From Bacteroidales bacterium (lineage in GTDB: Bacteria > Bacteroidota > Bacteroidia > Bacteroidales > F082): 64,000 nucleotides of DNA. The DNA is taken from the NCBI GenBank assembly GCA_016291135.1, contig JAEFAE010000003.1, positions 20,516 through 84,515 of the forward strand, given 5' to 3'. A program made the position numbers and the translations under genes. Below the pieces are notes generated by a model, which worked only from the letters and a program-made list of their open reading frames with translations, made no database searches and was not told the origin of the DNA. The first letter of the stretch is position 1; the number at the start of each line of letters is the position of its first letter. This document shows, piece after piece, positions 1 to 64,000 of the stretch.

Positions 1-1
1 G

Positions 2-1045
2 AGCTTGGCTACCATCGCCTCCGACATGCGTGAGATCCATCCCACCATGATGTGTGCTGTTCCGCGTGTGTTGGAACGTTTCTACGATGCGATCTACCAG
101 TCGGGCAAGAAACAGAAAGGCATCGCGAGAGCCATCTTCTTCTGGGCCCTGCATCTGGGAGAGCGTTATAAGATCGATGCGGTCAACCGCCATTGGTTCT
201 ACGACTGGAAGCTGGGCATCGCCGACAAGCTGGTGTATAGCAAGATCCGCTCCAACATCGGTGCCGAGAACTTCGACATCATCGTGTCGGGTGCCGCTGC
301 CATCTCCCAAAAGATTGCAGGCTTCTTCTCGGCCATCAAGATGCCGGTGTTCGAAGGCTACGGCCTCACCGAGACCTCGCCGGTCATCGCCGTCAGCAAC
401 CGCAATCCACACGGTCGCGAAGTGGGTTATGTGGGTCAGCCGCTGCCCGGAACGGAGGTGAAGATCGCCGACAATGGCGAGATTTGCTGCCGTGGTCACA
501 ACGTGATGATGGGCTATTACAAACACCCTGAACTGACCAAGGAAGTCATCGACGAAGAGGGTTGGTTCCACACGGGCGACATGGGCGTGTTCGACCAATA
601 CAACCGCTTGAAGATCACGGGCCGTATCAAGAGCTTGTTCAAGACTTCGGGTGGCAAGTATATCAACCCCGACGTGATCGAGGCCAAGTTCTGCGCCTCC
701 AAGCTGATCGAGCAGATCCTGGTGGTGGGCGAAAACCAGAAGTTTGCCGGTGCGCTCATCATCCCGAGCTTTACCGAGTTGAAAGCCTGGTGCGTCAAGG
801 AGAAGATCAACTATACGACCAACGAGGAGATGATCCACCATCCCGAAGTGTTGAAGCATTTCGCCAAGGAAGTCAACGAGCTGAACAAGAGCCTGGGCGA
901 GACCGAGAAGATCAAGAAACACGTGCTGCTTGCCGACGAATGGTCGATTGCCAACGGCTTGCTGACGCCTACCTTGAAGGCCAAGCGCAAGGTGATCACC
1001 GCCCGTTACAAGGACGTGATCGAGAAGATGTTCGAAGGGAACTAA
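2..1045 (+). CDS. Long-chain acyl-CoA ligase (AMP-forming), 5' end cut by window edge
   Basis: This is the C-terminal part of an AMP-forming long-chain fatty acid-CoA ligase, which activates fatty acids through an acyl-adenylate. The visible 348 codons contain VPRVLE, the motif FEGYGLTETSP near residue 120, a TGD motif, and the hinge and C-terminal lobe ITGRIKSLFKTSGGKYINP that carries the family's mobile-lid residues. The listed TTG start is only the first start-like codon in the window: the reading frame is open to base 1, and family members carry a further 200-250 residues with the P-loop-like AMP motif upstream. The stop is TAA inside CTAA, and the converging chromate transporter gene stops with TAG on the same four bases. 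Family assignment is firm; chain-length preference cannot be told. Confidence 0.9.
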   Translation, partial: SLATIASDMREIHPTMMCAVPRVLERFYDAIYQSGKKQKGIARAIFFWALHLGERYKIDAVNRHWFYDWKLGIADKLVYSKIRSNIGAENFDIIVSGAAAISQKIAGFFSAIKMPVFEGYGLTETSPVIAVSNRNPHGREVGYVGQPLPGTEVKIADNGEICCRGHNVMMGYYKHPELTKEVIDEEGWFHTGDMGVFDQYNRLKITGRIKSLFKTSGGKYINPDVIEAKFCASKLIEQILVVGENQKFAGALIIPSFTELKAWCVKEKINYTTNEEMIHHPEVLKHFAKEVNELNKSLGETEKIKKHVLLADEWSIANGLLTPTLKAKRKVITARYKDVIEKMFEGN

Positions 1046-1581
1046 TACACGAAGAATCCTACAACACCCGAGAGCACGATAAGCAGGATCGGGTTTGCCT
1101 TGAAGAAGTAGGAGGCCACAAAGGCGAGGACACAGATCACAATGCTGATGTTGTTCTCGCCTTTTCCTATCTGTACGAAGTTTTGGGCATTCATCATGGC
1201 CAGGCCTGCGGCGAAGATCAAGCCGGCGATGGCGGGTTTGAGCCCTTTCAGCAGGTTGTTCATCAGCGAGCCGCCTTTCTTGTTCAAGAAGAGCCGGATG
1301 ATGAAATAGACCATGACGATGGAAGGCAGGCAGAGGGCAAACGAGGCGAGCAGCGAGCCGCCGAAGCCGCCTGCCGTGTAGCCCACGTAGGTAGCCATGT
1401 TGATGGAGATGGGGCCTGGCGTCATCTGCGAGAGGGCGACCATGTCGGCAAACTCGGTGGTGGTCATCCAGGCGTAGTGGTCGACGACCTCGTGTTGGAT
1501 GAGCGAGAGCATGGCGTAGCCCCCGCCGAAGCCGAGGACGCCGATCTTGATGAAGACCCAGAGCAGCTGCAGGTAGATCAT
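1042..1581 (-). CDS. Chromate transporter family protein, second subunit-like half
   Basis: A half-size (179 aa) chromate ion transporter (CHR) family membrane protein. It starts MIYLQLLWVFIKIGVLGFGGGYAML, with the N-terminal FGGGYAM signature, and continues through about five hydrophobic segments. I chose the ATG at 1581 rather than the ORF-track start at 1695, because the family begins just before this first helix and the extra residues are a shadow of the upstream gene. ATG at 1581 overlaps the stop of the preceding chromate transporter as ATGA, so the two halves are probably translationally coupled. Short CHR proteins usually occur as such pairs and are thought to work as a heterodimer. 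In gut bacteria the real substrate may not be chromate; the family only indicates an oxyanion exporter. Confidence 0.85.
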   Translation of the reverse strand: MIYLQLLWVFIKIGVLGFGGGYAMLSLIQHEVVDHYAWMTTTEFADMVALSQMTPGPISINMATYVGYTAGGFGGSLLASFALCLPSIVMVYFIIRLFLNKKGGSLMNNLLKGLKPAIAGLIFAAGLAMMNAQNFVQIGKGENNISIVICVLAFVASYFFKANPILLIVLSGVVGFFVY

Positions 1582-2150
1582 GGCTTCACCTCCTTGCTGG
1601 GATTGCGTTTCAGCTTGCGTTCCATGATGATGGCGTAGATCAGGCTCCCGGCGATGGCGGCCAGGATGACGATGGCAGGGGAGACCTTGCACCACCAGAT
1701 CAGGATGACGGCGGCGATGGGGATGATGGCGGTCTTCCAGGTGACCTTAGCCGACTTGATCATGCGAAGCGAAGGGGCGAGGATCAAGGCCACCACGCAG
1801 GGACGGATGCCTTTGAAGATGCGTTCCACCACAGGGAGGTCGCGGTATTCACGGAAGACGGTGGCCAGCAGCAGGATGATAACGATGGAGGGGAGGATGG
1901 CGCCCAACATGGCCGCTGCCGCACCTTTCCTTCCGGCGACCTGGTGGCCCACATACAAGGCGGTGTTCACGGCAAAGACGCCGGGGAGGGATTGGATGAT
2001 GGCGATCATGTCCCAGAACGCATCCGCAGGGATCCAATGCTTCTTGTCCACCACGGCCTTCTCCACCATCGAGAGCATGGCGTAGCCGCCGCCCAGGGTG
2101 AAGGCGCCTATCTTCAAAAAGGTGATGAACAGTTGGAACACGGTTTTCAT
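1578..2150 (-). CDS. Chromate transporter family protein, first subunit-like half
   Basis: A 190-aa CHR-family protein beginning MKTVFQLFITFLKIGAFTLGGGYAML, paralogous to its downstream neighbour and sharing the GGGYAML signature. The ATG at 2150 is preferred over the track start at 2168, because a TAnnTTTG promoter box lies at 2155-2162, so the longer start would lie upstream of the likely transcription start. The box leaves only 4 nt before the ATG, which suggests a leaderless or nearly leaderless mRNA. Its TGA stop overlaps the partner's ATG. Function is inferred from the family: export of chromate-like oxyanions by a two-gene pair. Confidence 0.85.
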   Translation of the reverse strand: MKTVFQLFITFLKIGAFTLGGGYAMLSMVEKAVVDKKHWIPADAFWDMIAIIQSLPGVFAVNTALYVGHQVAGRKGAAAAMLGAILPSIVIILLLATVFREYRDLPVVERIFKGIRPCVVALILAPSLRMIKSAKVTWKTAIIPIAAVILIWWCKVSPAIVILAAIAGSLIYAIIMERKLKRNPSKEVKP

Positions 2151-2154
2151 GCCG

Positions 2155-2162
2155 CAAAAATA
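2155..2162 (-). promoter_or_regulatory. -7 box (TATTTTTG) of the chromate transporter pair
   Basis: The reverse strand reads TATTTTTG, a perfect TAnnTTTG Bacteroidota -7 box. The G is followed by 4 nt and then the ATG at 2150. Confidence 0.5.
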
Positions 2163-2196
2163 CAACAATTGTTTTGGATATTTCTCATGGAATTAG

Positions 2197-2204
2197 TACG
2201 TTTG
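2197..2204 (+). promoter_or_regulatory. -7 box (TACGTTTG) of the GltS-like gene
   Basis: TACGTTTG fits TAnnTTTG and lies 19 nt before the ATG at 2224. A TTG-rich stretch about 20 nt upstream (around 2172-2176) could serve as the -33 element. Confidence 0.55.
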
Positions 2205-2223
2205 CATACCAATTTGTATTGTT

Positions 2224-3636
2224 ATGACTATCTTAGACGTTTCTGTGATGACTTTTGACCGGCCGGAGGCCTGGCAATGGTTGGTCCAGTTCTGTATTCT
2301 TGCCACGGCCTTGCTCTTGGGTAATGTCTTGAGGACGCAAGTGCCCTTCCTGAAAAAGAGCCTCCTGCCGTCGGCCTTGCTGGGCGGTTTGCTGCTGTTG
2401 ATCTTCAAGGCTTTCCCCGGATGCCGGGAAATCATTAACAAGCCGATGATGGAGATCGCCACCTATCACGCCTTGGGCCTCGGGTTTGTGGCCCTGGCGT
2501 TGAAGAACAACAAGGTGGAGTCGAAATCCTCTACGATGAAGGTCGTCGAGACCGGTGCCTTGACGGCTTCCTCCTACGTCATCCAAGGCATTGTCGGACT
2601 CCTGGTGTCCATCCCGTTCTTCATTTTTGGAAAGAGACTGTTCTACGCTGCGGGGCTCTTGCTCCCCATGGGATACGGCCAGGGGCCCGGACAGGCGCTG
2701 AACTTCGGCAAAATATTCACCCAGGCGGCTTCCGAGCAGGGCCTGGAATTCGCCGGGGCCGACTTTGGCCTATCCATCGCTGCTACGGGTTTCATCGTGG
2801 GTAGCGTGATCGGCGTGATCTATATGAACTACCTGCGCCGAAAGGGCAGGCTCTCTTCCAAGAAGATCTCTGACGCTCAGGTGAACAAGCTGGAGGATTA
2901 CGAAGGAAAGAACGAGATTCCCGACGCCGAGTCGATCGACAAGCTTTCGGTGCAGATCTGCATGGTGCTCTTCGTCTATTTCCTGGTGTACCTGTTTACC
3001 AACTGGATTCAGGGCATGGATTTGGGCAACTTCGGGGAGAAGACCTTGAAACCCATGCTGTGGGGCTTCAACTTCCTGTTGGGCACCCTGTTCGGCATCG
3101 CTTTCAAGAACATCTTGAAGGTGTTCAAGAAGCAACGCCTGATGCAGCGCGAATACATCAACAACTACATGCTGAACCGCATCAGCGGTTTCTGCTTCGA
3201 CATCATGATCGTGGCCGGTACCGCCGCCATCAGCTTCGAGGAGTTTGGCAAGTTCGTGTTGCCTTTCACCATCATTTGTGCCTTGGGCGCCTTGGTCACC
3301 TTTGTCTATGTGCTGTGGATCAGCAAGCACCTCTATCCCGATTACAAGTATGAGGGCTTCTTCTCCATGTTCGGCATGCTGACGGGTACGGCCTCGAACG
3401 GCATGATCCTGTTGCGTGAGATCGACCCGAAGTTTGAGACGCCGGCTGCCAACAACCTGGTGCTGCAGACCTTGGCCGCCATCGTATTGGGCTTCCCGGT
3501 GCTGCTGTTGATGGGCTTTGCCCCGCAGAGCCTGCAGTCCACCTGGATCACCTTGGGCATCCTGGTCGCCTTCTGGGCCGCCCTGACGGTGTTCATGCTT
3601 CGCAAAAAGATCTTCCATCGAAAGAAAACAGAATAA
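2224..3636 (+). CDS. Sodium/glutamate symporter (GltS/ESS)-like membrane protein
   Basis: A 470-aa polytopic membrane protein resembling the glutamate:sodium symporter (ESS, GltS) family. Hydrophobic segments cover most of the chain, and a glycine-rich GYGQGPGQA stretch near residues 142-150 sits where GltS has its re-entrant glycine motif. A charged cytoplasmic linker (about residues 205-245) separates two halves, and the second half has the repeat-like MLTGTASNGMILLREIDP. It is longer than E. coli GltS (about 400 aa). The ATG at 2224 follows a -7 box by 19 nt; a second in-frame ATG lies at 2248. Substrate is uncertain: glutamate is a family-level guess. It stands alone between a divergent promoter region and a repeat block. 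Confidence 0.65.
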   Translation: MTILDVSVMTFDRPEAWQWLVQFCILATALLLGNVLRTQVPFLKKSLLPSALLGGLLLLIFKAFPGCREIINKPMMEIATYHALGLGFVALALKNNKVESKSSTMKVVETGALTASSYVIQGIVGLLVSIPFFIFGKRLFYAAGLLLPMGYGQGPGQALNFGKIFTQAASEQGLEFAGADFGLSIAATGFIVGSVIGVIYMNYLRRKGRLSSKKISDAQVNKLEDYEGKNEIPDAESIDKLSVQICMVLFVYFLVYLFTNWIQGMDLGNFGEKTLKPMLWGFNFLLGTLFGIAFKNILKVFKKQRLMQREYINNYMLNRISGFCFDIMIVAGTAAISFEEFGKFVLPFTIICALGALVTFVYVLWISKHLYPDYKYEGFFSMFGMLTGTASNGMILLREIDPKFETPAANNLVLQTLAAIVLGFPVLLLMGFAPQSLQSTWITLGILVAFWAALTVFMLRKKIFHRKKTE

Positions 3637-3639
3637 AGA

Positions 3640-3860
3640 CACCCCGTAGGGGTGTTCTGTTGAACCCGCCCCGTTAGGGGCATACTGTTGGTAGCCCACG
3701 GTGTCAACCGTGGGATAACGGAAAAACGGGAAAACGGGATTATGATGATCGTCCGTTTCCAGGGGTTACACCCCTGGCTACCGACAGCGAACCCCTATGG
3801 GGTTCATCCGCCCCGTTAGGGGCGTTCTGTCGGTAACCACGGGGTTGAAAACCCCTGGGG
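3640..3860. repeat. Cluster of REP-like palindromic repeats
   Basis: Four related units fill the space after the GltS-like gene. Each full unit has a small hairpin of the form CCCC-gtta-GGGG, then a spacer like TTCTGTCGGTAGCC, then a second hairpin of the form CACGGggttgaAAACCcctg. Unit A is partial (hairpin at 3640-3654). Unit B spans about 3668-3714. Unit C, in the opposite orientation, spans about 3758-3805. Unit D spans about 3809-3860. Alternating orientation resembles bacterial interspersed mosaic elements. No transposase is nearby, and no gene is seen in this stretch. Confidence 0.75.
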
Positions 3861-3863
3861 ACG

Positions 3864-3896
3864 AAAAAAGCCCGTCCAGCTGGACGGGCTTTTTTT
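3864..3896. terminator. Bidirectional intrinsic terminator
   Basis: A perfect palindrome AGCCCGTCCAGCTGGACGGGCT is flanked by six A on the left and seven T on the right, so it can end transcription from both the GltS-like gene and the converging rplS. Confidence 0.85.
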
Positions 3897-3917
3897 GTTG
3901 TCGTAAATGTCGAGGAA

Positions 3918-4274
3918 TCAATCCTTGCGCTTGGCTTCCTTGATACGGGCTTTCTTACCGCGCAGGCCTCTGAGGTAGTAGATGCGGGACTTGCGGACGG
4001 CGCCTTCCTTGTTCAGCTCGATGCTGTCAATCATGGGAGAAGCGATGGGGAAGCATCTTTCAACACCGATGTTGTTCGAAATCTTTCTGACGGTGAAGGT
4101 AGCGGTCTTACCACAGCCGCTGCGCTTCAGCACAACACCTTGGAATTTCTGGAGACGCTCCTTGTTTCCCTCAACAATCTTGTAAGTAACGGTGACGGTG
4201 TCACCTGCTCTAAACTTCGGAAAATCTTTTACAACGACTTGATCTTCAACGAATTGGATTAATGCGTTCTTCAT
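3918..4274 (-). CDS. rplS: 50S ribosomal protein L19
   Basis: A 118-aa L19, the 50S protein at the 30S-50S interface. Diagnostic stretches are FRAGDTVTVTYKIVEG, LQKFQGVVLKRSG, ERCFPIASPMIDSIE and SRIYYLRGLRGKKARIKE. The ATG at 4274 (MKNALIQFVEDQ) gives the normal length; the ORF-track extension to 4481 reads antisense to trmD-side sequence and is rejected. It lies downstream of trmD, as in many bacteria, but has its own TAnnTTTG box. It ends at the bidirectional terminator. Confidence 0.97.
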   Translation of the reverse strand: MKNALIQFVEDQVVVKDFPKFRAGDTVTVTYKIVEGNKERLQKFQGVVLKRSGCGKTATFTVRKISNNIGVERCFPIASPMIDSIELNKEGAVRKSRIYYLRGLRGKKARIKEAKRKD

Positions 4275-4317
4275 TTGTATATAATTTTTTAATATATTTT
4301 TCCTATGAAAGCGGGTG

Positions 4318-4325
4318 CAAATATA
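4318..4325 (-). promoter_or_regulatory. -7 box (TATATTTG) of rplS
   Basis: The reverse strand reads TATATTTG in the gap between the trmD stop and the rplS start, implying an AU-rich leader of about 40 nt. Confidence 0.5.
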
Positions 4326-4351
4326 CAAAATATTTTGATTTTGAACGACTT

Positions 4352-5044
4352 TTATTCGCTTTTTTTCAATATTTCGTACATTTCTGGGCGACGTTCCTTG
4401 GTTCGCTGCCAGGCTTGTTCCAGTTTCCATTCGTTGATCTTGGCGTCGTTGCCGGAAAGAAGGATGTCGGGAACCTCCCATCCTTTGTAGTTTCGGGGCC
4501 GGGTATAGACGGGTGGAGAGACCAGTCCGTCTTGGAAGGAGTCGGAGAGGGCGGAGGTCTCGTCGCCGAGGGCGCCGGGGATGAGGCGCACGAGGCTGTC
4601 CACGAGGACGGCGGCGCCGAGCTCACCGCCGGAGAGCACGTAGTTGCCGATGGAGATCTCGCGGGTGACGAGATGCTCGCGGATGCGTTCGTCGATGCCT
4701 TTGTAGTGACCGCAGAGGATGATGAGGTTCTGCTTCAGCGAGAGTTGGTTGCATAGGGGTTGGTCAAGCAATTCTCCGTCGGGGCTCATGTAGATGACCT
4801 CGTCGTAGTCGCGTTGGCTTTTCAGGTGCGTGATGCAGTTGTCGACGGGTTCGACCATCATTACCATGCCGGCGCCGGCCGAAAAGGGATAGTCGTCCAC
4901 TTTCTTGTGCTTGTCGGTGCTGTAGTCGCGTAGGTTGTGGAGCCCAATCTCCACGATGCCTTTGTTGATGGCCCGTTTGATGATGGATTCCGTGAAGGGC
5001 CCCTCGAACATTTCGGGGAAGATGGCGATGATGTCGATGCGCAT
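4352..5044 (-). CDS. trmD: tRNA (guanine-N1)-methyltransferase TrmD
   Basis: A 230-aa TrmD, which methylates G37 of tRNAs with the S-adenosylmethionine-binding trefoil knot. Characteristic stretches include [15 protein letters not shown] at the N-terminus, [38 protein letters not shown] and the C-terminal [20 protein letters not shown] start it at ATG 5044, because TrmD begins with this first beta strand; the 15 extra residues of the track ORF have no family counterpart. A -7 box at 5060-5067 agrees. It lies upstream of rplS in the same direction with a 77-nt gap. Confidence 0.97.
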
Positions 5045-5059
5045 AGACGGTTGTTTTGG

Positions 5060-5067
5060 CAAAAGTA
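5060..5067 (-). promoter_or_regulatory. -7 box (TACTTTTG) of trmD
   Basis: The reverse strand reads TACTTTTG, 15 nt before the chosen trmD start at 5044. Confidence 0.5.
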
Positions 5068-5109
5068 GTGTTTTTGTTTGGAATGGCACCCGAATTTGGG
5101 AATTATTGT

Positions 5110-5117
5110 TATTTTTG
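5110..5117 (+). promoter_or_regulatory. -7 box (TATTTTTG) of the subtilase gene
   Basis: TATTTTTG fits the Bacteroidota -7 consensus and precedes the ATG at 5165 by 47 nt. Confidence 0.5.
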
Positions 5118-5164
5118 CGTTTCTAATCACACCTAAATAGCAATAAGAATCAATTTCTGATACC

Positions 5165-6811
5165 ATGAAAAAACTGTTAACCCTCGTTTTCTTGCTTGCT
5201 GTTGCTCTGGCATCCAAAGCGCAGATTGCCACCAACAGCTATTGGGTCCAATTCACTGACAAGAACAACTCGCCTTATTCCATCGATGCGCCTGAGCAAT
5301 ATCTTAGCCAGCGTGCCTTGGACCGTCGCGCCCGTTTGGGCATCGCCATCGACGAATATGACCTTCCTATCAATCCGCAATACCTGGAGGCGGTGGCAGC
5401 TTGTGGCGCCGAACTGATCAACCCGTCAAAATGGTTGAACGGCGTGACGGTATATGCTACCGATCCTGCCGTGATGGAGGCTGTCAATGCCTTGGACTGT
5501 GTCGCTGCAGTCCGCAATTGTCCTGATTTCCCGGAGGCGCAACAAGCCAAGGAGCGTTGGATGGCCCAGGAGCTCAAACCTGTAACGGGGCCTCAAAACA
5601 CCCGCGGCTTGTATGGCGATGCCTGGGTCCAGATCTCCCAGTTGAAGGCGAATGAGCTGCACAGCATGGGTTATGACGGCACGGGCATCCTCATCGCCAT
5701 CCTCGATGGCGGGTACGAAGCAACGGATACGTACGATTGTTTCGAAAACATGCGTGAGGAAGGTCGTTTGTTGGGGACCCGCGATTTTGTGTATGGTTCC
5801 TCCTCGGTCTATACCGAGAGCACCCACGGCACTTCGTGCTTGAGCACCATGGCGGCTTTCCTGCCGAACGAGTTTGTCGGTACCGCTCCCAAGGCTTCGT
5901 ACTATCTCATCAAAACGGAAGTTTCCAATACAGAGAATATCATCGAGGAATACAACTGGGTATCGGGTATGGAACATGCCGACAGCCTGGGGGCGGATGT
6001 CACCAGTACTTCCTTGGGCTATATTGATTTCGACATGGTAGGATGGAACCATCCCTTTGAGCATTTCGACGGACATACCACGCCGTCAAGCATCGGAGCG
6101 GAGATTGCCGCCAGCCGTGGCATCCTCTGCTGTGTTGCCGCCGGCAACGAAGGGAGCGGTACCTGCACCCTGGGTGTCCCCGCCGATGCCGAACACGTCC
6201 TGACCGTTGGGGCAGTCAATGAATCCGGTACCCGTGCTTCCTTCAGCTCCATGGGTCCCACCTACGACGGTCGTATCAAGCCCGACGTGATGGCGATGGG
6301 CCAAGGCACGTATGTGGCTTCGGGATGGGGAAGTTGGTGGCCCTACTACAACGGGGACGGCACCTCTTTCGCCACCCCGGTGTTGGCAGGTGCGGTGGCA
6401 TGCCTGCGTCAAGCCTTGCCCAACGCCTCCGTGCAGGAGCTCTGCGATGCCATCCGTCAAAGCGGTGACCATGCCCATAGCCCCAACAACTACTATGGCT
6501 ACGGCATCCCCGATTTCACCATGGCGCTGGAGACCCTTCATGTGGAAGACACCTTCACGCAGAAAAACGACTTGATCATGGTGAGCCCGAATCCCTCCCA
6601 GGGTAATGTCCACGTGACGATGAAGGAGGGCTATCAAGCCGATATCATGGTCTATGACCTGTTGGGACGACCGCTGAAGTCCTATCATTTCAACGGTTTG
6701 AACCATACCAGCCTGGAGACTTACCTGAATGGACTGGACAGTGGCGTCTATTTCATCAAGGCCACTTCCGAACGGGGCTCGCAGACCCTCAAGCTGGTGA
6801 TCGCCCGATAG
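5165..6811 (+). CDS. Secreted subtilisin-like (S8) serine protease with T9SS sorting domain
   Basis: A 548-aa extracellular protease. Residues 1-19 form a signal peptide ending KAQ. The region up to about 150 looks like a propeptide. The S8 catalytic triad is visible: Asp181 (ILDGGYEATD), His221 (STHGTS) and Ser401 (GTSFATPVLAG), with the oxyanion Asn328 in AAGNEG. The last 80-90 residues (VSPNPSQGNVHV, VYDLLGRPLK, SGVYFIKA, LKLVIAR) form a type A T9SS C-terminal domain, which is normally cut off when the protein is attached to or released at the surface. Exogenous protein degradation is the likely role; the specific substrate is unknown. Confidence 0.93.
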   Translation: MKKLLTLVFLLAVALASKAQIATNSYWVQFTDKNNSPYSIDAPEQYLSQRALDRRARLGIAIDEYDLPINPQYLEAVAACGAELINPSKWLNGVTVYATDPAVMEAVNALDCVAAVRNCPDFPEAQQAKERWMAQELKPVTGPQNTRGLYGDAWVQISQLKANELHSMGYDGTGILIAILDGGYEATDTYDCFENMREEGRLLGTRDFVYGSSSVYTESTHGTSCLSTMAAFLPNEFVGTAPKASYYLIKTEVSNTENIIEEYNWVSGMEHADSLGADVTSTSLGYIDFDMVGWNHPFEHFDGHTTPSSIGAEIAASRGILCCVAAGNEGSGTCTLGVPADAEHVLTVGAVNESGTRASFSSMGPTYDGRIKPDVMAMGQGTYVASGWGSWWPYYNGDGTSFATPVLAGAVACLRQALPNASVQELCDAIRQSGDHAHSPNNYYGYGIPDFTMALETLHVEDTFTQKNDLIMVSPNPSQGNVHVTMKEGYQADIMVYDLLGRPLKSYHFNGLNHTSLETYLNGLDSGVYFIKATSERGSQTLKLVIAR

Positions 6812-6890
6812 GCGGTGAAAGCCGGTGATTGCCCGATAAGGGTCGACGTCCCGTGGACACGGCTCTCAGTCCATCGGTGATATGGAAGAA

Positions 6891-6928
6891 AAAACTCCGC
6901 TGCCCGACTGGGCAGCGGAGGTTTTTTT
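6891..6928. terminator. Intrinsic terminator after the subtilase gene
   Basis: The stem CTCCGCTGCCC-gact-GGGCAGCGGAG is followed by seven T on the plus strand and preceded by an A-rich run, so it may also serve the converging ferritin gene. Confidence 0.85.
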
Positions 6929-6971
6929 GTTGAGCAGGCGAGGGGTAGTCACTCCCTCAACCCAATGCCTC

Positions 6972-7490
6972 TCATTCGCCTTTCAGCGGGCTCGGGGTGT
7001 GGTACTGGCGGGCACCCAGCTCTTTGTCGAGCATGATCATGCCACCGATGTGGTCGCCGATCATCTTGGCTTGGTTGACCAGGTCGCGGGCGTTCTCTTC
7101 TTCTTCCACTTGTTCGTCGATGAACCAGGCGAGGAAGTTGGCGGCAGCACGGTCCTTGTCTTCGTCGGCAATGTCGCAGAGGTTGTTGATCATGGCGGTC
7201 ACCTTCTTCTCATGGGCGAGGGTGTCCTCGAAGGTGGCGAGCACGCTCTTCCAGCTGGTTTGCACCTTGGCGATGGGGGCGAGGATCACCTTCTCATCCT
7301 GTGAATGGAGATAGTTGATCATGATGGCGGCATGGGCCTGTTCCTCGAGGAACTGGACCTTGTACCAGTGGGCGATGCCCTTGAATCCTTTGGCGTAGAT
7401 GTCCTGAGACATGCTCAGGTAGAGGTAGGCCGACCACATCTCAGCGTTGATTTGGTCGTTGATGGCCTTGGCTAATTTCTTGCTGATCAT
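6972..7490 (-). CDS. ftnA: Bacterial non-haem ferritin
   Basis: A 172-aa iron-storage ferritin that would form a 24-subunit shell. The ferroxidase residues of the FtnA type are all in register: Glu17, Glu50, His53, Glu94, Gln127 and Glu130. The C-terminus has an unstructured tail ending PSPLKGE. It lies 42 nt downstream of the rubrerythrin gene in the same direction with no clear promoter of its own, so the pair is probably co-transcribed as an oxidative stress and iron unit. The gap contains an 8-bp repeat three times (see repeat entry). Confidence 0.95.
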   Translation of the reverse strand: MISKKLAKAINDQINAEMWSAYLYLSMSQDIYAKGFKGIAHWYKVQFLEEQAHAAIMINYLHSQDEKVILAPIAKVQTSWKSVLATFEDTLAHEKKVTAMINNLCDIADEDKDRAAANFLAWFIDEQVEEEENARDLVNQAKMIGDHIGGMIMLDKELGARQYHTPSPLKGE

Positions 7491-7502
7491 AAGGATTTGA
7501 TA

Positions 7503-7526
7503 TTTAAAGATTTAAAGATTTAAAGA
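7503..7526. repeat. Three tandem copies of an 8-bp repeat before the ferritin start
   Basis: TTTAAAGA occurs three times in tandem in the 42-nt gap between the rubrerythrin stop and the ferritin ATG (TCTTTAAA on the coding strand). It ends 12 nt from the ferritin start. Confidence 0.8.
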
Positions 7527-7532
7527 TTCAAA

Positions 7533-8078
7533 TTATCCAAAGTAACGTTTGTAAAGGCCTTCGAAGCCTTTGCCGTGGCGGGCTTCGTCCTTCGCCATCT
7601 CATGGACGGTGTCGTGGATGGCGTCGAGGTTGCGTTCCTTGGCCACGCGGGCGATGCGCATCTTCTCCTCGCAGGCGCCGCATTCGGCGATCATACGCTT
7701 GTAGAGGTTGGTCTTGGTGTCCCAAACCACCTCGCCGAGCAGTTCAGCGAAACGGGAGGCATGGTCGGCTTCCTCGAAAGCATAGCGTTTGAAAGCCTCG
7801 GCGATCTCGGGATAGCCCTCGCGGTCGGCTTGACGGCTCATGGCCAGGTACATGCCCACCTCGGTGGCCTCACCCATGAACTGTGCGTTAAGGTCTTTGA
7901 TCATCTCGTCGCCTGTGCCTTTGGCGATGCCGACGACATGTTCGGTGACGAAGTTCAGGGCAGCGTTTTCGTCAACGACTTTCCATTCAACGATTTGTCT
8001 GCATTGAGGGCAGCGCTCCGGGGCTTCCGTTCCTTCGTGTACATACCCGCAGATGGGGCAGATGAATTTTTTCTTCAT
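7533..8078 (-). CDS. Rubrerythrin with N-terminal rubredoxin domain
   Basis: A 181-aa peroxide-scavenging protein of the reversed-domain type. The first 40 residues form a rubredoxin-like iron site ([10 protein letters not shown] then CPQC), followed by a ferritin-like di-iron domain with EATE near residue 70, EEADH near 103 and DEARHGKG near 167. It reduces hydrogen peroxide to water in anaerobes and is often found with ferritin, as here. A TAnnTTTG box at 8151-8158 gives a leader of about 70 nt. Whether a separate electron donor is needed cannot be told. Confidence 0.93.
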
Positions 8079-8150
8079 GAGGTAAATTGATTTGATGGTG
8101 ATAGATTCTTGTTTATGTACGAATGTTCTTAATTAGGTGCTTTTTCTTCG

Positions 8151-8158
8151 CAAAGATA
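8151..8158 (-). promoter_or_regulatory. -7 box (TATCTTTG) of the rubrerythrin-ferritin unit
   Basis: The reverse strand reads TATCTTTG upstream of the rubrerythrin start at 8078. Confidence 0.55.
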
Positions 8159-8199
8159 ACTTTTATTTTGATTCCGAGCCGGCATTCAGAATAAATTAT

Positions 8200-8207
8200 T
8201 ACATTTG
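8200..8207 (+). promoter_or_regulatory. -7 box (TACATTTG) of the nusB-porQ-recF operon
   Basis: TACATTTG precedes the preferred nusB ATG at 8238 by 30 nt and shows that the ORF-track start at 8205, which lies inside the box, is wrong. Confidence 0.6.
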
Positions 8208-8237
8208 CCGTTTGGAACAAGGACAATTATTATTTTT

Positions 8238-9197
8238 ATGCTGAACAGAAGGTTTTTGCGGGTCAAGGTGTTGCAGGAAATCTATGCCTACCACCAGGCT
8301 CAAGAGACGGATATGTTGGCTGGGGAGCGCCAGCTGATGAACAGTATCGATGCGTTGTACGGCCTCTTCATCCGCCAGTTGACGTTTTTTGTTGAAGTCA
8401 AGTGTTTCGCCGAGCGCAGGATCGAGGAGAACCTGCACAAGAACTTCCCTACGGAGGAGGACTTGAATCCCAACCGCCGTTTCGTCCACAACCGCGTACT
8501 CAACGCCTTGGAGAACAACAAGGACCTGCAGCGCTTGCAGGAGAAGTACAAGATCAGCTGGGTGGATGACCGTGAGGACTTCATCCGCGGCTTTTACAAC
8601 CGCCTCCGCGAGTATCCCGAATACGTGGCGTACATGAACAGCGAGCAGGACAGCTTTGCCCAAGACAAGCGCTTGTTGCTCGACCTGATCGACAACCACA
8701 TCGTGGACGACGAGCTGCTTTTCGACTACTATGCCGACAAGAACCTTTTCTATTATAGCGACTATCAACTGGGACTCTTCCTGCTTTGGAAGTTCCTCAA
8801 CGAGATGGATGCGCATTTTGATGCCGACACCCCGATTCCCCCGGCCTTCAAGACGGAAAACGACGAGAGCAACGACGACAAGCGTTTTGTGGTGCGGCTT
8901 TTCAAGGAGACCTTGGCACATGCCCCCGAATACCAGCCGCTGGTGGCTTCGCACAGCGCCAACTGGGACTATGAGCGGGTGGCCCTGATGGACAAGATCA
9001 TCCTGTTCATGGCCCTGACGGAATTCTGCCAGTTCCCGGAGATCCCGGTCAAGGTCACCATCAACGAATACATTGAAATCTCCAAGTTCTATAGCACCCC
9101 CGAAAGCCGTCGCTTCATCAATGGCATCCTCGACAAACTTGCCGAGCAGCTCAAGGCGGAAGGGAAACTGGTCAAAAGGGGGAGAGGCCTGGTGTGA
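8238..9197 (+). CDS. nusB: Transcription antitermination protein NusB (long Bacteroidota form)
   Basis: A 319-aa NusB. NusB pairs with S10/NusE at boxA sites to stop premature termination in rRNA operons. The C-terminal part (WDYERVALMDKIILFMALTEFCQFPEIPVKVTINEYIEISKFY and FINGILDKL) is the typical NusB helical domain; the N-terminal 160 residues are the extension usual in Bacteroidota, about twice the E. coli length. I use ATG 8238 (MLNRRFLRVKVLQ) because the promoter box overlaps the longer start. It leads a tightly packed operon with porQ, recF and a DUF721 gene. Confidence 0.9.
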   Translation: MLNRRFLRVKVLQEIYAYHQAQETDMLAGERQLMNSIDALYGLFIRQLTFFVEVKCFAERRIEENLHKNFPTEEDLNPNRRFVHNRVLNALENNKDLQRLQEKYKISWVDDREDFIRGFYNRLREYPEYVAYMNSEQDSFAQDKRLLLDLIDNHIVDDELLFDYYADKNLFYYSDYQLGLFLLWKFLNEMDAHFDADTPIPPAFKTENDESNDDKRFVVRLFKETLAHAPEYQPLVASHSANWDYERVALMDKIILFMALTEFCQFPEIPVKVTINEYIEISKFYSTPESRRFINGILDKLAEQLKAEGKLVKRGRGLV

Positions 9198-9223
9198 CAC
9201 ACTCCCCGAACGGTGAAACGACG

Positions 9224-10264
9224 ATGAAAAAAGGACTTCTGATACTGACCCTTTGCTGTCTGTGGCTGACGCTTCCGTTGCGTGCCCAGGAAACCAATGG
9301 CACCTTTGCCTTCCTGAAGGCGACCAACTCGGCTCGTGTGGCTGCGTTGGGCGGCCTGCCGCTTCCCATGATGGACGGCGACATCCAGACCGCGGTGTTC
9401 AATCCCGCCACTATTGGGGAGGAGATGCACAACAGGGTCGGGCTCTCCTACGTGGACTATTTCGCGGACATCAATTTCGGTACGGCCCAGTATGCCCGAA
9501 GCTTCGACAAGTTCGGAAGCTATGCCGCCACGGTGCAGTTCCACAACTACGGCAAGTTCCAGGAGACCACGGAGAGCGGCCTCGGAACGGGTGTCGCCTT
9601 CACAGGTTCCGACTATGCCGTGCAGCTGGGTTGGGGCCGCCGCCTCACCCCGCATTGGAGCATCGGCGCCTCTTTGAAATATGCTGGTCTGCAGTATGAG
9701 CAATATGCCGCCGGCGCCCTGGCTGTCGATGTGGCAGGTGCCTATCGTAGCGATGGCGGATGGCTCTTTGCGTTGACGGCCCGGAACATTGGAACCCAGC
9801 TGTTCAACCAGTTCGACGACCGGAGGGTGCGCCTGCCTTTCGAGATGGATTTCGGGGTCTCGAAACACCTCGACCACCTGCCATTGACGGTGTACTTCTG
9901 GTACGACGACCTCCAACAGTGGAACAAGTTGTATGACGATCCCCTCGATTTGGAAGGCAATGTCGATCCTTTCACGGGCGAGGTGCAACAAGAGAGCGCC
10001 GTGGCGCATGTCGCCAAGAACATCGCCTGCCACTTGGTGGTGGCCGGCGAGCTCAGCCTAGGGAAGAACCTGATGTTGCGTGCCGCGTACAACTACGGTC
10101 AACGCCATGCGATGGACGTGCCTTCGGAACGGACCCTGGTCGGCTTCTCGGCCGGTTTCGCCGTCAAGGTCAAGATGTTCCAGCTCAGCTATGCCCGGGC
10201 CCGCTCCAACATCAACGCCTCGCCGAACTACCTCACCCTCACCATGGACCTCAACCAGTTCTAA
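9224..10264 (+). CDS. porQ: Type IX secretion system protein PorQ
   Basis: A 346-aa outer-membrane protein of the T9SS. It starts with a signal peptide (MKKGLLILTLCCLWLTLPLRAQ) and runs into beta strands with the PorQ signatures NSARVAALGG, FNPATIG and YVDYFADINFGT, ending LTLTMDLNQF. In PorQ-bearing species the protein works with PorU, PorV and PorZ in processing and attaching T9SS cargo. ATG 9224 is preferred over the GTG at 9194 because the signal peptide begins there. The gene sits between nusB and recF, and recF starts on the next base after its stop. Confidence 0.87.
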   Translation: MKKGLLILTLCCLWLTLPLRAQETNGTFAFLKATNSARVAALGGLPLPMMDGDIQTAVFNPATIGEEMHNRVGLSYVDYFADINFGTAQYARSFDKFGSYAATVQFHNYGKFQETTESGLGTGVAFTGSDYAVQLGWGRRLTPHWSIGASLKYAGLQYEQYAAGALAVDVAGAYRSDGGWLFALTARNIGTQLFNQFDDRRVRLPFEMDFGVSKHLDHLPLTVYFWYDDLQQWNKLYDDPLDLEGNVDPFTGEVQQESAVAHVAKNIACHLVVAGELSLGKNLMLRAAYNYGQRHAMDVPSERTLVGFSAGFAVKVKMFQLSYARARSNINASPNYLTLTMDLNQF

Positions 10265-11374
10265 ATGTACCTGAAGGAGTTGAGACTGGCCAATTTCAAG
10301 AACTGCGAATCCGCCGAGTTGGCGTTTTCGGAGAAGGTAAACTGTTTGGTGGGCCTCAACGGTGCCGGCAAGACCAACGTCCTTGACGCCATCTATTATC
10401 TCTCGTTTTGCAAGAGTTTCTTCAATGCGGCCGACAAGCTGAACATCCGGCACGACCAGGACTTTTTCAGTATCCATGGGGTGTATGGCTTCGACGACAA
10501 GGAGGACGAGTGGGTGTCTTGTGTGCAGAAACGCGACGCCAAGAAGTCGTTCAAGCGCAACAAGAAGGAATACGACCGGCTGGCGGACCACATCGGACGC
10601 ATCCCGCTGGTGATGATCTCGCCCTACGACCGCGACCTGATCAACGAGGGGAGCGACCTGCGGCGGAAGTTTATCGACGGGGTGATCTCCCAGTTCGATC
10701 CGCAGTATCTCGCCGCCCTGTTGAAATACAACCGTGCCTTGCTGCAACGCAACATGCAGCTGCGCCAGTTTGCCGAGTCTCGCCAGTTTGACGCCGCTTT
10801 GCTGGGCCTTTGGGACGACCAGCTCTGTGTGGCGGCCGACGCCATCCATGACAAGCGGCGCCGGTTCCTGGAGGAGTTCCGTCCCATCTTCCAACACTAC
10901 TATGAGGTGGTGTCTGGAGGCAAGGAACAGGTGGCGGTGGGCTACCAGTCGCGTCTCGACGCCAAGCCCTTGCGCGAGCTGCTCGGGGAGAGCCTCCCGC
11001 AGGACCGCGCCTCCTGCTATACCAACGTGGGCATCCACAAGGACGACTTGGACTTCCAGCTCGACGGCCATCCCCTCAAGAAGTTTGGTTCCCAGGGACA
11101 GCAGAAGTCGTTTGTGGTCTCCGTCCGCCTGGCCCAGTTCGAATACAATTACCAGAAGATCGGTTACAAGCCCATCCTCTTGCTGGACGACATCTTCGAC
11201 AAGCTCGACGATCAGCGGGTGATGAAGCTGGTGCGCCTGGTGGGCGACAACCATTTCGGGCAGGTGTTCATCACCGACACGCAGCGCCAACGGGTGGAAC
11301 GCCTGTTCGACGACACCGACATCCAACATCGCATCTTCGAAGTGGAATCCGGCCAAATCCATCCCATGCCATGA
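10265..11374 (+). CDS. recF: DNA replication and repair protein RecF
   Basis: A 369-aa SMC-like ATPase that loads RecA at gaps via RecFOR. The Walker A motif GLNGAGKT is at residues 30-37; the signature region GSQGQQKSFVVSVRLAQF and the Walker B LLLDDIFDKLD follow near residues 280-310. The ATG at 10265 follows the porQ TAA with no gap, and the TGA overlaps the next ATG. The length is typical. The recF-DUF721 pair is a common Bacteroidota arrangement. Confidence 0.96.
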   Translation: MYLKELRLANFKNCESAELAFSEKVNCLVGLNGAGKTNVLDAIYYLSFCKSFFNAADKLNIRHDQDFFSIHGVYGFDDKEDEWVSCVQKRDAKKSFKRNKKEYDRLADHIGRIPLVMISPYDRDLINEGSDLRRKFIDGVISQFDPQYLAALLKYNRALLQRNMQLRQFAESRQFDAALLGLWDDQLCVAADAIHDKRRRFLEEFRPIFQHYYEVVSGGKEQVAVGYQSRLDAKPLRELLGESLPQDRASCYTNVGIHKDDLDFQLDGHPLKKFGSQGQQKSFVVSVRLAQFEYNYQKIGYKPILLLDDIFDKLDDQRVMKLVRLVGDNHFGQVFITDTQRQRVERLFDDTDIQHRIFEVESGQIHPMP

Positions 11375-11661
11375 ACGATCCCAACCAGAACACCATCGGG
11401 GAACTGATCAAGGCGTTCTACGAGGAACGCAAGGGCCCTGGCTATCTCGACGAGGTCAAGGTGGTCAAGGGATGGCCGGAAGTGGTGGGTCCGTTCATCG
11501 CACACCATACCCGGGAGGTGAACGTGCGCAACGGAGTGTTGTATGTGCGTCTGACTTCCGACAGCCTCCGCACGGAACTCAGCTATTCCAAGTCGGTCTT
11601 GCTCAAGCATCTCAACGAATTGGTGGGCTATCCACTGCTTTCCGACATCGTTTTTCGTTGA
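11371..11661 (+). CDS. DUF721 (DciA-like) protein
   Basis: A 96-aa protein of the DUF721 family. The visible signature is VKGWPEVVGPFIAHHTREVNVRNGVLYVRL followed by LRTELSYSK, which matches the DciA core domain. DciA in other phyla loads the replicative helicase; whether this short form does so is an inference supported by its position. It overlaps recF by ATGA and closes the nusB operon. Confidence 0.8.
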   Translation: MNDPNQNTIGELIKAFYEERKGPGYLDEVKVVKGWPEVVGPFIAHHTREVNVRNGVLYVRLTSDSLRTELSYSKSVLLKHLNELVGYPLLSDIVFR

Positions 11662-11719
11662 TTTTGGCTTTTTTCGAGGAAAAATGCAGAAAAATAGCTT
11701 CACTTTCAACCCTTTTCCG

Positions 11720-11727
11720 TATTTTTG
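11720..11727 (+). promoter_or_regulatory. -7 box (TATTTTTG) of efp
   Basis: TATTTTTG lies 47 nt before the efp ATG at 11775. Confidence 0.55.
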
Positions 11728-11774
11728 CCCTTTAAATCGTTAATTTTTTAAATCATTAAATCTAAAAATCGAAT

Positions 11775-12338
11775 ATGCTTAGTCAAGATGTAAAGATCGG
11801 AAGTGCCATCCGTATGGACGGAAAGATTTATTTCTGCATCGACTTCCAACATGTCAAGCCTGGTAAAGGCAATACCATCATGCGTATCAAGCTGAAGGAC
11901 GTGCTCAGCGGCAATGTGCTAGAGAAGCGTTTCGACATCGGCGTGAAGCTGGAGGATGTCCGCGTGGAACACCGTCCCTATCAGTACCTCTATAAGGAAG
12001 GTGAAGACTTCATTTTCATGCACACCGAGACCTACGACCAGATTCCGATCGCGGGCGACAACATCACGGGTGTGAAGTTCATGAAGGAAAACGACATTGT
12101 CGATGTCGTTGTCGATGCCAGTACCGAGACCATCCTCTTCGCCGAAATGCCGGTGAAGACCGTGCTGAAGGTGACCTATACCGAACCAGGCGAAAAGGGC
12201 AATACCGCCACCAACGCGCTGAAGGAAGCCACCGTTGAGACCGGCGCCATGGTCCGTGTTCCGCTGTTCATCAACACCGATGACATGATCCGTGTGGATA
12301 CCCGTACCGGTGAGTATTGTGAACGTGTGAAGGCCTGA
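11775..12338 (+). CDS. efp: Translation elongation factor P
   Basis: A 187-aa EF-P, which relieves ribosome stalling at polyproline. Three beta-barrel domains are evident from the length and from KPGKGNTIMRIKLKDVLSGNV, PIAGDNITGVKFM and the C-terminal VPLFINTDDMIRVDTRTGEYCERV. The loop-tip residue that is modified in other bacteria is Lys31 (KPGKG). No modification enzyme gene is in the window. The stop TGA shares its A with the ATG of the lpxD-like gene (TGATG), so the two are coupled. Confidence 0.96.
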   Translation: MLSQDVKIGSAIRMDGKIYFCIDFQHVKPGKGNTIMRIKLKDVLSGNVLEKRFDIGVKLEDVRVEHRPYQYLYKEGEDFIFMHTETYDQIPIAGDNITGVKFMKENDIVDVVVDASTETILFAEMPVKTVLKVTYTEPGEKGNTATNALKEATVETGAMVRVPLFINTDDMIRVDTRTGEYCERVKA

Positions 12339-13282
12339 TGAAAATCAAGAAGACCACATTGAAGCATATCGCCGAGCTGATCGGCGCGCAATATGTCGGG
12401 AATCCGAACATGCCCGTCACCGGCTTCAACGAAATCCATAAGGTGGAAGCCGGTGATGTGACGTTCGTCGATCACCCGAAATATTATGGCAAAGCTTTGA
12501 ACTCAGCCGCCACTGTTGTGTTGATCAACAAACAGGTGGAGTGTCCCGAGGGCAAGGCTTTGCTCATTCATGACGATCCCTTCGACGCCTTCATCAAGGC
12601 GATGCGTCATTATCGTCCCTTGGAGCCCTGCTCGCAGGCCATCAGTCCTTCCGCCGAGATCGGGGAGGGGACCGTTATCATGCCGGGCAGCTTCGTGGGC
12701 AACCATGCCAAGATTGGGAAGAACTGCATCATCCATCCCAATGTCACCATCTACGACTACTGCGTGGTGGGTGACAACGTCGTGATCCACTCGGGCAGCG
12801 TCATCGGCGCCGATGCCTATTACTTCCAGCGTCGGGCCGACGGGTACAAGAAGTTCGAGTCGTTTGGCCGCGTGGTGATCGAAGACGATGTCGAGATCGG
12901 CGCCTTGTGCAGCATCGACAAGGGTGTGACTTCCGACACCACCATCCGCAAGGGCACCAAGATGGACAACCATTGCCAAGTCGGACATGACAGCTATATC
13001 GGCTGCAACTGCCTGATTGGGAGCCATGCCGCCATCGCCGGCGTCACCCGCATCGAGGACGACGTCATCCTGTGGGGACGTGTCTGCGTCAACAAGGACC
13101 TGGTGATCGGCGAGGGTGCCGTGGTATTGGCCACCTCGGCTGTCGACAAGAGCATCGAACCGGGCAAGGCCGTGTTCGGCGTGCCGGCCCAAGACGTCCG
13201 CAAGCAATGGCGCGAGCAGGCCGCCATGCGTAAGCTTCCCGATTTCCTGAAGGAATTCTATAAAAACAATCCCGACTTCTGA
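12338..13282 (+). CDS. LpxD-like UDP-3-O-acylglucosamine N-acyltransferase
   Basis: A 314-aa left-handed beta-helix acyltransferase of the LpxD family, which adds the amide-linked acyl chain in lipid A synthesis. The N-terminal domain (residues 1-100, ending KALLIHDDPFDAF) matches the LpxD uridine-binding domain. Hexapeptide repeats (IGEGTVIMPGSFVGNHAKIG onward) cover about 105-270, with the segment MDNHCQVGHDSYIG where LpxD has its catalytic histidine region. Many Bacteroidota carry a second LpxD-like gene next to efp, and this may be that paralogue rather than the essential one, so I leave the symbol blank. Confidence 0.8.
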   Translation: MKIKKTTLKHIAELIGAQYVGNPNMPVTGFNEIHKVEAGDVTFVDHPKYYGKALNSAATVVLINKQVECPEGKALLIHDDPFDAFIKAMRHYRPLEPCSQAISPSAEIGEGTVIMPGSFVGNHAKIGKNCIIHPNVTIYDYCVVGDNVVIHSGSVIGADAYYFQRRADGYKKFESFGRVVIEDDVEIGALCSIDKGVTSDTTIRKGTKMDNHCQVGHDSYIGCNCLIGSHAAIAGVTRIEDDVILWGRVCVNKDLVIGEGAVVLATSAVDKSIEPGKAVFGVPAQDVRKQWREQAAMRKLPDFLKEFYKNNPDF

Positions 13283-13303
13283 TTTCTGTCTATTGACTTC
13301 TGA

Positions 13304-14743
13304 CTAGTATTGGTATGCCCCCAGGTCGGGTGTGCCCAGGCGGTTTGTGCCATCCAGGTCGTAAGGCACTTGGGTGGCGATGACCGGGTTTCCGGAACCG
13401 ACGGCAGGCGAAAGCACGTCGCTGAGATGGAAGTCGAAGTTGCGCGCATCCTTGAACAGGGGATCCTGGTTGAAGAGGCAACTGTTGAATCCGGGGCTGG
13501 TGCCTTGGAAGGTCTCCGTCTTGATCAGGCAGTGGTCGAACAGGTAGGTGGTGTCGACCGTCTGTCCGCTGAGGTCGGTGACGAACTCGTTTTTGGAGGC
13601 GCCATAGACGATGCTGTTGCCCATCTCGAAGTGGAAGGGGAACTCATTCCGTTGTTCCTCGTCGTCGTAATAGTTGTTGAACACCAAGGTGGGGTTGGTC
13701 CGCACGCTTTTCCACCAGTAGTTTCCGAAGGTGCAGTGTCGGAACACGTAGTCACCGCCGATCTGTACGGCACAGGCATACTGGCCGCAGTTGTCGACGA
13801 CAAGATTGTTGGCTTCGATGGCGTAATACAACGCATAGAGCCCCATGCCGGTGTGATTCTCGATGATGCAGTTGTTGAGGCGGAGGGCCGCTTGGGTGGC
13901 TTTTAGGAACGACTCGGCTTGGACGCCGATGTAGCCGTTTCGGATGATGGCGTGCTCGATGCGGTGATCCGCTCCGGGACGGCATTCCTGAAGCCAGATG
14001 CGGTCCCATTGTCCGGGCTCGTCCTGGAAAGCGCCTTCCAGCCGGTCGCCTTCGATGACGACGGGCTGTGTTGCCGTGCCTTCGACGATGAGCTGTCCTT
14101 CGCTCCACGAGACGATGCCGCTCTTGTCGTGGATATGGATGTGGGTGCCTTCATGGATGTGAAGGGTGCCCCAGGAATTGATCAGGGCGTAGCCATAGAT
14201 GACGTAGGGCAGCTCGTTGGTCCAGTGGGTGGTCTCAAGGCTGTCCGCTACGATGGTGTAGGGATAACGTAGCACCGACACGGTCTGGTCGCCGACGATG
14301 TAACGGGCGTTCTGTCCCCAGGCTACCAGCTTGATCTGCTGGACGTTGCCGTTGGTGACGAACAACAGGCTGTCTTCCACCACAAAAGGCGTGTTGGCAT
14401 CGGTCGGGTCGATGGTCACGGTGAGAAAGGTGTAGAGGCTGTCGTTGGCAGGGAGGATCTTGTCGTGAAACTCCGTGCCGGGGTCGCCGTCGAGGTTGAT
14501 CTTGAAACGCGACTGCTCGCCGCCCATGAGACGTACCTCACTGATCATGAGGTCTTGCGGGTAGGGGTTGTAGAGGACGAGATGGTGGGTCGAGGAGCCC
14601 AGGCTGGTAAACACCGTATCGAAGAGCACGGTGTCGACGGAAAACTGGAGCCGGTGGCTGGGGTCGTCGCTGATGGGGTTCTCCTGGCGGCAGGAGGACA
14701 GGGCCATGGCGAAACCGATCATGATCAGGAAAAAACGCTTCAT
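13304..14743 (-). CDS. Right-handed beta-helix lipoprotein
   Basis: A 479-aa surface or periplasmic lipoprotein. The lipobox is ALSSC with Cys18. Residues 25-165 look like a beta-sandwich domain. Residues 180-440 have the asparagine-rich ladder of a right-handed parallel beta-helix (LRLNNCIIENHTGMGLYALY, NNLVVDNCGQYACAVQI, LFDHCLIKTETF), and the chain ends DLGAYQY, a common ending in this Bacteroidota family. It is often called a pectate-lyase-fold protein, but no catalytic residues can be identified. A binding or structural role is as likely as an enzymatic one. Confidence 0.8.
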   Translation of the reverse strand: MKRFFLIMIGFAMALSSCRQENPISDDPSHRLQFSVDTVLFDTVFTSLGSSTHHLVLYNPYPQDLMISEVRLMGGEQSRFKINLDGDPGTEFHDKILPANDSLYTFLTVTIDPTDANTPFVVEDSLLFVTNGNVQQIKLVAWGQNARYIVGDQTVSVLRYPYTIVADSLETTHWTNELPYVIYGYALINSWGTLHIHEGTHIHIHDKSGIVSWSEGQLIVEGTATQPVVIEGDRLEGAFQDEPGQWDRIWLQECRPGADHRIEHAIIRNGYIGVQAESFLKATQAALRLNNCIIENHTGMGLYALYYAIEANNLVVDNCGQYACAVQIGGDYVFRHCTFGNYWWKSVRTNPTLVFNNYYDDEEQRNEFPFHFEMGNSIVYGASKNEFVTDLSGQTVDTTYLFDHCLIKTETFQGTSPGFNSCLFNQDPLFKDARNFDFHLSDVLSPAVGSGNPVIATQVPYDLDGTNRLGTPDLGAYQY

Positions 14744-14759
14744 CGATGCAAATTTGGCA

Positions 14760-14767
14760 CAAAAATA
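14760..14767 (-). promoter_or_regulatory. -7 box (TATTTTTG) of the beta-helix lipoprotein
   Basis: The reverse strand reads TATTTTTG, 16 nt upstream of the ATG at 14743. It sits just beside the inverted repeat at 14773-14798. Confidence 0.5.
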
Positions 14768-14772
14768 GCTAT

Positions 14773-14798
14773 TTATTATTGATTTGGCTCAATAATAA
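14773..14798. promoter_or_regulatory. Perfect inverted repeat in a divergent promoter (possible CRP/FNR-type operator)
   Basis: TTATTATTGA-tttggc-TCAATAATAA has perfect 10-bp arms. Its core TTGA-N6-TCAA resembles the CRP/FNR-family half-site layout. It lies between the -7 boxes of the two divergent genes and covers the -33 region of the barrel gene. Confidence 0.55.
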
Positions 14799-14799
14799 C

Positions 14800-14807
14800 T
14801 ATCTTTG
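14800..14807 (+). promoter_or_regulatory. -7 box (TATCTTTG) of the barrel protein gene
   Basis: TATCTTTG lies 19 nt before the ATG at 14827. A TTG at 14779-14781, 18 nt upstream, could be the -33 element. Confidence 0.6.
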
Positions 14808-14826
14808 CCGCAAAATAGTATCGACT

Positions 14827-15402
14827 ATGAAAAGAATCCTTGTCTTGGGCTCCCTGTTGTTGATGACGGTGCTCTGTGCGATGCCAGCCCTCGCACAACG
14901 TTTCGGCGCCCCCGAAACCATGAAGAACAAAATCGTCCTCGGAGGCGATATCGGTGCGAGCTACTACGGCCGCCATCTGTATTTCTCGCTGGCTCCCCAA
15001 GTGGGTTACCGCCTGACGCGCAACCTTGAGGTGGGAACGCGTTTGGGTTACAGCCTGAACTACTACTACGACTATGGCGCTTACGGCAGCTTCTTCAACC
15101 ATTATTTCAGCGGGGCGCTCTACGCCAACTACGAGATCTTCGCCGGCATCTATGCCCATGTCGAGGATGAAGAGGTGTGTCGCCTGGTCAGCGGGCCGGC
15201 CATCACCAGTGCCTCGACCCAATGGTACAACAGCCTGTTGGCAGGAATCGGATACCGTCAATACAGCAGTTCGCGGAGCTTCGTCTTCTATTCCTTGCTC
15301 TACGACATCTCGTATGACTATGTCACCGATGACAACCCATACATCAGCCCCTTTGTGGTGCGGGTAGGCGCCTGTTTTGCCTTGGATGGGAAAAAGAAGT
15401 GA
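14827..15402 (+). CDS. Outer-membrane beta-barrel protein, function unknown
   Basis: A 191-aa protein with a signal peptide (MKRILVLGSLLLMTVLCAMPALAQ) and alternating aromatic strands (GGDIGASYYGRHLYFSLAPQ, LEVGTRLGYSLNYYYDYG, FVVRVGACFAL) typical of small outer-membrane barrels. I start at ATG 14827 because the -7 box lies inside the longer track ORF. The gene is followed by smpB with a 15-nt gap, so they may share a transcript. No specific family is recognised. Confidence 0.75.
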   Translation: MKRILVLGSLLLMTVLCAMPALAQRFGAPETMKNKIVLGGDIGASYYGRHLYFSLAPQVGYRLTRNLEVGTRLGYSLNYYYDYGAYGSFFNHYFSGALYANYEIFAGIYAHVEDEEVCRLVSGPAITSASTQWYNSLLAGIGYRQYSSSRSFVFYSLLYDISYDYVTDDNPYISPFVVRVGACFALDGKKK

Positions 15403-15417
15403 TTTTTATGTTTTGTG

Positions 15418-15882
15418 ATGGAGAAGAAAAACAACAACACCGTCAATATCAAGAACAAGCGTGCCGAGCATGAGTATTTTTTGATGGACACGCTGACCGC
15501 CGGCCTGGTGCTGACCGGAACGGAGATCAAGTCGATCCGGAACGGGAAGGCCAGCCTAGCGGATGCCTATTGCATGTTCAAGGGAACGGAGCTGTTTGTG
15601 GTGGGCATGCACATCGCCGAGTACGACAAGGGCACCTACAACAACCACGACCCCAAGCGTGACCGCAAGTTGCTGCTGACGGCCCGTGAGCTCCGAAAGA
15701 TGAAGAACAAGGTCCAGGAGAAGGGCCTGACCATCATCCCGATACTGCTGTATATCAACGAGAAAGGCCTGGCCAAGCTCGATATCGCCTTGGCTCGGGG
15801 CAAACATTATTACGACAAGCGCGAGACCCTCAAGAACAAGGACTCGAAGCGCGATGTGGAAAAGCAATTGAAAGGATATTAA
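15418..15882 (+). CDS. smpB: SsrA-binding protein SmpB
   Basis: A 154-aa SmpB, which binds tmRNA and delivers it to stalled ribosomes. The oligonucleotide-binding barrel shows NKRAEHEYFLMDTLTAGLVL, GTEIKSIRNGKASLADAY and KLLLTARELRKM; the C-terminal tail GKHYYDKRETLKNKDSKRD is the part that folds into a helix in the mRNA channel. Start at ATG 15418; the track begins one codon earlier at a GTG. The next gene begins one base after the stop. Confidence 0.97.
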   Translation: MEKKNNNTVNIKNKRAEHEYFLMDTLTAGLVLTGTEIKSIRNGKASLADAYCMFKGTELFVVGMHIAEYDKGTYNNHDPKRDRKLLLTARELRKMKNKVQEKGLTIIPILLYINEKGLAKLDIALARGKHYYDKRETLKNKDSKRDVEKQLKGY

Positions 15883-15883
15883 G

Positions 15884-16438
15884 ATGAAAAAGTGGATTAT
15901 TGTCGTCGCATTGCTGGTCTCGGGTGTCGTGTCGAAGGCCCAGGACGGCCGTGTCGCCGATGCCGGCGCCATCCAGTGGATGGGCTTCGAAGAAGCTGTC
16001 GCAGCCAGCGAGAAACAACCCAAGAAGATCTTTATCGACGTCTATACCGAATGGTGCGGCTGGTGCAAGAAGATGGACAAGACCACCTTTGTGGATCCCG
16101 CCGTGGCGAAATACATGAACGAGAACTATTATCCCGTGAAGTTCGATGCCGAGAGCAGCGAACCGGTGCATTACAAAGGGGTGGAGTTCGTCAAGGTGAT
16201 GCAGGCGCCCGGGAAGGGCGTGCACCAGCTGGCGGCCGCTTTGTTGCAGAACAAGCTGTCGTATCCTTCTTACGTGCTCTTGGATGAGGAACAGAAGCTG
16301 TTGCAGGTGATTCCGGGCTACCAGGAGGCCAAGATGTTTCTTCCTATCTTGCATTTCTTTGGAGACGATGCCTACAAGACCACCCCGTGGGCGGACTATT
16401 ATGAGTCGTTCTCCCAGGGGGATGCGAAAAAAGAATAG
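15884..16438 (+). CDS. Secreted thioredoxin-fold protein
   Basis: A 184-aa exported protein. A signal peptide covers residues 1-20 (ending SKAQ). The thioredoxin-like domain has the active site WCGWCKK with Cys58 and Cys61 in IFIDVYTEWCGWC, followed by DPAVAKYMNENYYPVKFDAE, a pattern of the DUF255/thioredoxin-7 type. It probably acts as a periplasmic disulfide reductase or oxidase. It follows smpB immediately and likely shares its transcript. The downstream membrane protein with CxxC motifs may be a redox partner, but that is inference. Confidence 0.82.
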   Translation: MKKWIIVVALLVSGVVSKAQDGRVADAGAIQWMGFEEAVAASEKQPKKIFIDVYTEWCGWCKKMDKTTFVDPAVAKYMNENYYPVKFDAESSEPVHYKGVEFVKVMQAPGKGVHQLAAALLQNKLSYPSYVLLDEEQKLLQVIPGYQEAKMFLPILHFFGDDAYKTTPWADYYESFSQGDAKKE

Positions 16439-16471
16439 GGGGAAAGACCCGCCTGTATGAAATCATTTTAT

Positions 16472-16479
16472 TATCTTTG
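16472..16479 (+). promoter_or_regulatory. -7 box (TATCTTTG) of the small lipoprotein gene
   Basis: TATCTTTG lies inside the longer track ORF and 16 nt before the ATG at 16496, so it decides the start. Confidence 0.55.
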
Positions 16480-16495
16480 CCGAAAATTCCTTGGA

Positions 16496-16852
16496 ATGAA
16501 AAAACTGTTGCTTGTGATCCTGCTGGTGTGCATGGGCCTGGGACTGGGTTCCTGCCAGAAATCCCGTTATTGCCAGTGCTATGCCATGGTCGAAGACGAG
16601 ACCGTGGCCTTTGGCGAGGAGCTGGACGTGGAGGACATGACGGCCTCGCAGCTCGACGCCTTGGACCAGCGCCATCGTTACAACCTCTTTGTGATCGAGC
16701 GTCAGAACTCGTGCGACGACAAGGAGAACGAGATCCAGGGCTGGGGACAGGTGGTATGCGAGGAAGTCGATCCCAAGATGGATGACAGCTGGTGGCGTAA
16801 CCTCTTCAACCGCAACAACAATAACAATAACAACAATTCCAACAACCATTAA
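16496..16852 (+). CDS. Small lipoprotein with asparagine-rich tail, function unknown
   Basis: A 118-aa predicted lipoprotein (lipobox LGLGSC, Cys20) with three further cysteines (YCQCY, NSC, VVC) and an acidic middle. The last dozen residues are almost all asparagine (NRNNNN...), encoded by mixed AAC/AAT codons, a sequence prone to length change. It has no family I recognise. It is followed 12 nt later by the MauE/DoxX-like gene. Confidence 0.7.
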   Translation: MKKLLLVILLVCMGLGLGSCQKSRYCQCYAMVEDETVAFGEELDVEDMTASQLDALDQRHRYNLFVIERQNSCDDKENEIQGWGQVVCEEVDPKMDDSWWRNLFNRNNNNNNNNSNNH

Positions 16853-16864
16853 TACGGACCGTCC

Positions 16865-17803
16865 TTGGACACTTCCTCCGTTACCGGTGCGCCCAGGAGG
16901 CTATTCCGAAGGGTTTTGAAAGTCCTGCTGGGCTTGCTTTTTGTGGTGTCGGCGGTCCTGAAAATCGTTGACATGGATCCCTTCGAGATCTATGTGTACA
17001 GCTATGGATTCTTTAGCCTAAATGTCAGTCTTGTGGTGGCGCGTCTTGCCATCGTCCTTGAATTGGTATTGGGCATTGCCTTGATTCTCAACTGGTTCCA
17101 TAAGTTGATCTGGTGGGGGAGCTTGTTGATGTTGTTGGGCTATACCGGGTTGATGGTCTATGCCTTGCTCCAGGGGCGGACCGACCACTGCCATTGCTTT
17201 GGCGACATTTTGCGCTTCGATCCCCTGCAGTCCTTGATCAAGAACCTGGTGTTGTTGCTTTGGTTGGCCTTGCTCTATCCGCTGAAGGGGCGGGGCTTTC
17301 GAGGGCAATGGCTGGCACTGTTGGGGTTGTCCCTTGCCTGTGCCTGTGCCGTCTTTGTGGTGTCGCCGCCCGACTTCCTGTTGCACAGTGAATCGGAGGG
17401 ACGTCAAGTCGATCCCGAGCGGTTGGAAACGATGCTCAGGCAATCTCCTTTGGCGGCACAACGACTCGACGAGGGCAAGAAGGTGGTGGGTGTCTTTTCG
17501 GCCGGTTGTGCGCTTTGCAGGATGACGGCTCGCAAGTTGAGCCTGATGCAGGCGTTCCATGGCTTCCCGGAGCAGGATGTCTGCTATGTCTTCATGGGAA
17601 AAGAGGCCGATGTGGAGGCTTTTTATGAAGCCGCAGAGTCTGCCAAGTTTCCTTTCGTGGTGATGGACAATCCGCTTCCGTTGCTTAAATTGGTCGATGG
17701 AAAGTTCCCTACGGTGTTGCTGTTGGAGGAGGGACGCGTGGTGCAGTTGTTCGGGTTCCGCGATCTGGATGAGACAGCGATAAAAAAATTCTTTGCCGAG
17801 TGA
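16865..17803 (+). CDS. MauE/DoxX-like membrane protein fused to a C-terminal redox domain
   Basis: A 312-aa protein with two parts. Residues 15-165 hold four to five hydrophobic helices like MauE/DoxX proteins, including HCHCFG (residues 108-113), the position of the family's cysteine motif. Residues 175-312 look like a thioredoxin-type domain: VVGVFSAGCALCRMTARK with Cys215 and Cys218, then FPFVVMDN and FPTVLLLEEGRVVQLFGF. The start is TTG at 16865; no ATG lies before the first conserved helix, so the non-ATG start is supported, though a GTG/TTG further in is possible. A transmembrane disulfide relay is the inferred role. Confidence 0.7.
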   Translation: MDTSSVTGAPRRLFRRVLKVLLGLLFVVSAVLKIVDMDPFEIYVYSYGFFSLNVSLVVARLAIVLELVLGIALILNWFHKLIWWGSLLMLLGYTGLMVYALLQGRTDHCHCFGDILRFDPLQSLIKNLVLLLWLALLYPLKGRGFRGQWLALLGLSLACACAVFVVSPPDFLLHSESEGRQVDPERLETMLRQSPLAAQRLDEGKKVVGVFSAGCALCRMTARKLSLMQAFHGFPEQDVCYVFMGKEADVEAFYEAAESAKFPFVVMDNPLPLLKLVDGKFPTVLLLEEGRVVQLFGFRDLDETAIKKFFAE

Positions 17804-17824
17804 TTTTGGTCTCGGATTAATCAT

Positions 17825-17832
17825 TACATTTG
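17825..17832 (+). promoter_or_regulatory. -7 box (TACATTTG) of the DUF1846 gene
   Basis: TACATTTG is followed 9 nt later by the ATG at 17842, implying a leader of only several nt, and rules out the track start at 17830. Confidence 0.55.
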
Positions 17833-17841
17833 CAATCCGTT

Positions 17842-19305
17842 ATGAAATACGGATTTGACAACGACAAGTATCTAAAGATACAATCCGAACACATCCGCGA
17901 ACGGATCGGACAGTTCGGCAACAAGCTTTACCTGGAACTGGGGGGTAAGCTCTTCGACGACCACCACGCCAGCCGCGTGTTACCCGGTTTCCAACCCGAC
18001 AGCAAGCTTCGCATGCTCCAGAATCTCAGCGACAGTGCCGAGATCGTCATCGTCATCAGCGCCACCGACATCGAGAAGAACAAGATGCGCAACGATTTGG
18101 GCATCACATACGACGTTGACGTTCTCCGTCTTCGCAATGAGTTCCAGAAACGCGGATTCTTGGTGAGTAGTGTGGTGATCACCCATTTCAACGGTCAGCA
18201 GAGCGCCGTGTCGTTCCGCAACCGCTTGGAGCATCTGGGCATCAAGGCCTACTATCACTATCTGATCGACGGCTATCCCCACAACGTATCGCTGATCGAT
18301 TCCGACGAGGGATTCGGTAAGAACGACTATGTGGAGACCACACGGCCTTTGGTCATCGTCACGGCGCCTGGTCCGGGTAGCGGCAAGATGGCCGTGTGTC
18401 TCAGCCAGCTCTACAACGAGCAGAAGCGGGGCATTCATGCGGGCTATGCCAAGTTCGAGACCTTCCCTGTTTGGAGCCTGCCCTTGAAGCACCCTGTCAA
18501 CATGGCCTACGAGGCGGCTACCGCCGACCTCAACGACGTGAACATGATCGACCCCTTCCATCTGGATGCCTACGGCGAGGTGGCCGTCAACTACAACCGC
18601 GACATCGAGATCTTCCCGGTGCTGCAGGCCCTCTTCGAGGGCATCTATGGAACCTGCCCGTACAAGTCGCCGACCGACATGGGCGTCAACATGGTAGGGT
18701 TCTGCATCAGCGACGATGCCGTCTGCAGCAAGGCGGCCAAGGACGAGATCATCCGCCGTTACTTCACGGCCCTGAATAACATGGCTGAAGGTGGTTGCAA
18801 CGAGAATGAGGTCAAGAAGATCAAGATGTTGCTCAAGCAGGCCCAGATCACGGTCGAGGACCGCCCTTGTGTTGTCGCCGCTCGCGAACGCAAGCAGCGT
18901 AGTGGCGTGGATTGTACCGCCATCGAGTTGGAAGACGGGACGATCATCACCGCCGAAACCAGCGCCTTGTTGGGGCCCAGCGCTGCCTTGATCCTGAATG
19001 CCACCAAGTATCTCGCTGGCGTGGAACACGATATCAAGTTGATCCCGCAATACATGATCGAACCCATCCAGAAGACCAAAGTGGAGTATCTCAGGGGCAA
19101 CAACCCGCGACTGCATACCGACGAGGTGCTGATTGCCCTTTCGGTGTTGAGCCCCGACGACGAGAAATGCCGCAAGGCTTTGGAGGTCTTGCCCCGGTTG
19201 GGAGGCTGCCAGGTGCATTCCACGGTGATGCTCAGCGAAGTGGATCGGAAGATCTTCAGCAAGTTGGGAGTGGGGTTGACCTGCGACCCGGTCAGGAAAA
19301 GATGA
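17842..19305 (+). CDS. DUF1846 family protein
   Basis: A 487-aa soluble protein of the DUF1846 family. Recognisable stretches are YLKIQSEHIRERIGQFGNKLYLELGGKLFDDHHASRVLPGF at the N-terminus, APGPGSGKMAVCLSQLYNE near residue 178 (a glycine-rich loop followed by Lys, possibly nucleotide-binding) and PTDMGVNMVGFCI. Structures are known for the family, but no agreed function. The length is normal. It stands alone with its own promoter and ends in a strong terminator. Confidence 0.9.
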   Translation: MKYGFDNDKYLKIQSEHIRERIGQFGNKLYLELGGKLFDDHHASRVLPGFQPDSKLRMLQNLSDSAEIVIVISATDIEKNKMRNDLGITYDVDVLRLRNEFQKRGFLVSSVVITHFNGQQSAVSFRNRLEHLGIKAYYHYLIDGYPHNVSLIDSDEGFGKNDYVETTRPLVIVTAPGPGSGKMAVCLSQLYNEQKRGIHAGYAKFETFPVWSLPLKHPVNMAYEAATADLNDVNMIDPFHLDAYGEVAVNYNRDIEIFPVLQALFEGIYGTCPYKSPTDMGVNMVGFCISDDAVCSKAAKDEIIRRYFTALNNMAEGGCNENEVKKIKMLLKQAQITVEDRPCVVAARERKQRSGVDCTAIELEDGTIITAETSALLGPSAALILNATKYLAGVEHDIKLIPQYMIEPIQKTKVEYLRGNNPRLHTDEVLIALSVLSPDDEKCRKALEVLPRLGGCQVHSTVMLSEVDRKIFSKLGVGLTCDPVRKR

Positions 19306-19336
19306 AAAAGCCCCGCGGCAACGCCGCGGGGCTTTT
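19306..19336. terminator. Bidirectional intrinsic terminator
   Basis: AAAAGCCCCGCGGC-aac-GCCGCGGGGCTTTT lies between the converging DUF1846 gene and galactose operon. The A and T arms allow use from both sides. Confidence 0.88.
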
Positions 19337-19356
19337 CGTTTCAGACGCACAGTGGC

Positions 19357-20646
19357 TTAATCCACCACGATGTCCTTGTTGACGTTCTTCGAACCCCAGA
19401 GGGCGTAGAACAGCAGGAAGGCCAAGCCGGCCACGATGACCCAGTAGCTGGGCAGGTAACCCGTGCCACCCAGGCCGTCGACGATGGCGTTCTGGAGCAG
19501 GGGCAGGATACCGCCGCCGCAGACCAGGGCCATGAAGATACCCGAGGCTTTTTCCGTGTATTTGCCCAAACCTTCCACGGCCAGGTTGAAGATGCCGCCC
19601 CACATCACCGAGGTGCAGAGGCCGATGCAAACCAGGAAGGCCGCGTTGAGCGGGATGCGCTCGAGGCCGAATCCCTTGGCACCGTTGAAGGCGGGGAACT
19701 TCACCATGGTCTGCGGACCGAATATGGCCAGCAGCGTCAGGATGATGCCCACCAGCGAGACCACGGTGAGCATGGCCTTGGCCGATACCTTGTTGCCAAT
19801 GATGCCACCGACGAGACGACCGATCAGCATCATGAACCAGTAGGTGGCGGCCACTGAGCCGGCGACCGCTTCGGCGTTGACCCCGGCACCCAGCACGTTG
19901 AGCTCAGGGTTCTGCAACCATTTGTTGAGGATGTTCGGGATGCCTACCTCAACACCCACATAGATGAAGATGGCGATGGCGCCCAGTACGAAGTGGCGGA
20001 AAGCCATGGGGCCTTTTCCGTCCTTGGCCTTTTCCACGGTCTGCTTCTCATTCTCGGGGATCTTGGTCAGGGAAATCACCAGGAAGCCGAGGGCGAAGAT
20101 GGCCAGGGCGGCATACATCAGCGGGAACACATCGCTGATCTTGGCATCGACGATGCTGGGGATCAACAGACCCGTGATGATAATGACGGCGGTGCCGCAC
20201 AAGGAGTTGAAGGTGCCGCCGATCTGGATGAGCTGGTTGCCCTTGTTGCCGCCACCGCCCAGCTTGTTGAGCATGGGGTTGACCACCGTGTTGAGGAGGC
20301 ACATGCTGAAGCCGGCCACGAAAGCGCCGAGCAGGTAGACGCCGAAGCTGCCGATGTAGCCCGAGAGCGTTTGGATGGCGACGCCGATGAAGCCTACGGT
20401 GACAGCCACCAAGGCGGTCTTCTTATAGCCCTTCTTCTGAAGGAGGTTGCCGGCGGGGATGCCCATCACCGCGTAGGCGATGAAGTTGGCGAAGACGCCC
20501 AGGGTACCTTGCCAGTTGGGAATGTTGAACTGGTTCTTGAGGATGTCGCCCATGGGCGAGGCCAGGTTGGTAACAAAGGAGATCATGCCGAAAAGCAGGA
20601 TCATCACAATGATCGGGATGGTGTAGTTCTGTTTGTTTTCTGTCAT
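19357..20646 (-). CDS. MFS sugar transporter (glucose/galactose type)
   Basis: A 429-aa major facilitator with about twelve membrane helices, resembling the FucP/GluP sugar:proton symporters (FGMISFVTNLASPMGDILKNQF at the start, FVAGFSMCLLNTVVNPMLNKLG mid-chain, TSVMWGGIFNLAVEGLGKYT late). It is the last gene of a galactose operon, and its ATG overlaps the galM stop as ATGA. Galactose or glucose uptake is the natural reading of the context. Confidence 0.88.
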   Translation of the reverse strand: MTENKQNYTIPIIVMILLFGMISFVTNLASPMGDILKNQFNIPNWQGTLGVFANFIAYAVMGIPAGNLLQKKGYKKTALVAVTVGFIGVAIQTLSGYIGSFGVYLLGAFVAGFSMCLLNTVVNPMLNKLGGGGNKGNQLIQIGGTFNSLCGTAVIIITGLLIPSIVDAKISDVFPLMYAALAIFALGFLVISLTKIPENEKQTVEKAKDGKGPMAFRHFVLGAIAIFIYVGVEVGIPNILNKWLQNPELNVLGAGVNAEAVAGSVAATYWFMMLIGRLVGGIIGNKVSAKAMLTVVSLVGIILTLLAIFGPQTMVKFPAFNGAKGFGLERIPLNAAFLVCIGLCTSVMWGGIFNLAVEGLGKYTEKASGIFMALVCGGGILPLLQNAIVDGLGGTGYLPSYWVIVAGLAFLLFYALWGSKNVNKDIVVD

Positions 20647-21698
20647 ATTGTAGAGAATTTAAAGATAATGATTTCCTTGTATTCTTCGCCCGGACGGAGG
20701 AAGGTGTTCGGGAAGTTGGGCTTGTTGGGCGCGTCGGGGAGGGCCTGGCACTCCAGCGCCACGCCTTCGTAGTCGTGATAGACATGGCCGTTCTTGCCTT
20801 GCGGGCAGCCGCTAAGCCAGTTGCCGGTATAGACCTGCACGCCAGGTTGGGTGGTGTAGAGCTGGACCATGCGGCCGGTGCCTTCATGAGAGAGGGTAGC
20901 GGCGAGGTTGAGTTTGTCTTTGCCCAGGTTGTCGAGTACCCAGCAGCTGTCGTAGCCTTTGCCATTGACCAGGGCAGGGAAGGGCTCCCGGATGTCGCGC
21001 CCGATGCGCTTGCCTTCGGTGAAGTCCATGGGGGTACCGGCCACGGGGGCAATCTCGCCGGTGGTGATGAGCTCCTCGGTGGCAGGCAGCCAGCGCGAGG
21101 CGTTCAGCTGAAGCTGGTGGTCGAGGATGTCGCCCTGGCCTTCGCCCTTCAGATTGAAATAGGTGTGGTTGGTCAGGTTGACCACGGTGGTGGCGGTGGT
21201 CCAGGCACCGAGGCGGAGGTTGAGCTCGTTCTCGTCGTTGAGGGTATAACGCGCCTTGGCGACCAGCTCCCCAGGATAGCCCGCCTCGCCGTCGGCGCTG
21301 AGGTAGGTGAACACCACACTCTCGCCTTCGATGCGGCTGGCCCATTTCTGGTTGGCGAAGCCGATGCGTCCGCCGTGGAGGTGATGCTTGCCGTCGCCGG
21401 TGTTCAGGTCGAGTTGGTATTCCGTCTCGTCGATCTTGAACCGGCCGCCTGCAATGCGGTTGGCAAACCGTCCGGGCACCTTGCCGGCACAAGGGCCGTC
21501 GCCATAGTATGACAGCGGGTCGGGATAGCCCAGGACGATGTCGTCCATCTTGCCGTTGCGATCCGGAGTCAGGATGCTGACGATGCCGGCGCCGATGTCG
21601 CAGAGCTGTACCTGGATGCCGTTGCCGTTGGTCATCGTATATAGCTTGATCTCTTTGCCGTCGGGGCTGAGGCCCCAGGTCTTGACTTCAATATTCAT
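20643..21698 (-). CDS. galM: Aldose 1-epimerase (galactose mutarotase)
   Basis: A 351-aa mutarotase that converts beta-D-galactose to the alpha form for galactokinase. Active-site motifs are visible: GRFANRI, the HHLHGG histidine, NLTNHTYFNL with the general-acid His, and the C-terminal GVALECQALPDAPN with the catalytic Glu. No signal peptide is seen, so it is cytoplasmic, unlike secreted Bacteroides forms. It is coupled to the transporter by a 4-bp overlap and follows the nucleotidyltransferase by 27 nt. Confidence 0.95.
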   Translation of the reverse strand: MNIEVKTWGLSPDGKEIKLYTMTNGNGIQVQLCDIGAGIVSILTPDRNGKMDDIVLGYPDPLSYYGDGPCAGKVPGRFANRIAGGRFKIDETEYQLDLNTGDGKHHLHGGRIGFANQKWASRIEGESVVFTYLSADGEAGYPGELVAKARYTLNDENELNLRLGAWTTATTVVNLTNHTYFNLKGEGQGDILDHQLQLNASRWLPATEELITTGEIAPVAGTPMDFTEGKRIGRDIREPFPALVNGKGYDSCWVLDNLGKDKLNLAATLSHEGTGRMVQLYTTQPGVQVYTGNWLSGCPQGKNGHVYHDYEGVALECQALPDAPNKPNFPNTFLRPGEEYKEIIIFKFSTI

Positions 21699-21725
21699 AG
21701 GTGTATGCTATTTGTGCTTGTCTTT

Positions 21726-22631
21726 TTATCCCCACAGTTGTTCCGGATAGACGCCTTGCTCGATGCGTTCTCGGATCTTGCGCATCACCTCGGGCTTGTC
21801 TTCCTTGTAGGTGACGCCAAACCAGGAAGCGTCGCTCGAGAGCACCTTGAGTTTGGCGCTGCCGTCGTGGATGGCGTTGTTGACCATCAAGGGGATGAAG
21901 AACTCCGCCTTGATGTTGGTTTGGGCGGGGCCTTTCAGGAATTCGACGAAGCCTTTCTCGGAATAGGCGAAGAAGTCGGGGGTGAAGCCGAAGAAGTTCA
22001 TCGACACCAGGGAGTCCATGTCGAGCGGATGACTGCCCGTCTCGTCGGTGTAGGCAGCGCCGCCGTCTTCGGTATGGCCGATGGCGGTGCGCTCCACGAT
22101 GGTTTGGAGATAGTCGTCCTTGTCGGCGGTGCAGATGCCGCGGCTCACGGTGCCGTAGTCCGACATGGTGTTGCGCAGCTTGTAGGCCACCATGCTGTAG
22201 GCTCCGGTCTTGTCCTCGCATGCCATGAGATAGCGGGCCATCACCTCGTAGGCTTCCTTGCCGTAGAAGTCGTCGGCGTTGATGGCGGCGAAAGGCTCGT
22301 GGATCACGTCCTTGGCCATGAGTACGGCGTGGCAGGTGCCCCAAGGCTTCACGCGCCCTTCGGGCACGCTGAATCCCTCCGGCAGCTTGTCAAGCGACTG
22401 ATAGACGTATTCGACGGGGATGCCATATTTTTCGGTGTTGTTGACTTTCTTGAATGCCTCGGCGAAATCTTCGCGGATCACGAAGACGACCTTGCCGAAG
22501 CCGGCGCGTTTGGCGTCGAAAATGGAATAGTCCAGGATGGCCTCGTTGTTGGGGCCGACGCCGTCCATCTGCTTGAGGGCCCCATAGCGGGAGCCCATGC
22601 CGGCGGCCAATACTAATAAGGTGGGTTGCAT
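21726..22631 (-). CDS. Sugar-1-phosphate nucleotidyltransferase in the galactose operon
   Basis: A 301-aa nucleotidyltransferase of the GT-A-like NTP_transferase fold. The N-terminus has LLVLAAGMGSRYGALKQMDGVGPNNEAILDYSIFDA (a variant of the GxGxRxxPLTxxxPK motif), and FAAINADDFYG carries the metal-binding aspartates near residue 120. The ATG at 22631 is used; the track extension runs into galK. It lies 25 nt after galK and 27 nt before galM. No GalT is present in this operon, so this enzyme may convert galactose-1-phosphate to UDP-galactose; glucose-1-phosphate or another sugar phosphate is equally possible on sequence alone. Confidence 0.82.
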   Translation of the reverse strand: MQPTLLVLAAGMGSRYGALKQMDGVGPNNEAILDYSIFDAKRAGFGKVVFVIREDFAEAFKKVNNTEKYGIPVEYVYQSLDKLPEGFSVPEGRVKPWGTCHAVLMAKDVIHEPFAAINADDFYGKEAYEVMARYLMACEDKTGAYSMVAYKLRNTMSDYGTVSRGICTADKDDYLQTIVERTAIGHTEDGGAAYTDETGSHPLDMDSLVSMNFFGFTPDFFAYSEKGFVEFLKGPAQTNIKAEFFIPLMVNNAIHDGSAKLKVLSSDASWFGVTYKEDKPEVMRKIRERIEQGVYPEQLWG

Positions 22632-22656
22632 ATTGTTGGAAATTAAATGTCTTTCG

Positions 22657-23808
22657 TTAGCAGGATAGTTTGCGGGCACCATCGGAGATGACGACGTCGT
22701 ACACCTTGGGTTCGTGGCCGAAGCGGGCGGCGAATTTCTCCTTGGCGGTGGCGATGAAGGCATCGTAAAGGTCTTCCTTCACGAGGTTGATGGTGCAGCC
22801 GCCGAAGCCACCGCCCATCACACGGGAGCCGGTGACCCCACATTGCTTGGCGAGGTCGTTGAGGAAGTCGAGTTCTTCGCAGCTGACCTCATAGAGCTTG
22901 CTCATGCCGTAGTGGGTGCCGTACATACGGTCGCCAACGGTCTCATAATCACCTTCTTCCAAGGCATCACACACATCGAGGACACGCTGCTTCTCACCGA
23001 TGACATATTCGGCACGCATGTAGTCCTCGGCAGGAATCTCCACATCGACTTCGTTGAGCATGGCCATGGTGGCGTCGCTGAGGTACTTCACCTCGGGATG
23101 GTGTTTGGCGATATGGGCGCAGGCGTTCTCGCACGACTCGCGACGGCGGTTGTAGGCCGATGAGGCAAGCTCATGCTTCACCACGGTATCGAGCAATACC
23201 AGCTTGTAGCCCTTGGGGTTGAAGGGGAAATACTCGAACTCCATGGTGGCACAGTTGAGGCGCATCAGATGGCCGGCCTTGCCGAACAGCGAGGCGAACT
23301 GGTCCATGATGCCGCATTTCACCCCGACGTAGTGGTGCTCGGTGGCCTGACCGATGCGGGCCAGCTCAAACTTGTCGATGCCAAGATGAAGCATCTCGTT
23401 GAGGGCGAAGGTGTAAGTGCTTTCCAAAGCGGCCGACGATGACATCCCAGCACCGATCGGTACATTGCCATAAAAGACGGTGTCAAAACCTTCAAGCTGG
23501 TAGCCTCGTTTGAGGATCTCGCGGCACAGGCCGAAGAGGTAGTTGGCCCAGTGCAGATGAGGGTTGTCTTCTTCGTTCATGCCGAACTCGCAGTAGTCTT
23601 CCTTGTCGATGGAGTAGGCCCGTACCCGGTCCGTCCCGTTGAGTCGGATGGCGGCATAGATGCCTTTGTCGATGGCGCCGGGGAATACGAAGCCCCCGTT
23701 GTAGTCTGTGTGTTCACCGATGAGGTTGATGCGTCCCGGTGAGGTATAGACGCTGCAATCCTGTCCGAAGCGTTCGGAGAAGATGCGTTTGAGTTGAGTG
23801 ATATCCAT
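22657..23808 (-). CDS. galK: Galactokinase
   Basis: A 383-aa GHMP kinase that makes galactose-1-phosphate. The galactokinase signature GRINLIGEHTDYNGG is at residues 25-39, the ATP loop GNVPIGAGMSSSAALE at about 114-129, the catalytic Asp in CGIMDQFASLFG, and the third motif RVMGGGFGGCTINLV near the C-terminus. It heads the operon galK-nucleotidyltransferase-galM-MFS. The upstream -7 match is weak (TATCTTG at 23828-23834 on the reverse strand, one T short of the consensus), which could fit regulated expression. Confidence 0.97.
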   Translation of the reverse strand: MDITQLKRIFSERFGQDCSVYTSPGRINLIGEHTDYNGGFVFPGAIDKGIYAAIRLNGTDRVRAYSIDKEDYCEFGMNEEDNPHLHWANYLFGLCREILKRGYQLEGFDTVFYGNVPIGAGMSSSAALESTYTFALNEMLHLGIDKFELARIGQATEHHYVGVKCGIMDQFASLFGKAGHLMRLNCATMEFEYFPFNPKGYKLVLLDTVVKHELASSAYNRRRESCENACAHIAKHHPEVKYLSDATMAMLNEVDVEIPAEDYMRAEYVIGEKQRVLDVCDALEEGDYETVGDRMYGTHYGMSKLYEVSCEELDFLNDLAKQCGVTGSRVMGGGFGGCTINLVKEDLYDAFIATAKEKFAARFGHEPKVYDVVISDGARKLSC

Positions 23809-23923
23809 GGTGTGCGAATTAAGGGCGCAAGATACGAAAAATGTATGAATGAATAGATTTCTTCGAGATGTTTTTTAACCCCCTCTTTCATAAAAAGGTG
23901 AAGAATGTTTTGAGAGATTTGTT

Positions 23924-23931
23924 TAAATTTG
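23924..23931 (+). promoter_or_regulatory. -7 box (TAAATTTG) of the decayed M64 gene
   Basis: TAAATTTG lies 56 nt before the ATG at 23988. The promoter seems intact although the gene is broken. Confidence 0.5.
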
Positions 23932-23987
23932 CAACGCGAGAAAGGAGCTACCCGCGATTATTTAAAAATAATTAACAAATTGTTGTG

Positions 23988-25084
23988 ATGAAATAAGCCT
24001 TTATTTTTCTTTGTTTCATAGCGTTTTCATTGTTTTTGAGAGCGCAAAACGTTAGTTCTGAGCAGTATTTCCTTGATGAGGGATCGTTGCGTATGGATGT
24101 TTTCCAATGTGACAATTCCGAAAGCTCGCATTATGTGTTTGAGCGTTTCGTCATCGAACCTTATTTCGGTGGTTCCAAGGTCAATCTGATAGACCCTTTC
24201 AATTATGGGACCAACCGAATGAGAGTGATTGATGCACAAACCAATACAATCATCTATTCAAGAGGTTACAACACGTTGTTCCGTGAATGGCAAACCACCG
24301 AAGAAGCCATATTGATGGAACGCTGTTATGAAGAATCCGTGAGTGTTCCCTTGCCACGCAACGAGGCCTATATCATTCTCGAAATCAGGAATTTCGACGG
24401 TGTCTTTGAGGAAGTGTTCTCTAAGCTATATGAGCCCAACGAGATGTTTAACACCACCGAGCAGCGTTATGTGTTTCTGGTTCAGGATGTCATGGTCAAC
24501 GGCACGCCTGAAAGCAAGGTCGATATCGTGATTCTGCCCGAAGGTTATACCGCTGATGAGATGCCGCAGTTTCTGCAACATTGCCAGGATTTGGTCGATG
24601 TGTTTGCCCAGGAGGAACCGTTTGCAAGTCACATGGATGACTTCAATTTCCGCGCCGTGCTACGCCTAACACCAACCAGTACAACAATACGGTTGGCGCG
24701 TTTAGGGGTGGGGGGTATTTGTCGCAAGGCATGTATCGTCCCCAGCGAAACTGCATGATGCGCAATTATGCTCCTTTCTGTGCGGTGTGTTACAGGACCA
24801 TTGAAGCCGTGATCGAAGCACATTCCGATCATCCGGTTTCGGTAAGAGCAGAACACCTGATACCAGAATCATCGCTTCGCGTATGTCCTAATCCGGCCAC
24901 CGATTTTGTCGATGTCTTTGTGAATCAAAAAGATGGAATGGCGGAAATCATCGATATGAACGGAAAGGTGGTGATGTCGGTTCAACTCAAAAACGAGGTG
25001 AACAGGATTGTGATTAGCAACCTGCCTAATGGGATGTATGTGCTTCGTGCGAACGGTGAGTCGCGGAAATTTGTAAAACAATAA
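23988..25084 (+). pseudogene. Decayed M64 (IgA-type) metallopeptidase gene with T9SS tail
   Basis: Three lesions are visible. First, ATG AAA TAA: codon 3 is a stop, after which the frame continues as a signal peptide (AFIFLCFIAFSLFLRAQN). Second, the frame gives the M64 N-terminal domain (VPLPRNEAYIILEIRNFDG, VDIVILPEGYTADEM, DDFNFRAV) to about 24660 and then jumps to the extreme C-terminal part of the peptidase (NNTVGAFRGGGYLSQGMYRP, then APFCAVCYRTIE), so the catalytic middle with the zinc-binding HExxH is deleted. Third, the deletion also shifts the frame by two. The 3' part still encodes a T9SS sorting domain (VCPNPATDFVDVFV ... MYVLRANGESRKFVKQ). The intact gene would have been a secreted peptidase. 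Confidence 0.85.
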
Positions 25085-25110
25085 ACCGAAGACCACCAGA
25101 AAGGCAAGCG

Positions 25111-26214
25111 CTATTCTTTCGCCCCCAAATACTGCGACGGCGTCTGTCCGAACTTTTTCTTGAATGAACGCAGGAAGGTGGCGTAGGAATTGAAGCCCGC
25201 CATCATGGAGATGTCTTCCAGAGAGTAACGGTTTCCCGTGCCTTTGCTGTCGAGAAGCGATTTGGCTTCCTCCAAGCGGAAGTCATTGATGTAGTTGTAG
25301 AACGTAACATGCTTCTCTTGGTTGATATAGTTGCTTAGGTATTGGCGGTTGGTGCTTAAATGCTGCGCCAATTTTTGCAAGGTCAGCGTGTTGTCTTGAT
25401 AGAAGCGTTTATCGCGGATAATGCCGTCGATATTGTTGTCAACCAACGATTGGTAAAAGGGCACAGAAACACCTTCTTTGCTTTCTGCGTTAGTCTCTTT
25501 TTCATCATCAGGGACGATAAACACCTGTTGTTGGATGATTTTCTGCATGACGAACCACATGACGATGATGGTCAGGAAGCAATAGAGGGTGTCGAAAAGC
25601 AGGTTGGTTTCAGCTGATGATACGGAAAACCAATTTTTTTGCGAAGCGCTCTCGAGAGCCCAGACCAACTGCACAATGAAATACAGGGTGATGAGGATAC
25701 CACACCAGCGTAGGTCGAAATGTTCAAGGTCGCCCACGTTGTCACGCAGCATGGCGGTGTGTTTCTTGATGGAAATCCACAGTAAGACCAACAATGCAAA
25801 AGAAGCTGCCAAGGTGTAAAACTGCACCACATTATAGATAAGATGATTCTGTGTGACGGCGAACAAGACGATGGCCAAAAGATAGGGCACCTCCAAGAGC
25901 AGCAGTTGGCGCGTCTTGAATCGGGAAGGGAACACCAACGAAACGACGAACATCATATAACCGCCTACGATCAGGTAGTCGTACAACAGCAGTAGCGTGT
26001 TGAGGAAGTCTGAGAAGGGTAGGCTTCCGCAGGCGGCAACGACGAAATTGTTCATGAAGCCGAACGAATGGAGTAGCAAGACCGCTGCAAACACACGCTG
26101 GAACTGGTAGTCGCGATGCTTTTTGTACATGAACACGCTGCAGGCTATCAGCGCACATTGGGTGAACCCGGAAACGAAGCAAAGCAACAATATGTGAAAA
26201 AAGTCGCTGTTCAT
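25111..26214 (-). CDS. Membrane-anchored AraC-family transcriptional regulator
   Basis: A 367-aa regulator. Residues 1-230 contain about seven hydrophobic helices (FFHILLLCFVSGFTQCALIACSVF, VGGYMMFVVSLVF, LLFDTLYCFLTIIVMWFV), so it sits in the inner membrane. The C-terminal 110 residues are a double helix-turn-helix AraC domain: LTLQKLAQHLSTNRQYLSNYI and YSLEDISMMAGFNSYATFLRSFKKKFGQTPSQYL. The ATG at 26214 is preferred to the track start; a -7 box at 26220-26227 leaves only 5 nt, suggesting a near-leaderless mRNA. Three matching repeats lie between it and the divergent lipoprotein gene, which is a likely target. The signal sensed is unknown. Confidence 0.88.
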   Translation of the reverse strand: MNSDFFHILLLCFVSGFTQCALIACSVFMYKKHRDYQFQRVFAAVLLLHSFGFMNNFVVAACGSLPFSDFLNTLLLLYDYLIVGGYMMFVVSLVFPSRFKTRQLLLLEVPYLLAIVLFAVTQNHLIYNVVQFYTLAASFALLVLLWISIKKHTAMLRDNVGDLEHFDLRWCGILITLYFIVQLVWALESASQKNWFSVSSAETNLLFDTLYCFLTIIVMWFVMQKIIQQQVFIVPDDEKETNAESKEGVSVPFYQSLVDNNIDGIIRDKRFYQDNTLTLQKLAQHLSTNRQYLSNYINQEKHVTFYNYINDFRLEEAKSLLDSKGTGNRYSLEDISMMAGFNSYATFLRSFKKKFGQTPSQYLGAKE

Positions 26215-26219
26215 ATCGG

Positions 26220-26227
26220 CAAAGGTA
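26220..26227 (-). promoter_or_regulatory. -7 box (TACCTTTG) of the AraC-type regulator
   Basis: The reverse strand reads TACCTTTG, with 5 nt to the ATG at 26214. Confidence 0.5.
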
Positions 26228-26274
26228 TAGCTTTTCTGTCCTAAGACGAGGTCAAATGGGTCAATTTGTTGATT

Positions 26275-26342
26275 TTTTACGCATTGCAAAGGGATTTTTT
26301 ACGAAATGAAGAAATCGGGCCTTGGATTTTACGCAATGCAAA
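26275..26342. promoter_or_regulatory. Three direct repeats, candidate AraC-type operator array
   Basis: Repeat 1 TTTTACGCATTGCAAA (26275-26290), repeat 2 TTTTACGAAATGAAGA (26297-26312) and repeat 3 TTTTACGCAATGCAAA (26327-26342) have the same orientation. Repeats 1 and 3 differ at one base. Start-to-start distances are 22 and 30 bp, close to two and three helical turns. The array lies between the divergent regulator gene and the BACON lipoprotein gene. Confidence 0.65.
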
Positions 26343-26384
26343 CTGATTTTGGGCGAGTGAAAAGGCGATGTAGATGATAATGGT

Positions 26385-26392
26385 GACCTTTG
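26385..26392 (+). promoter_or_regulatory. Weak -7 box (GACCTTTG) of the BACON lipoprotein gene
   Basis: GACCTTTG differs from TAnnTTTG at the first base and lies 38 nt before the ATG at 26431. A weak box about 42 bp after repeat 3 fits an activator-dependent promoter, but this is inference. Confidence 0.35.
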
Positions 26393-26430
26393 CATCTATA
26401 AGTCATCAATTCTTATAATACTCAATCAAT

Positions 26431-28329
26431 ATGAAGCGATTCTATCTGAAATTAACCATGGGCATTCTGATTGCCTTTGTGCTGGGCTTGATCTCCTGCA
26501 CCAAGGAGAAGGCCACAGGCAGCATCCAAGGCATCGTCACCAATGTCAACACCTCCGAACCCATCCAAGGCGTCAACATCTCGCTCAGCCCGACAGGGGC
26601 CTCGGCAGTGACCGGTAGTGACGGCCGCTATGAGTTCCACAACCTCGAAGTGGGCAACTACACCGTACAAGGCATGAAAGCCGGCTTCGAGAGCAACACC
26701 AAGAACATCAGCATCACGGCGGGCAACGTGTCGTCGGGCGACATGCAGCTGCGTCCCACAGTGAGCGGTTTCCGCCTCAACGTGGAGTACCTCGACTTCA
26801 GCACTAACTTCTCGCAGCTGCAGTTCAAGATCATCAACGCCAGCGCGACCTTGCCGCTGAGCTGGGAGATCATGGAGAGCATGAACTGGATGACTGTCAC
26901 ACCTTCGACGGGCAACCTTCAAGGCGGCCAGGAAGCCACCATTACGGTGAACATCGATCGCTCGCTCATCCCGCAAAGCACTACGGCCAACCTTACTGTG
27001 CGCAGCGCCGACCAAAGTGTGGTCCTGCCCGTGAACGTGAGCGTTTCAGGCAACAACGGTCCGCAGCTTCAACTGAGCGAAACCTTGCTCGACTTCGGCA
27101 CTTCGGCCAACAGCCTGGCTTTCTACGTGATGAACACCGGCCCGGTAGGCACATCGCTCAACTGGGTGTGTTCCAACATCAACGTTAGCTGGCTGACCTT
27201 GATGCCCACCTCGGGTAATACCGCCGGCGGTGCCAGCACCATGGTGACCGCCATCATCGATCGCAGCCAAATCAGCGGCATGGTCTCCACTTCAGTCACG
27301 GTAAACGGCGCGGGCACCTCGCAAGCCATCACCTTCAGCGCAGCGGCCAGCGGCACGGGCACGGCCATCCTTCAGTTGAGCGAAGGCTCGTTGGACTTCG
27401 GCGAGACCGAGACCACCAAGACCTTCCAGGTGAAAAACGTAGGCTCGCCAGGCACGGTGCTCAACTGGAGTATCAATGCTCCATCGGAAAGCTGGCTGAC
27501 CGTCGCTCCGCTTTCGGGTAACACCAATGCGGGCAGCGGTACCCCAGTGACTGTCGTTGTTGACCGTAGCCAACTCCAGAGCAGTGTGTCGGCCAACATT
27601 ATGGTGAGTGGCGGTGGTAACAACTCAAACCTTTCCGTTTCAGTCACCTACGTTGATAACGGTATGGTAGTTCCCAGCGGCCTTCAGTGTTATTACATCT
27701 TCGATGACGGCACGGCCAACGACCTAACCGATAACGGCGTTGATGCTGTGCTGATGAACTCAGCCACCACGGTCGCTGACGGGGCGCGGACTTACCTGAA
27801 GCTCAACATGATTACCGACGACTACTTGAACATCCCCTACAACCTGTTCAGGGGTCTCACCAGCTGGAGCGTCTGCTTCTGGATCAAGGACTTCGGCGCC
27901 GGCAATGTCTTTTCGGGATGGAACACAGGAAGCAGCTCTGCTTACGGTGACGCGCCCCTTTTCTGGGCCATGCAGGACGGCAAGTTCAAGATTAAATGCA
28001 GGAGCAGTTACATGCCTGACGGTGGAGATGCTTTCTCCTACAACTACACCAACATCCAAGCCGACGGTAGTTGGCACTTCGTTGTTGTAACCATGGAATG
28101 CGAGAACAATGTGGGTAACGCCAAACTCTATGTCGATGGCTCGCTGAAAGACCAGATAACCACCACACACCATACAAGCACTATCGGCGATGCCTCCAAG
28201 ATCTCCTTCGGCGGCTCCAAGGACGGCTTATACCCCTTCAGCAGTAGCATGAAGTTGGATAACATCCGCATCTACAACCGCACCATCACTGCAGCCGAGG
28301 TTCAGCTGATCTATAACGCTGAGCGCTAA
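26431..28329 (+). CDS. Lipoprotein with BACON repeats and a C-terminal LamG-like domain
   Basis: A 632-aa surface lipoprotein (lipobox LGLISC, Cys23). Domain order: a carboxypeptidase-regulatory-like beta-sandwich (about 30-108, GSIQGIVTNVNTSEPIQGV), three BACON-type domains (about 112-207, 210-310 and 312-405, each with an LxFG/LDF start and a SWLTV/NWMTV core followed by SGNxxGG), and a LamG/concanavalin-like domain (about 415-632, SWSVCFWIKDFGAGNVFSGW, GSWHFVVVTME, KLYVDGSLKDQ, KLDNIRIYNRTITAAEV). BACON domains occur in Bacteroidota surface proteins that bind glycans or mucin. No catalytic domain is seen. Regulation by the adjacent AraC-type protein is likely. Confidence 0.85.
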   Translation: MKRFYLKLTMGILIAFVLGLISCTKEKATGSIQGIVTNVNTSEPIQGVNISLSPTGASAVTGSDGRYEFHNLEVGNYTVQGMKAGFESNTKNISITAGNVSSGDMQLRPTVSGFRLNVEYLDFSTNFSQLQFKIINASATLPLSWEIMESMNWMTVTPSTGNLQGGQEATITVNIDRSLIPQSTTANLTVRSADQSVVLPVNVSVSGNNGPQLQLSETLLDFGTSANSLAFYVMNTGPVGTSLNWVCSNINVSWLTLMPTSGNTAGGASTMVTAIIDRSQISGMVSTSVTVNGAGTSQAITFSAAASGTGTAILQLSEGSLDFGETETTKTFQVKNVGSPGTVLNWSINAPSESWLTVAPLSGNTNAGSGTPVTVVVDRSQLQSSVSANIMVSGGGNNSNLSVSVTYVDNGMVVPSGLQCYYIFDDGTANDLTDNGVDAVLMNSATTVADGARTYLKLNMITDDYLNIPYNLFRGLTSWSVCFWIKDFGAGNVFSGWNTGSSSAYGDAPLFWAMQDGKFKIKCRSSYMPDGGDAFSYNYTNIQADGSWHFVVVTMECENNVGNAKLYVDGSLKDQITTTHHTSTIGDASKISFGGSKDGLYPFSSSMKLDNIRIYNRTITAAEVQLIYNAER

Positions 28330-28352
28330 AACCAACCTTTTCTTGAAATGTG

Positions 28353-28384
28353 AGGGATTTCCGCAAGGGGATCCCTTTTTTTTT
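28353..28384 (+). terminator. Intrinsic terminator after the BACON lipoprotein
   Basis: The stem AGGGATTTCC-gcaa-GGGGATCCCT (with two G-T pairs) closes with a GCAA tetraloop and runs into nine T. Confidence 0.8.
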
Positions 28385-28417
28385 GTGCAAACCGGTATCT
28401 GGTTCTCCCCAAAAGTG

Positions 28418-28425
28418 TATTTTTG
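28418..28425 (+). promoter_or_regulatory. -7 box (TATTTTTG) of the fucosidase gene
   Basis: TATTTTTG lies 28 nt before the ATG at 28454 and inside the longer track ORF, so it decides the start. Confidence 0.55.
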
Positions 28426-28453
28426 CTTTAATCTAACCAAAAATGCTTTTGAT

Positions 28454-29914
28454 ATGAAGAAATATGCTCGCTTATTATGCGCTTCGTTATTATTGGCCAT
28501 GGCCAGTTGTTTAGTGACGCTTTCCTGTAGCCACCGCCCCGAAAGGGTCTATCCTTTGCCGACCCAGCAACAACTGGAATGGCAGCAGCTGGAGACCTAC
28601 GCCTTCATCCATTTCGGACTGAACACGTTCAATGACATGGAATGGGGCTACGGCGACACCCCGGCGGAGACTTTCAATCCTACCGATCTGGACTGCGAAC
28701 AATGGGTGCTGACACTGAAAGCCGCTGGCATGAAGGGAGTGATCTTTACCGCCAAACACCATGATGGGTTCTGTCTCTGGCCCACAGAGACAACAGACTA
28801 TAACATCCGCCATACGCCTTATAAAGACGGCCAAGGCGACGTGGTAGGTGAGCTGTGCGAAGCCTGCCGCAAACATGGCTTGCGGTTTGGCTTGTATCTG
28901 TCGCCTTGGGACCGGCATCAGGCGGACTATGGCAGGGAAGGGTATGTCGCTCTCTACCATCAACAGATTCAGGAACTCTTGGAGCGTTACAGCCCGCTCT
29001 TTGAGTTCTGGTTCGACGGCGCCAACGGCGGCGACGGTTGGTACGGCGGTGCCTGTGAGAAACGCGCTATCGTGGCTTCGGAGTACTATGACTATGAGAA
29101 AGCCCGCGACATCGTGTGGCGCCATAGTCCCCAAGCAGCCATCTTTGGAGGGACGGTGCCCACCTTGCGTTGGATCGGCAACGAAAGGGGATGGGCCGCT
29201 GCCACCCAATGGTGTTCCTATTCCATGGATTATCAGGACCTGAACAACCCCAAACTGCTGGCCACCGGCCTTCCCGACGGGGAGGCGTGGCTACCCGCCG
29301 AGGTGGATGTCTCCATCCGTCCAGGATGGTTCTATCACTCCAGCGAAGATAGCCTGGTGAAAACCGTGGATCAACTCATGGAACTCTACGACCATAGCGT
29401 GGGCCGCAATGCCAACCTGTTGCTGAACTTCCCGGTGAACAAAGAGGGGAGGATCCCGGCCATCGACTCGGCCAACGCCGTGGCATGGCACCAACGACTG
29501 CAAAGCGATTTTGCCCATAATGTGCTGAAAGGCAGCGAGGTGCACGCAAACAGTACGCGGGGACGGGGTTTCAAGGCCTCCAACGTGTTGAAAGAAGGGA
29601 ACTGCTATTGGGCGGTTGAGGATGGCGTCACCTGTGCGGAGCTGGTCTTCACCTTGAAAGAACCAACGAAAATGAATACCTTGGTGTTACAGGAACGTCT
29701 TTCCATGGGCCAGCGTGTGAAAAGCTTCAGTGTCTCCTATCACGCCAACGGTCATTGGCTGCCCATCGAGACAGAGGAGCCCATGACTACCATTGGGCAT
29801 AAGAGAATCATTCGTTTTCAGCCGGTTACGGCCGATCAATTACGAATTAGGTTGCATACCAGAAAAGGCCCCGTCTGCCTGGATCGGGTGGGGGCGTACT
29901 TGGCTGGGGACTAA
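28454..29914 (+). CDS. GH29 alpha-L-fucosidase
   Basis: A 486-aa glycoside hydrolase family 29 enzyme that releases L-fucose from glycans. The N-terminus is a signal sequence with two possible lipoboxes (AMASC at Cys19 or VTLSC at Cys25). The (beta/alpha)8 barrel shows AYAFIHFGLNTFNDMEWGYG, FTAKHHDGFCLWPTETTDYN, HGLRFGLYLSPWDRH and the nucleophile Asp188 in FEFWFDGANGG. The C-terminal 110 residues resemble a galactose-binding-like sandwich. The sequence looks like the alpha-1,3/1,4 subgroup, but linkage preference is uncertain. Its stop TAA lies in CTAA shared with the sirtuin's TAG on the other strand. Confidence 0.92.
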   Translation: MKKYARLLCASLLLAMASCLVTLSCSHRPERVYPLPTQQQLEWQQLETYAFIHFGLNTFNDMEWGYGDTPAETFNPTDLDCEQWVLTLKAAGMKGVIFTAKHHDGFCLWPTETTDYNIRHTPYKDGQGDVVGELCEACRKHGLRFGLYLSPWDRHQADYGREGYVALYHQQIQELLERYSPLFEFWFDGANGGDGWYGGACEKRAIVASEYYDYEKARDIVWRHSPQAAIFGGTVPTLRWIGNERGWAAATQWCSYSMDYQDLNNPKLLATGLPDGEAWLPAEVDVSIRPGWFYHSSEDSLVKTVDQLMELYDHSVGRNANLLLNFPVNKEGRIPAIDSANAVAWHQRLQSDFAHNVLKGSEVHANSTRGRGFKASNVLKEGNCYWAVEDGVTCAELVFTLKEPTKMNTLVLQERLSMGQRVKSFSVSYHANGHWLPIETEEPMTTIGHKRIIRFQPVTADQLRIRLHTRKGPVCLDRVGAYLAGD

Positions 29915-30666
29915 GCTTGTTCCATCAACGCATCGATCTTAGGCAGGATCTCACCCGACTTGCCTTGGAGATATACATCCGTGATGTAATTCGTGTAGGT
30001 GGACGGTTCCATGTTGATCTCAATGATCTTGGCGCCGTTTCGTTTGGCGATGCCGGGAATCATGTTGGCCGGGCTGACTTGTCCCGAAGTGCCGATGATG
30101 ACGAAGGCGTCGCATTTTTCCGCTGCCTTGACGGAGCCGTAGTAGGCGTCTTCGGGGATGCCCTCGCCAAAGAAGATGAAGTCGGGCTTCATCAGGCCGC
30201 CGCAGTGCTCGCAATGCGGCGGTTCTTCCGTGAGTTTCAAGCGTTTGGCGTCTACCTTTCGTCCGCATTTCGTACAGACGAAGCGCGACATGTTGCCGTG
30301 GAACTCATAGACGGTCTTGTTTCCGGCCACGGTGTGGAGGTCGTCGATGTTCTGGGTGATGACGCAGCTCAGGCGGCCTTCCTGTTCCCACTTGGCCAGG
30401 ACGCGGTGTCCCGGGTTGGGTTGGATGGCGTTGTTGCTGAAGAAGTTGTAGAACACCTCGCGGATGATCTTCCATGAGTCCTTGGTATGCCGGTAGTAGT
30501 AGTCGATGTCGAGCGAGTTGGGGTCGTACTGGTTCCAGATGCCGCCCTCGCCACGGAAGGGCGGGATGCCGCTTTCTGCCGAGGTGCCGGCGCCGGTGAA
30601 TCCCACGATGTTCTTGGCCCCTGAGAGGATACGGGCCGCTTCACGGATGTTGTCTTGCAGTTCCAT
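29911..30666 (-). CDS. Sirtuin NAD-dependent protein deacylase
   Basis: A 251-aa Sir2-family enzyme using NAD to remove acyl groups from lysines. Motifs: GAGTSAESGIPPFRG (residues 25-39), TQNIDDLH (about 104-111), the catalytic His in YEFHGN, a Cys4 zinc site (CTKC and CEHC) and GTSGQVSPAN. The first base of its ATG codon is shared with the last base of the aat TAA stop (TAATG), so it is probably translated by coupling behind aat. Confidence 0.95.
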   Translation of the reverse strand: MELQDNIREAARILSGAKNIVGFTGAGTSAESGIPPFRGEGGIWNQYDPNSLDIDYYYRHTKDSWKIIREVFYNFFSNNAIQPNPGHRVLAKWEQEGRLSCVITQNIDDLHTVAGNKTVYEFHGNMSRFVCTKCGRKVDAKRLKLTEEPPHCEHCGGLMKPDFIFFGEGIPEDAYYGSVKAAEKCDAFVIIGTSGQVSPANMIPGIAKRNGAKIIEINMEPSTYTNYITDVYLQGKSGEILPKIDALMEQA

Positions 30667-31451
30667 TAGTCTTCGTTATTGAGTGCCAAATCGGCGTCCA
30701 GGTTGTAGGCCCGGAACGAGGCCCTTTCGGCTTGGTTGATAATCAGTTGGAATTTTTTGGCGGTGCCATCGCCCCAGTTGCCCATGAGGGTGGGCGCCTG
30801 CACCAGGTTCTTGATTTCGTCGATGTAGTCCTGTCGGGCGATGTTGTAGGCGCCAAGGCTCACCAGGTGTCGGGTTTCCTGTTGGCAGTCGATGAGTTGG
30901 AAACCGTGTCCGATCAGGAACTGATGGAGGTGATAAAACGCCACCTTGGAGGCGTCGCTCACATGGTGGAACATCGACTCGCCGCAGAATAGCGTCCCCA
31001 GCGAGACCCCGTACAGCCCGCCGACCAAGACCCCTTCGTGGTAGGTCTCGAAGGAATGGGCGAGTCCCATGCGATGGAGCTGGATGTAGGCGTCGAGCAT
31101 CTCGTCGGTGATCCAGGTGCCGAATTGTCCTTCACGGGGTGTTTGGGCGCAGTTTCGCATGACACTTTCAAAGTCCGTGTCGATACGGCATTCGAAGCGC
31201 CCCGAGTGGAGGGTGTGGCGCAACGACTTGGAGACCCGCATCTCGCCGGGCCGGATGACCAGACGGGGATCGAGCGACCACCAGAGCAAGAGTTCCCCTT
31301 CGCTGTACCAGGGGAAAATACCGTTGGCGTAGGCGATGACGAGCCTTTCAGGGGAGAGGTCGCCTCCAAAGGCAAGCAACCCGTCTTTGTTCGCCATGCT
31401 GGCGGGCGGGAAGTTGTAGTCGTCGTCGTTGAGTTGATAGATTCGGTTCAT
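30666..31451 (-). CDS. aat: Leucyl/phenylalanyl-tRNA-protein transferase
   Basis: A 261-aa N-end rule enzyme that transfers Leu or Phe from tRNA to proteins with N-terminal Arg or Lys, marking them for ClpS/ClpAP. Family stretches: DGLLAFGGDLSPERLVIAYANGIFPWYSEGELLLWWSLDPR, GTWITDEMLDAY, GLAHSFETYHEGVLVGGLYGVSLGTLFCGESMFH and LIDCQQETRHLVSLGA. ATG 31451 is used, in agreement with the -7 box at 31465-31472. It is coupled to the sirtuin gene downstream. Confidence 0.95.
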   Translation of the reverse strand: MNRIYQLNDDDYNFPPASMANKDGLLAFGGDLSPERLVIAYANGIFPWYSEGELLLWWSLDPRLVIRPGEMRVSKSLRHTLHSGRFECRIDTDFESVMRNCAQTPREGQFGTWITDEMLDAYIQLHRMGLAHSFETYHEGVLVGGLYGVSLGTLFCGESMFHHVSDASKVAFYHLHQFLIGHGFQLIDCQQETRHLVSLGAYNIARQDYIDEIKNLVQAPTLMGNWGDGTAKKFQLIINQAERASFRAYNLDADLALNNED

Positions 31452-31464
31452 TTCGATTGGAAGG

Positions 31465-31472
31465 CAAAGATA
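31465..31472 (-). promoter_or_regulatory. -7 box (TATCTTTG) of aat
   Basis: The reverse strand reads TATCTTTG, 13 nt upstream of ATG 31451. Confidence 0.55.
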
Positions 31473-31522
31473 CAAAAATTAATCGATTTCGCAATGGAAA
31501 TTGCTGTGTAAAATAAAATTTA

Positions 31523-31530
31523 TATATTTG
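31523..31530 (+). promoter_or_regulatory. -7 box (TATATTTG) of the endonuclease/phosphatase-fold gene
   Basis: TATATTTG lies about 20 nt before the start codons at 31550/31553. Confidence 0.55.
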
Positions 31531-31549
31531 TAGCAAAAATCAATTATGA

Positions 31550-32626
31550 ATGATGAAGAAAACGCTATTGATTATGATGACGCTGGTCACGCCGCTTGCC
31601 CTCCTTGGGCAGGAAGGGAAGGTGGATTCAGTATGGGTGGCTTTTTGGAACCTGGAGAACTTTTTTGATCCTTTTGTGGACAGTACGCTAGCCTATAACG
31701 AATACACGGAACAGGGCGGCCAGCATTGGACGGTGTCGCGGTTCCAACGCAAGCGGAACAACCTCTACAAGGCCATTCTTGCCTTCTCGGAAGGCTCGCC
31801 CATTGGGCTTTTCGGCGTGTGCGAGGTGGAGAACGAATACGTGCTCAATGCCCTGTTTGCCCAGACGCCGTTGCGGCGCTTCCATTACCGTTGGGTCCAT
31901 GAGGACGGCCCGGACCGTCGGGGCATCGATCCGGCCATCGTGTATTCGAAGGACCGTTTCCAGCTGTTGGCCAGCGAGGCGATTCCATACCGAAACCCTT
32001 TGGATCCCAAGGCAGTCTCGCGCGACATTCTTTATGCCAAGTTCTATGACTATAGGGAGGACACCCTTCACTGCTTTGTGAACCACTGGCCCTCGAAGTA
32101 TCGGGGCGAGTTGGAGACGGTGGAGGCTCGGAATGCCGCGGCAAGGATCCTGCGGGCCCGGGTGGATTCCCTGTGTGCGGCTTCGGGTGCGCCGCCCAAG
32201 ATCCTGATCATGGGTGATTTCAACGACACTCCCGAGGCGCCCTGCCTCAGGGAAGCCTTGGGGGCGCTACCGCTCCATGAAATCGCCTTGGGCGACCTCC
32301 GGTTCGGGCCCGCCGAAGGGGAAGACCCATCCTCTTGCCACCGGTTGGTCAACTTGTTTGCGGATCCCGCTTCCTTGGGCTTCAAAGGCACCATAAAGTA
32401 TCGGGAAACTTGGTCGGTATTCGATCAAATAATCGTTTCCAAATCATTGATAAACAATTGTTCACTGCATTGTACTTTAAGTGATGCTCGAATTGTCCAT
32501 GAGGCGTTTTTGCTGGAGGAAGATCCGACGTATCATGGGCAGAAACTGAACCGTACCTACCTGGGGCCGAAGTACCATGGAGGCTATAGCGACCACCTTC
32601 CGGTCATGCTCCTGTTGCGGTATTAG
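31550..32626 (+). CDS. Exported endonuclease/exonuclease/phosphatase-family protein
   Basis: A 358-aa metal-dependent hydrolase of the EEP superfamily with a signal peptide (ending LALLGQ). EEP motifs: VAFWNLENFFDP (metal Asn/Glu region), FGVCEVEN, FVNHWPSK (catalytic His), ILIMGDFNDTPEAP and the final SDHLPVMLLL. Such exported Bacteroidota proteins may be nucleases or phosphatases; substrate is unknown. Two adjacent ATGs (31550 and 31553) are equally likely starts. The last 23 bp overlap the converging AddB-like gene. Confidence 0.85.
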   Translation: MMKKTLLIMMTLVTPLALLGQEGKVDSVWVAFWNLENFFDPFVDSTLAYNEYTEQGGQHWTVSRFQRKRNNLYKAILAFSEGSPIGLFGVCEVENEYVLNALFAQTPLRRFHYRWVHEDGPDRRGIDPAIVYSKDRFQLLASEAIPYRNPLDPKAVSRDILYAKFYDYREDTLHCFVNHWPSKYRGELETVEARNAAARILRARVDSLCAASGAPPKILIMGDFNDTPEAPCLREALGALPLHEIALGDLRFGPAEGEDPSSCHRLVNLFADPASLGFKGTIKYRETWSVFDQIIVSKSLINNCSLHCTLSDARIVHEAFLLEEDPTYHGQKLNRTYLGPKYHGGYSDHLPVMLLLRY

Positions 32627-35462
32627 CGCAGAGGCGGTTGAAGTCACAGTAGTGGCAGGCGTTGGAGTTGTCGGGTTGGCCGAAGGGAACGGTCGGGTTG
32701 GTCATCGTGGCGAGGGTGTCCGTCAACCACCGTTCCATCATCCCGATAAAGTCTTCGTTGAGGGGCTCGTAGTCGATTCTCAGGTCGAATTGCACCTGTT
32801 GGTAGCGTAAGGCGAACAGGGAGGCGGTGACGTCCTTGGGTGCTGTTTCGGGATGCTCCTTCAGATATAGGTATTTGTATATCAGCAGCTGCATTGCCTT
32901 TTCGGGAATCTGTCGGATTTGTTCCATGGAGGTCTCGTAGTCCCCCAGTTTTTTCGATACCACCACATCCGTTGCAGTCACACGGCCCGTTTTGTAGTCC
33001 ACGATGCGGATCAGGTTGTCGTAGCAGTCGATGCGGTCGGCCGTTCCAGCCAGGATATAGTCCGAGCCATTGACGTGCAGCGTGGTATGCAACAGATGCT
33101 CCAGATGAAGGACGTTGAGCGCATGGGCCGACAGCCGCTCCTCCTCGAATTTCACATAGTGTTGGATCAGTTGGTCGATGGTGAGCCGGTCGAGGTAGTT
33201 GTATCCCGTGTCGGGCAACCCTTGGCTGAAGGCCGTTTCGATGGCCCTTTCTTTGGACAAGCGGACCGCAGGCTTCACCTCTTTCTCGAACCGCTCTTTG
33301 TCGATCAGCGTGTTGAGCCGTTCTTGATAGAGCAATTCAAACGTCTTGTGCACCACGGTGCCGATGACGTTGAATTGGGTTTCTTCCTCCACCGTGTTGT
33401 CCTTGATGCGCAGCACATGCTTCAGGTAGAAACATAGCGGGCATTGGATGAAGGTGGATAGGGAGGTGGGCGCCAACGCACCGTGTGGGTCGTCGGTCTT
33501 GATCTTTTGGTTCAGGCGGGCCATGACTTCCGCGTCTTTGTGGAGGACGAGCCGTTCGGGGAAGTGGGTTTTCTCCATGGGGTTGTCGAAGGTTTCCTCG
33601 ACCAGCTTGATGTTGGGATTGCGTGCCGCCAGTTCATATTGCAGTTGCATGAGGAAACGGCTGGGCTCGCCGCCCCCCACGGAACCCAGGGTGTTGTACA
33701 GGTAGTAGACCCGGCTGGCCCCTTGGAGCTGTCGGTAGAAATGGTAGGCAAAAACGGCTTGTTTTTCTTGATAGTCAGGAAGATGGCATTCTTTCCGGAT
33801 GGAATGTGGAATGAAACTGCCGCCCAGGTTGTTGGCAGGCAGTATGCCCTCGTTGACGCCCACCATGTAGAAGGTCTTGAAATCGAGGTTGCGGGCCTCA
33901 AGGATTCCCATGACTTGAAGGCCGTCGGTGGTGCTGTTGTTGAGTTTGATGCTGAGTTTGTTCGCCACCAGGCGGTAGAGGGTCTCGAGGTCGGCCAGGC
34001 TGTTGACGTAGTCGCGGTGGCGTTCGGTGATGTCCCTCAAGCGGTTGACCGCCTTGCCGGTCTCGCTGATTTGGTTCAAAAGGAAGTGCCCGTCGTGGGT
34101 GTCGTTCTGTTGGACCTTTTGTGCCAGGAAGGCCAGCAGGGCCACCAAAGCCTCCAAAAACGCCTGGGGATGGTTTCCCGTTTGGTTGCCATCCTCGCCG
34201 AAGGGGAGCAGCAGGCGTATGAAGCGGCGCAGGTCTTCGCTGGAGCAACAGGCTTCGAAATCCGCCATCTTGAAGCGGAAGAGCGACTGTTCCTCCACGC
34301 GCTTCCGATAGCGGTCGATCTGGTGGTTTTCCTCCTTGCTGAACACCACTTTGACCAGTTCCTGCTCCAAGAGGCGCAGCACCGGCCAGAGGTACCATCC
34401 TTGGCCGTGGAGGTTGCGACCCTTTCCGTGTAGGGTGAAGCATTCGTGGATGAAATGGTAGAGCGCGGTTTGCCGCATCGGATAACCCATCGAGACCTTG
34501 ACCGTGGGATAGCAAGGACGGTCGGGGATGCCGTTCAAGACGGGAATAATGAGGGTCTCGTCCGCAAGAATGACGGCTGGGTTTGGCTCATGTTCCACTT
34601 CAAGTAAGCTCTGTAATGCTTTGGCTTGTATTGTTTTGCCTTTTACGCTGACAAGATGGATTTCCTTGCTTTCGTGCAGCAGTTGGTCGGAAAAAACGGT
34701 GGGCTTCCAAGGAAGGTTTTGCCGGAGGTAGCGTTGGGCGAAGTAGCCTGCTTCGTTCTGGGGGTCGTCCACGTAGTAGCGGTCGAAATCCCAAACCACC
34801 TCGGTATGGCCCTCGCGGTACAGCGTGTCGATGATCTGTTGCTCGGTTGGGGTGAGGGCGTTGAATCCCGCAAACAGGAAAGAGCGGCGTCCGGTTTTCT
34901 CGAGCAGGCCCTCGGCAGGGAGGTTGGCCAACATCCGGGTGATCATCCCGTAGTAGCCCTTGCCTTGTTGCAACAGCCGTTCCCTGAGTTGCTCGTAGTA
35001 GTAGATCAGGTCGGCGTAGAACTTGAGGTATTGCGCTTCCTTGGGCGTGATTTGCCGGTCGGGCTGCCAAATGCCAAGCCGTTTCTCCGCTTCGATATAG
35101 GAAAAGAGATGGGCGGCATCGACATTGTATTGGTCGATCTCGTCGAAGTCGTCGGCCATTTGGGTGGCCATGCTGCCAAACACGCCGAGGTTGGTTTGGC
35201 GCCTGCGTTCCGAGTCGATGGCGATGAGCTCAAACATCATGTCCACCTTGTCCACCAGACGGAGGCCGCTCCATTGGGTCATGGCTTCCTGGATGGAGTA
35301 CATTTGGGGAAGCCAGATGTCCTCTTGATACAGCTCCTTAAAGCGCGATCGCAGGTAGAAAGCGGCGCGTTTGTTCGGAAAGATCACCGTAAGTTCCTCT
35401 TTCTGAAGGTTATAATGGCTTTTGATGTGTTCGGCGAGACGGTTGATGAAGGAGGAGGGCAT
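32604..35462 (-). CDS. AddB-like PD-(D/E)XK nuclease/inactivated helicase
   Basis: A 952-aa protein like the AddB subunit of AddAB double-strand-break exonucleases. The N-terminal two thirds resemble an SF1 helicase with a decayed Walker A (VIFPNKRAAFYLRSRF). The C-terminal nuclease domain shows GTADRIDCYDNLIRIVDYKTGR, with the D and D-x-K residues. Cysteines flanking this domain (QCPLC upstream; ACHYCDFNRLC at the end) match the iron-sulfur staple of AddB. An AddA partner is not in the window. It is the last gene of an operon with the MurU-like and kinase-RapZ genes, 39 nt after the former. Confidence 0.85.
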   Translation of the reverse strand: MPSSFINRLAEHIKSHYNLQKEELTVIFPNKRAAFYLRSRFKELYQEDIWLPQMYSIQEAMTQWSGLRLVDKVDMMFELIAIDSERRRQTNLGVFGSMATQMADDFDEIDQYNVDAAHLFSYIEAEKRLGIWQPDRQITPKEAQYLKFYADLIYYYEQLRERLLQQGKGYYGMITRMLANLPAEGLLEKTGRRSFLFAGFNALTPTEQQIIDTLYREGHTEVVWDFDRYYVDDPQNEAGYFAQRYLRQNLPWKPTVFSDQLLHESKEIHLVSVKGKTIQAKALQSLLEVEHEPNPAVILADETLIIPVLNGIPDRPCYPTVKVSMGYPMRQTALYHFIHECFTLHGKGRNLHGQGWYLWPVLRLLEQELVKVVFSKEENHQIDRYRKRVEEQSLFRFKMADFEACCSSEDLRRFIRLLLPFGEDGNQTGNHPQAFLEALVALLAFLAQKVQQNDTHDGHFLLNQISETGKAVNRLRDITERHRDYVNSLADLETLYRLVANKLSIKLNNSTTDGLQVMGILEARNLDFKTFYMVGVNEGILPANNLGGSFIPHSIRKECHLPDYQEKQAVFAYHFYRQLQGASRVYYLYNTLGSVGGGEPSRFLMQLQYELAARNPNIKLVEETFDNPMEKTHFPERLVLHKDAEVMARLNQKIKTDDPHGALAPTSLSTFIQCPLCFYLKHVLRIKDNTVEEETQFNVIGTVVHKTFELLYQERLNTLIDKERFEKEVKPAVRLSKERAIETAFSQGLPDTGYNYLDRLTIDQLIQHYVKFEEERLSAHALNVLHLEHLLHTTLHVNGSDYILAGTADRIDCYDNLIRIVDYKTGRVTATDVVVSKKLGDYETSMEQIRQIPEKAMQLLIYKYLYLKEHPETAPKDVTASLFALRYQQVQFDLRIDYEPLNEDFIGMMERWLTDTLATMTNPTVPFGQPDNSNACHYCDFNRLCANTATGA

Positions 35463-35501
35463 GGGACTGATGTTGATGAGGTGAGTGATGGGAGGGAATG
35501 G

Positions 35502-36260
35502 TCAGACGGGTGAGGTCGTGGAGGTTTCTTTTTGGATGTGTGTCCGGTAAAACAGGTCGATTTGTTGGAATTGCTCGATTTTGCCGATGTCGAACCAGTA
35601 ATCCGGATGGATCGCTATGGACCGGACCCGATGTTGGGCGGCCGCTTGCAGGTAGAGGTCGATGATGCTGTAGCGTTGAAGAGGCAAGTGCGCGAACAAT
35701 TCGGGTTTGAAGATATGCATTCCGTTGAATGCCAGTTCTTTATACATTGTTTTGGGTCCGTTGACCCATTTATATTGGTTTTCCTTGAGTTGTTTCCATC
35801 CAATCAACAAATCCTGATCGTCGAAGAGCAGTTTGCGTGTGGTGTCGCGGTCTTGGGTGAGCAGCCAGGCGTCGTCGTCGGAGGCAAGGAACCGCTCATA
35901 ATGGGTGCGGAGCGGGGTGTCGCTCAGGATGTCAACGTTGTGGACCAAGACGGCCTGGGTGTCGTGGAAGAAAGGAAGGGCCTGGACGATGCCGCCCCCC
36001 GTGTCCATCAGGGCGCCCCGTTCGTCGGAAACATAAATGGCGGCATCGAAGGGGTGGGTGTCGAGAAAACGGATCACCTGCTCGCCATAATGATGGATGT
36101 TGACGATGATGGTGTCGAACCCATGACGAATGAGGTTTTCGATGTTGTGTTGCAGGAGGGGCTTCCCGGCGACTTCGACAAGGGCCTTGGGGCGGTCTTG
36201 GGTCAGCGCCTTGAGGCGGGTGCCAAGACCGGCGGCGAGAAGCATGGCGGTGCTATTCAT
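35502..36260 (-). CDS. MurU-like sugar-1-phosphate uridylyltransferase
   Basis: A 252-aa nucleotidyltransferase. The start MNSTAMLLAAGLGTRLKALTQDRPKALVEVAGKPLL has the complete GxGTRLxxLTxxxPKALVxVxxKP signature, and VLVHNVDILSDTPL holds the metal aspartate. Length and sequence resemble MurU (N-acetylmuramate-1-phosphate uridylyltransferase) of the AmgK-MurU cell-wall recycling route. Start ATG 36260 overlaps the kinase-RapZ gene by 8 bp, so the two are coupled, matching AmgK next to MurU. The substrate MurNAc-1-P is an inference from this pairing. Confidence 0.75.
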   Translation of the reverse strand: MNSTAMLLAAGLGTRLKALTQDRPKALVEVAGKPLLQHNIENLIRHGFDTIIVNIHHYGEQVIRFLDTHPFDAAIYVSDERGALMDTGGGIVQALPFFHDTQAVLVHNVDILSDTPLRTHYERFLASDDDAWLLTQDRDTTRKLLFDDQDLLIGWKQLKENQYKWVNGPKTMYKELAFNGMHIFKPELFAHLPLQRYSIIDLYLQAAAQHRVRSIAIHPDYWFDIGKIEQFQQIDLFYRTHIQKETSTTSPV

Positions 36261-37698
36261 GGATGTGTTGTTCGATATGGTTGAGTTGGACGATGACGTT
36301 GGGGTAGGTCTTGCGGATCCAGTCGGCGACGCTTTGGGCGAAATACACGGAACGGTGCTGTCCGCCGGTGCAACCGAAGGAGACCATGAGATGGCTGAAA
36401 TGGCGTTCAAGGTAGTTGTCGATGCTCTGCCCGACGAGTCCTTTCACATGGTCGAGGAAGGCATGGGTCGGGGGTTTGGCTTCCAGGTATTCGGCCACTT
36501 CCCAGTCGCGTCCGGTCTTGGTCTTGAATTCGGGTTCACGTCCGGGGTTGGGGAGGGCGCGGCAGTCGAAAACGAACCCGCCTCCGTTGCCGCTGAAGTC
36601 GTTGGGATAGCCTTTCTTGAAGGAGAAGCTGTTGACGGTGACGGTCAATTGGGCAGGATGCAAGGTTTGGATGGAAGCTGCGTAACGGGGGAGCAGTCCC
36701 GTCACCTGGGCGATGACGTGTTGGAGTTCGGGATAGCCTTCGAGGGGATGGCTGGCCGACCAAGCCTCCAACGCCTTGAGGGCGTAGGGGATGCTCTCGA
36801 TGAAATGGGCTTTCTTCTGGATGAGGCCGCGGAACCCATAGGCGCCCAGCACCTGTAGGAGCCGGAGGTATACGAAATAAGGATAGTAGCGGTCGAATCC
36901 AAGGGCGTCGAGGTCGAGGTGGCGTGCCAGCGTCTGTTTGTAATGTGCCAGCAGCGTGTCGCGGAGCGGCTGGGGAAGCTGTGCCTTCACCTGGTAGAGC
37001 AACGACACCACATCGTATTGCAAGGGGCCGCGGCGTCCGCCCTGGTAGTCGATGAAGCAGGGGACGCCGTGGTCGATCATCACATTGCGTGACTGGAAGT
37101 CACGATACATGAAGAAGTCGTTGGGGGCTTGGCAAACCTGGTCGGCAAAGGCCTGGCATTCAGCCTTGAGCCGCTGTTCGTTGAAGACGATCTCGGCGTG
37201 GGGCTTCACAAAGTAATACTTGAAATAGTCGAGGTCGTCGAGCACCCCGGAACGGTCGAAGCAGGGGGTGGGATAGACCTTGCCGTAGTCCAGCCCCGGA
37301 TGCCCTTCCAGCTGGAACCGGACCAGCTGCTCGAGGGTCTGCTTGAAGTAGCCGACGGTGGTTTCGTCGTAGTGGCCTGACGCCAGCGCCCGCTGGACGT
37401 GGGTGAAGAGGGTCTCGTCGCCGTGGTCGGACTGGAGGTAGCAGTCATGCCCCTCGCTCACCGCCAGCAGCTTGGGGACGGAGAGCCCTTTTTGGCCGAA
37501 GTGTCGGGTGAGGTAAAAGAAGGCCTCGTTTTCTTCGATGTTGGCGTTATAGGTGCCGATGAGGCTCCCTTGCTCCGTGCCGATCCGATAGTACTTGCGC
37601 GATGAGCCCGACTCGGCGATGGGTCGGATGTCGAGCGGGGTACGGCCCAGCGAACGGGTAAGCTCGGAGAGGGTGTTCTGGATGTCGCAGTCGTTCAT
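36253..37698 (-). CDS. Fusion of an AmgK-like sugar kinase with a RapZ C-terminal domain
   Basis: A 481-aa fusion. Residues 1-340 are an aminoglycoside-phosphotransferase-fold kinase: ESGSSRKYYRIGTEQGSLIGTYN, catalytic loop FMYRDFQSRNVMI (Tyr in place of the usual His) and metal motif CFIDYQGGRRGPLQYD. This resembles AmgK, which phosphorylates MurNAc and GlcNAc at C1. Residues 351-481 match the C-terminal domain of RapZ (NSFSFKKGYP, FVFDCRALPNPGR, SFGCTGGQHRSVYFAQ at about 440-455); in E. coli that domain binds glucosamine-6-phosphate. The RapZ N-terminal P-loop domain is absent. The architecture suggests a kinase controlled by, or sensing, amino-sugar phosphate. Confidence 0.85.
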   Translation of the reverse strand: MNDCDIQNTLSELTRSLGRTPLDIRPIAESGSSRKYYRIGTEQGSLIGTYNANIEENEAFFYLTRHFGQKGLSVPKLLAVSEGHDCYLQSDHGDETLFTHVQRALASGHYDETTVGYFKQTLEQLVRFQLEGHPGLDYGKVYPTPCFDRSGVLDDLDYFKYYFVKPHAEIVFNEQRLKAECQAFADQVCQAPNDFFMYRDFQSRNVMIDHGVPCFIDYQGGRRGPLQYDVVSLLYQVKAQLPQPLRDTLLAHYKQTLARHLDLDALGFDRYYPYFVYLRLLQVLGAYGFRGLIQKKAHFIESIPYALKALEAWSASHPLEGYPELQHVIAQVTGLLPRYAASIQTLHPAQLTVTVNSFSFKKGYPNDFSGNGGGFVFDCRALPNPGREPEFKTKTGRDWEVAEYLEAKPPTHAFLDHVKGLVGQSIDNYLERHFSHLMVSFGCTGGQHRSVYFAQSVADWIRKTYPNVIVQLNHIEQHIHE

Positions 37699-37721
37699 GA
37701 GGGTCTATGTTTATCCGTTGA

Positions 37722-37729
37722 CAAAAATA
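37722..37729 (-). promoter_or_regulatory. -7 box (TATTTTTG) of the kinase-RapZ operon
   Basis: The reverse strand reads TATTTTTG, 23 nt upstream of the ATG at 37698. Confidence 0.5.
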
Positions 37730-37774
37730 CAAAACAAATTTTTGCAAAATCGGTTGCGGTCTGCTTTTTATTCC

Positions 37775-37782
37775 TAAATTTG
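37775..37782 (+). promoter_or_regulatory. -7 box (TAAATTTG) of the DUF349 gene
   Basis: TAAATTTG lies 62 nt before the ATG at 37845. Confidence 0.5.
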
Positions 37783-37844
37783 CGCCCGTATTTGTGAACT
37801 TCAAATCGGGACCCGTTTCCTGATGTACCTAAAATGAATGAATA

Positions 37845-39770
37845 ATGGAAAACAAAGTGCTTACGGCCATTGATGCCAATGAGAAAAAGACAATTGAGGA
37901 ACTGAACCAATCGACGACCCTTCCGGGCAGTGTCAACATCGAGGTGAAGACCAGGGTGGAGACTCCCGCCAACGAGGCTCAACCCATCCCACAGGATGAA
38001 GAGCTTCCGGAAATCGTGACCAACGAAGACGTGGAAGAGGAGGAAGAGGAAGCGGCCGACCTGAACCTGGACGGAAAGACCAAGGAGGAGCTGGCTGCCA
38101 TGCTCGAGGAGATTGTGCAAGATCCCGACGTGATGAAGATCAAGGACCAAGTCACTGCCATTCGCGTTCGTTTTATGAAGCTCAACAAGGACGACATGGA
38201 CAAGGAACTGGAATCCTTCATGGAAGGCGGTGGCGACAAGGAAAGCTACCAGCACGAACAGGACGAAGCCGAGAAGCGCTTCAACGCCGCGTTCGGCATC
38301 TTCAAGGCCAACCGTGCCAAGCAGAACGAGCTGATCGACGCCCAGAAGCTTGAGAACCTTGCCCAGAAGCAGGCCATCCTCGAAGAGCTCAAGGGACTCA
38401 TCGCCTCCGAAGAGACGCTGAAGAAGACCTACGACGAGTTCCGTGCCCTGCAGGAGAAATGGAAAGGCATCGGCCAGGTGCCCGCCACCGAGAACGCCAA
38501 CCTCTGGAACACCTACCACTTCCTGGTGGAGAAGTTCTTCGACAAGGTGAACATCAACCGCGAACTCCGTGACCTGGACATGAAGAAGAACCTCGACGCC
38601 AAGATCGTTCTCTGCGAGAAAGCCGAGGAGCTGCTCGACGAGAAGTCGATGACGAAGGCCTTCACCACGCTCCAGAAACTCCATGAGGAGTGGAAGGAGA
38701 TCGGCCCCGTGCCGCAAGACAAGAAAGACGAGATCTGGGAGCGCTTCAAGGCGGCTACCGACAAGATCAACGCCATAAGAAGAGAGCATTACTCCAAGAT
38801 CCAGGACGAGCAGAACGCCAACCTGGAGACCAAGGCCGCCCTTTGCGAGAAGGCCGAGGAACTGCTCGCCGAAACGTACAACAGCGTCAGCGTGTGGCAG
38901 AAGAAATCCACCGAACTGAGCGAGTTGTTCAAGGTTTGGAAGACCGTCGGCCCTGCCGGAAAGAAGCAGAACGAAGAGATCTGGACCCGTTTCAAGACCG
39001 CCATGGATACCTTCTTCTCCCGCAAGAAGGAGTTCTTCGGCTCGCTCAAAGACAAGCAGACCGAGAACCTGGAGCGCAAGATCAACCTCTGCATCGAGGC
39101 CGAGGCCCTTCAGGAATCCACCGAGTGGAAGAAGGCCACCGAGCAGTTCAAGCGCATTCAGGAAGAGTGGAAGACCATCGGTCCCGTGCCGAAGCGTCAT
39201 TCCGACAAGGTGTGGAAACGTTTCCGCGCCGCTTGCGACACCTTCTTTGGACGCAAGGCCGAGCACTTCAGCGGCATGAAGGAGGAGGAGAGCGCCAACC
39301 TCGCCGCCAAGCAGGCCCTGATTGAGACGATCAAGAACTTCGAGTTGAAGCCCAGCCGCGCCGAGAACATGGAAGCCATCAAGGCCCTCCAGAAGCAGTG
39401 GATCGAGATCGGTCATGTGCCGATGAAGATGAAGGACAGCATCAACAGCGAGTACCGCAAGGCTGTCGACGCCCTCTTCGACAAGATGCGCAGCAACCAG
39501 AACGAGATCTCGACCAACGAGTTCCGCGAGATGATCGAAGGCATGAAGGACGATCCGGAATCCTCCGACCGCATGCGTAAGGAGAAGACCTCCCTGGCCA
39601 ACAAGATCCAGAAGCTCCGCGATGAGATCGCCGTCCTCGAGAACAACATCGGTTTCTTCTCCAACAGCAAGAACTCCGAGCTGATGAAGGCCGAATACGA
39701 GAAGAAGATCAACAAGGCCAAGAACGACCTCAAGGTGCTCGAGGCCAAGTTGAAGATCGTAAACGACTGA
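37845..39770 (+). CDS. DUF349 repeat protein
   Basis: A 641-aa, highly charged, mostly helical cytoplasmic protein with an acidic N-terminus (EDVEEEEEEAAD). At least five repeats follow the pattern W-x-x-(I/V)-G-x-V-P ... W-x-R-F: EKWKGIGQVP, EEWKEIGPVP, KVWKTVGPAG, EEWKTIGPVP and KQWIEIGHVP, spaced about 70 residues apart, as in DUF349 proteins. A coiled-coil-like tail closes the chain. No biochemical function is established that I can rely on. Strong codon bias toward one frame makes long antisense open frames here, which are shadows. aroC starts 12 nt downstream. Confidence 0.88.
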   Translation: MENKVLTAIDANEKKTIEELNQSTTLPGSVNIEVKTRVETPANEAQPIPQDEELPEIVTNEDVEEEEEEAADLNLDGKTKEELAAMLEEIVQDPDVMKIKDQVTAIRVRFMKLNKDDMDKELESFMEGGGDKESYQHEQDEAEKRFNAAFGIFKANRAKQNELIDAQKLENLAQKQAILEELKGLIASEETLKKTYDEFRALQEKWKGIGQVPATENANLWNTYHFLVEKFFDKVNINRELRDLDMKKNLDAKIVLCEKAEELLDEKSMTKAFTTLQKLHEEWKEIGPVPQDKKDEIWERFKAATDKINAIRREHYSKIQDEQNANLETKAALCEKAEELLAETYNSVSVWQKKSTELSELFKVWKTVGPAGKKQNEEIWTRFKTAMDTFFSRKKEFFGSLKDKQTENLERKINLCIEAEALQESTEWKKATEQFKRIQEEWKTIGPVPKRHSDKVWKRFRAACDTFFGRKAEHFSGMKEEESANLAAKQALIETIKNFELKPSRAENMEAIKALQKQWIEIGHVPMKMKDSINSEYRKAVDALFDKMRSNQNEISTNEFREMIEGMKDDPESSDRMRKEKTSLANKIQKLRDEIAVLENNIGFFSNSKNSELMKAEYEKKINKAKNDLKVLEAKLKIVND

Positions 39771-39782
39771 TCAAAGGTTGCT

Positions 39783-40739
39783 TTGAATAGCATAGGGACG
39801 ATATTCCGCCTGACCACCTTCGGTGAATCCCACGGGCCTGCCGTGGGCGGGGTGCTTGACGGATGTCCCGCTGGCTTGGCAATCGACCTTCAAGGCGTTG
39901 CCGAGGCCTTGGCCCGAAGGGCCACCGGTTCCACCGCATCGGCTTCCCAACGGAAGGAAGCCGATGCGGTGGAATTTTTGTCGGGGCTGCTCGACGGGGT
40001 GACTCTCGGCACCCCCATCGCCTTTATGGTGCGCAACGAAGATGCCCGCCCCGAAGACTATGAGCCCCTCCGAAACACCTACCGGCCCTCGCATGCCGAC
40101 TACACCTACCAGGCGAAGTACGGCCTGCGCGACTGGCGGGGCGGGGGAAGGGCCTCGGCCCGTACCACCGTTCCTGTGGTGGTGGCGGGTGCCATCGCCC
40201 GACAGTGGCTTGTCTCGAAAGGAATCCTCGTGGAAGCCGTGGTGAAGCATATTGGAGGGGAGACCCATCCACAACGAATGGATGCCTTGCTGAGGCAATG
40301 CCGTGAGGAAGGCGACAGTGTAGGTGGCGTGGTCCGGGGTTACATCCAGGGCTTGCCGGCTGGATTGGGGGAACCGATGTTCGACAAGTTCCAGGCCTGT
40401 CTGGCCAAGGCGATGTTCAGTATTCCCGCCGTGAAGGGATTCCAATATGGCGACGGTTTTGCGATGACGTCGATGCGTGGGTCCGAGGCCAACGATCCCA
40501 TGGAAGTGGCGGAAGACGGTTCGGTGCGCTTTCTGAGCAACCATTCCGGAGGCATACAAGGGGGCATCACCAATGGAGCGGAAGTCTATTTCGATGTGGC
40601 GTTCAAGCCCATCCCGACCCTCGGCCATGATGGGCGTCACGACGTATGCGCCTTGCCTAGGGCCGTGGTCATCGTGGAGTCGATGGCCGCCCTGACGGTT
40701 GCGGATCAGCTGCTGCTGGATGGCCGGTTCGGAAAATGA
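39783..40739 (+). CDS. aroC: Chorismate synthase, compact form
   Basis: An FMN-dependent enzyme making chorismate from EPSP, the last shared step to aromatic amino acids. Motifs: TTFGESHGPAVGG, RPSHADYTYQAKYG, GGGRASARTT, SNHSGGIQGGITNG and GRHDVCALPRAVVIVES. At 318 aa it is about 40 residues shorter than usual. One loss is after KHIGGETHPQ; another is between FKPIPTL and GRHD, where most homologues have about 17 more residues. The first usable start is TTG at 39783 (MNSIGTIFRL), and the frame is closed 15 nt upstream, so the non-ATG start is firm. It shares a transcript with the DUF349 gene. Confidence 0.92.
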   Translation: MNSIGTIFRLTTFGESHGPAVGGVLDGCPAGLAIDLQGVAEALARRATGSTASASQRKEADAVEFLSGLLDGVTLGTPIAFMVRNEDARPEDYEPLRNTYRPSHADYTYQAKYGLRDWRGGGRASARTTVPVVVAGAIARQWLVSKGILVEAVVKHIGGETHPQRMDALLRQCREEGDSVGGVVRGYIQGLPAGLGEPMFDKFQACLAKAMFSIPAVKGFQYGDGFAMTSMRGSEANDPMEVAEDGSVRFLSNHSGGIQGGITNGAEVYFDVAFKPIPTLGHDGRHDVCALPRAVVIVESMAALTVADQLLLDGRFGK

Positions 40740-40771
40740 ACCGGTGGACGATCCAATTTTGATTTCTTGGA

Positions 40772-41587
40772 TTATTTTTTCTTGAACGAAAGCACGTAGC
40801 GGTCGTTGTCGAATCCTTCCTCGTCGAAGATCTGTTGGATGAGGAAGACGCCGATGGCTTCGTCGTAACGGCCCACGAGGATGATGTCGCCTACTTGGAG
40901 GTTGTTGACCGACGTATAGGCATTGCCGGCCAGGTAGGCGTCTTGCAGGTATTTGACCGTGGCGGCGGGGAAGTTGAAGTCGTTGTAGCGGATGAACTTC
41001 AAACCCGTCATGCTGCGCCACTCCCTGGAGAGGAGGGCGGGGTCGCTGTCGGGCGCATGATAGTCATAGACATCGATGCTGGCCGTGTCGGCACTTTGGA
41101 TGATGACGGGCGTCACCCATTTCAATGAAAGGCCGTTGGCTTTCTCCGAACAGGAAGAGTACATGACCAGATCCTCGTAGGGTACCAGCAGGACGTTGCC
41201 CGTCACCCGCACATGGAGCACGAAGGTCGTGGTGCTGCCGTCGGGGGCGTAGGCGGTAAAGGTGTATTTCACGTCCATGTTCTCGCTGGTGGTGTAGGTC
41301 TTGGTCAACACGGGGTAGTCGAACTCGACCTGCGGGCTGTCGACCACCGTGTCGAAAACCTTCTCGAGCCCGTTTTCCGATTCGAAGCTCTTGCATTCGA
41401 TGCGGTGGACGAGGCTATGCTCGGAATAGGCCTTGACGTGGAACAGGATGTATTGTCCGGGCGATACGTTGGTGTATTCGTCGGCACGGTCGACGAACAG
41501 GTTGACCGTAGAGACTTCCTGCTCGCAGGAAAGCGTGCCCAGCATCAGGGCCAATGCCGAAATCACAAGGAGAAGGGATCTTTTCAT
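40772..41587 (-). CDS. Lipoprotein, function unknown
   Basis: A 271-aa predicted lipoprotein (lipobox LGTLSC, Cys21), mostly beta. It contains repeated short strands resembling an immunoglobulin-like domain (VNLFVDRADEYTNVSPGQYILFHVKAYSEHSL, DVKYTFTAYAPDGSTTTFVLHVRVTG) and a C-terminal part (YLAGNAYTSVNNLQVGDIILVGRYDEAIGVFLIQQIF). No enzyme motif is seen. ATG 41587 is preferred over the track start 41644, because the latter runs through the terminator hairpin. Confidence 0.7.
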   Translation of the reverse strand: MKRSLLLVISALALMLGTLSCEQEVSTVNLFVDRADEYTNVSPGQYILFHVKAYSEHSLVHRIECKSFESENGLEKVFDTVVDSPQVEFDYPVLTKTYTTSENMDVKYTFTAYAPDGSTTTFVLHVRVTGNVLLVPYEDLVMYSSCSEKANGLSLKWVTPVIIQSADTASIDVYDYHAPDSDPALLSREWRSMTGLKFIRYNDFNFPAATVKYLQDAYLAGNAYTSVNNLQVGDIILVGRYDEAIGVFLIQQIFDEEGFDNDRYVLSFKKK

Positions 41588-41591
41588 GGCA

Positions 41592-41632
41592 AATAAAAAC
41601 GTCATGTCGCAACGGGACCGTTGCGACATGAC
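41592..41632 (-). terminator. Intrinsic terminator of the barrel-lipoprotein pair
   Basis: The stem GTCATGTCGCAACGG / CCGTTGCGACATGAC (perfect 15-bp arms, 2-nt centre) is followed on the minus strand by GTTTTTATTT. Confidence 0.8.
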
Positions 41633-41644
41633 TTGATCATTCAA

Positions 41645-42091
41645 TTATTGGAACTTCTTGTATTTATAGGCCTTGACCACCATGGTTTGGGTAGTGATCT
41701 TGCCCAGGAACATTTCGTTGACTTCCTCTTTGTAAATCGCGGGTGCGTAGAAGTCGGCGTTCGGATAGTCGGCAACCACCTTGCCGGCGGCATACTTCAA
41801 GTTGCCGGGGATGTTCATCACGGCGTTGCCATAGAGTTGCACGGCCGTATTGTTGCGGGGGTTGAAGGTGGCGCCATTCACCTTGTCGATACGTTTGATC
41901 ATGCCGAAGTAAGTGCGGCTGGTCACGGTGATGGTGCTTTCACCCAACAGGACGAGGTCGTCCATCCCGACATGGAGGCGCGCCTCGGGTACCATGGAGG
42001 CGGCCGGGACCTTCTCATAGTGCTTCAGGCTTCCGCAGGAAGTCAGCAAGGCGACCATGAGGGCGGTGGCGATTAACATTACTCTTTTCAT
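41645..42091 (-). CDS. Small lipoprotein, function unknown
   Basis: A 148-aa predicted lipoprotein (lipobox LLTSC, Cys19) rich in beta strands (ARLHVGMDDLVLLGESTITVTSRTYFGMIKRIDKVNG). It lies 11 nt downstream of the barrel protein gene and is ended by a perfect hairpin terminator, so the two form an operon and their products may work together in the outer membrane. No family recognised. Confidence 0.72.
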   Translation of the reverse strand: MKRVMLIATALMVALLTSCGSLKHYEKVPAASMVPEARLHVGMDDLVLLGESTITVTSRTYFGMIKRIDKVNGATFNPRNNTAVQLYGNAVMNIPGNLKYAAGKVVADYPNADFYAPAIYKEEVNEMFLGKITTQTMVVKAYKYKKFQ

Positions 42092-42102
42092 GGCCGTTCA
42101 GT

Positions 42103-42936
42103 TTATTTGTTGTTGAAGAAATAGGTGATGGTCAGACGGACATCCGAGCCCATGTACTTGGACTTGCAGTCAAGTTTGTTGTATTGGGTTCCGGCATAGT
42201 CGCCAGATGCCGTGTAGAACTTTTGGAGGTTGCCGTCGTAGTCGGTCTGGACGTGATACACCTTGTCACCCGTGCGCATCATGCCGGTGAGACCGTACTC
42301 GAAGCCGATGGCCAGCGGAAGGTCGGCCACGAAAGCCTGGAGGCCGATGAAGCCGCTGATGCCGGCCACGAACGAGGTGTAGGAGGCGTTGTCGATGTTG
42401 TCGACTTTGATGAGCCGGTCGCCATCGAGGAGGTAACGCTCGCTTTCAAAGACGGATTCCTGGGCATCCACACCCACCGGGATGGCACCGCCCACATACA
42501 CGTCGAGGATGTTCTTCGGCGAGAAGTGATAGGCAACGCCGGGGCTGAAGCGGAAGCGTCTGTTCGAATAGTTGTCGGTGACGGGGATGGTCTTGATGAC
42601 CTCATCCTCACCATTCCAGTATTCCTGATCGTAGTCGCCGTTGAGTTTGTCGGTGCGGCCGTTGTACTGGATACCGGCGCGGATTTCGAGATTGTCGGTG
42701 GCGTAGTACTTGAGGTTGATCAGGGGCATGCCGTAGGCTTTGCCACCCGAGGTCATGGTGTTTACGAGATCTTTCATCTCCATGAAGCTGGGGCCAAAGT
42801 AAAGTCCCCAGTCGCCCGCTTCCGGACGGTTACCAGTGACGATGGTCGATTTGAAGGTTTCACCTTCGCTCAGTTGTGCTTGCGCGAATCCCACGAAGGA
42901 CAGGCAAACAGCAAGGGTCAATAAGACTTTTTTCAT
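42103..42936 (-). CDS. Outer-membrane beta-barrel protein, function unknown
   Basis: A 277-aa protein with a signal peptide (ending GFAQAQ) and repeated amphipathic strands ending in aromatic residues (GLYFGPSFMEM, LEIRAGIQYNGRTD, FRFSPGVAYHFSPKNILDVYVGGAIPVG, LPLAIGFEYGLTGMMRTG, VRLTITYFFNNK). The terminal FFNNK strand fits an OMP barrel. First gene of a two-gene operon with a lipoprotein. Confidence 0.75.
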   Translation of the reverse strand: MKKVLLTLAVCLSFVGFAQAQLSEGETFKSTIVTGNRPEAGDWGLYFGPSFMEMKDLVNTMTSGGKAYGMPLINLKYYATDNLEIRAGIQYNGRTDKLNGDYDQEYWNGEDEVIKTIPVTDNYSNRRFRFSPGVAYHFSPKNILDVYVGGAIPVGVDAQESVFESERYLLDGDRLIKVDNIDNASYTSFVAGISGFIGLQAFVADLPLAIGFEYGLTGMMRTGDKVYHVQTDYDGNLQKFYTASGDYAGTQYNKLDCKSKYMGSDVRLTITYFFNNK

Positions 42937-42967
42937 GATAAATGGATTTAATTGGGTTTTGTCGGTG

Positions 42968-42975
42968 CAAAGATA
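42968..42975 (-). promoter_or_regulatory. -7 box (TATCTTTG) of the barrel-lipoprotein operon
   Basis: The reverse strand reads TATCTTTG immediately after the terminator of the upstream TonB receptor gene. Confidence 0.55.
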
Positions 42976-43006
42976 AAAAAAGAGGCCGAAACTTCGGCCT
43001 CTTTTT
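42976..43006 (-). terminator. Intrinsic terminator of the TonB-dependent receptor gene
   Basis: On the minus strand, AGAGGCCGAA / TTCGGCCTCT forms the stem, followed by a run of T (A on the plus strand at 42976-42980). It separates the receptor gene from the next promoter by only a few bases. Confidence 0.85.
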
Positions 43007-43027
43007 GGTTAATAAAGTATCGTTAGC

Positions 43028-46000
43028 TTAGAAGCTGTACTTCACACCCAGCAACACAGACCAGCATTGGGCGCTGTCTTTCAGGTCGTTTCTGGTATAG
43101 GTATGGGTGGGGTATTCGCCTTCGACCTTGTTCATCGAGAACACGGGGGTGTTGTTTTCGATATGGTCGACTGCCAGCGGCGTGCAAGCCCAGGAGGCAA
43201 ATTCGCCATAGCAACCATATTTGTAGAGGCCCCAAGCCGAATTGAACATGTTCAGGATGTTATCGAAGCTGGCGCTGAGCTCGATGCTATGAGTGGTGTT
43301 GCCGATTTTCTTCTTGAAAGCCTTGGCAATACGGGCGTCGAGTAAATGGACCCAAGGACCGCGGCCGGCATTAGCTTCGGCATATTGTCCTTTGTGCGTG
43401 CTCAGGTAAGGATCGTTTTCCATGAAGGTCTTGAAGGCTTCCTTGTCGGCTTCAGTGGCAAAGCGGATCTCATTGACATCGTTGGGGATGTACATGAGGT
43501 CGGTGGCCATGCCGTCACCATTCAGGTCGTTGGAGTAGAAGTAGCTGTATCCACCGGCGGAGAAGGCTGTGTAGAACAGGTTGATCCTGACACCTTCACC
43601 ATTGAAGAATCTCGGGAACAGGTAGGCCGGAATCACATAGCCGACAGAGGCCGTGACTTTGTCGGGGATGACATACTGGCTCCGTTGCAGGGGAGCAAAA
43701 GTAGGACCGTCAATGGTGTACAGGCCGGAGTAGGCGGACTTGGCATCACTGCCAGGCATGCCGGAGATTTCCTTGCTTTCGGTGTGGGTGTAAGCGGCAC
43801 GGAGGTCGAGATTCTTGACCGGGCTGGCGTTGACGGCCAAATTGAAGATGTAGCCATAGCCTTCTCTTGAGTTGGTCAGCACGTAGGCACTGCTTCTGCC
43901 ATACTTATAGTCGGAGAGGAGTGCGTAGTTGACACGGTTGTCGGGACCGTTGAAACGGGCATCGTCACCAGCGTTGGCAATCATGTCGTACTTGAGGTTC
44001 CAGTCCACCAAGCGGACGCCATAGAGGGTCTTGTTGAACATGCCTTCAGCAGTGATGGTCATGGGGAAGGAAACCGGGACGTCCCAGTCGACACCCAGCA
44101 TGGTTTTCCAAATCTGAGGCATTCTGAATTCAGGATCGACACCGTTGATGGTTCCCGGGAGGGTTCCGTCCTCAGGGGTGACCGTGGTGTTCAGTCCCAA
44201 AGCGGCAATCATTTCATCGACATTGGTGATGTAGGTGCCATCGGGTCTCATCAACTTCTGCAAGTTGGCCAAAACTTCGGGAGAATAGTTGACATAATAA
44301 CCTCCGTTCACCGAGTCAGCCAAAGGCGTACCGGTGTTGCTGTAGAAACTGGATTGGATCATGCCGGAGTTTTGAGGCATGTTGGTGAAGAATACCAAAG
44401 GCAGACGGCCTTGGAAGAGACCGCTACCACCACGGACGGTAAGGCTTTCGGTGGCATCCCAAGTAAAGCCGACACGCGGGGAAACCTGGATGTGGTTGCC
44501 GGGCCATTTACCTGTGTTAACAACGTGTTCGCCCATCTGGTAATTCAAGATGGCATTATTGGTCATCAGTTGGGATTCGTCGAAGAACATGCCGTCGGCG
44601 CGGACACCGAAGTTCAGCTTGAAGTTTTCAGTGATGTTCCAGTCGTCTTGGGCATACAAGCCGAATTGGTTGTAGGTGACTTCGCCACGCGGTTTCTCTT
44701 CACCATTGTTACCGACGGTGAGGCAGAAGCTCAACGGAAGGGCACCTGTCAGGAAGTCCTCGGCACTGGCAAAACGATAGTAACCGGTAGCGTTACGCAT
44801 GTAGGAGTTTCTTGCATTCTGGCGTTCCCAGTTGACACCGGCAGTGATTTTGTGGCTGCCCGTATAGTAGGTCACGTTGTCGGTGGCATTGAATACCTTG
44901 TTCAAAACGCCATTGTTATAGGTAAAGAGCTCGTAACCGAAACTGGTGAAAGGTGCATAGAGACCGTGTTCCTGGAAGTATTCATCACCGCTCATGATGT
45001 CGATGTGGGGGAAGATGTCGGAGTTGGAACCACGTTGGTCGTTGATGTCGGTATACGTGAACAACAGTTGGTTGCTCAGTTGCGAGGACAGGCGGCTGTT
45101 CCATTCCGTGGCGAACGACAACACATCGTTGCGTTGGGAGTACATGTTGTTCGAGAAGGGGAAGGAGCTGGCGCTGGAACGTTTGGTGGCTCTATTGCGG
45201 AATGCGTCGTCGCAAGAGTTGTCGTTAGGTTTGTTCCACTGGGTGTTGCCAGTCTTGTTGAAACGGAACATCAATTTGTTGTTGTCGTTGATGTTCCAGT
45301 CGATACGGGCCAAGAGTTTCAGGTTGTTGTTACCGCCGGGATAGTTGGTGTAGGAACCTGGATCGTAACCGTAGTCGTTTTTCAGTTTGTTATAGATTTG
45401 GTCGAGGACGGTGACATCGGCACCTTCCGGACGATATTTGATCACCTCGGATGGTTCTTGGGTTCTTTCAGCATTCAGGAAGAAGAACAGCTTGTCTTTC
45501 ACGATGGGACCGCCGACGGTGGCACCATAGGTAAACAAGCTTTCTTTTTCGCGCTCGCCAAGGTCTTCACCCACCAGCTTGTTACCACGGAGATTCTGGT
45601 TGGTGAAATAGGAGTAGGCCGAACCATGGAATTGGTTGGTACCGGACTTGGTAATGGCGTTGATTTCTCCACTGACGAAGTTGGATTGACGGACATCGAA
45701 AGGTGCCACCACCACTTGGATTTCCTCAATGGCGTCCACGGAGATTGGGGTGCCGCCGCCGGGGAGGTAGCTGCTCAAACCGAAGTTGTTGTTGAAGTTG
45801 GCACCATCCACGGTGAAGTTGGTGGAACGACCGTCACCACCGGCCAAACTCATGCCGTTGGCATAGGGCGACACTTTGACCACATCGTTGATGCTGCGGT
45901 TGATGGTGGGCAGGTTGGCGATTTCCTCGGTGCTGATGGTGGTTGAGGTAGAGTTCATAATGGGTTTCTCAGCATTGCCAGCGATGACGACTTCGTCAAG

Positions 46001-46333
46001 ACCGACCGACACACTTTGGAGTTCAAAGTTGACACGATGGGTCTCGCCCAACTTCAAGACAAGGCGCTCCGCTTTGGCGGGAGTATAGCCGACAAAGCTG
46101 ACTTCGACCGTGTAAGGGCCACCGACTCTCATGCCTTGGATGGCATAGCGACCTTCGCTGTTGGTGGTGGTTCCGTAAACGGTACCCGAGGGGACGTGGG
46201 TTGCAATCACGGTAGCCCCTGGAAGCGGGCCGTCGGCATCGAAAATCCTACCACTGAGGTTGGAGGTCGTCACTTGTGCCATCATGGTGATGGAGGCGAC
46301 CATGGCCAGGAAAAAAGTAAGTAACTTTTTCAT
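43028..46333 (-). CDS. Oar-like TonB-dependent outer-membrane receptor
   Basis: A 1101-aa outer-membrane receptor. Signal peptide to about residue 20 (ending MMAQ). A carboxypeptidase-regulatory-like domain (about 25-115, NLSGRIFDADGPLPGATVIATHVPSG) precedes a plug (VGLDEVVIAGNAEKP, then STTISTEEIANLPTINRS and VVAPFDVRQSNFVSGEINAITKSGTNQFHGSAYSYF), followed by a long barrel ending VLLGVKYSF. The Oar-type plug is common in Bacteroidota proteins linked to adhesion or peptide uptake. No SusD partner is adjacent, so it is not a classic glycan-utilisation pair. The ATG at 46333 is preferred to TTG 46339. Confidence 0.9.
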   Translation of the reverse strand: MKKLLTFFLAMVASITMMAQVTTSNLSGRIFDADGPLPGATVIATHVPSGTVYGTTTNSEGRYAIQGMRVGGPYTVEVSFVGYTPAKAERLVLKLGETHRVNFELQSVSVGLDEVVIAGNAEKPIMNSTSTTISTEEIANLPTINRSINDVVKVSPYANGMSLAGGDGRSTNFTVDGANFNNNFGLSSYLPGGGTPISVDAIEEIQVVVAPFDVRQSNFVSGEINAITKSGTNQFHGSAYSYFTNQNLRGNKLVGEDLGEREKESLFTYGATVGGPIVKDKLFFFLNAERTQEPSEVIKYRPEGADVTVLDQIYNKLKNDYGYDPGSYTNYPGGNNNLKLLARIDWNINDNNKLMFRFNKTGNTQWNKPNDNSCDDAFRNRATKRSSASSFPFSNNMYSQRNDVLSFATEWNSRLSSQLSNQLLFTYTDINDQRGSNSDIFPHIDIMSGDEYFQEHGLYAPFTSFGYELFTYNNGVLNKVFNATDNVTYYTGSHKITAGVNWERQNARNSYMRNATGYYRFASAEDFLTGALPLSFCLTVGNNGEEKPRGEVTYNQFGLYAQDDWNITENFKLNFGVRADGMFFDESQLMTNNAILNYQMGEHVVNTGKWPGNHIQVSPRVGFTWDATESLTVRGGSGLFQGRLPLVFFTNMPQNSGMIQSSFYSNTGTPLADSVNGGYYVNYSPEVLANLQKLMRPDGTYITNVDEMIAALGLNTTVTPEDGTLPGTINGVDPEFRMPQIWKTMLGVDWDVPVSFPMTITAEGMFNKTLYGVRLVDWNLKYDMIANAGDDARFNGPDNRVNYALLSDYKYGRSSAYVLTNSREGYGYIFNLAVNASPVKNLDLRAAYTHTESKEISGMPGSDAKSAYSGLYTIDGPTFAPLQRSQYVIPDKVTASVGYVIPAYLFPRFFNGEGVRINLFYTAFSAGGYSYFYSNDLNGDGMATDLMYIPNDVNEIRFATEADKEAFKTFMENDPYLSTHKGQYAEANAGRGPWVHLLDARIAKAFKKKIGNTTHSIELSASFDNILNMFNSAWGLYKYGCYGEFASWACTPLAVDHIENNTPVFSMNKVEGEYPTHTYTRNDLKDSAQCWSVLLGVKYSF

Positions 46334-46444
46334 AGACAATTGATTAATGTTAATAATTTAGTTAATAATAAATATTGTTATAGAAAAAAATATTCTAACT
46401 ATATTGATGTATTGTTACGAAATTTTCCGCCTTGTTTTCAAGTG

Positions 46445-46452
46445 CAAATATA
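46445..46452 (-). promoter_or_regulatory. -7 box (TATATTTG) of the TonB receptor gene
   Basis: The reverse strand reads TATATTTG, more than 100 nt from the start codon at 46333. Confidence 0.5.
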
Positions 46453-46504
46453 TCAAATTGCCTTGTGTTCAACTCGCTTTAGACCTTTTTAACAAAAAAA
46501 ATAA

Positions 46505-46521
46505 TCAACATGCCATGTTGA
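46505..46521. promoter_or_regulatory. 17-bp palindrome, possible operator
   Basis: TCAACATG-C-CATGTTGA is a perfect palindrome with 8-bp arms. It is centred about 45 bp upstream of the lipoprotein -7 box and about 60 bp upstream of the receptor -7 box. Confidence 0.5.
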
Positions 46522-46557
46522 AAACTCATTTTTTCTTGCTCGTTAAAAAAAATTGCG

Positions 46558-46565
46558 TATTTTTG
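46558..46565 (+). promoter_or_regulatory. -7 box (TATTTTTG) of the small acidic lipoprotein
   Basis: TATTTTTG lies 29 nt before the ATG at 46595. Confidence 0.55.
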
Positions 46566-46594
46566 TAACGTAAAACCTTATTAATACAATAGCT

Positions 46595-46963
46595 ATGAAA
46601 AAAACCTTACTCGTCGCCGTCATGAGCTTGATCATGATCGGTATGGCCGCCTGCGGTGGTGGTAAACACTCCAAGGCCTTCAACCAAACCAAGAAAATCA
46701 TCGACAACATTACCGAGTCTGTCAACAAGGCCAAAGATTGTGACGACCTTGACATGGCTGCATTCGGCATGCTGGGCATCCTCGGTGTGGAAGGCATCGA
46801 CGCCATGACCGAAGAGGAAACTCAGGCACTGTCTGAGATGACCGACAAGATGAACGAGCTCATGGAAAAGAAAAAAGCCGAATTCAATTGCAAGGATGAC
46901 GACTTTTGGGGCTCTGACGATGCGGATGACAGCTTCTTCGACGAAGAAGAAACAGAGGAATAA
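46595..46963 (+). CDS. Small acidic lipoprotein, function unknown
   Basis: A 122-aa predicted lipoprotein (lipobox GMAAC, Cys20) with helical middle (FNQTKKIIDNITESVNKAKDCDDL, EEETQALSEMTDKMNELMEKKKAEF) and a very acidic C-terminus (DDDFWGSDDADDSFFDEEETEE). Divergent from the TonB receptor and ending in a strong terminator. No family recognised. Confidence 0.75.
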   Translation: MKKTLLVAVMSLIMIGMAACGGGKHSKAFNQTKKIIDNITESVNKAKDCDDLDMAAFGMLGILGVEGIDAMTEEETQALSEMTDKMNELMEKKKAEFNCKDDDFWGSDDADDSFFDEEETEE

Positions 46964-46983
46964 TCCGCTAGCGAAATTGGTTT

Positions 46984-47025
46984 AATGGGGTTGGCAAGGA
47001 TTTGCCAACCCCATTGTTTTTTTTT
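46984..47025 (+). terminator. Intrinsic terminator of the small acidic lipoprotein gene
   Basis: AATGGGGTTGGCAA / TTGCCAACCCCATT forms a perfect 14-bp stem with a 4-nt loop, followed by nine T. Confidence 0.88.
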
Positions 47026-47050
47026 ATGTCTTGGTATCAGAAAAAAGTAT

Positions 47051-47058
47051 TATCTTTG
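47051..47058 (+). promoter_or_regulatory. -7 box (TATCTTTG) of the first C10 peptidase gene
   Basis: TATCTTTG lies 29 nt before the ATG at 47088. Confidence 0.58.
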
Positions 47059-47087
47059 CAGTTTATTGGATTGAATAACAGAACATC

Positions 47088-49856
47088 ATGAAAAGAATTC
47101 CATTCCTCGCCATCCTTATGCTAGTGGCTGTGAACTTGGCTTGGGCCCGTCCGATCGATCTGGAGACGGCGCGTAAGGCCGGAAAGCAGTTTGTGCTCAC
47201 CTCTTTTAATAACCTTCGTCAGGACCCTGAACTCAAGTGGGTCCATACCGGCTCCTCGGCCCGTGGAGAGGATTGCTTTTATGTATTCGATGTAGATCAA
47301 AGTGGATTTGTCATCATCTCCGCCGACGACCGTTTCCGTCCTTTGGTGGGCTATTCCGACGAGGGCGTTTTCGAAACCGGGAATCCTTCTCCGGAACTGA
47401 TGTTCTATTTGGACAGGATCATCGAAGCCCGCACGAGTCCGGAGGCGGTGTTGCCCGAGGATGCGGCCGCCGACTGGGAGGCGCTGTTGTCGGGAAAGAA
47501 GCTGCGTTCGCGCAACGGCGGCCGGGGAGCACATTTCCTTGTCGAGACCACCTGGAACCAGGATGCGCCATACAACCTGTATGCCCCTGAAGCCAATGGC
47601 GGTCCTGGGGGACGCTGCTATGCTGGTTGTGTCGCCACGGCGATGTCGCAGGTGATGAAGTTCTGGGATCATCCGGCCACGGGCACGGGGAGCCATGGTT
47701 ACTACAGCTCGTACGGCTACCTTTCAGCCAATTTTGGCCAGACCAGCTACCAATGGGACCGCATGCCGAACCATTTGAGCAACAACAGCTCCGATGAAGA
47801 GGTTGCCGCCATCGCCTTGTTGATGTATCACTGCGGCGTTGCAGTCAATATGTCGTATTCGCCCAGCGGAAGCGGTGCCTTTTCCGACGATGTTCCGGAT
47901 GCCATCCAAGACTATTTCTCCTATACCACGCATACCGATCGCGCCTATCGCGACCAATATACGCTCCACCAATGGCAGAACAAGCTCAAGGAGCAGTTCG
48001 ACCTCGGCTGGCCGGTGTACTATGGCGGATACAGCGAAACGGGCGGCCATGCCTTTGTTTGCGACGGCTACGACGACAACGACCTCTTCCACTATAACTG
48101 GGGTTGGGGCGGAAGTCAGGACGGCTGGTTTGTGATCGATGAGATCGACTATGCCAATTGGGCCTCGGCGGTTTTCAATTTCGTTCCCGCCCATGTGTAT
48201 ACCTACATGCCGCAGCCGCCGACGGCTTTTTCGGTGGAGTCATTGGGTGACACCGAGTTCACGGCGGTGCTGTCGTGGACCAATCCTTCCCAAACCATCC
48301 ATGGCAACAACATCGACGTGCTGGAAAAGATGGTCTTGACCCGCAATGGCCAGGTAATCCAAACCTTTGAGAACGTGGCACCTGGTGAAACGATGACCTT
48401 TACCGACCATTACCTTCCGTCGGTGGTGGACTATGCCGTGTATGCGGTCAGCCATGACGCCCGTGGCGCCGCGGCGGTGTCGCGCGGTGTTGCCTTGGGG
48501 CCTTCTACGGCTTGGACGGTGGAGATGTCGGCTCCCGATTCCGAAGGTTGGACGGGAGGCTACATCTCGGTGGTGGACGTCATGGGGGTGGAGGTTGCCC
48601 AACTGAAGCCCAATGGTGAATCGCAAACGGTGAACCTGACCATGCCTTTGGGCTTGGTCTCCTTCTATTGGAACGCCGCTGCCCAGGTGCTGGATCCCCT
48701 TCGTTTCGACATCTACGATGCGGATGGAAACCGGATGACCGGTTTCGAGGGCAACTCCCAAAACATGAAGCCGGGACTTTTCTATCAGGTGTCCAATGCC
48801 GGAACGGCTCCGACCTTTGTTTCGGCGCCCCGCAACGTGCGGGCCAGCTTCCGGAACAACGACGTGCTGATCCAATGGGAAAGCGACGAGGTGCCGCAGG
48901 CGTATTTCGTTTATCGTGACGGCGTCTTGTATGATTTGGTCCACGAGAACACCTATCTGGACGACCAGGTTTCCGGTACCTTCCACCATTATTATGTCAC
49001 CGCATTCAACGGGGTGGTGGAATCGGATCCTTCCGAGACCTGCAACATCCAACCGTCCTCCACCTTCCCGGCGCCGTCCAACCTCCGTTGCGAGATTGTC
49101 AACCAAAACCGGGTGAAGATCCTTTGGGATGCTCCCCAGACGGACGAAGAGGTGGTCTACATCCTGTACCGCCGTACCAAGGGCGCTCCGTTCCGTTCTT
49201 TCAAAACAGCAGGATCGACCAGTTATACCTACAACATTATGGTGACTCCATGGGATATCTATGACATCGCCGTGACGGCAGTCTATGACGATGGGGAGTC
49301 CGCCTACGCTTCCACGCAGCTGGATCCGGAAAAGTGCTATCTGGAACTCAACAAGACCTTGATTCCGCTTCATGTGGGATGCGATGTCATGGAAGAAGGG
49401 GTGACTGTGAATTGGATGCCTGCCATCATGGCGGATCGCTATGCCCTCTATCGCAACGGAGTGCTGTTGACCGACCAGCTTGTGGAACCCACGTATTTCG
49501 ATGCCACCGCCGTGCATGGACAAGCGTACCGCTACCAGGTGCGAGGAATCAACAACTACATGGTGTCGAATGCATCCAATACCGCCGTTGTGGACTGGGC
49601 ATCGGAACAAGTTGACGACTTGGTGACGGAAGCGCAGGTGACGGTTTCACCCAACCCGGTTTCCGACCAGTTGCAGGTGTCGGCGCCTGGCTTGAGCGCA
49701 GTGACGGTCTACAACCAGATGGGCCAGCAGTTGCTGCACCAAGCGTCGGCTTCGGCTGCCATGCGTCTGGATGTTTCATCCATGGCAACGGGCGTTTATT
49801 TCCTGCACGTCGTTTCCGATGCGGGCGTAACGGTGGTGAAGTTCGTCAGACAATGA
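47088..49856 (+). CDS. Secreted C10 cysteine peptidase with FN3-like domains and T9SS tail
   Basis: A 922-aa peptidase of the streptopain/SpeB clan. Signal peptide to residue 20 (ending WARP region), prodomain about 25-140, then the C10 catalytic domain with the nucleophile Cys181 in CYAGCVATAMSQVMKFW and His321 in GGHAFVCDGYDDNDLFHYNWGWGG. After residue 370 come several fibronectin-III-like modules. The last 75 residues (VTVSPNPVSDQLQVSAP, VYNQMGQQLL, TGVYFLHVV) are a T9SS sorting domain. It is close in sequence to the converging C10 gene, so they are likely paralogues. A surface or released protease is inferred. Confidence 0.92.
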   Translation: MKRIPFLAILMLVAVNLAWARPIDLETARKAGKQFVLTSFNNLRQDPELKWVHTGSSARGEDCFYVFDVDQSGFVIISADDRFRPLVGYSDEGVFETGNPSPELMFYLDRIIEARTSPEAVLPEDAAADWEALLSGKKLRSRNGGRGAHFLVETTWNQDAPYNLYAPEANGGPGGRCYAGCVATAMSQVMKFWDHPATGTGSHGYYSSYGYLSANFGQTSYQWDRMPNHLSNNSSDEEVAAIALLMYHCGVAVNMSYSPSGSGAFSDDVPDAIQDYFSYTTHTDRAYRDQYTLHQWQNKLKEQFDLGWPVYYGGYSETGGHAFVCDGYDDNDLFHYNWGWGGSQDGWFVIDEIDYANWASAVFNFVPAHVYTYMPQPPTAFSVESLGDTEFTAVLSWTNPSQTIHGNNIDVLEKMVLTRNGQVIQTFENVAPGETMTFTDHYLPSVVDYAVYAVSHDARGAAAVSRGVALGPSTAWTVEMSAPDSEGWTGGYISVVDVMGVEVAQLKPNGESQTVNLTMPLGLVSFYWNAAAQVLDPLRFDIYDADGNRMTGFEGNSQNMKPGLFYQVSNAGTAPTFVSAPRNVRASFRNNDVLIQWESDEVPQAYFVYRDGVLYDLVHENTYLDDQVSGTFHHYYVTAFNGVVESDPSETCNIQPSSTFPAPSNLRCEIVNQNRVKILWDAPQTDEEVVYILYRRTKGAPFRSFKTAGSTSYTYNIMVTPWDIYDIAVTAVYDDGESAYASTQLDPEKCYLELNKTLIPLHVGCDVMEEGVTVNWMPAIMADRYALYRNGVLLTDQLVEPTYFDATAVHGQAYRYQVRGINNYMVSNASNTAVVDWASEQVDDLVTEAQVTVSPNPVSDQLQVSAPGLSAVTVYNQMGQQLLHQASASAAMRLDVSSMATGVYFLHVVSDAGVTVVKFVRQ

Positions 49857-49860
49857 CCGT

Positions 49861-52449
49861 TTAGCGGTTGATCAGGGTCTTCCGCTTGAGGACCCCTTCC
49901 TTCGTGTTTATTCTAAGGAGATAGCATCCCGTTTTCAGGGGAGCGCTTTCCAAAGCCTCAAGGCTCGGCAACGTAAGGAGGCGCTGCCCGAGGAGGGTAT
50001 ATACCTCCACCGTTTGGATGTTCGCTTCGTTGAAGGGAAGCTCGTCTACGGCCAAGGTCCTCCTGAGGGTGAGCCCGACCACACTGTCGCCCGCTGGGGT
50101 GGGGTAGGCCGTGGTGTAGTATCCTGGCTCTTGGAGCGGCCGCCCGTTGAACCAGTAGGTCTGGCCTTCGGCAATCTCCGCTTCGATGAGGGTGAGGGAG
50201 GCGTTGCTCTCATAGACGCCGATGTCGACCCGTTCGCATTGGACCCGTGGCTGGCCGTCGAGGTCGGTGGCATAGCTGGCAGTGCCCGGTTTGCCTCGGT
50301 TGAGACAGATGCTCCGGCTACCCGTCTTCCATGTGGCTTCGGCGAAGGCGGCACCCGCTCCTTGGGCAGGTTGTTCAAAACGGACAAAGACCCCGGGCTC
50401 CTCTCCGTTGTTCGCTTCGGGCAGGTCGATGTTTTCTTCGCCTTCAGCACCGCCTTGGATGGCGCAGTAGCTGAACTGGCAAGGGCCTTCGTATTGGTTG
50501 GCTTGTTGTTGTGCCATGTTGCCCCAGAGGATGCAGCTTTGATAGCGGATCTGGGGATCTTCGTTAAAGGCGCCGCCACTAGACGAAACGGCTTCGTTCA
50601 TCACGACGGTGCAGTTGTGGAGCTGGATTTTTCCTCGGGCGTACAGCCCGCCGCCGTCTTGGGCGGTGTTGTTGCTGATGAGACATCCCTTCAGTTGGGT
50701 GGTGGCGCTGTTGTACAGGTAGATGCCGCCGCCTCGGGTGGAGGCTTGGTTGTTGCTGATGATGCAGTTCGTCAGGGTGCTGTTGCTGCGGTCGCAGATG
50801 CCGCCGCCCATGGAGGCGCTATTGCCTTGGATCGTGCAATGGAGGAGGCTCACCGTGTTGTTGTTGCCGTTGGAATTGATGTACACCCCGCCGCCAAACG
50901 CATTGGTTTGGTTGTTCCGTATGGTGCAGTGGGAGAGGGTGACAAAGCCGTTCAGGTAGGCACCCGATCCGGATCCCGAGAACCCGTTCTGTAGTACGAA
51001 GCCGTCCCAAAGCGCCATGGTGGAGGCCGTGCCTGCTGCATCCTGGTTCAATACACGGCGAATGCCTTGACCGTCGAGGATGGTGGCATGGTTGACGAAG
51101 TCGCGTTGGCTGAGGTCGAAATCGGCCGGTTCGTCACCGTTGAAACTGCCGTATACCTTGTTGCTGGCCGAGATGTAGAAGGCGTTTTCCATATCGGTGG
51201 TGTCGCCGTAATAGGTGCCTTGCTTCACCCAGATTCGCGTGTTTCCACCGCTCGAAAGGAAGGTGGCATATTCCAGGTGTCGGGTGGCATTGCTCCAGGA
51301 GGAGCCGTTTCCTTCGCCCTCGGCGCTGACGTAGATGATGCCGTTGTCGTCGGCACGGATGTCCATGGGGACCATGTTGAAAACGGCTGCTTGGCCGTTT
51401 GAATAGCCGTTCACGTCGTAGAGGGAGTAGTTGGCGTCGCCGCTGCCACTCCATCCGAAGTTGAAATGGAAGAGGTCGTTGTTGTCGTAGCCGTCGCAAA
51501 CAAAGGCGTGGCCTACCGAGCTCGAAGCACCGGAGTAGTAGAGGGGGTGACCTTGGTCGAGGTCGACCTTGAGCAGGGCGATCCAATCCGCCTCGCTGTA
51601 GTTTCTCTTTTCGCGGTACTTGGCGCCGCAATAGCCGAAGTAGGAATGCGCGGCCTTCTCGACGTCATGGGATTGCGCCCCACTGCCGTCGGTGCCGTAG
51701 TTCATGTTGACGCTGACGCCGCAATGGTACATCAAGGTGGCCACCGCGTCGTTATGGGTCCAGAGTTCTTCGGGCATCTGGTCCCAGTGGTAGGTGGTGG
51801 CCCCGAAGTCGGCACTCTGTACGCCGTATTCGGCATGGGTGTAAGTGTGCGAGCCGAAGCCTTGGGCGGGATGGTTCCAGTATTTCATCACCTGTGCCAT
51901 GGCGGTGGCGACACAGCCGGTATAGACATGGCCGCAAGGGCCGCTGCCCCACCAGCCGCCGTGACCTTCGGGACAGTATTCGTTGTAGTAACAACCTTGG
52001 TCCCAGTGGGTGCTGACCAGGGCGTCGACCGAAGTGTTGCTTCGGGCCGGGAAACGGCCCGAGAGCGCTTCGTCCCATTGCCGCTGCACTTCAGGCTCGG
52101 GTTGCAGGCCTTTCTCCTCGGCGTATTGGATCATGTCGCGGTAATGCTGGATCCACCAGACGAAGTTGTCGGGCGCCCCTTCCAACGAGGGGAAGGTGCC
52201 TTGGTTGGACCACGCCAACACCGGTGGGAGAACCATGTTGCCTGAAACAATAATAAATCCTTGATTATCAACGTTATATATATAGATGTCCTCATCGGAT
52301 ACCAAACGAAGCTCCGAAGTGCGGTCCAGGTTGCGGGATTGGACGAACGACTGGGCGGTTTTGCGGGCCAAGGTTTCGTCGAGACGGGTCTGTGCGGGGA
52401 GGAGGGAGGAGCAGAGCAGTAAAGTGAGCAGGAACAGGCGGTTTTTCAT
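49861..52449 (-). CDS. Secreted C10 cysteine peptidase fused to a right-handed beta-helix, T9SS tail
   Basis: An 862-aa protein. Signal peptide (ending LLPAQ), prodomain to about 140, C10 catalytic domain with Cys179 (VYTGCVATAMAQVMKYW) and His314 (GHAFVCDGYDNNDLFHFNFGWSG). Residues about 375-720 form a parallel beta-helix with polymorphic-protein-like GGG turns (FGGGVYIN, MGGGICDRS, RGGGIYLY, DGGGLYARG). Near 745-795 a module AEIAEGQTYWFNGRPLQEPGYYTTAY resembles repeats common in T9SS cargo. The end (VYTLLGQRLLTL ... GCYLLRINTKEGVLKRKTLINR) is a T9SS tail. ATG 52449 is supported by the -7 box at 52483-52490. Confidence 0.9.
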   Translation of the reverse strand: MKNRLFLLTLLLCSSLLPAQTRLDETLARKTAQSFVQSRNLDRTSELRLVSDEDIYIYNVDNQGFIIVSGNMVLPPVLAWSNQGTFPSLEGAPDNFVWWIQHYRDMIQYAEEKGLQPEPEVQRQWDEALSGRFPARSNTSVDALVSTHWDQGCYYNEYCPEGHGGWWGSGPCGHVYTGCVATAMAQVMKYWNHPAQGFGSHTYTHAEYGVQSADFGATTYHWDQMPEELWTHNDAVATLMYHCGVSVNMNYGTDGSGAQSHDVEKAAHSYFGYCGAKYREKRNYSEADWIALLKVDLDQGHPLYYSGASSSVGHAFVCDGYDNNDLFHFNFGWSGSGDANYSLYDVNGYSNGQAAVFNMVPMDIRADDNGIIYVSAEGEGNGSSWSNATRHLEYATFLSSGGNTRIWVKQGTYYGDTTDMENAFYISASNKVYGSFNGDEPADFDLSQRDFVNHATILDGQGIRRVLNQDAAGTASTMALWDGFVLQNGFSGSGSGAYLNGFVTLSHCTIRNNQTNAFGGGVYINSNGNNNTVSLLHCTIQGNSASMGGGICDRSNSTLTNCIISNNQASTRGGGIYLYNSATTQLKGCLISNNTAQDGGGLYARGKIQLHNCTVVMNEAVSSSGGAFNEDPQIRYQSCILWGNMAQQQANQYEGPCQFSYCAIQGGAEGEENIDLPEANNGEEPGVFVRFEQPAQGAGAAFAEATWKTGSRSICLNRGKPGTASYATDLDGQPRVQCERVDIGVYESNASLTLIEAEIAEGQTYWFNGRPLQEPGYYTTAYPTPAGDSVVGLTLRRTLAVDELPFNEANIQTVEVYTLLGQRLLTLPSLEALESAPLKTGCYLLRINTKEGVLKRKTLINR

Positions 52450-52482
52450 CGGTAAATGCTTTTTGTTCAAAGAAATTTTGCG

Positions 52483-52490
52483 CAAAGTTA
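52483..52490 (-). promoter_or_regulatory. -7 box (TAACTTTG) of the beta-helix C10 gene
   Basis: The reverse strand reads TAACTTTG. It lies inside the longer track ORF and supports the start at 52449. Confidence 0.55.
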
Positions 52491-52511
52491 CAATTATTCA
52501 GAAATAAATTG

Positions 52512-52519
52512 TACTTTTG
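52512..52519 (+). promoter_or_regulatory. -7 box (TACTTTTG) of the thrS operon
   Basis: TACTTTTG lies 26 nt before the thrS ATG at 52546 and rules out the track start at 52456. Confidence 0.58.
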
Positions 52520-52545
52520 CACGCATTTTTATAAACGGATTCGAC

Positions 52546-54486
52546 ATGATCAAAATAACCTTCCCTGACCAGAGTGTCAGACAGTATGAAGCCGGTGTCA
52601 CCCCGCTTGACATCGCCAAGAGTTTGAGCGAGGGTTTGGCTCGTAACGTCCTCGCTGCCAACGTCAACGGCATGAAGTGGGACGCCACCCGACCCATCCA
52701 TGAAGATGCCACCGTCCAGCTTTACACTTGGAACGATCCCGAGGGCAAGGCCGCGATGTGGCATTCCTCGGCCCACTTGATGGCTGCCGCCATCGAGGCG
52801 CTGTATCCGGGGGTCAAGTTCGGCATCGGCCCCGCCGTGGACAACGGTTTCTATTATGACATCGATACGGGTGACCTTACCCTGACCGAGGCCGACCTCG
52901 CCAATATCGAGAAGAAGATGCTCGAGTTGGCTCGCGAGAAGGAAACCTTCGAGCGGGTGGAAGTCAGCAAGGCGGACGCCCTCAAATACTTCACCGAAAA
53001 GGGCGATCCCTACAAGGTGGAGCTGATCAACGACCTCGAAGACGGAACCATTACCTATTATCGGAACGGCAACTTCACCGATCTTTGCCGTGGTCCCCAC
53101 ATCCCCAATACGAGCTTCATCAAGGCGGTGAAGCTGACTTCGCTGGCCGGTGCCTATTGGCGTGGCGACGAAAAGCGCAAGCAACTCACCCGCGTTTACG
53201 GCATCACCTTCCCGAAGCAAAAGGAACTGGAAGAGTACCTGGTGCTGCTGGAAGAAGCCAAGAAGCGCGACCACCGCAAGCTCGGCCGTGAGCTGGAACT
53301 GTTCATGTTCAGCGACATGGTGGGCAAGGGCCTCCCGATCTGGCTGCCCAAAGGCACGGAGCTGCGTCTCCGCTTGCAGGACTACCTGACCAAGATCCAG
53401 AAAGAATATGGTTATGAGCAGGTGATCACCCCCCATATCGGTGGCAAGCAACTCTATGTCACTTCCGGCCACTGGGATCACTACGGTGCCGACAGCTTCC
53501 GCCCGATCACCACGCCCGAAGAAGGCGAGGAGTACCTGCTGAAGCCCATGAACTGCCCGCATCACTGCATGATCTTCAAGAACAAGCCGCGTTCCTATAA
53601 GGACCTCCCGTTCCGCTGCGCCGAATTCGGCACCGTTTATCGCTACGAGCAGAGCGGCGAGCTCCATGGACTTACCCGTGTGCGTTCCTTCACCCAAGAC
53701 GACGCCCATATCTTCTGCCGTCCCGACCAGGTGAAAGAGGAGTTCATCCGCGTGATGGAGATCATCGAGATCATCTTCAAGGCATTGAACTTCACGAACT
53801 TCGAAGCGCAGATTTCGTTGCGCGACCCCAACGACCATGAGAAGTATGTGGGAACCGACGAGAACTGGGCCAAGGCTGAAGCCGCCATTCAGGAGGCCTG
53901 TGAGGAAAAGGGTTTGCCGGCTCATGTGGAGTATGGTGAGGCCGCCTTCTACGGACCCAAGCTGGACTTCATGGTCAAGGATGCCCTCGGCCGTAAGTGG
54001 CAGCTGGGTACCATCCAGGTGGACTACAACCTGCCGGAGCGTTTCGACCTCAGCTACATCGGTGCCGACAACGAGAAGCATCGTCCTGTGATGGTGCACC
54101 GCGCCCCCTTCGGCTCCATGGAGCGTTTTGTGGCCGTGCTGCTTGAGCACTGCGCCGGTGAGTTCCCGCTGTGGCTGGCTCCCGACCAGGTGATCATCCT
54201 CCCGGTGAGCGAAAAATACATGAATTTTGCACAAAATGTGCAATCGTATCTGAAAAAGTGCGATATTCGCACCCTCATTGACGAGCGCAACGAGAAGATC
54301 GGCCGCAAGATCCGCGATGCCGAAATGAAGAAATACCCCTACATGGTCATCGTGGGCGAGAAGGAAGAGGCTGAAAACGGCGTCTCCGTCAGGGCACACG
54401 GCCAAGTGGACCTCGGTTCGATGGGGCTTGAGGCGTTTGCCAAGATGATCAACGAGAAAGTGAAAGAAGAACAAAGCGTCCGTTGA
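52546..54486 (+). CDS. thrS: Threonyl-tRNA synthetase
   Basis: A 646-aa class II synthetase. Order: TGS domain (1-62, [17 protein letters not shown]), editing and SAD domain ([29 protein letters not shown]), the catalytic core with [23 protein letters not shown] and the zinc ligands, [13 protein letters not shown], and the anticodon-binding domain ([35 protein letters not shown]). It leads thrS-infC-rpmI-rplT, a long-conserved order. Confidence 0.98.
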
Positions 54487-54517
54487 CGTATATTAATATA
54501 GGTGTTTAATCAAATAT

Positions 54518-54522
54518 AGGAG
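54518..54522 (+). promoter_or_regulatory. Shine-Dalgarno-like AGGAG before infC
   Basis: AGGAG ends 9 nt before the AUA codon at 54532. Most genes here lack such a clear motif, so it helps place the unusual infC start. Confidence 0.55.
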
Positions 54523-54531
54523 ATCACAACC

Positions 54532-55098
54532 ATAGCACAGCTTCCAAACAGAGGAAACAACGCGCCGAGAAACAACAAGAAAGGCGACGACCAACATCGG
54601 ATCAATGAAGAGATCAAGGCTCCGATGGTGAGATTGGTCGGTGAAGGCATTGAAACCAACATCTATCCCGTAAAAGAGGCGCTTCGCATTGCCGAAAGCC
54701 TGGGGATGGACCTGGTGGAGATATCACCCGATTCCAATCCCCCGGTCTGCAAGGCCATGGACTACAAGAAGTTCATCTTCGACCAGAAGAAGAAGCAGAA
54801 GGAGATCAAGGCCAATGCCAGCAAGGTGGTGGTCAAGGAAATCCGCCTGGGCCCCCAAACCGACGACCATGACTTCGAGTTCAAGCTCAATCATGCCAAA
54901 CGGTTTCTCCAGGACGGCAACAAGGTGAGGGTGGAGGTGCTCTTCAGGGGACGTTCCATCGTCTACAAGGACCAAGGCGAGATTATGCTGCTGCGGTTTG
55001 CACAGGAGCTCGAGGAGTTCGGCAAGGTGGAGATGATGCCCAAGTTGGAAGGCAAGCGCATGATGATCATGATTGCTCCTAAAACACTCAAGAAATAA
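54532..55098 (+). CDS. infC: Translation initiation factor IF-3 with a likely AUA start codon
   Basis: A 188-aa IF-3, which checks the start codon and prevents subunit joining. The C-terminal domain shows VVVKEIRLGPQTDDHDFEFKLNHAKRFLQDGNKVRVEVLFRGR. The track ORF starts at an internal ATG (54625) that would remove most of the N-terminal domain. Upstream in frame, HRINEEIKAPMVRLVGEG continues the normal IF-3 N-terminus, and the frame runs back to a TAG at 54517-54519 without any ATG, GTG or TTG. The candidates are AUA at 54532 (9 nt after AGGAG) or AUC at 54523. Rare AUU-type starts are known for infC in other bacteria and allow IF-3 to control itself. Confidence 0.85.
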   Translation: MAQLPNRGNNAPRNNKKGDDQHRINEEIKAPMVRLVGEGIETNIYPVKEALRIAESLGMDLVEISPDSNPPVCKAMDYKKFIFDQKKKQKEIKANASKVVVKEIRLGPQTDDHDFEFKLNHAKRFLQDGNKVRVEVLFRGRSIVYKDQGEIMLLRFAQELEEFGKVEMMPKLEGKRMMIMIAPKTLKK

Positions 55099-55136
55099 GA
55101 TCACTCATTTTTAACTGTTAAAAATAAAATTGTAAG

Positions 55137-55331
55137 ATGCCAAAAATGAAGTCCAAGTCCGGAGCCAAAAAACGTTTTGAATTGACGGGCACCGGCAAAA
55201 TCAAAAGGAAGCATGCCTACCATGGCCACATTCTGACCAAGAAGAGCCAGAAGAGAAAACGCAATCTGGATCACACCGCCATCGTCGAGAAAGCGGATGA
55301 GAAGGTCGTCAAACAAATGCTTCAGCTGTAA
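55137..55331 (+). CDS. rpmI: 50S ribosomal protein L35
   Basis: A 64-aa basic protein, [44 protein letters not shown], matching L35 across its length. It lies between infC (38-nt gap) and rplT in the usual order. Confidence 0.97.
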
Positions 55332-55409
55332 TTATTAATTGTTTAACCTTTGTCTCAGCAGAAAAGATCCCGCAATGGGGCGGGGCGCTGAACGAAAAAC
55401 TTACAAGAA

Positions 55410-55754
55410 ATGACAAGATCAGTCAATGCCGTGGCTTCGAGAGCCAGGCGCAAGAAAATCCTCAAGCAGACCAAAGGTCAGTTCAGAACCAGAAAGAACG
55501 TCTGGACTGTGGCGAAAAACTCCTACGAAAAAGGACAAACCTACGCTTACCGTGACAGAAGGAACAAGAAGCGCGATTTCAGATCCCTGTGGATCGTCCG
55601 TATCAACGCTGCTGTCCGCGCTTACGACATGTCGTACAGCGTGTTCATGGACAAGCTGAACAAGGCCGGTATCGAGATCAACCGCAAAGTGTTGGCCGAC
55701 CTCGCGTTGAACAACCCGGAAGCCTTCAAGGCAATCGTCGATCAGGTGAAGTAA
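55410..55754 (+). CDS. rplT: 50S ribosomal protein L20
   Basis: A 114-aa protein that binds 23S rRNA early in assembly. Signatures: [47 protein letters not shown] and [16 protein letters not shown]. In other bacteria L20 represses its own operon; the 78-nt gap before it could hold such a site, but no specific structure can be shown by eye. The operon ends at the terminator 21 nt downstream. Confidence 0.97.
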
Positions 55755-55775
55755 GCAACCTGTTTGTAAACGATA

Positions 55776-55807
55776 AAAACCGCGGCCCGAAGGCCGCGGT
55801 TTTTTTT
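55776..55807 (+). terminator. Intrinsic terminator of the thrS-infC-rpmI-rplT operon
   Basis: AAAACCGCGGCC-cgaa-GGCCGCGGTTTT with a following T run. Confidence 0.88.
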
Positions 55808-55851
55808 ATGAAAAAAATCCAAAAAACACTTGCGCGTTTCGAAAAAAGATG

Positions 55852-55859
55852 TACCTTTG
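55852..55859 (+). promoter_or_regulatory. Promoter of the tRNA-Leu pair (-7 box TACCTTTG)
   Basis: TACCTTTG is preceded by TTG at 55830-55832 with a 19-nt gap, a good -33/-7 pair, and lies 36 nt before the first tRNA. Confidence 0.6.
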
Positions 55860-55895
55860 CAGCCGCAAACAACGTTCTTATAGAGGTTGATCAAA

Positions 55896-55979
55896 GCCCA
55901 GGTGGTGAAATTGGTAGACACGCTACTTTGAGGGGGTAGTGCCGATTACGGCATGCAAGTTCGACTCTTGTCCTGGGCA
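55896..55979 (+). tRNA. tRNA-Leu (anticodon GAG)
   Basis: Acceptor stem GCCCAGG/CCTGGGC closes an 84-nt class II tRNA with a long variable arm (GTGCCGATTACGGCAT). The anticodon stem CTACT/GGTAG encloses loop TTGAGGG, giving anticodon GAG. The T arm reads GTTCGACTC. The discriminator is A; CCA is not encoded (the genome reads ACCT). Confidence 0.93.
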
Positions 55980-56005
55980 CCTTTGAAATCAAGTTAGACT
56001 CCTTT

Positions 56006-56087
56006 GCCCCGATGGCGGAATTGGTAGACGCGTACGTTTCAGGTGCGTATTTCGAGAGGAGTGCAGGTTCGACTCCTGTTCGGGGCA
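56006..56087 (+). tRNA. tRNA-Leu (anticodon CAG)
   Basis: Acceptor stem GCCCCGA/TCGGGGC closes an 82-nt class II tRNA. The anticodon stem TACGT/GCGTA encloses TTCAGGT, giving anticodon CAG. The T arm reads GGTTCGACTCC. Discriminator A, CCA not encoded. It lies 26 nt after the other leucine tRNA in the same transcript. Confidence 0.93.
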
Positions 56088-56094
56088 CAAAATC

Positions 56095-56122
56095 AGCAAC
56101 CTGGTGACGGGTTGCTTTTTTT
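56095..56122 (+). terminator. Intrinsic terminator of the tRNA-Leu pair
   Basis: AGCAACC / GGTTGCT forms a 7-bp stem with an 8-nt loop, followed by seven T. Confidence 0.75.
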
Positions 56123-56145
56123 ATATTCCATAGCATTCAAACACC

Positions 56146-57051
56146 ATGAGCAGCAAGTCCGAAAGAAAGCCCCATTCCAAAAGCAATCCTTTGAGATTCA
56201 GGGTTGTAGAGCCGTCTCCTTTGATGGAGTTCCTCATGAAGAAAATGGATGGCATCAGCCGTACGCGGGTCAAGCACATGCTGGCCAACGGCGTGGTCTC
56301 CGTCGACGGGGATCGCACCAGCCAGTTCGACTTTGCCTTGCAGCCGGGCATGACCGTCGAAATCGGGAAGCCCACCGCCAAGGAACGCTTCTACAGCAAA
56401 TGGCTCAAGATTGTCTATGAAGACAAATACCTGGTCGTCATCGACAAGAAGGAAGGCTTGCTCACCAACAGCCCCACCAAGGAGCAGGAAACGGCGCAAA
56501 GCATCCTCAACCAATACTTTACCGCTTCCCAACAACGTTGCCGCGCCCATACCATCCACCGGCTCGACCGCGACACTTCCGGATTGATGCTCTTTGCCAA
56601 GGACAAGGAAATCGCCATGTCGTTTGAGGAGAACTGGAAAGAGAAGGTCTACGACCGCCGCTATGTTGCCGTCCTGGAAGGCCGCCTCGAACCCCGTGAA
56701 GGGACCGTGGAGTCGTGGCTCAAGGACAACAAGATGTTCGTCACCTATTCCAGTCCCACCGACAACGGAGGCAAGTATGCCGTCACGCATTATCAGGTGC
56801 TGATCAGCAACAAAAACTATTCGTTGGTGGACTTTCACCTCGAAACGGGTCGCAAGAACCAAATCCGCGTCCATGCCCAGGATCTCGGCCATCCCATCGT
56901 GGGTGACGAGAAATACGGCGCGACCGACAACAGCCTGGGCCGTCTTTGCCTGCATGCCTACCGGCTCTGCTTCATCCATCCCACTACGGGCAAGGAACAT
57001 GAGTTTGAGACGGAATTCCCTAAGGTGTTTGAAAAACCGTTTCATAAATAG
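56146..57051 (+). CDS. RluA-family pseudouridine synthase
   Basis: A 301-aa RNA pseudouridine synthase. An S4-like RNA-binding domain (about 25-75, LMEFLMKKMDGISRTRVKHMLANGVVSVDG) precedes the catalytic domain with HRLDRDTSGLM, where Asp141 is the expected nucleophile, and the motif LETGRKNQIRVHAQDLGHPIVGDEKYG. Target site (rRNA or tRNA) is not clear; RluC/RluD-like subtypes share these motifs. No -7 box is seen in the short gap after the tRNA terminator, so expression may come from read-through. Confidence 0.92.
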   Translation: MSSKSERKPHSKSNPLRFRVVEPSPLMEFLMKKMDGISRTRVKHMLANGVVSVDGDRTSQFDFALQPGMTVEIGKPTAKERFYSKWLKIVYEDKYLVVIDKKEGLLTNSPTKEQETAQSILNQYFTASQQRCRAHTIHRLDRDTSGLMLFAKDKEIAMSFEENWKEKVYDRRYVAVLEGRLEPREGTVESWLKDNKMFVTYSSPTDNGGKYAVTHYQVLISNKNYSLVDFHLETGRKNQIRVHAQDLGHPIVGDEKYGATDNSLGRLCLHAYRLCFIHPTTGKEHEFETEFPKVFEKPFHK

Positions 57052-57086
57052 TTCGGATTTAAGGGTCGGTATGAAAGTGTTTTTTC

Positions 57087-57094
57087 TATCTTTG
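57087..57094 (+). promoter_or_regulatory. -7 box (TATCTTTG) of the T9SS cargo gene
   Basis: TATCTTTG lies 29 nt before the ATG at 57124. Confidence 0.55.
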
Positions 57095-57123
57095 CTGATA
57101 GAAAACGCATTTTGATTATCCCT

Positions 57124-59160
57124 ATGAAAAAAACGATACACATCCTATTGACCATGCTGTTGGCGGTCTGCTTCGGCATTGCCCATGCGCAAACCTCGTG
57201 GTATGGCTACGCCCTCTCCAGTTTTGGCGGTGCGTCTTGGGTGAATCATTTCATCCGTTTCGACGGACAACAACCCGGATCGGTTCAACCGGTGTCGGAA
57301 TCCCTTCCTCAGATCCACGCTGCCACCTATGTGGATGGCTATGTGTGGTTCGTAACATCTACCAGAAGCCTCTGTAGAGCGCCTTTCGACGAGGAGACGC
57401 AAACCATCGGCGCCAATGAGACGTTGGTGGAGACCATGGACCCATATCGCATGTTTATCGACATGGCCTACAATGCTTTGGATGGCAAGATGTATTTCTT
57501 GTGCCAAAACAGCCAGTTCAACAGCTCCCTGAAATATGTCGATTTGGCGTCGCCCACGCTTCTTTACGAGGTGGGGGATATCAGTGAACGATTGTGGACG
57601 CTCGCCATCAATGCCCAAGGACAGGCATACGGCGTTGCCTACGAGGGAGGCGGCCTGTACCAAGTCAATCTGGGCGATGCCAGCACCACCTTGGTTGGAC
57701 CTACCGGAAAAGAGGTGTGGTATACCCAGAGCATGGCGTTCGACCTCAATACCGGAGCCTTGTATTGGGCGCAAGTTTCCACTGCCAATGACCATGGGTT
57801 TTACCAAGTGGACGTGCAAACAGGTGCGGCGACTTCCCTGGGCGAAATCGGTGGGAGCGGTGCCCAGCTGACCGGATTGTTTATGGTTCCGGAAACAGCT
57901 CCTGAACCCGTTGCCGAATTCGTTGACTTCGAAACCGGCGACTTTAGCCAGTTCCCCTTCAACAACACGTTCGACATTCCTTGGCAGATCTTCGACGATG
58001 GCAGTGGTAACCGCTGCATGAGGAGCGGCAACAGGGAACAGCCCTCAACCACATCGGCCATCGAGGCCACTTTCAACTACCCGGAACCGGGCTATATCTA
58101 TTTCGACGGCAAATGCAGGGGTGAGGGGACCGGTACGATTCATGACCACTGCCGTTTCTACATCGACGGGACGTTGCGATTCGAGTACGGTGCCCAAGGA
58201 TCCCTCTGGCATCCCTATCTGTTCGAAGTGGCAGCTGGCTCCCATACGTTCCGATGGGAATATGTAAAAGACGGTAGCGTCAATCCCGAAGGCGACTACT
58301 TTGCGGTCGACAACATCAAGTTTGCCACCGGCAGCCCCTGTGTGGCACCGACAAACCTGGTCGTAAACCCCACGCCCAGTGAGGTCTCCATCCGTTGGAA
58401 CGGCTATGCTTCCAGCTATACGCTGCGTTACAAGAATGTCTCGGAAAGCGATTGGACCACCGTGAATGGGTTGCCCGAAACCGCCTACGTCATCCATGAC
58501 CTTCCTTTGGGTGAATACGACTTGGAGATCCGTTCCGACTGTGACGAAGACCATTGGACCGCGACCACGTTCGCTGTCGAAGGTGAACCTACGGTCATCA
58601 CGGACATCAACCTCTTTGGGTTCACGGCGCCTGTTTGGGGTGCGCATCCCGACGTTGACCTGGAAGTGGCTCCGGACGCGCCCTACACCCTTACGACCGT
58701 GGAATGGCACCGATATGAAGGCGTAGACGACCAGGTCCTTGGTCCGGAGGACTGTTTCAATCTTGAAGCGGTCAACTATTACTTGTATGTTGTAGTGACG
58801 CATGAGGATGGCTTTGTCTTCGCAGAGCGTCCTGCCGTTTATTTTGATGGCGATGGGACCCTTTTTGACAGTGGTCAGGCAACCTATCATGATTATCGGA
58901 TCTATACCATCGATTTTCAAGTGGCGGATCCAACTGGGATTGCCGAACCGTCCGAAGGGATTCTTTCGGTTTGGCCGAATCCTGCCCACACGGTTTTGCA
59001 TATCGATGGGGCCGAAGGAGAAACCGTTACGGTTTATGACGTCATGGGCCGACGGGTGTTCCAACAGACCTATGAGAATGCCTTGGATGTGCGTGGCCTG
59101 GCTCCCGGCATGTATGCCGCAGCAGTGGCGGGTCGTACCTTGAAATTCATAGTAAAGTAA
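57124..59160 (+). CDS. T9SS-exported protein with propeller-like and FN3 domains, function unknown
   Basis: A 678-aa secreted protein. Signal peptide to about residue 22 (ending HAQ). Residues 25-250 have WxVxxxNxxxxLYxVxL-type strands like a beta-propeller (LDGKMYFLCQNSQFNSSLKYVDL, QAYGVAYEGGGLYQVNLGD, GALYWAQVST). Residues about 262-400 (FVDFETGDFSQFPFNNTFDIPWQIFDDG ... EGDYFAVDNIKF) resemble a MAM/choice-of-anchor-like module, followed by an FN3-like domain (APTNLVVNPTPSEVSIRW) and a T9SS sorting domain (VWPNPAHTVLHIDGAEG, VYDVMGRRVF, GLAPGMYAA). No catalytic motif seen. ATG 57124 is chosen over TTG 57112. Confidence 0.82.
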   Translation: MKKTIHILLTMLLAVCFGIAHAQTSWYGYALSSFGGASWVNHFIRFDGQQPGSVQPVSESLPQIHAATYVDGYVWFVTSTRSLCRAPFDEETQTIGANETLVETMDPYRMFIDMAYNALDGKMYFLCQNSQFNSSLKYVDLASPTLLYEVGDISERLWTLAINAQGQAYGVAYEGGGLYQVNLGDASTTLVGPTGKEVWYTQSMAFDLNTGALYWAQVSTANDHGFYQVDVQTGAATSLGEIGGSGAQLTGLFMVPETAPEPVAEFVDFETGDFSQFPFNNTFDIPWQIFDDGSGNRCMRSGNREQPSTTSAIEATFNYPEPGYIYFDGKCRGEGTGTIHDHCRFYIDGTLRFEYGAQGSLWHPYLFEVAAGSHTFRWEYVKDGSVNPEGDYFAVDNIKFATGSPCVAPTNLVVNPTPSEVSIRWNGYASSYTLRYKNVSESDWTTVNGLPETAYVIHDLPLGEYDLEIRSDCDEDHWTATTFAVEGEPTVITDINLFGFTAPVWGAHPDVDLEVAPDAPYTLTTVEWHRYEGVDDQVLGPEDCFNLEAVNYYLYVVVTHEDGFVFAERPAVYFDGDGTLFDSGQATYHDYRIYTIDFQVADPTGIAEPSEGILSVWPNPAHTVLHIDGAEGETVTVYDVMGRRVFQQTYENALDVRGLAPGMYAAAVAGRTLKFIVK

Positions 59161-59186
59161 TTCTTTAAATAACAAAATGTAGATAT

Positions 59187-60029
59187 ATGGAAATCAATGA
59201 ATTAAAACGTGTAGCATCGCAGGTGCGTCGCGACATTATCCGTATGGTTCACGGATGCCAGTCGGGCCACCCCGGTGGGTCGTTGGGCGCGACGGACCTG
59301 GTCACCGCCCTGTACTTCGACCAAATGCAGATCGACCCCGCCCGCTTCCGTATGGATGGCAACGGGGAGGATATGTTCTTTCTCTCCAACGGGCACATCA
59401 GTCCGATGTTTTACAGCATCCTGGCCCGCAGGGGGTATTTCCCGGTGCCTGAGCTGGCAACGTTCCGTAGGCTGGGCACCCGTCTGCAAGGACATCCCAC
59501 CACGGCTGAAGGACTGCCTGGCGTACGCATCGCCTCCGGCTCCCTCGGCCAAGGGCTCTCGGTCGCCGTCGGCGCTGCCCAGGCCAAGCGTCTGAACAAC
59601 GATCCCCATCTTGTGTTCGTGCTGATGGGCGATGGTGAGCAGGATGAGGGCCAGATCTGGGAAGCCGCCATGTATGCCGGTGCCAAGAAAGTGGACAATC
59701 TGGTCGGCATCCTCGACTATAACATGAAACAAATCGACGGTCCCACCGATGCGGTGATGAACCTCGGCGACATGCGGGCCAAATACGAGGCCTTCGGCTG
59801 GAAGGTCATCGAACTCAACGGCAACGACATGCAGCAGGTGGTCGATGCTCTCAAGCAGGCTCGGCAAGGGGCAGGGCAGGGACAACCCCAGATGCTCTTG
59901 GCCCACACCGAGATGGGCATGGGGGTCGATTTCATGATGGGCACCCACAAATGGCACGGCACTCCGCCCAACGACGAGCAGGCAGCCAACGCCTTGGCCC
60001 AGCTGGAGGAAACCCTCGGAGATTATTGA
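59187..60029 (+). CDS. Transketolase, N-terminal subunit
   Basis: A 280-aa protein with the thiamine-diphosphate-binding half of transketolase: CQSGHPGGSLGATDLVTALYF, SNGHISPMFYSIL, LGTRLQGHPTT, GSLGQGLSVAVGAA, and the TPP/Mg motif LMGDGEQDEGQIWEAAMYAG ... ILDYN. The C-terminal half is encoded by the next gene, 34 nt downstream, so the enzyme is a two-subunit type. It moves two-carbon units in the non-oxidative pentose phosphate pathway. No -7 box is seen in the 26-nt gap upstream. Confidence 0.95.
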   Translation: MEINELKRVASQVRRDIIRMVHGCQSGHPGGSLGATDLVTALYFDQMQIDPARFRMDGNGEDMFFLSNGHISPMFYSILARRGYFPVPELATFRRLGTRLQGHPTTAEGLPGVRIASGSLGQGLSVAVGAAQAKRLNNDPHLVFVLMGDGEQDEGQIWEAAMYAGAKKVDNLVGILDYNMKQIDGPTDAVMNLGDMRAKYEAFGWKVIELNGNDMQQVVDALKQARQGAGQGQPQMLLAHTEMGMGVDFMMGTHKWHGTPPNDEQAANALAQLEETLGDY

Positions 60030-60063
60030 ACGGTAAACTGATAACGGAAAACTAAAAGTGACT

Positions 60064-61008
60064 ATGGATACATTCGAAAAAAAAGATACCAGATCGGGAT
60101 TCGGTGCCGGCTTGCTTGAAGCGGGTCGTCGCAATCCCAAGGTGGCGGCCTTCTGCGCCGACCTCACCGGATCGCTTAAGATGGGCGACTTCGCCAAGGA
60201 GTTTCCCGAACGTTTCTTCCAAACCGGCATTGCCGAGGCCAACATGACCAACATGGCTGCCGGCATGGCGCTTAGTGGCTTCGTGCCCTTCACGGGTACC
60301 TTCGCCGCCTTCGCCACAGGACGGGTCTATGACCAGATCCGCCAATGTGTGGCCTATTCCAACAAGAACGTGAAGATTGCCGCTTCCCATGCGGGCGTCA
60401 CCCTGGGCGAAGACGGCGCTACCCACCAGATCCTCGAGGATATCGGCCTGATGAAGATGTTGCCCAACATGACGGTGATCGTCCCTTGCGACTACAACCA
60501 GACCAAGAACGCCACCATCGCCGCCGCCGAATACGACGGCCCGGTCTATCTGCGGTTCGGACGCCCCAAGGTACCGAACTTCACCCCTGCGGATGAGCCA
60601 TTCGTGATTGGGAAGGCCCAGATGATTCAGGAAGGTACCGATGTGACCATTTTTGCTTGTGGCCATCTTGTATGGAAAGCCATGGAGGCAGTCGAGATCC
60701 TCAAGGGACAAGGCATCCATGCCGAACTGATCAACATCCACACCATCAAGCCTTTGGATGTGGATGCGGTGCTGAAGTCGGTGGCCAAGACCCGTTGTGT
60801 GGTGACTGCCGAAGAGCATCAGCGCAATGGCGGTCTCGGCGACAGCATCGCCCAGGTGCTGGCCCTGCACGACCCCGTTCCGATGGAAATGGTGGCCGTT
60901 GACGATGTGTTCGGTCAGAGCGGCACTCCGGACGAGTTGTTGAAAGCCTACCACCTCGACACCCCCGATATCGTTGAAAAAGTGAGCATTGTACTTAAAC
61001 GAAAATAA
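60064..61008 (+). CDS. Transketolase, C-terminal subunit
   Basis: A 314-aa partner subunit with the pyrimidine-binding and C-terminal domains: [85 protein letters not shown] and [21 protein letters not shown] 60064 is the better start; the track uses a GTG two codons earlier. Together with its neighbour it makes one full-length transketolase. Substrate range beyond the family role cannot be inferred. Confidence 0.95.
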
Positions 61009-61029
61009 TTCTTTTTAAACTATATTACT

Positions 61030-62196
61030 ATGAAAACAAAAGCGATATGCTTATCACTTTTATTACCCTTCTTGTTGCTAAGTTCACCGGCCTTTTCTCA
61101 AGAAAAAAACGAAAAGGAGACGCCGAAAGCGGTCAATGTGATTTACATGATCGGTGACGGCATGGCGTTGCCTCAGGTGTTCGCTACCATGCTAGCAACG
61201 GGTAAGGATCTGGCATTCATGCAGTTCCCCTATATCGGTGTGGTCGATACCCGTTCAGCCAGCAACACCATTACCGACTCGGCCGCTGGAGGTACCGCCC
61301 TGGCTTGCGACAAGAAGACCAAGAACGGCATGGTGGGCATGGATGTGGATACCGTGGCGATGCCTACGGTGCTCGACGTGCTGGCCGACCAAGGAAAAAG
61401 CACCGGCATTGTGGTGACTTGCTATTCCGGACATGCCACGCCCGCAGACTTCTACGCCAAGGTACCGAAACGCTCCATGTATGAGGACATTGCCGTGCAA
61501 CTTGCCGAATCGGACAAGGTGGATGTGATGATCGCCGGTGGCCGGAAGCATTTCGTTCATCGCAAGGACAGCGTGAACCTGATCGAGCGCATGGAGAAGG
61601 AACTGGGTTGGAAGGTGTATGACTCCCTGGCCGAGGTTGATCCCAACTGCCAAAAATATGCGGTGTTGGCGGCCGATGGTCACATGCCGGTGTATCCCCA
61701 ACGCGGCGAGTTCCTTCCGGATGGGGTCAGCATGGCTTTGAAGACCTTGGAGAAAAACGAGAACGGCTTTTTCCTCATGGTGGAGGGCTCCCAGATCGAC
61801 TTCGCTTGCCATGCGCACGACTCGGTGAACATGGTCGATGAGACGGTCGATTTCAGCAATGCCGTCCAGGTGGCGCTCGACTACGCCAAGGAGCATGACA
61901 ACACCTTGGTGGTGGTGACTGCCGACCATGAGACGGGCGGCCTCACCATGATCGATCCCCAGGGCAAATACACCAACATTGCGTTCCACTATTCCACGGG
62001 CAGCCATACCTGTCTTCCCGTTATGATCTATGCCTATGGCCCTGGTGCCGAGCAGTTTACGGGATGGATGCAAAACAACGAGGTGAAGGCGAAGATCCTG
62101 AATGCCTGTGGCATCGAGCTTCAATCCGTCCAAACGGAGAAGGCTCGGGAAATCGCTCCCGTTCATGGCAGCTTCGATTCCAATCGCGAAAACTGA
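61030..62196 (+). CDS. Exported alkaline phosphatase
   Basis: A 388-aa phosphomonoesterase of the PhoA family with a signal peptide (ending AFSQ). Active-site features: MIGDGM (Asp43, metal), the phosphorylated Ser84 in ITDSAAGGTALA, GHATPADF, MVEGSQIDFACHAHD, VTADHETGG and TGSHTCLPV with the last zinc His. It probably releases phosphate in the periplasm. The upstream gap of 21 nt has no clear -7 box, so it may be read through from the transketolase genes. No PhoB-type site could be recognised. Confidence 0.94.
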   Translation: MKTKAICLSLLLPFLLLSSPAFSQEKNEKETPKAVNVIYMIGDGMALPQVFATMLATGKDLAFMQFPYIGVVDTRSASNTITDSAAGGTALACDKKTKNGMVGMDVDTVAMPTVLDVLADQGKSTGIVVTCYSGHATPADFYAKVPKRSMYEDIAVQLAESDKVDVMIAGGRKHFVHRKDSVNLIERMEKELGWKVYDSLAEVDPNCQKYAVLAADGHMPVYPQRGEFLPDGVSMALKTLEKNENGFFLMVEGSQIDFACHAHDSVNMVDETVDFSNAVQVALDYAKEHDNTLVVVTADHETGGLTMIDPQGKYTNIAFHYSTGSHTCLPVMIYAYGPGAEQFTGWMQNNEVKAKILNACGIELQSVQTEKAREIAPVHGSFDSNREN

Positions 62197-62212
62197 TTGC
62201 ACTGGAATGCGC

Positions 62213-62252
62213 AAAAAAGGGCGGTGAGCTTGCAAGCTCACCGCCCTTTTTT
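62213..62252. terminator. Bidirectional intrinsic terminator
   Basis: Six A, a perfect palindrome GGGCGGTGAGCTTGCAAGCTCACCGCCC, then six T, between the converging alkaline phosphatase and speA genes. Confidence 0.9.
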
Positions 62253-62266
62253 CAATGCTCCAATGA

Positions 62267-64000
62267 TCAATTCTCCAGATAGGTATAACCGTAAAGGCCG
62301 GACCGGTAGTTGGAGAGGAATTCCTTGCCTTCTTCGACCGTGATCTTGCCTTCCTTGACGCACTTGGTCACCCAAGTCTCCACGGTGCGGACCAGTTTCT
62401 TGGGACTGTATTGTACGTATTCAAGCACATCGGCCACCGTCTCGCCGTCGATGACCTGGTCGATGTAGTAGCCCTTTTCATCCACCGACACATGCACCGC
62501 GTTGGTGTCGCCGAACAGGTTGTGGAGGTCGCCCAGGATTTCCTGGTAGGCGCCCACCAGGAACACGCCGATGTAGTAATGCTCCTTGTCGGTGAAGCTG
62601 TGCAGCGGTATGGTATGTTGGGTGGACTTGGCGACGAAGTTGGTGATTTTGCCGTCGCTGTCGCAGGTGATGTCTTGCAAGGTGGCGAGGTGGGTCGGGT
62701 TCTCGTCGAGGCGTTGGATGGGGATGATGGGGAAGAGCTGGTCGATGGCCCAGAGGTCGGGCAACGACTGGAACAGGGAGAAGTTGCAGAAGTATTTGTC
62801 GGCCAGCAGTTTCGGCAACGAGGTGAAGTCTTCGGGCACCCGCTTGAGGCTGTTGGCGATGTGGTTCACCTCACGGGCGATCGACCAGAACAGGCGTTCC
62901 ACCTTGGCGCGCGACTTGAGGTCGAGCAGGCCGAGGCTGAACAGGTTCAGCGCCTCCTCGCGGATTTCTTGGGCATCGTGCCAGATCTCGAGCGACGAAC
63001 TCTTGTTCAATTCGTCCCAGGAGTCGTAAAGTTCCTTGATGAGTTCGTGGTCGGTCTCCTCAGGCTCTTCGTTGTCGTCCCATTCGGGCAGTGAAGTCTT
63101 CTCCAGCACTTCGAAGATCAGCACGGAGTGGTGTGCCGTCAAGGCACGGCCCGACTCGCAGATGACGTTGGGGTGGGGGAGCTCGTTCTTGTCGCAGGCG
63201 TCGACAATGGTGTAGACCGCGTTGTTGGCGTACTCCTGGATGCTGTAGTTCACCGAGCTGGCGCTACTGGAGCGGGTGCCGTCGTAGTCCACGCCGAGAC
63301 CGCCGCCCATGTCCACGTATTCAATATGATAGCCCATCTTGTACAGCTGCACGTAGAATTGGGCCGCTTCACGCAGGGCCACGTTGATTTTCTTGATCTT
63401 GCTCACTTGGCTGCCGATGTGGTAGTGCACCAGCTTCAGGCAGTCCTTCATATCGTGTTCTTCGAGGTAGTCAAGCGCTTCGAGCAGTTCCGACGAGGTG
63501 AGGCCGAACTTGCTGCCGTCGCCGCCCGATTCTTCCCATTTGCCGGCACCGGAGCTGGCCAACTTGATGCGTACACCCAGATTGGGCGTGACTTTCAAGC
63601 GTTTGGCGATCTTGGCGGTGGTCTTCAGCTCGTTGAGTTTCTCGATCACGATGATGATCTTTCGGCCCATCTTTTGGGCCAACAGGGCGAGTTCGATAAA
63701 CTCCTCGTCCTTGTATCCGTTGCAGATGATCAGCGAGTCGGAGTCGGTGCCGAGGGCGATGATGGCGTGGAGTTCAGGCTTGGAGCCGGCTTCCAGGCCG
63801 ATGTTGCATTTCTTTCCGTGGCTCACGATTTCTTCGACCACGGGGCGCATCTGGTTCACCTTGATGGGCATCACCACGAAGTTTTGTCCATGGAACTCAT
63901 ATTCCTTGGCGGCCTCCTTGAAACAGGCATCGATGCGGTTGATGCGGTCGTCGAGGATGTCGGGGAACCGGATCAGCATGGGGGCGGCGACGTCGCGCAA
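62267..64000 (-). CDS. speA: Biosynthetic arginine decarboxylase, 5' end cut by window edge
   Basis: The C-terminal 577 residues of a PLP-dependent arginine decarboxylase, which makes agmatine for polyamine synthesis. Seen: the PLP lysine in MPIKVNQMRPVVEEI, GLEAGSKPELHAIIAL, LVHYHIGSQVSKI, EYVDMGGGLGVDYDGT, VICESGRALTAHHSVL and the C-terminal LFGDTNAVHVSVDEKGYY. The frame is still open at base 64000, and the family has roughly 50 more residues, so the listed TTG start is an artefact. Full-length homologues are about 630 aa. Confidence 0.95.
   Translation of the reverse strand: MRDVAAPMLIRFPDILDDRINRIDACFKEAAKEYEFHGQNFVVMPIKVNQMRPVVEEIVSHGKKCNIGLEAGSKPELHAIIALGTDSDSLIICNGYKDEEFIELALLAQKMGRKIIIVIEKLNELKTTAKIAKRLKVTPNLGVRIKLASSGAGKWEESGGDGSKFGLTSSELLEALDYLEEHDMKDCLKLVHYHIGSQVSKIKKINVALREAAQFYVQLYKMGYHIEYVDMGGGLGVDYDGTRSSSASSVNYSIQEYANNAVYTIVDACDKNELPHPNVICESGRALTAHHSVLIFEVLEKTSLPEWDDNEEPEETDHELIKELYDSWDELNKSSSLEIWHDAQEIREEALNLFSLGLLDLKSRAKVERLFWSIAREVNHIANSLKRVPEDFTSLPKLLADKYFCNFSLFQSLPDLWAIDQLFPIIPIQRLDENPTHLATLQDITCDSDGKITNFVAKSTQHTIPLHSFTDKEHYYIGVFLVGAYQEILGDLHNLFGDTNAVHVSVDEKGYYIDQVIDGETVADVLEYVQYSPKKLVRTVETWVTKCVKEGKITVEEGKEFLSNYRSGLYGYTYLEN

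Follow-up and report, generated by a model that had tools for sequence, protein, structure and literature searches.

Regulators of the AraC/XylS family carry a C-terminal double helix-turn-helix (HTH) domain of about 100 residues, and their operators are direct repeats of half-sites of about 17 bp with a period of about 21 bp. At the Escherichia coli pBAD promoter the two half-sites are araI1 and araI2, the inner one being weaker and lying over the -35 region. AraC shifts to the I1/I2 sites on induction (PMC6018408). HTCS regulators, including BT4124, combine a sensor and an HTH_18 domain in one protein and control surface genes (PMC11253607), while the CdhR/GbdR-type site consists of GGTCGC half-sites with a 15-bp spacer, equal to a 21-bp period (PMC5806209). 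In the literature that we searched, no description was found of the operator of a seven-transmembrane (seven-TM) AraC regulator of Bacteroidota.

The intergenic repeats and the genes around them

A first-pass annotation of a 64,000-nucleotide stretch of DNA from a rumen Bacteroidales bacterium, hereafter the window, had proposed a candidate operator of three helically phased repeats between a membrane AraC-family gene and a BACON/LamG lipoprotein gene. Both neighbours are as described, namely a seven-TM protein with an AraC HTH, divergent from a CarboxypepD_reg-BACON-LamG lipoprotein, and re-reading of the sequence returned the three repeats (R1 to R3) with the same letters and coordinates, in the same direction and at 22- and 30-bp steps. 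The features are collected in Table 1.

Table 1. Features of the divergent regulator–lipoprotein region, in positions of the window
Feature	Position	Strand	Description
Regulator, 367 aa	25111..26214	-	seven predicted TM helices (residues 3-228), variable linker, AraC HTH (272-364)
Regulator -7 box, TACCTTTG	26220..26227	-	TAnnTTTG, five bases from ATG, in 30/30 genus loci; predicted +1 at 26215
Half-site R1, TTTTACGCATTGCAAA	26275..26290	+	predicted -122..-107 of lipoprotein promoter; kept in 30 genus loci
Half-site R2, TTTTACGAAATGAAGA	26297..26312	+	predicted -100..-85; 22 bp past R1
Half-site R3, TTTTACGCAATGCAAA	26327..26342	+	predicted -70..-55; araI1-like, core-pair member; site also present in relatives outside the genus set
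Half-site R4, decayed, TTTGGGCGAGTGAAAA	26348..26363	+	predicted -49..-34, over expected -33 region; araI2-like; recognised only by comparison
Lipoprotein -7 box, GACCTTTG	26385..26392	+	GAnnTTTG in 30/30 genus loci; predicted +1 at 26397, 34-nt leader
Target lipoprotein, 632 aa	26431..28329	+	CarboxypepD_reg, BACON repeats, Laminin_G_3; lipobox-like LGLISC near N-terminus
Terminator-like hairpin with T-run	28352..28377	+	3' of lipoprotein gene

The C-terminus of the regulator contains the double HTH of the AraC/XylS family (Pfam HTH_18, E=6.4e-17; HTH_AraC, E=3.7e-11), and a Foldseek search matched the fold of the protein, modelled by AlphaFold2 with a pLDDT of 79.9, to YesN/AraC DNA-binding domains. 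Only HTH families were found in the protein; no histidine kinase, receiver or periplasmic sensor domain was detected and, having neither kinase nor receiver, the regulator is not a hybrid two-component system. The Foldseek matches of its TM domain to 7TM receptors were weak and non-specific (E about 0.03, TM 0.4-0.5), so that homology to these receptors is not claimed. As to the signal, the gal, GH29 and M64 genes nearby prompt no more than a guess that it is related to carbohydrates or glycoproteins. On the other side of the repeats, the hairpin behind the lipoprotein gene, together with a -7-like box belonging to the next gene, GH29 (TATTTTTG at 28418), suggests that the lipoprotein gene is transcribed alone.

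The genome-wide pattern search proposed in the first-pass annotation was carried out on the genome of the window (an assembly of 2.62 Mb in 60 contigs, 83% complete) and returned, with at most one mismatch, four matches: the three sites and one isolated singlet, which lies at the start of a short gene on another contig (C54:18521). The reversed pattern gave no match. The operator model found nothing comparable in this genome, and no operator-like cluster, beyond the locus; a genome-wide regulon in this genome was rejected, that singlet being the only match besides the locus. As the one-mismatch pattern was derived from the sites themselves, the decisive test is the comparative one, and a weight matrix built without the window locus provided an independent test. 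Here R1 to R3 ranked 1 to 3 of 127,970 window positions (26.8, 26.1 and 18.6 bits, the next position scoring 8.1).

Two other readings of the repeats were discarded. An RNA element was ruled out because they lie between both predicted start sites and Rfam finds nothing. Coding was also discarded as the explanation: R1 is entered only if the regulator frame is extended to a TTG start, and the conserved ATG at 26214 and the box explain the start.

Conservation of the repeats and their arrangement in pairs

Searching the regulator protein against 99 genus genomes yielded 25 genomes with close relatives, in which 30 regulator loci, comprising orthologues and paralogues of 52-67% protein identity, were examined. 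Those relatives that carry a name belong to uncultured Bacteroidales or Bacteroidia, and the labels of many refer to rumen or ruminant samples. The first-pass annotation had asked whether the repeats persist in related genomes that keep both genes: they are present in all 30 loci, where the regulator ATG lies about 60, 82 and 112 bases away. When the loci are aligned, the information content is 1.58-1.71 bits per column in the three repeats and 1.71 bits in the -7 box, against 0.86 bits in the spacers; as the sequences are related, the p value of this comparison (Mann-Whitney p = 7e-11) serves only as a guide. Measured from R1 to the end of the -7 box, 29 of the 30 loci span 119-121 bp; L043, the exception, carries a deletion. 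These data support the interpretation of the repeats as a conserved putative operator of the divergent membrane AraC regulator.

The comparison also revised the architecture. In four loci with other divergent genes (L008, L046, L049 and L051) a clear fourth repeat lies 21-22 bp past the third, indicating an arrangement in two direct-repeat pairs, and a clear R4 is found at -49/-50 in these four as well as in L105, L149, L151 and L152. The corresponding place in the window, and in its closest relatives, is occupied by a TTTGGGCGAGTGAAAA-like sequence that retains TGAAA as its right half and is altered in its left half; in the window it ranks only 1352 of the 127,970 positions in the weight matrix, not significant alone. 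All loci contain 16-bp direct repeats spaced 21-22 bp; in the four-site arrangement the successive steps are 21-22, 30-33 and 20-22 bp, and where the spacing is intact the R1/R2 and R3/R4 pairs are 51-54 bp, or about five helical turns, apart. The three annotated sites are real, but they belong to a set of four half-sites in two pairs, of which the fourth had been overlooked. Likewise, the helical phasing attributed to them fits best between the pairs (52 bp, about five turns), the 22- and 30-bp steps following it only approximately, and the triplet, although conserved within the genus, is not the conserved core, which is instead the promoter-proximal pair.

Specifically, R3 and R4 start at -70/-71 and -49..-51 from the predicted +1. 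A pair at the corresponding core positions (-70..-72 and -49..-50) was found in the more distant loci L105, L107 and L108 (about 57% identity), in L149 and L152, two loci of one genome from another family (regulators 57 and 50% identical), in L150 of another family (55% identical), with two extra sites closer in, and in L151, again of another family, where the regulator is only 31% identical and the site word, ATTTACGAATTGAACA, is still recognisable. In L106, reading of the sequence placed the pair at 19 and 40, equal to -70/-49, with a box GATTTTTG at 77. The upstream pair is absent from most of these more distant loci, and in the other-family loci the divergent gene is unrelated while the repeats are still present. 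From this comparison, R3/R4 is the core of the predicted operator and R1/R2 an extra upstream copy. The core starts, at about -71/-49, coincide with the positions of AraC I1/I2 at E. coli pBAD. Among relatives, the regulator HTH is 68-86% identical, the TM part 49-66% and the linker 17-33%; identity in the recognition-helix regions stays at 85-92% in the other families too, except for L151 (62-69%), where the site has diverged as well. Of 11 other membrane-AraC or AraC-like loci that were searched, two had weak repeats and the rest none that were comparable; a general rule for all membrane-AraC proteins was accordingly rejected.

The gene order most often encountered begins with the gal genes and the regulator; past the operator come up to two small inserted genes, then the BACON/LamG lipoprotein, the M64 peptidase and GH29. 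In L085-L110 the first gene past the operator varies among close relatives, being a GGGG-lipoprotein, a short CarboxypepD lipoprotein or a member of the MEQNKNQEAW family, as if the slot before the BACON/LamG gene were repeatedly receiving insertions. The targets are mostly exported or surface proteins, with exceptions that include the predicted cytoplasmic or membrane-anchored first gene of the MEQNKNQEAW family. The paralogous regulators L094, L101, L103, L104 and L105-L108 face, with the same operator type, giant secreted proteins (1.7-3.2 kaa) containing beta-helix, Kelch, dockerin, Fib_succ_major and collagen-like domains. In addition, the M64 (IgA-peptidase-like) gene of the window (23988-25081, + strand) lies between galK and the regulator gene, lacks residues ~226-369 and changes frame at the junction; relatives have an intact 509-aa copy downstream of the lipoprotein gene. 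The window copy may be either a relocated pseudogene or an assembly artefact.

Promoter elements and a proposed mode of activation

The promoters were read with the -7 box placed at -12..-5 (PMC9723704). Relative to the sigma-ABfr consensus TAnnTTTG, the lipoprotein box GACCTTTG is one base off, as the first-pass annotation had noticed, and has the form GAnnTTTG in all 30 genus loci; the regulator box follows the consensus. Lying five bases from the ATG, the latter predicts a start one base before the ATG, and hence a leaderless mRNA. Leaderless messages are a minority class, 3.7% of the 5' UTRs of B. thetaiotaomicron being shorter than 10 nt (PMC7366714). The presence of a GA box at the target and a TA box at the regulator within one intergenic region supports a target that would depend on an activator, and a regulator promoter that would be constitutive or separately controlled. 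A weak -7 box is not obligatory, since a TAnnTTTG box accompanies the same pair of sites in most of the more distant loci. With the predicted +1, R4 at -49..-34 overlaps the -33 region, in a class II position that is the same in distant lineages.

Judged from sequence and comparison, the explanation that we consider highly probable is that the repeats are operator half-sites through which a one-component seven-TM AraC regulator activates the divergent lipoprotein gene. R3 and the weak R4, as a direct repeat of 21-22 bp, would accommodate a pair of AraC-type DNA-binding domains, at about -71 and -49; the inner one, at R4, would overlap the -33 region of a sigma-ABfr promoter whose -7 box is substandard. 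Triggering of the membrane sensor would lead to occupation of R4, recruitment of RNA polymerase and switching on of the lipoprotein gene (class II activation). R1/R2, five helical turns upstream, would probably hold a second dimer that raises local concentration or cooperativity, and the regulator itself would be made from its own leaderless promoter with a consensus box. What the sequences show directly are the sites with their spacing and conservation, their occurrence together with the regulator, the conserved HTH and the promoter boxes; we infer binding, a dimer for each pair, activation, the membrane signal and autoregulation. Against this explanation stand the R4 of the window, which would not be recognisable by itself, the +1 positions, which are predicted, the consensus -7 box in most of the more distant loci and the outcome of the search of 11 other membrane-AraC or AraC-like loci.

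That the regulator binds the same sites but represses the lipoprotein gene until the signal arrives, or like AraC alternates between repressing and activating its target, appears unlikely. A protein bound at R4, over the expected -33 region, could indeed block the polymerase, and two separated pairs could permit multi-site or short-loop repression; however, a target -7 box that is off-consensus in every one of the 30 genus loci points to a promoter needing help rather than blocking, the core pair has the geometry of an AraC activation site, and no site lies over the -7 box.

Association of the motif with the regulator

A sequence model of the whole operator, run on the 99 genus genomes, recovers all regulator loci at E <= 2.2e-9. 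Elsewhere only G076:C27, with no regulator gene beside it, matches strongly (2e-20); the next match, a partial one, scores 4e-7. The strict pair pattern gives one match per regulator copy in nearly all carriers and none with the reversed controls, the exceptions being G076:C27, G011:C16 and a few carriers with sites differing from the pattern. In the genomes G012 and G054, which have a BACON/LamG lipoprotein 60-63% identical and no close regulator, no repeats were found upstream of the lipoprotein gene. These results support the view that presence of the putative operator tracks the regulator, not the lipoprotein. Weak model matches (G087:C15, G018:C80, G082:C43, G084:C15, G075:C13 and G011:C16) look like promoter words of other genes and were set aside.

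The orphan operator of G076 (L145:5911-6029, G076:C27:77910-78028) precedes an unlinked 634-aa gene and is complete, with three strong sites, R4 in weak form and a GAATTTTG box, the regulator being encoded elsewhere in this genome. In G012, which lacks the regulator, a 79%-identical relative of the 634-aa gene is preceded by an ordinary box of the TA type and by no operator. This contrast is the best evidence, at the level of sequence, for a predicted action in trans. It has the appearance of a natural promoter swap.

The same distribution bears on the idea that the repeats are sites of another transcription factor, merely located in this intergenic region. The genome does encode further AraC-type HTH proteins, and binding by the regulator is a prediction; still, strong sites occur only beside the regulator or, once, in a genome having it, a lipoprotein without the regulator has no sites, and the repeats persist in other families next to an unrelated divergent gene, all of which makes such a factor very improbable. 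A chance or low-complexity likeness of A+T-rich intergenic DNA, for which single TTTTACGCA-like words elsewhere, such as those over unrelated gene starts in L004, L075 and L146, could be cited, is hardly credible given the conservation at fixed spacing in 30 loci and other families and the top three weight-matrix ranks in the window. Those isolated words, of the form TTTTACGCA(C/G)TGCAAAGATA (L004:1501, L075:1501 and L146:4716), consist of a -7 box followed by a close ATG on the other strand and are thus probably leaderless starts rather than operator sites.

Comparison with known regulatory systems

Taken as the operator of the seven-TM regulator, the repeats show what comparison alone can yield: a half-site, its exact distance from the promoter and, beyond the locus itself, one predicted member of the regulon. 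The motif offers a handle on the regulons of uncultured rumen bacteria. The -71/-49 placement, on a promoter used by a non-sigma-70 polymerase, suggests that AraC class II geometry holds in Bacteroidota too. More tentatively, we imagine the fusion of a 7TM receptor to an AraC domain as a membrane-tethered activator that would need neither kinase nor second messenger and would dock onto two pairs five turns apart, its 120-bp cassette being movable and able to recruit unlinked genes, as in G076; this broader picture is possible rather than probable.

Among Bacteroidota proteins, the regulator resembles Bacteroides HTCS such as BT4124 in joining a membrane sensor and an AraC/HTH_18 domain in one polypeptide, and differs from them in having no detected histidine kinase, receiver or periplasmic sensor domain. 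With the Pseudomonas CdhR/GbdR-type activators it shares the divergent orientation of regulator and target and a direct repeat in the intergenic region; those proteins, however, are soluble and use a single pair, and the site of CdhR, which lies upstream of the promoter, has been assigned to class I. The likeness to E. coli AraC at pBAD extends to the type of DNA-binding domain, a spacing of about 21 bp between half-sites in direct repeat, the divergent regulator gene and an inner, weaker half-site at about -50..-35 that overlaps the -35 region (here the -33 region). In contrast to AraC, whose sensor is a soluble arabinose-binding domain, the sensor here consists of seven TM helices, the promoter is of the sigma-ABfr type (TAnnTTTG) rather than sigma-70, the half-site sequence is unrelated and, in place of the distant araO2, a tandem upstream pair lies 52 bp away; looping is not indicated.
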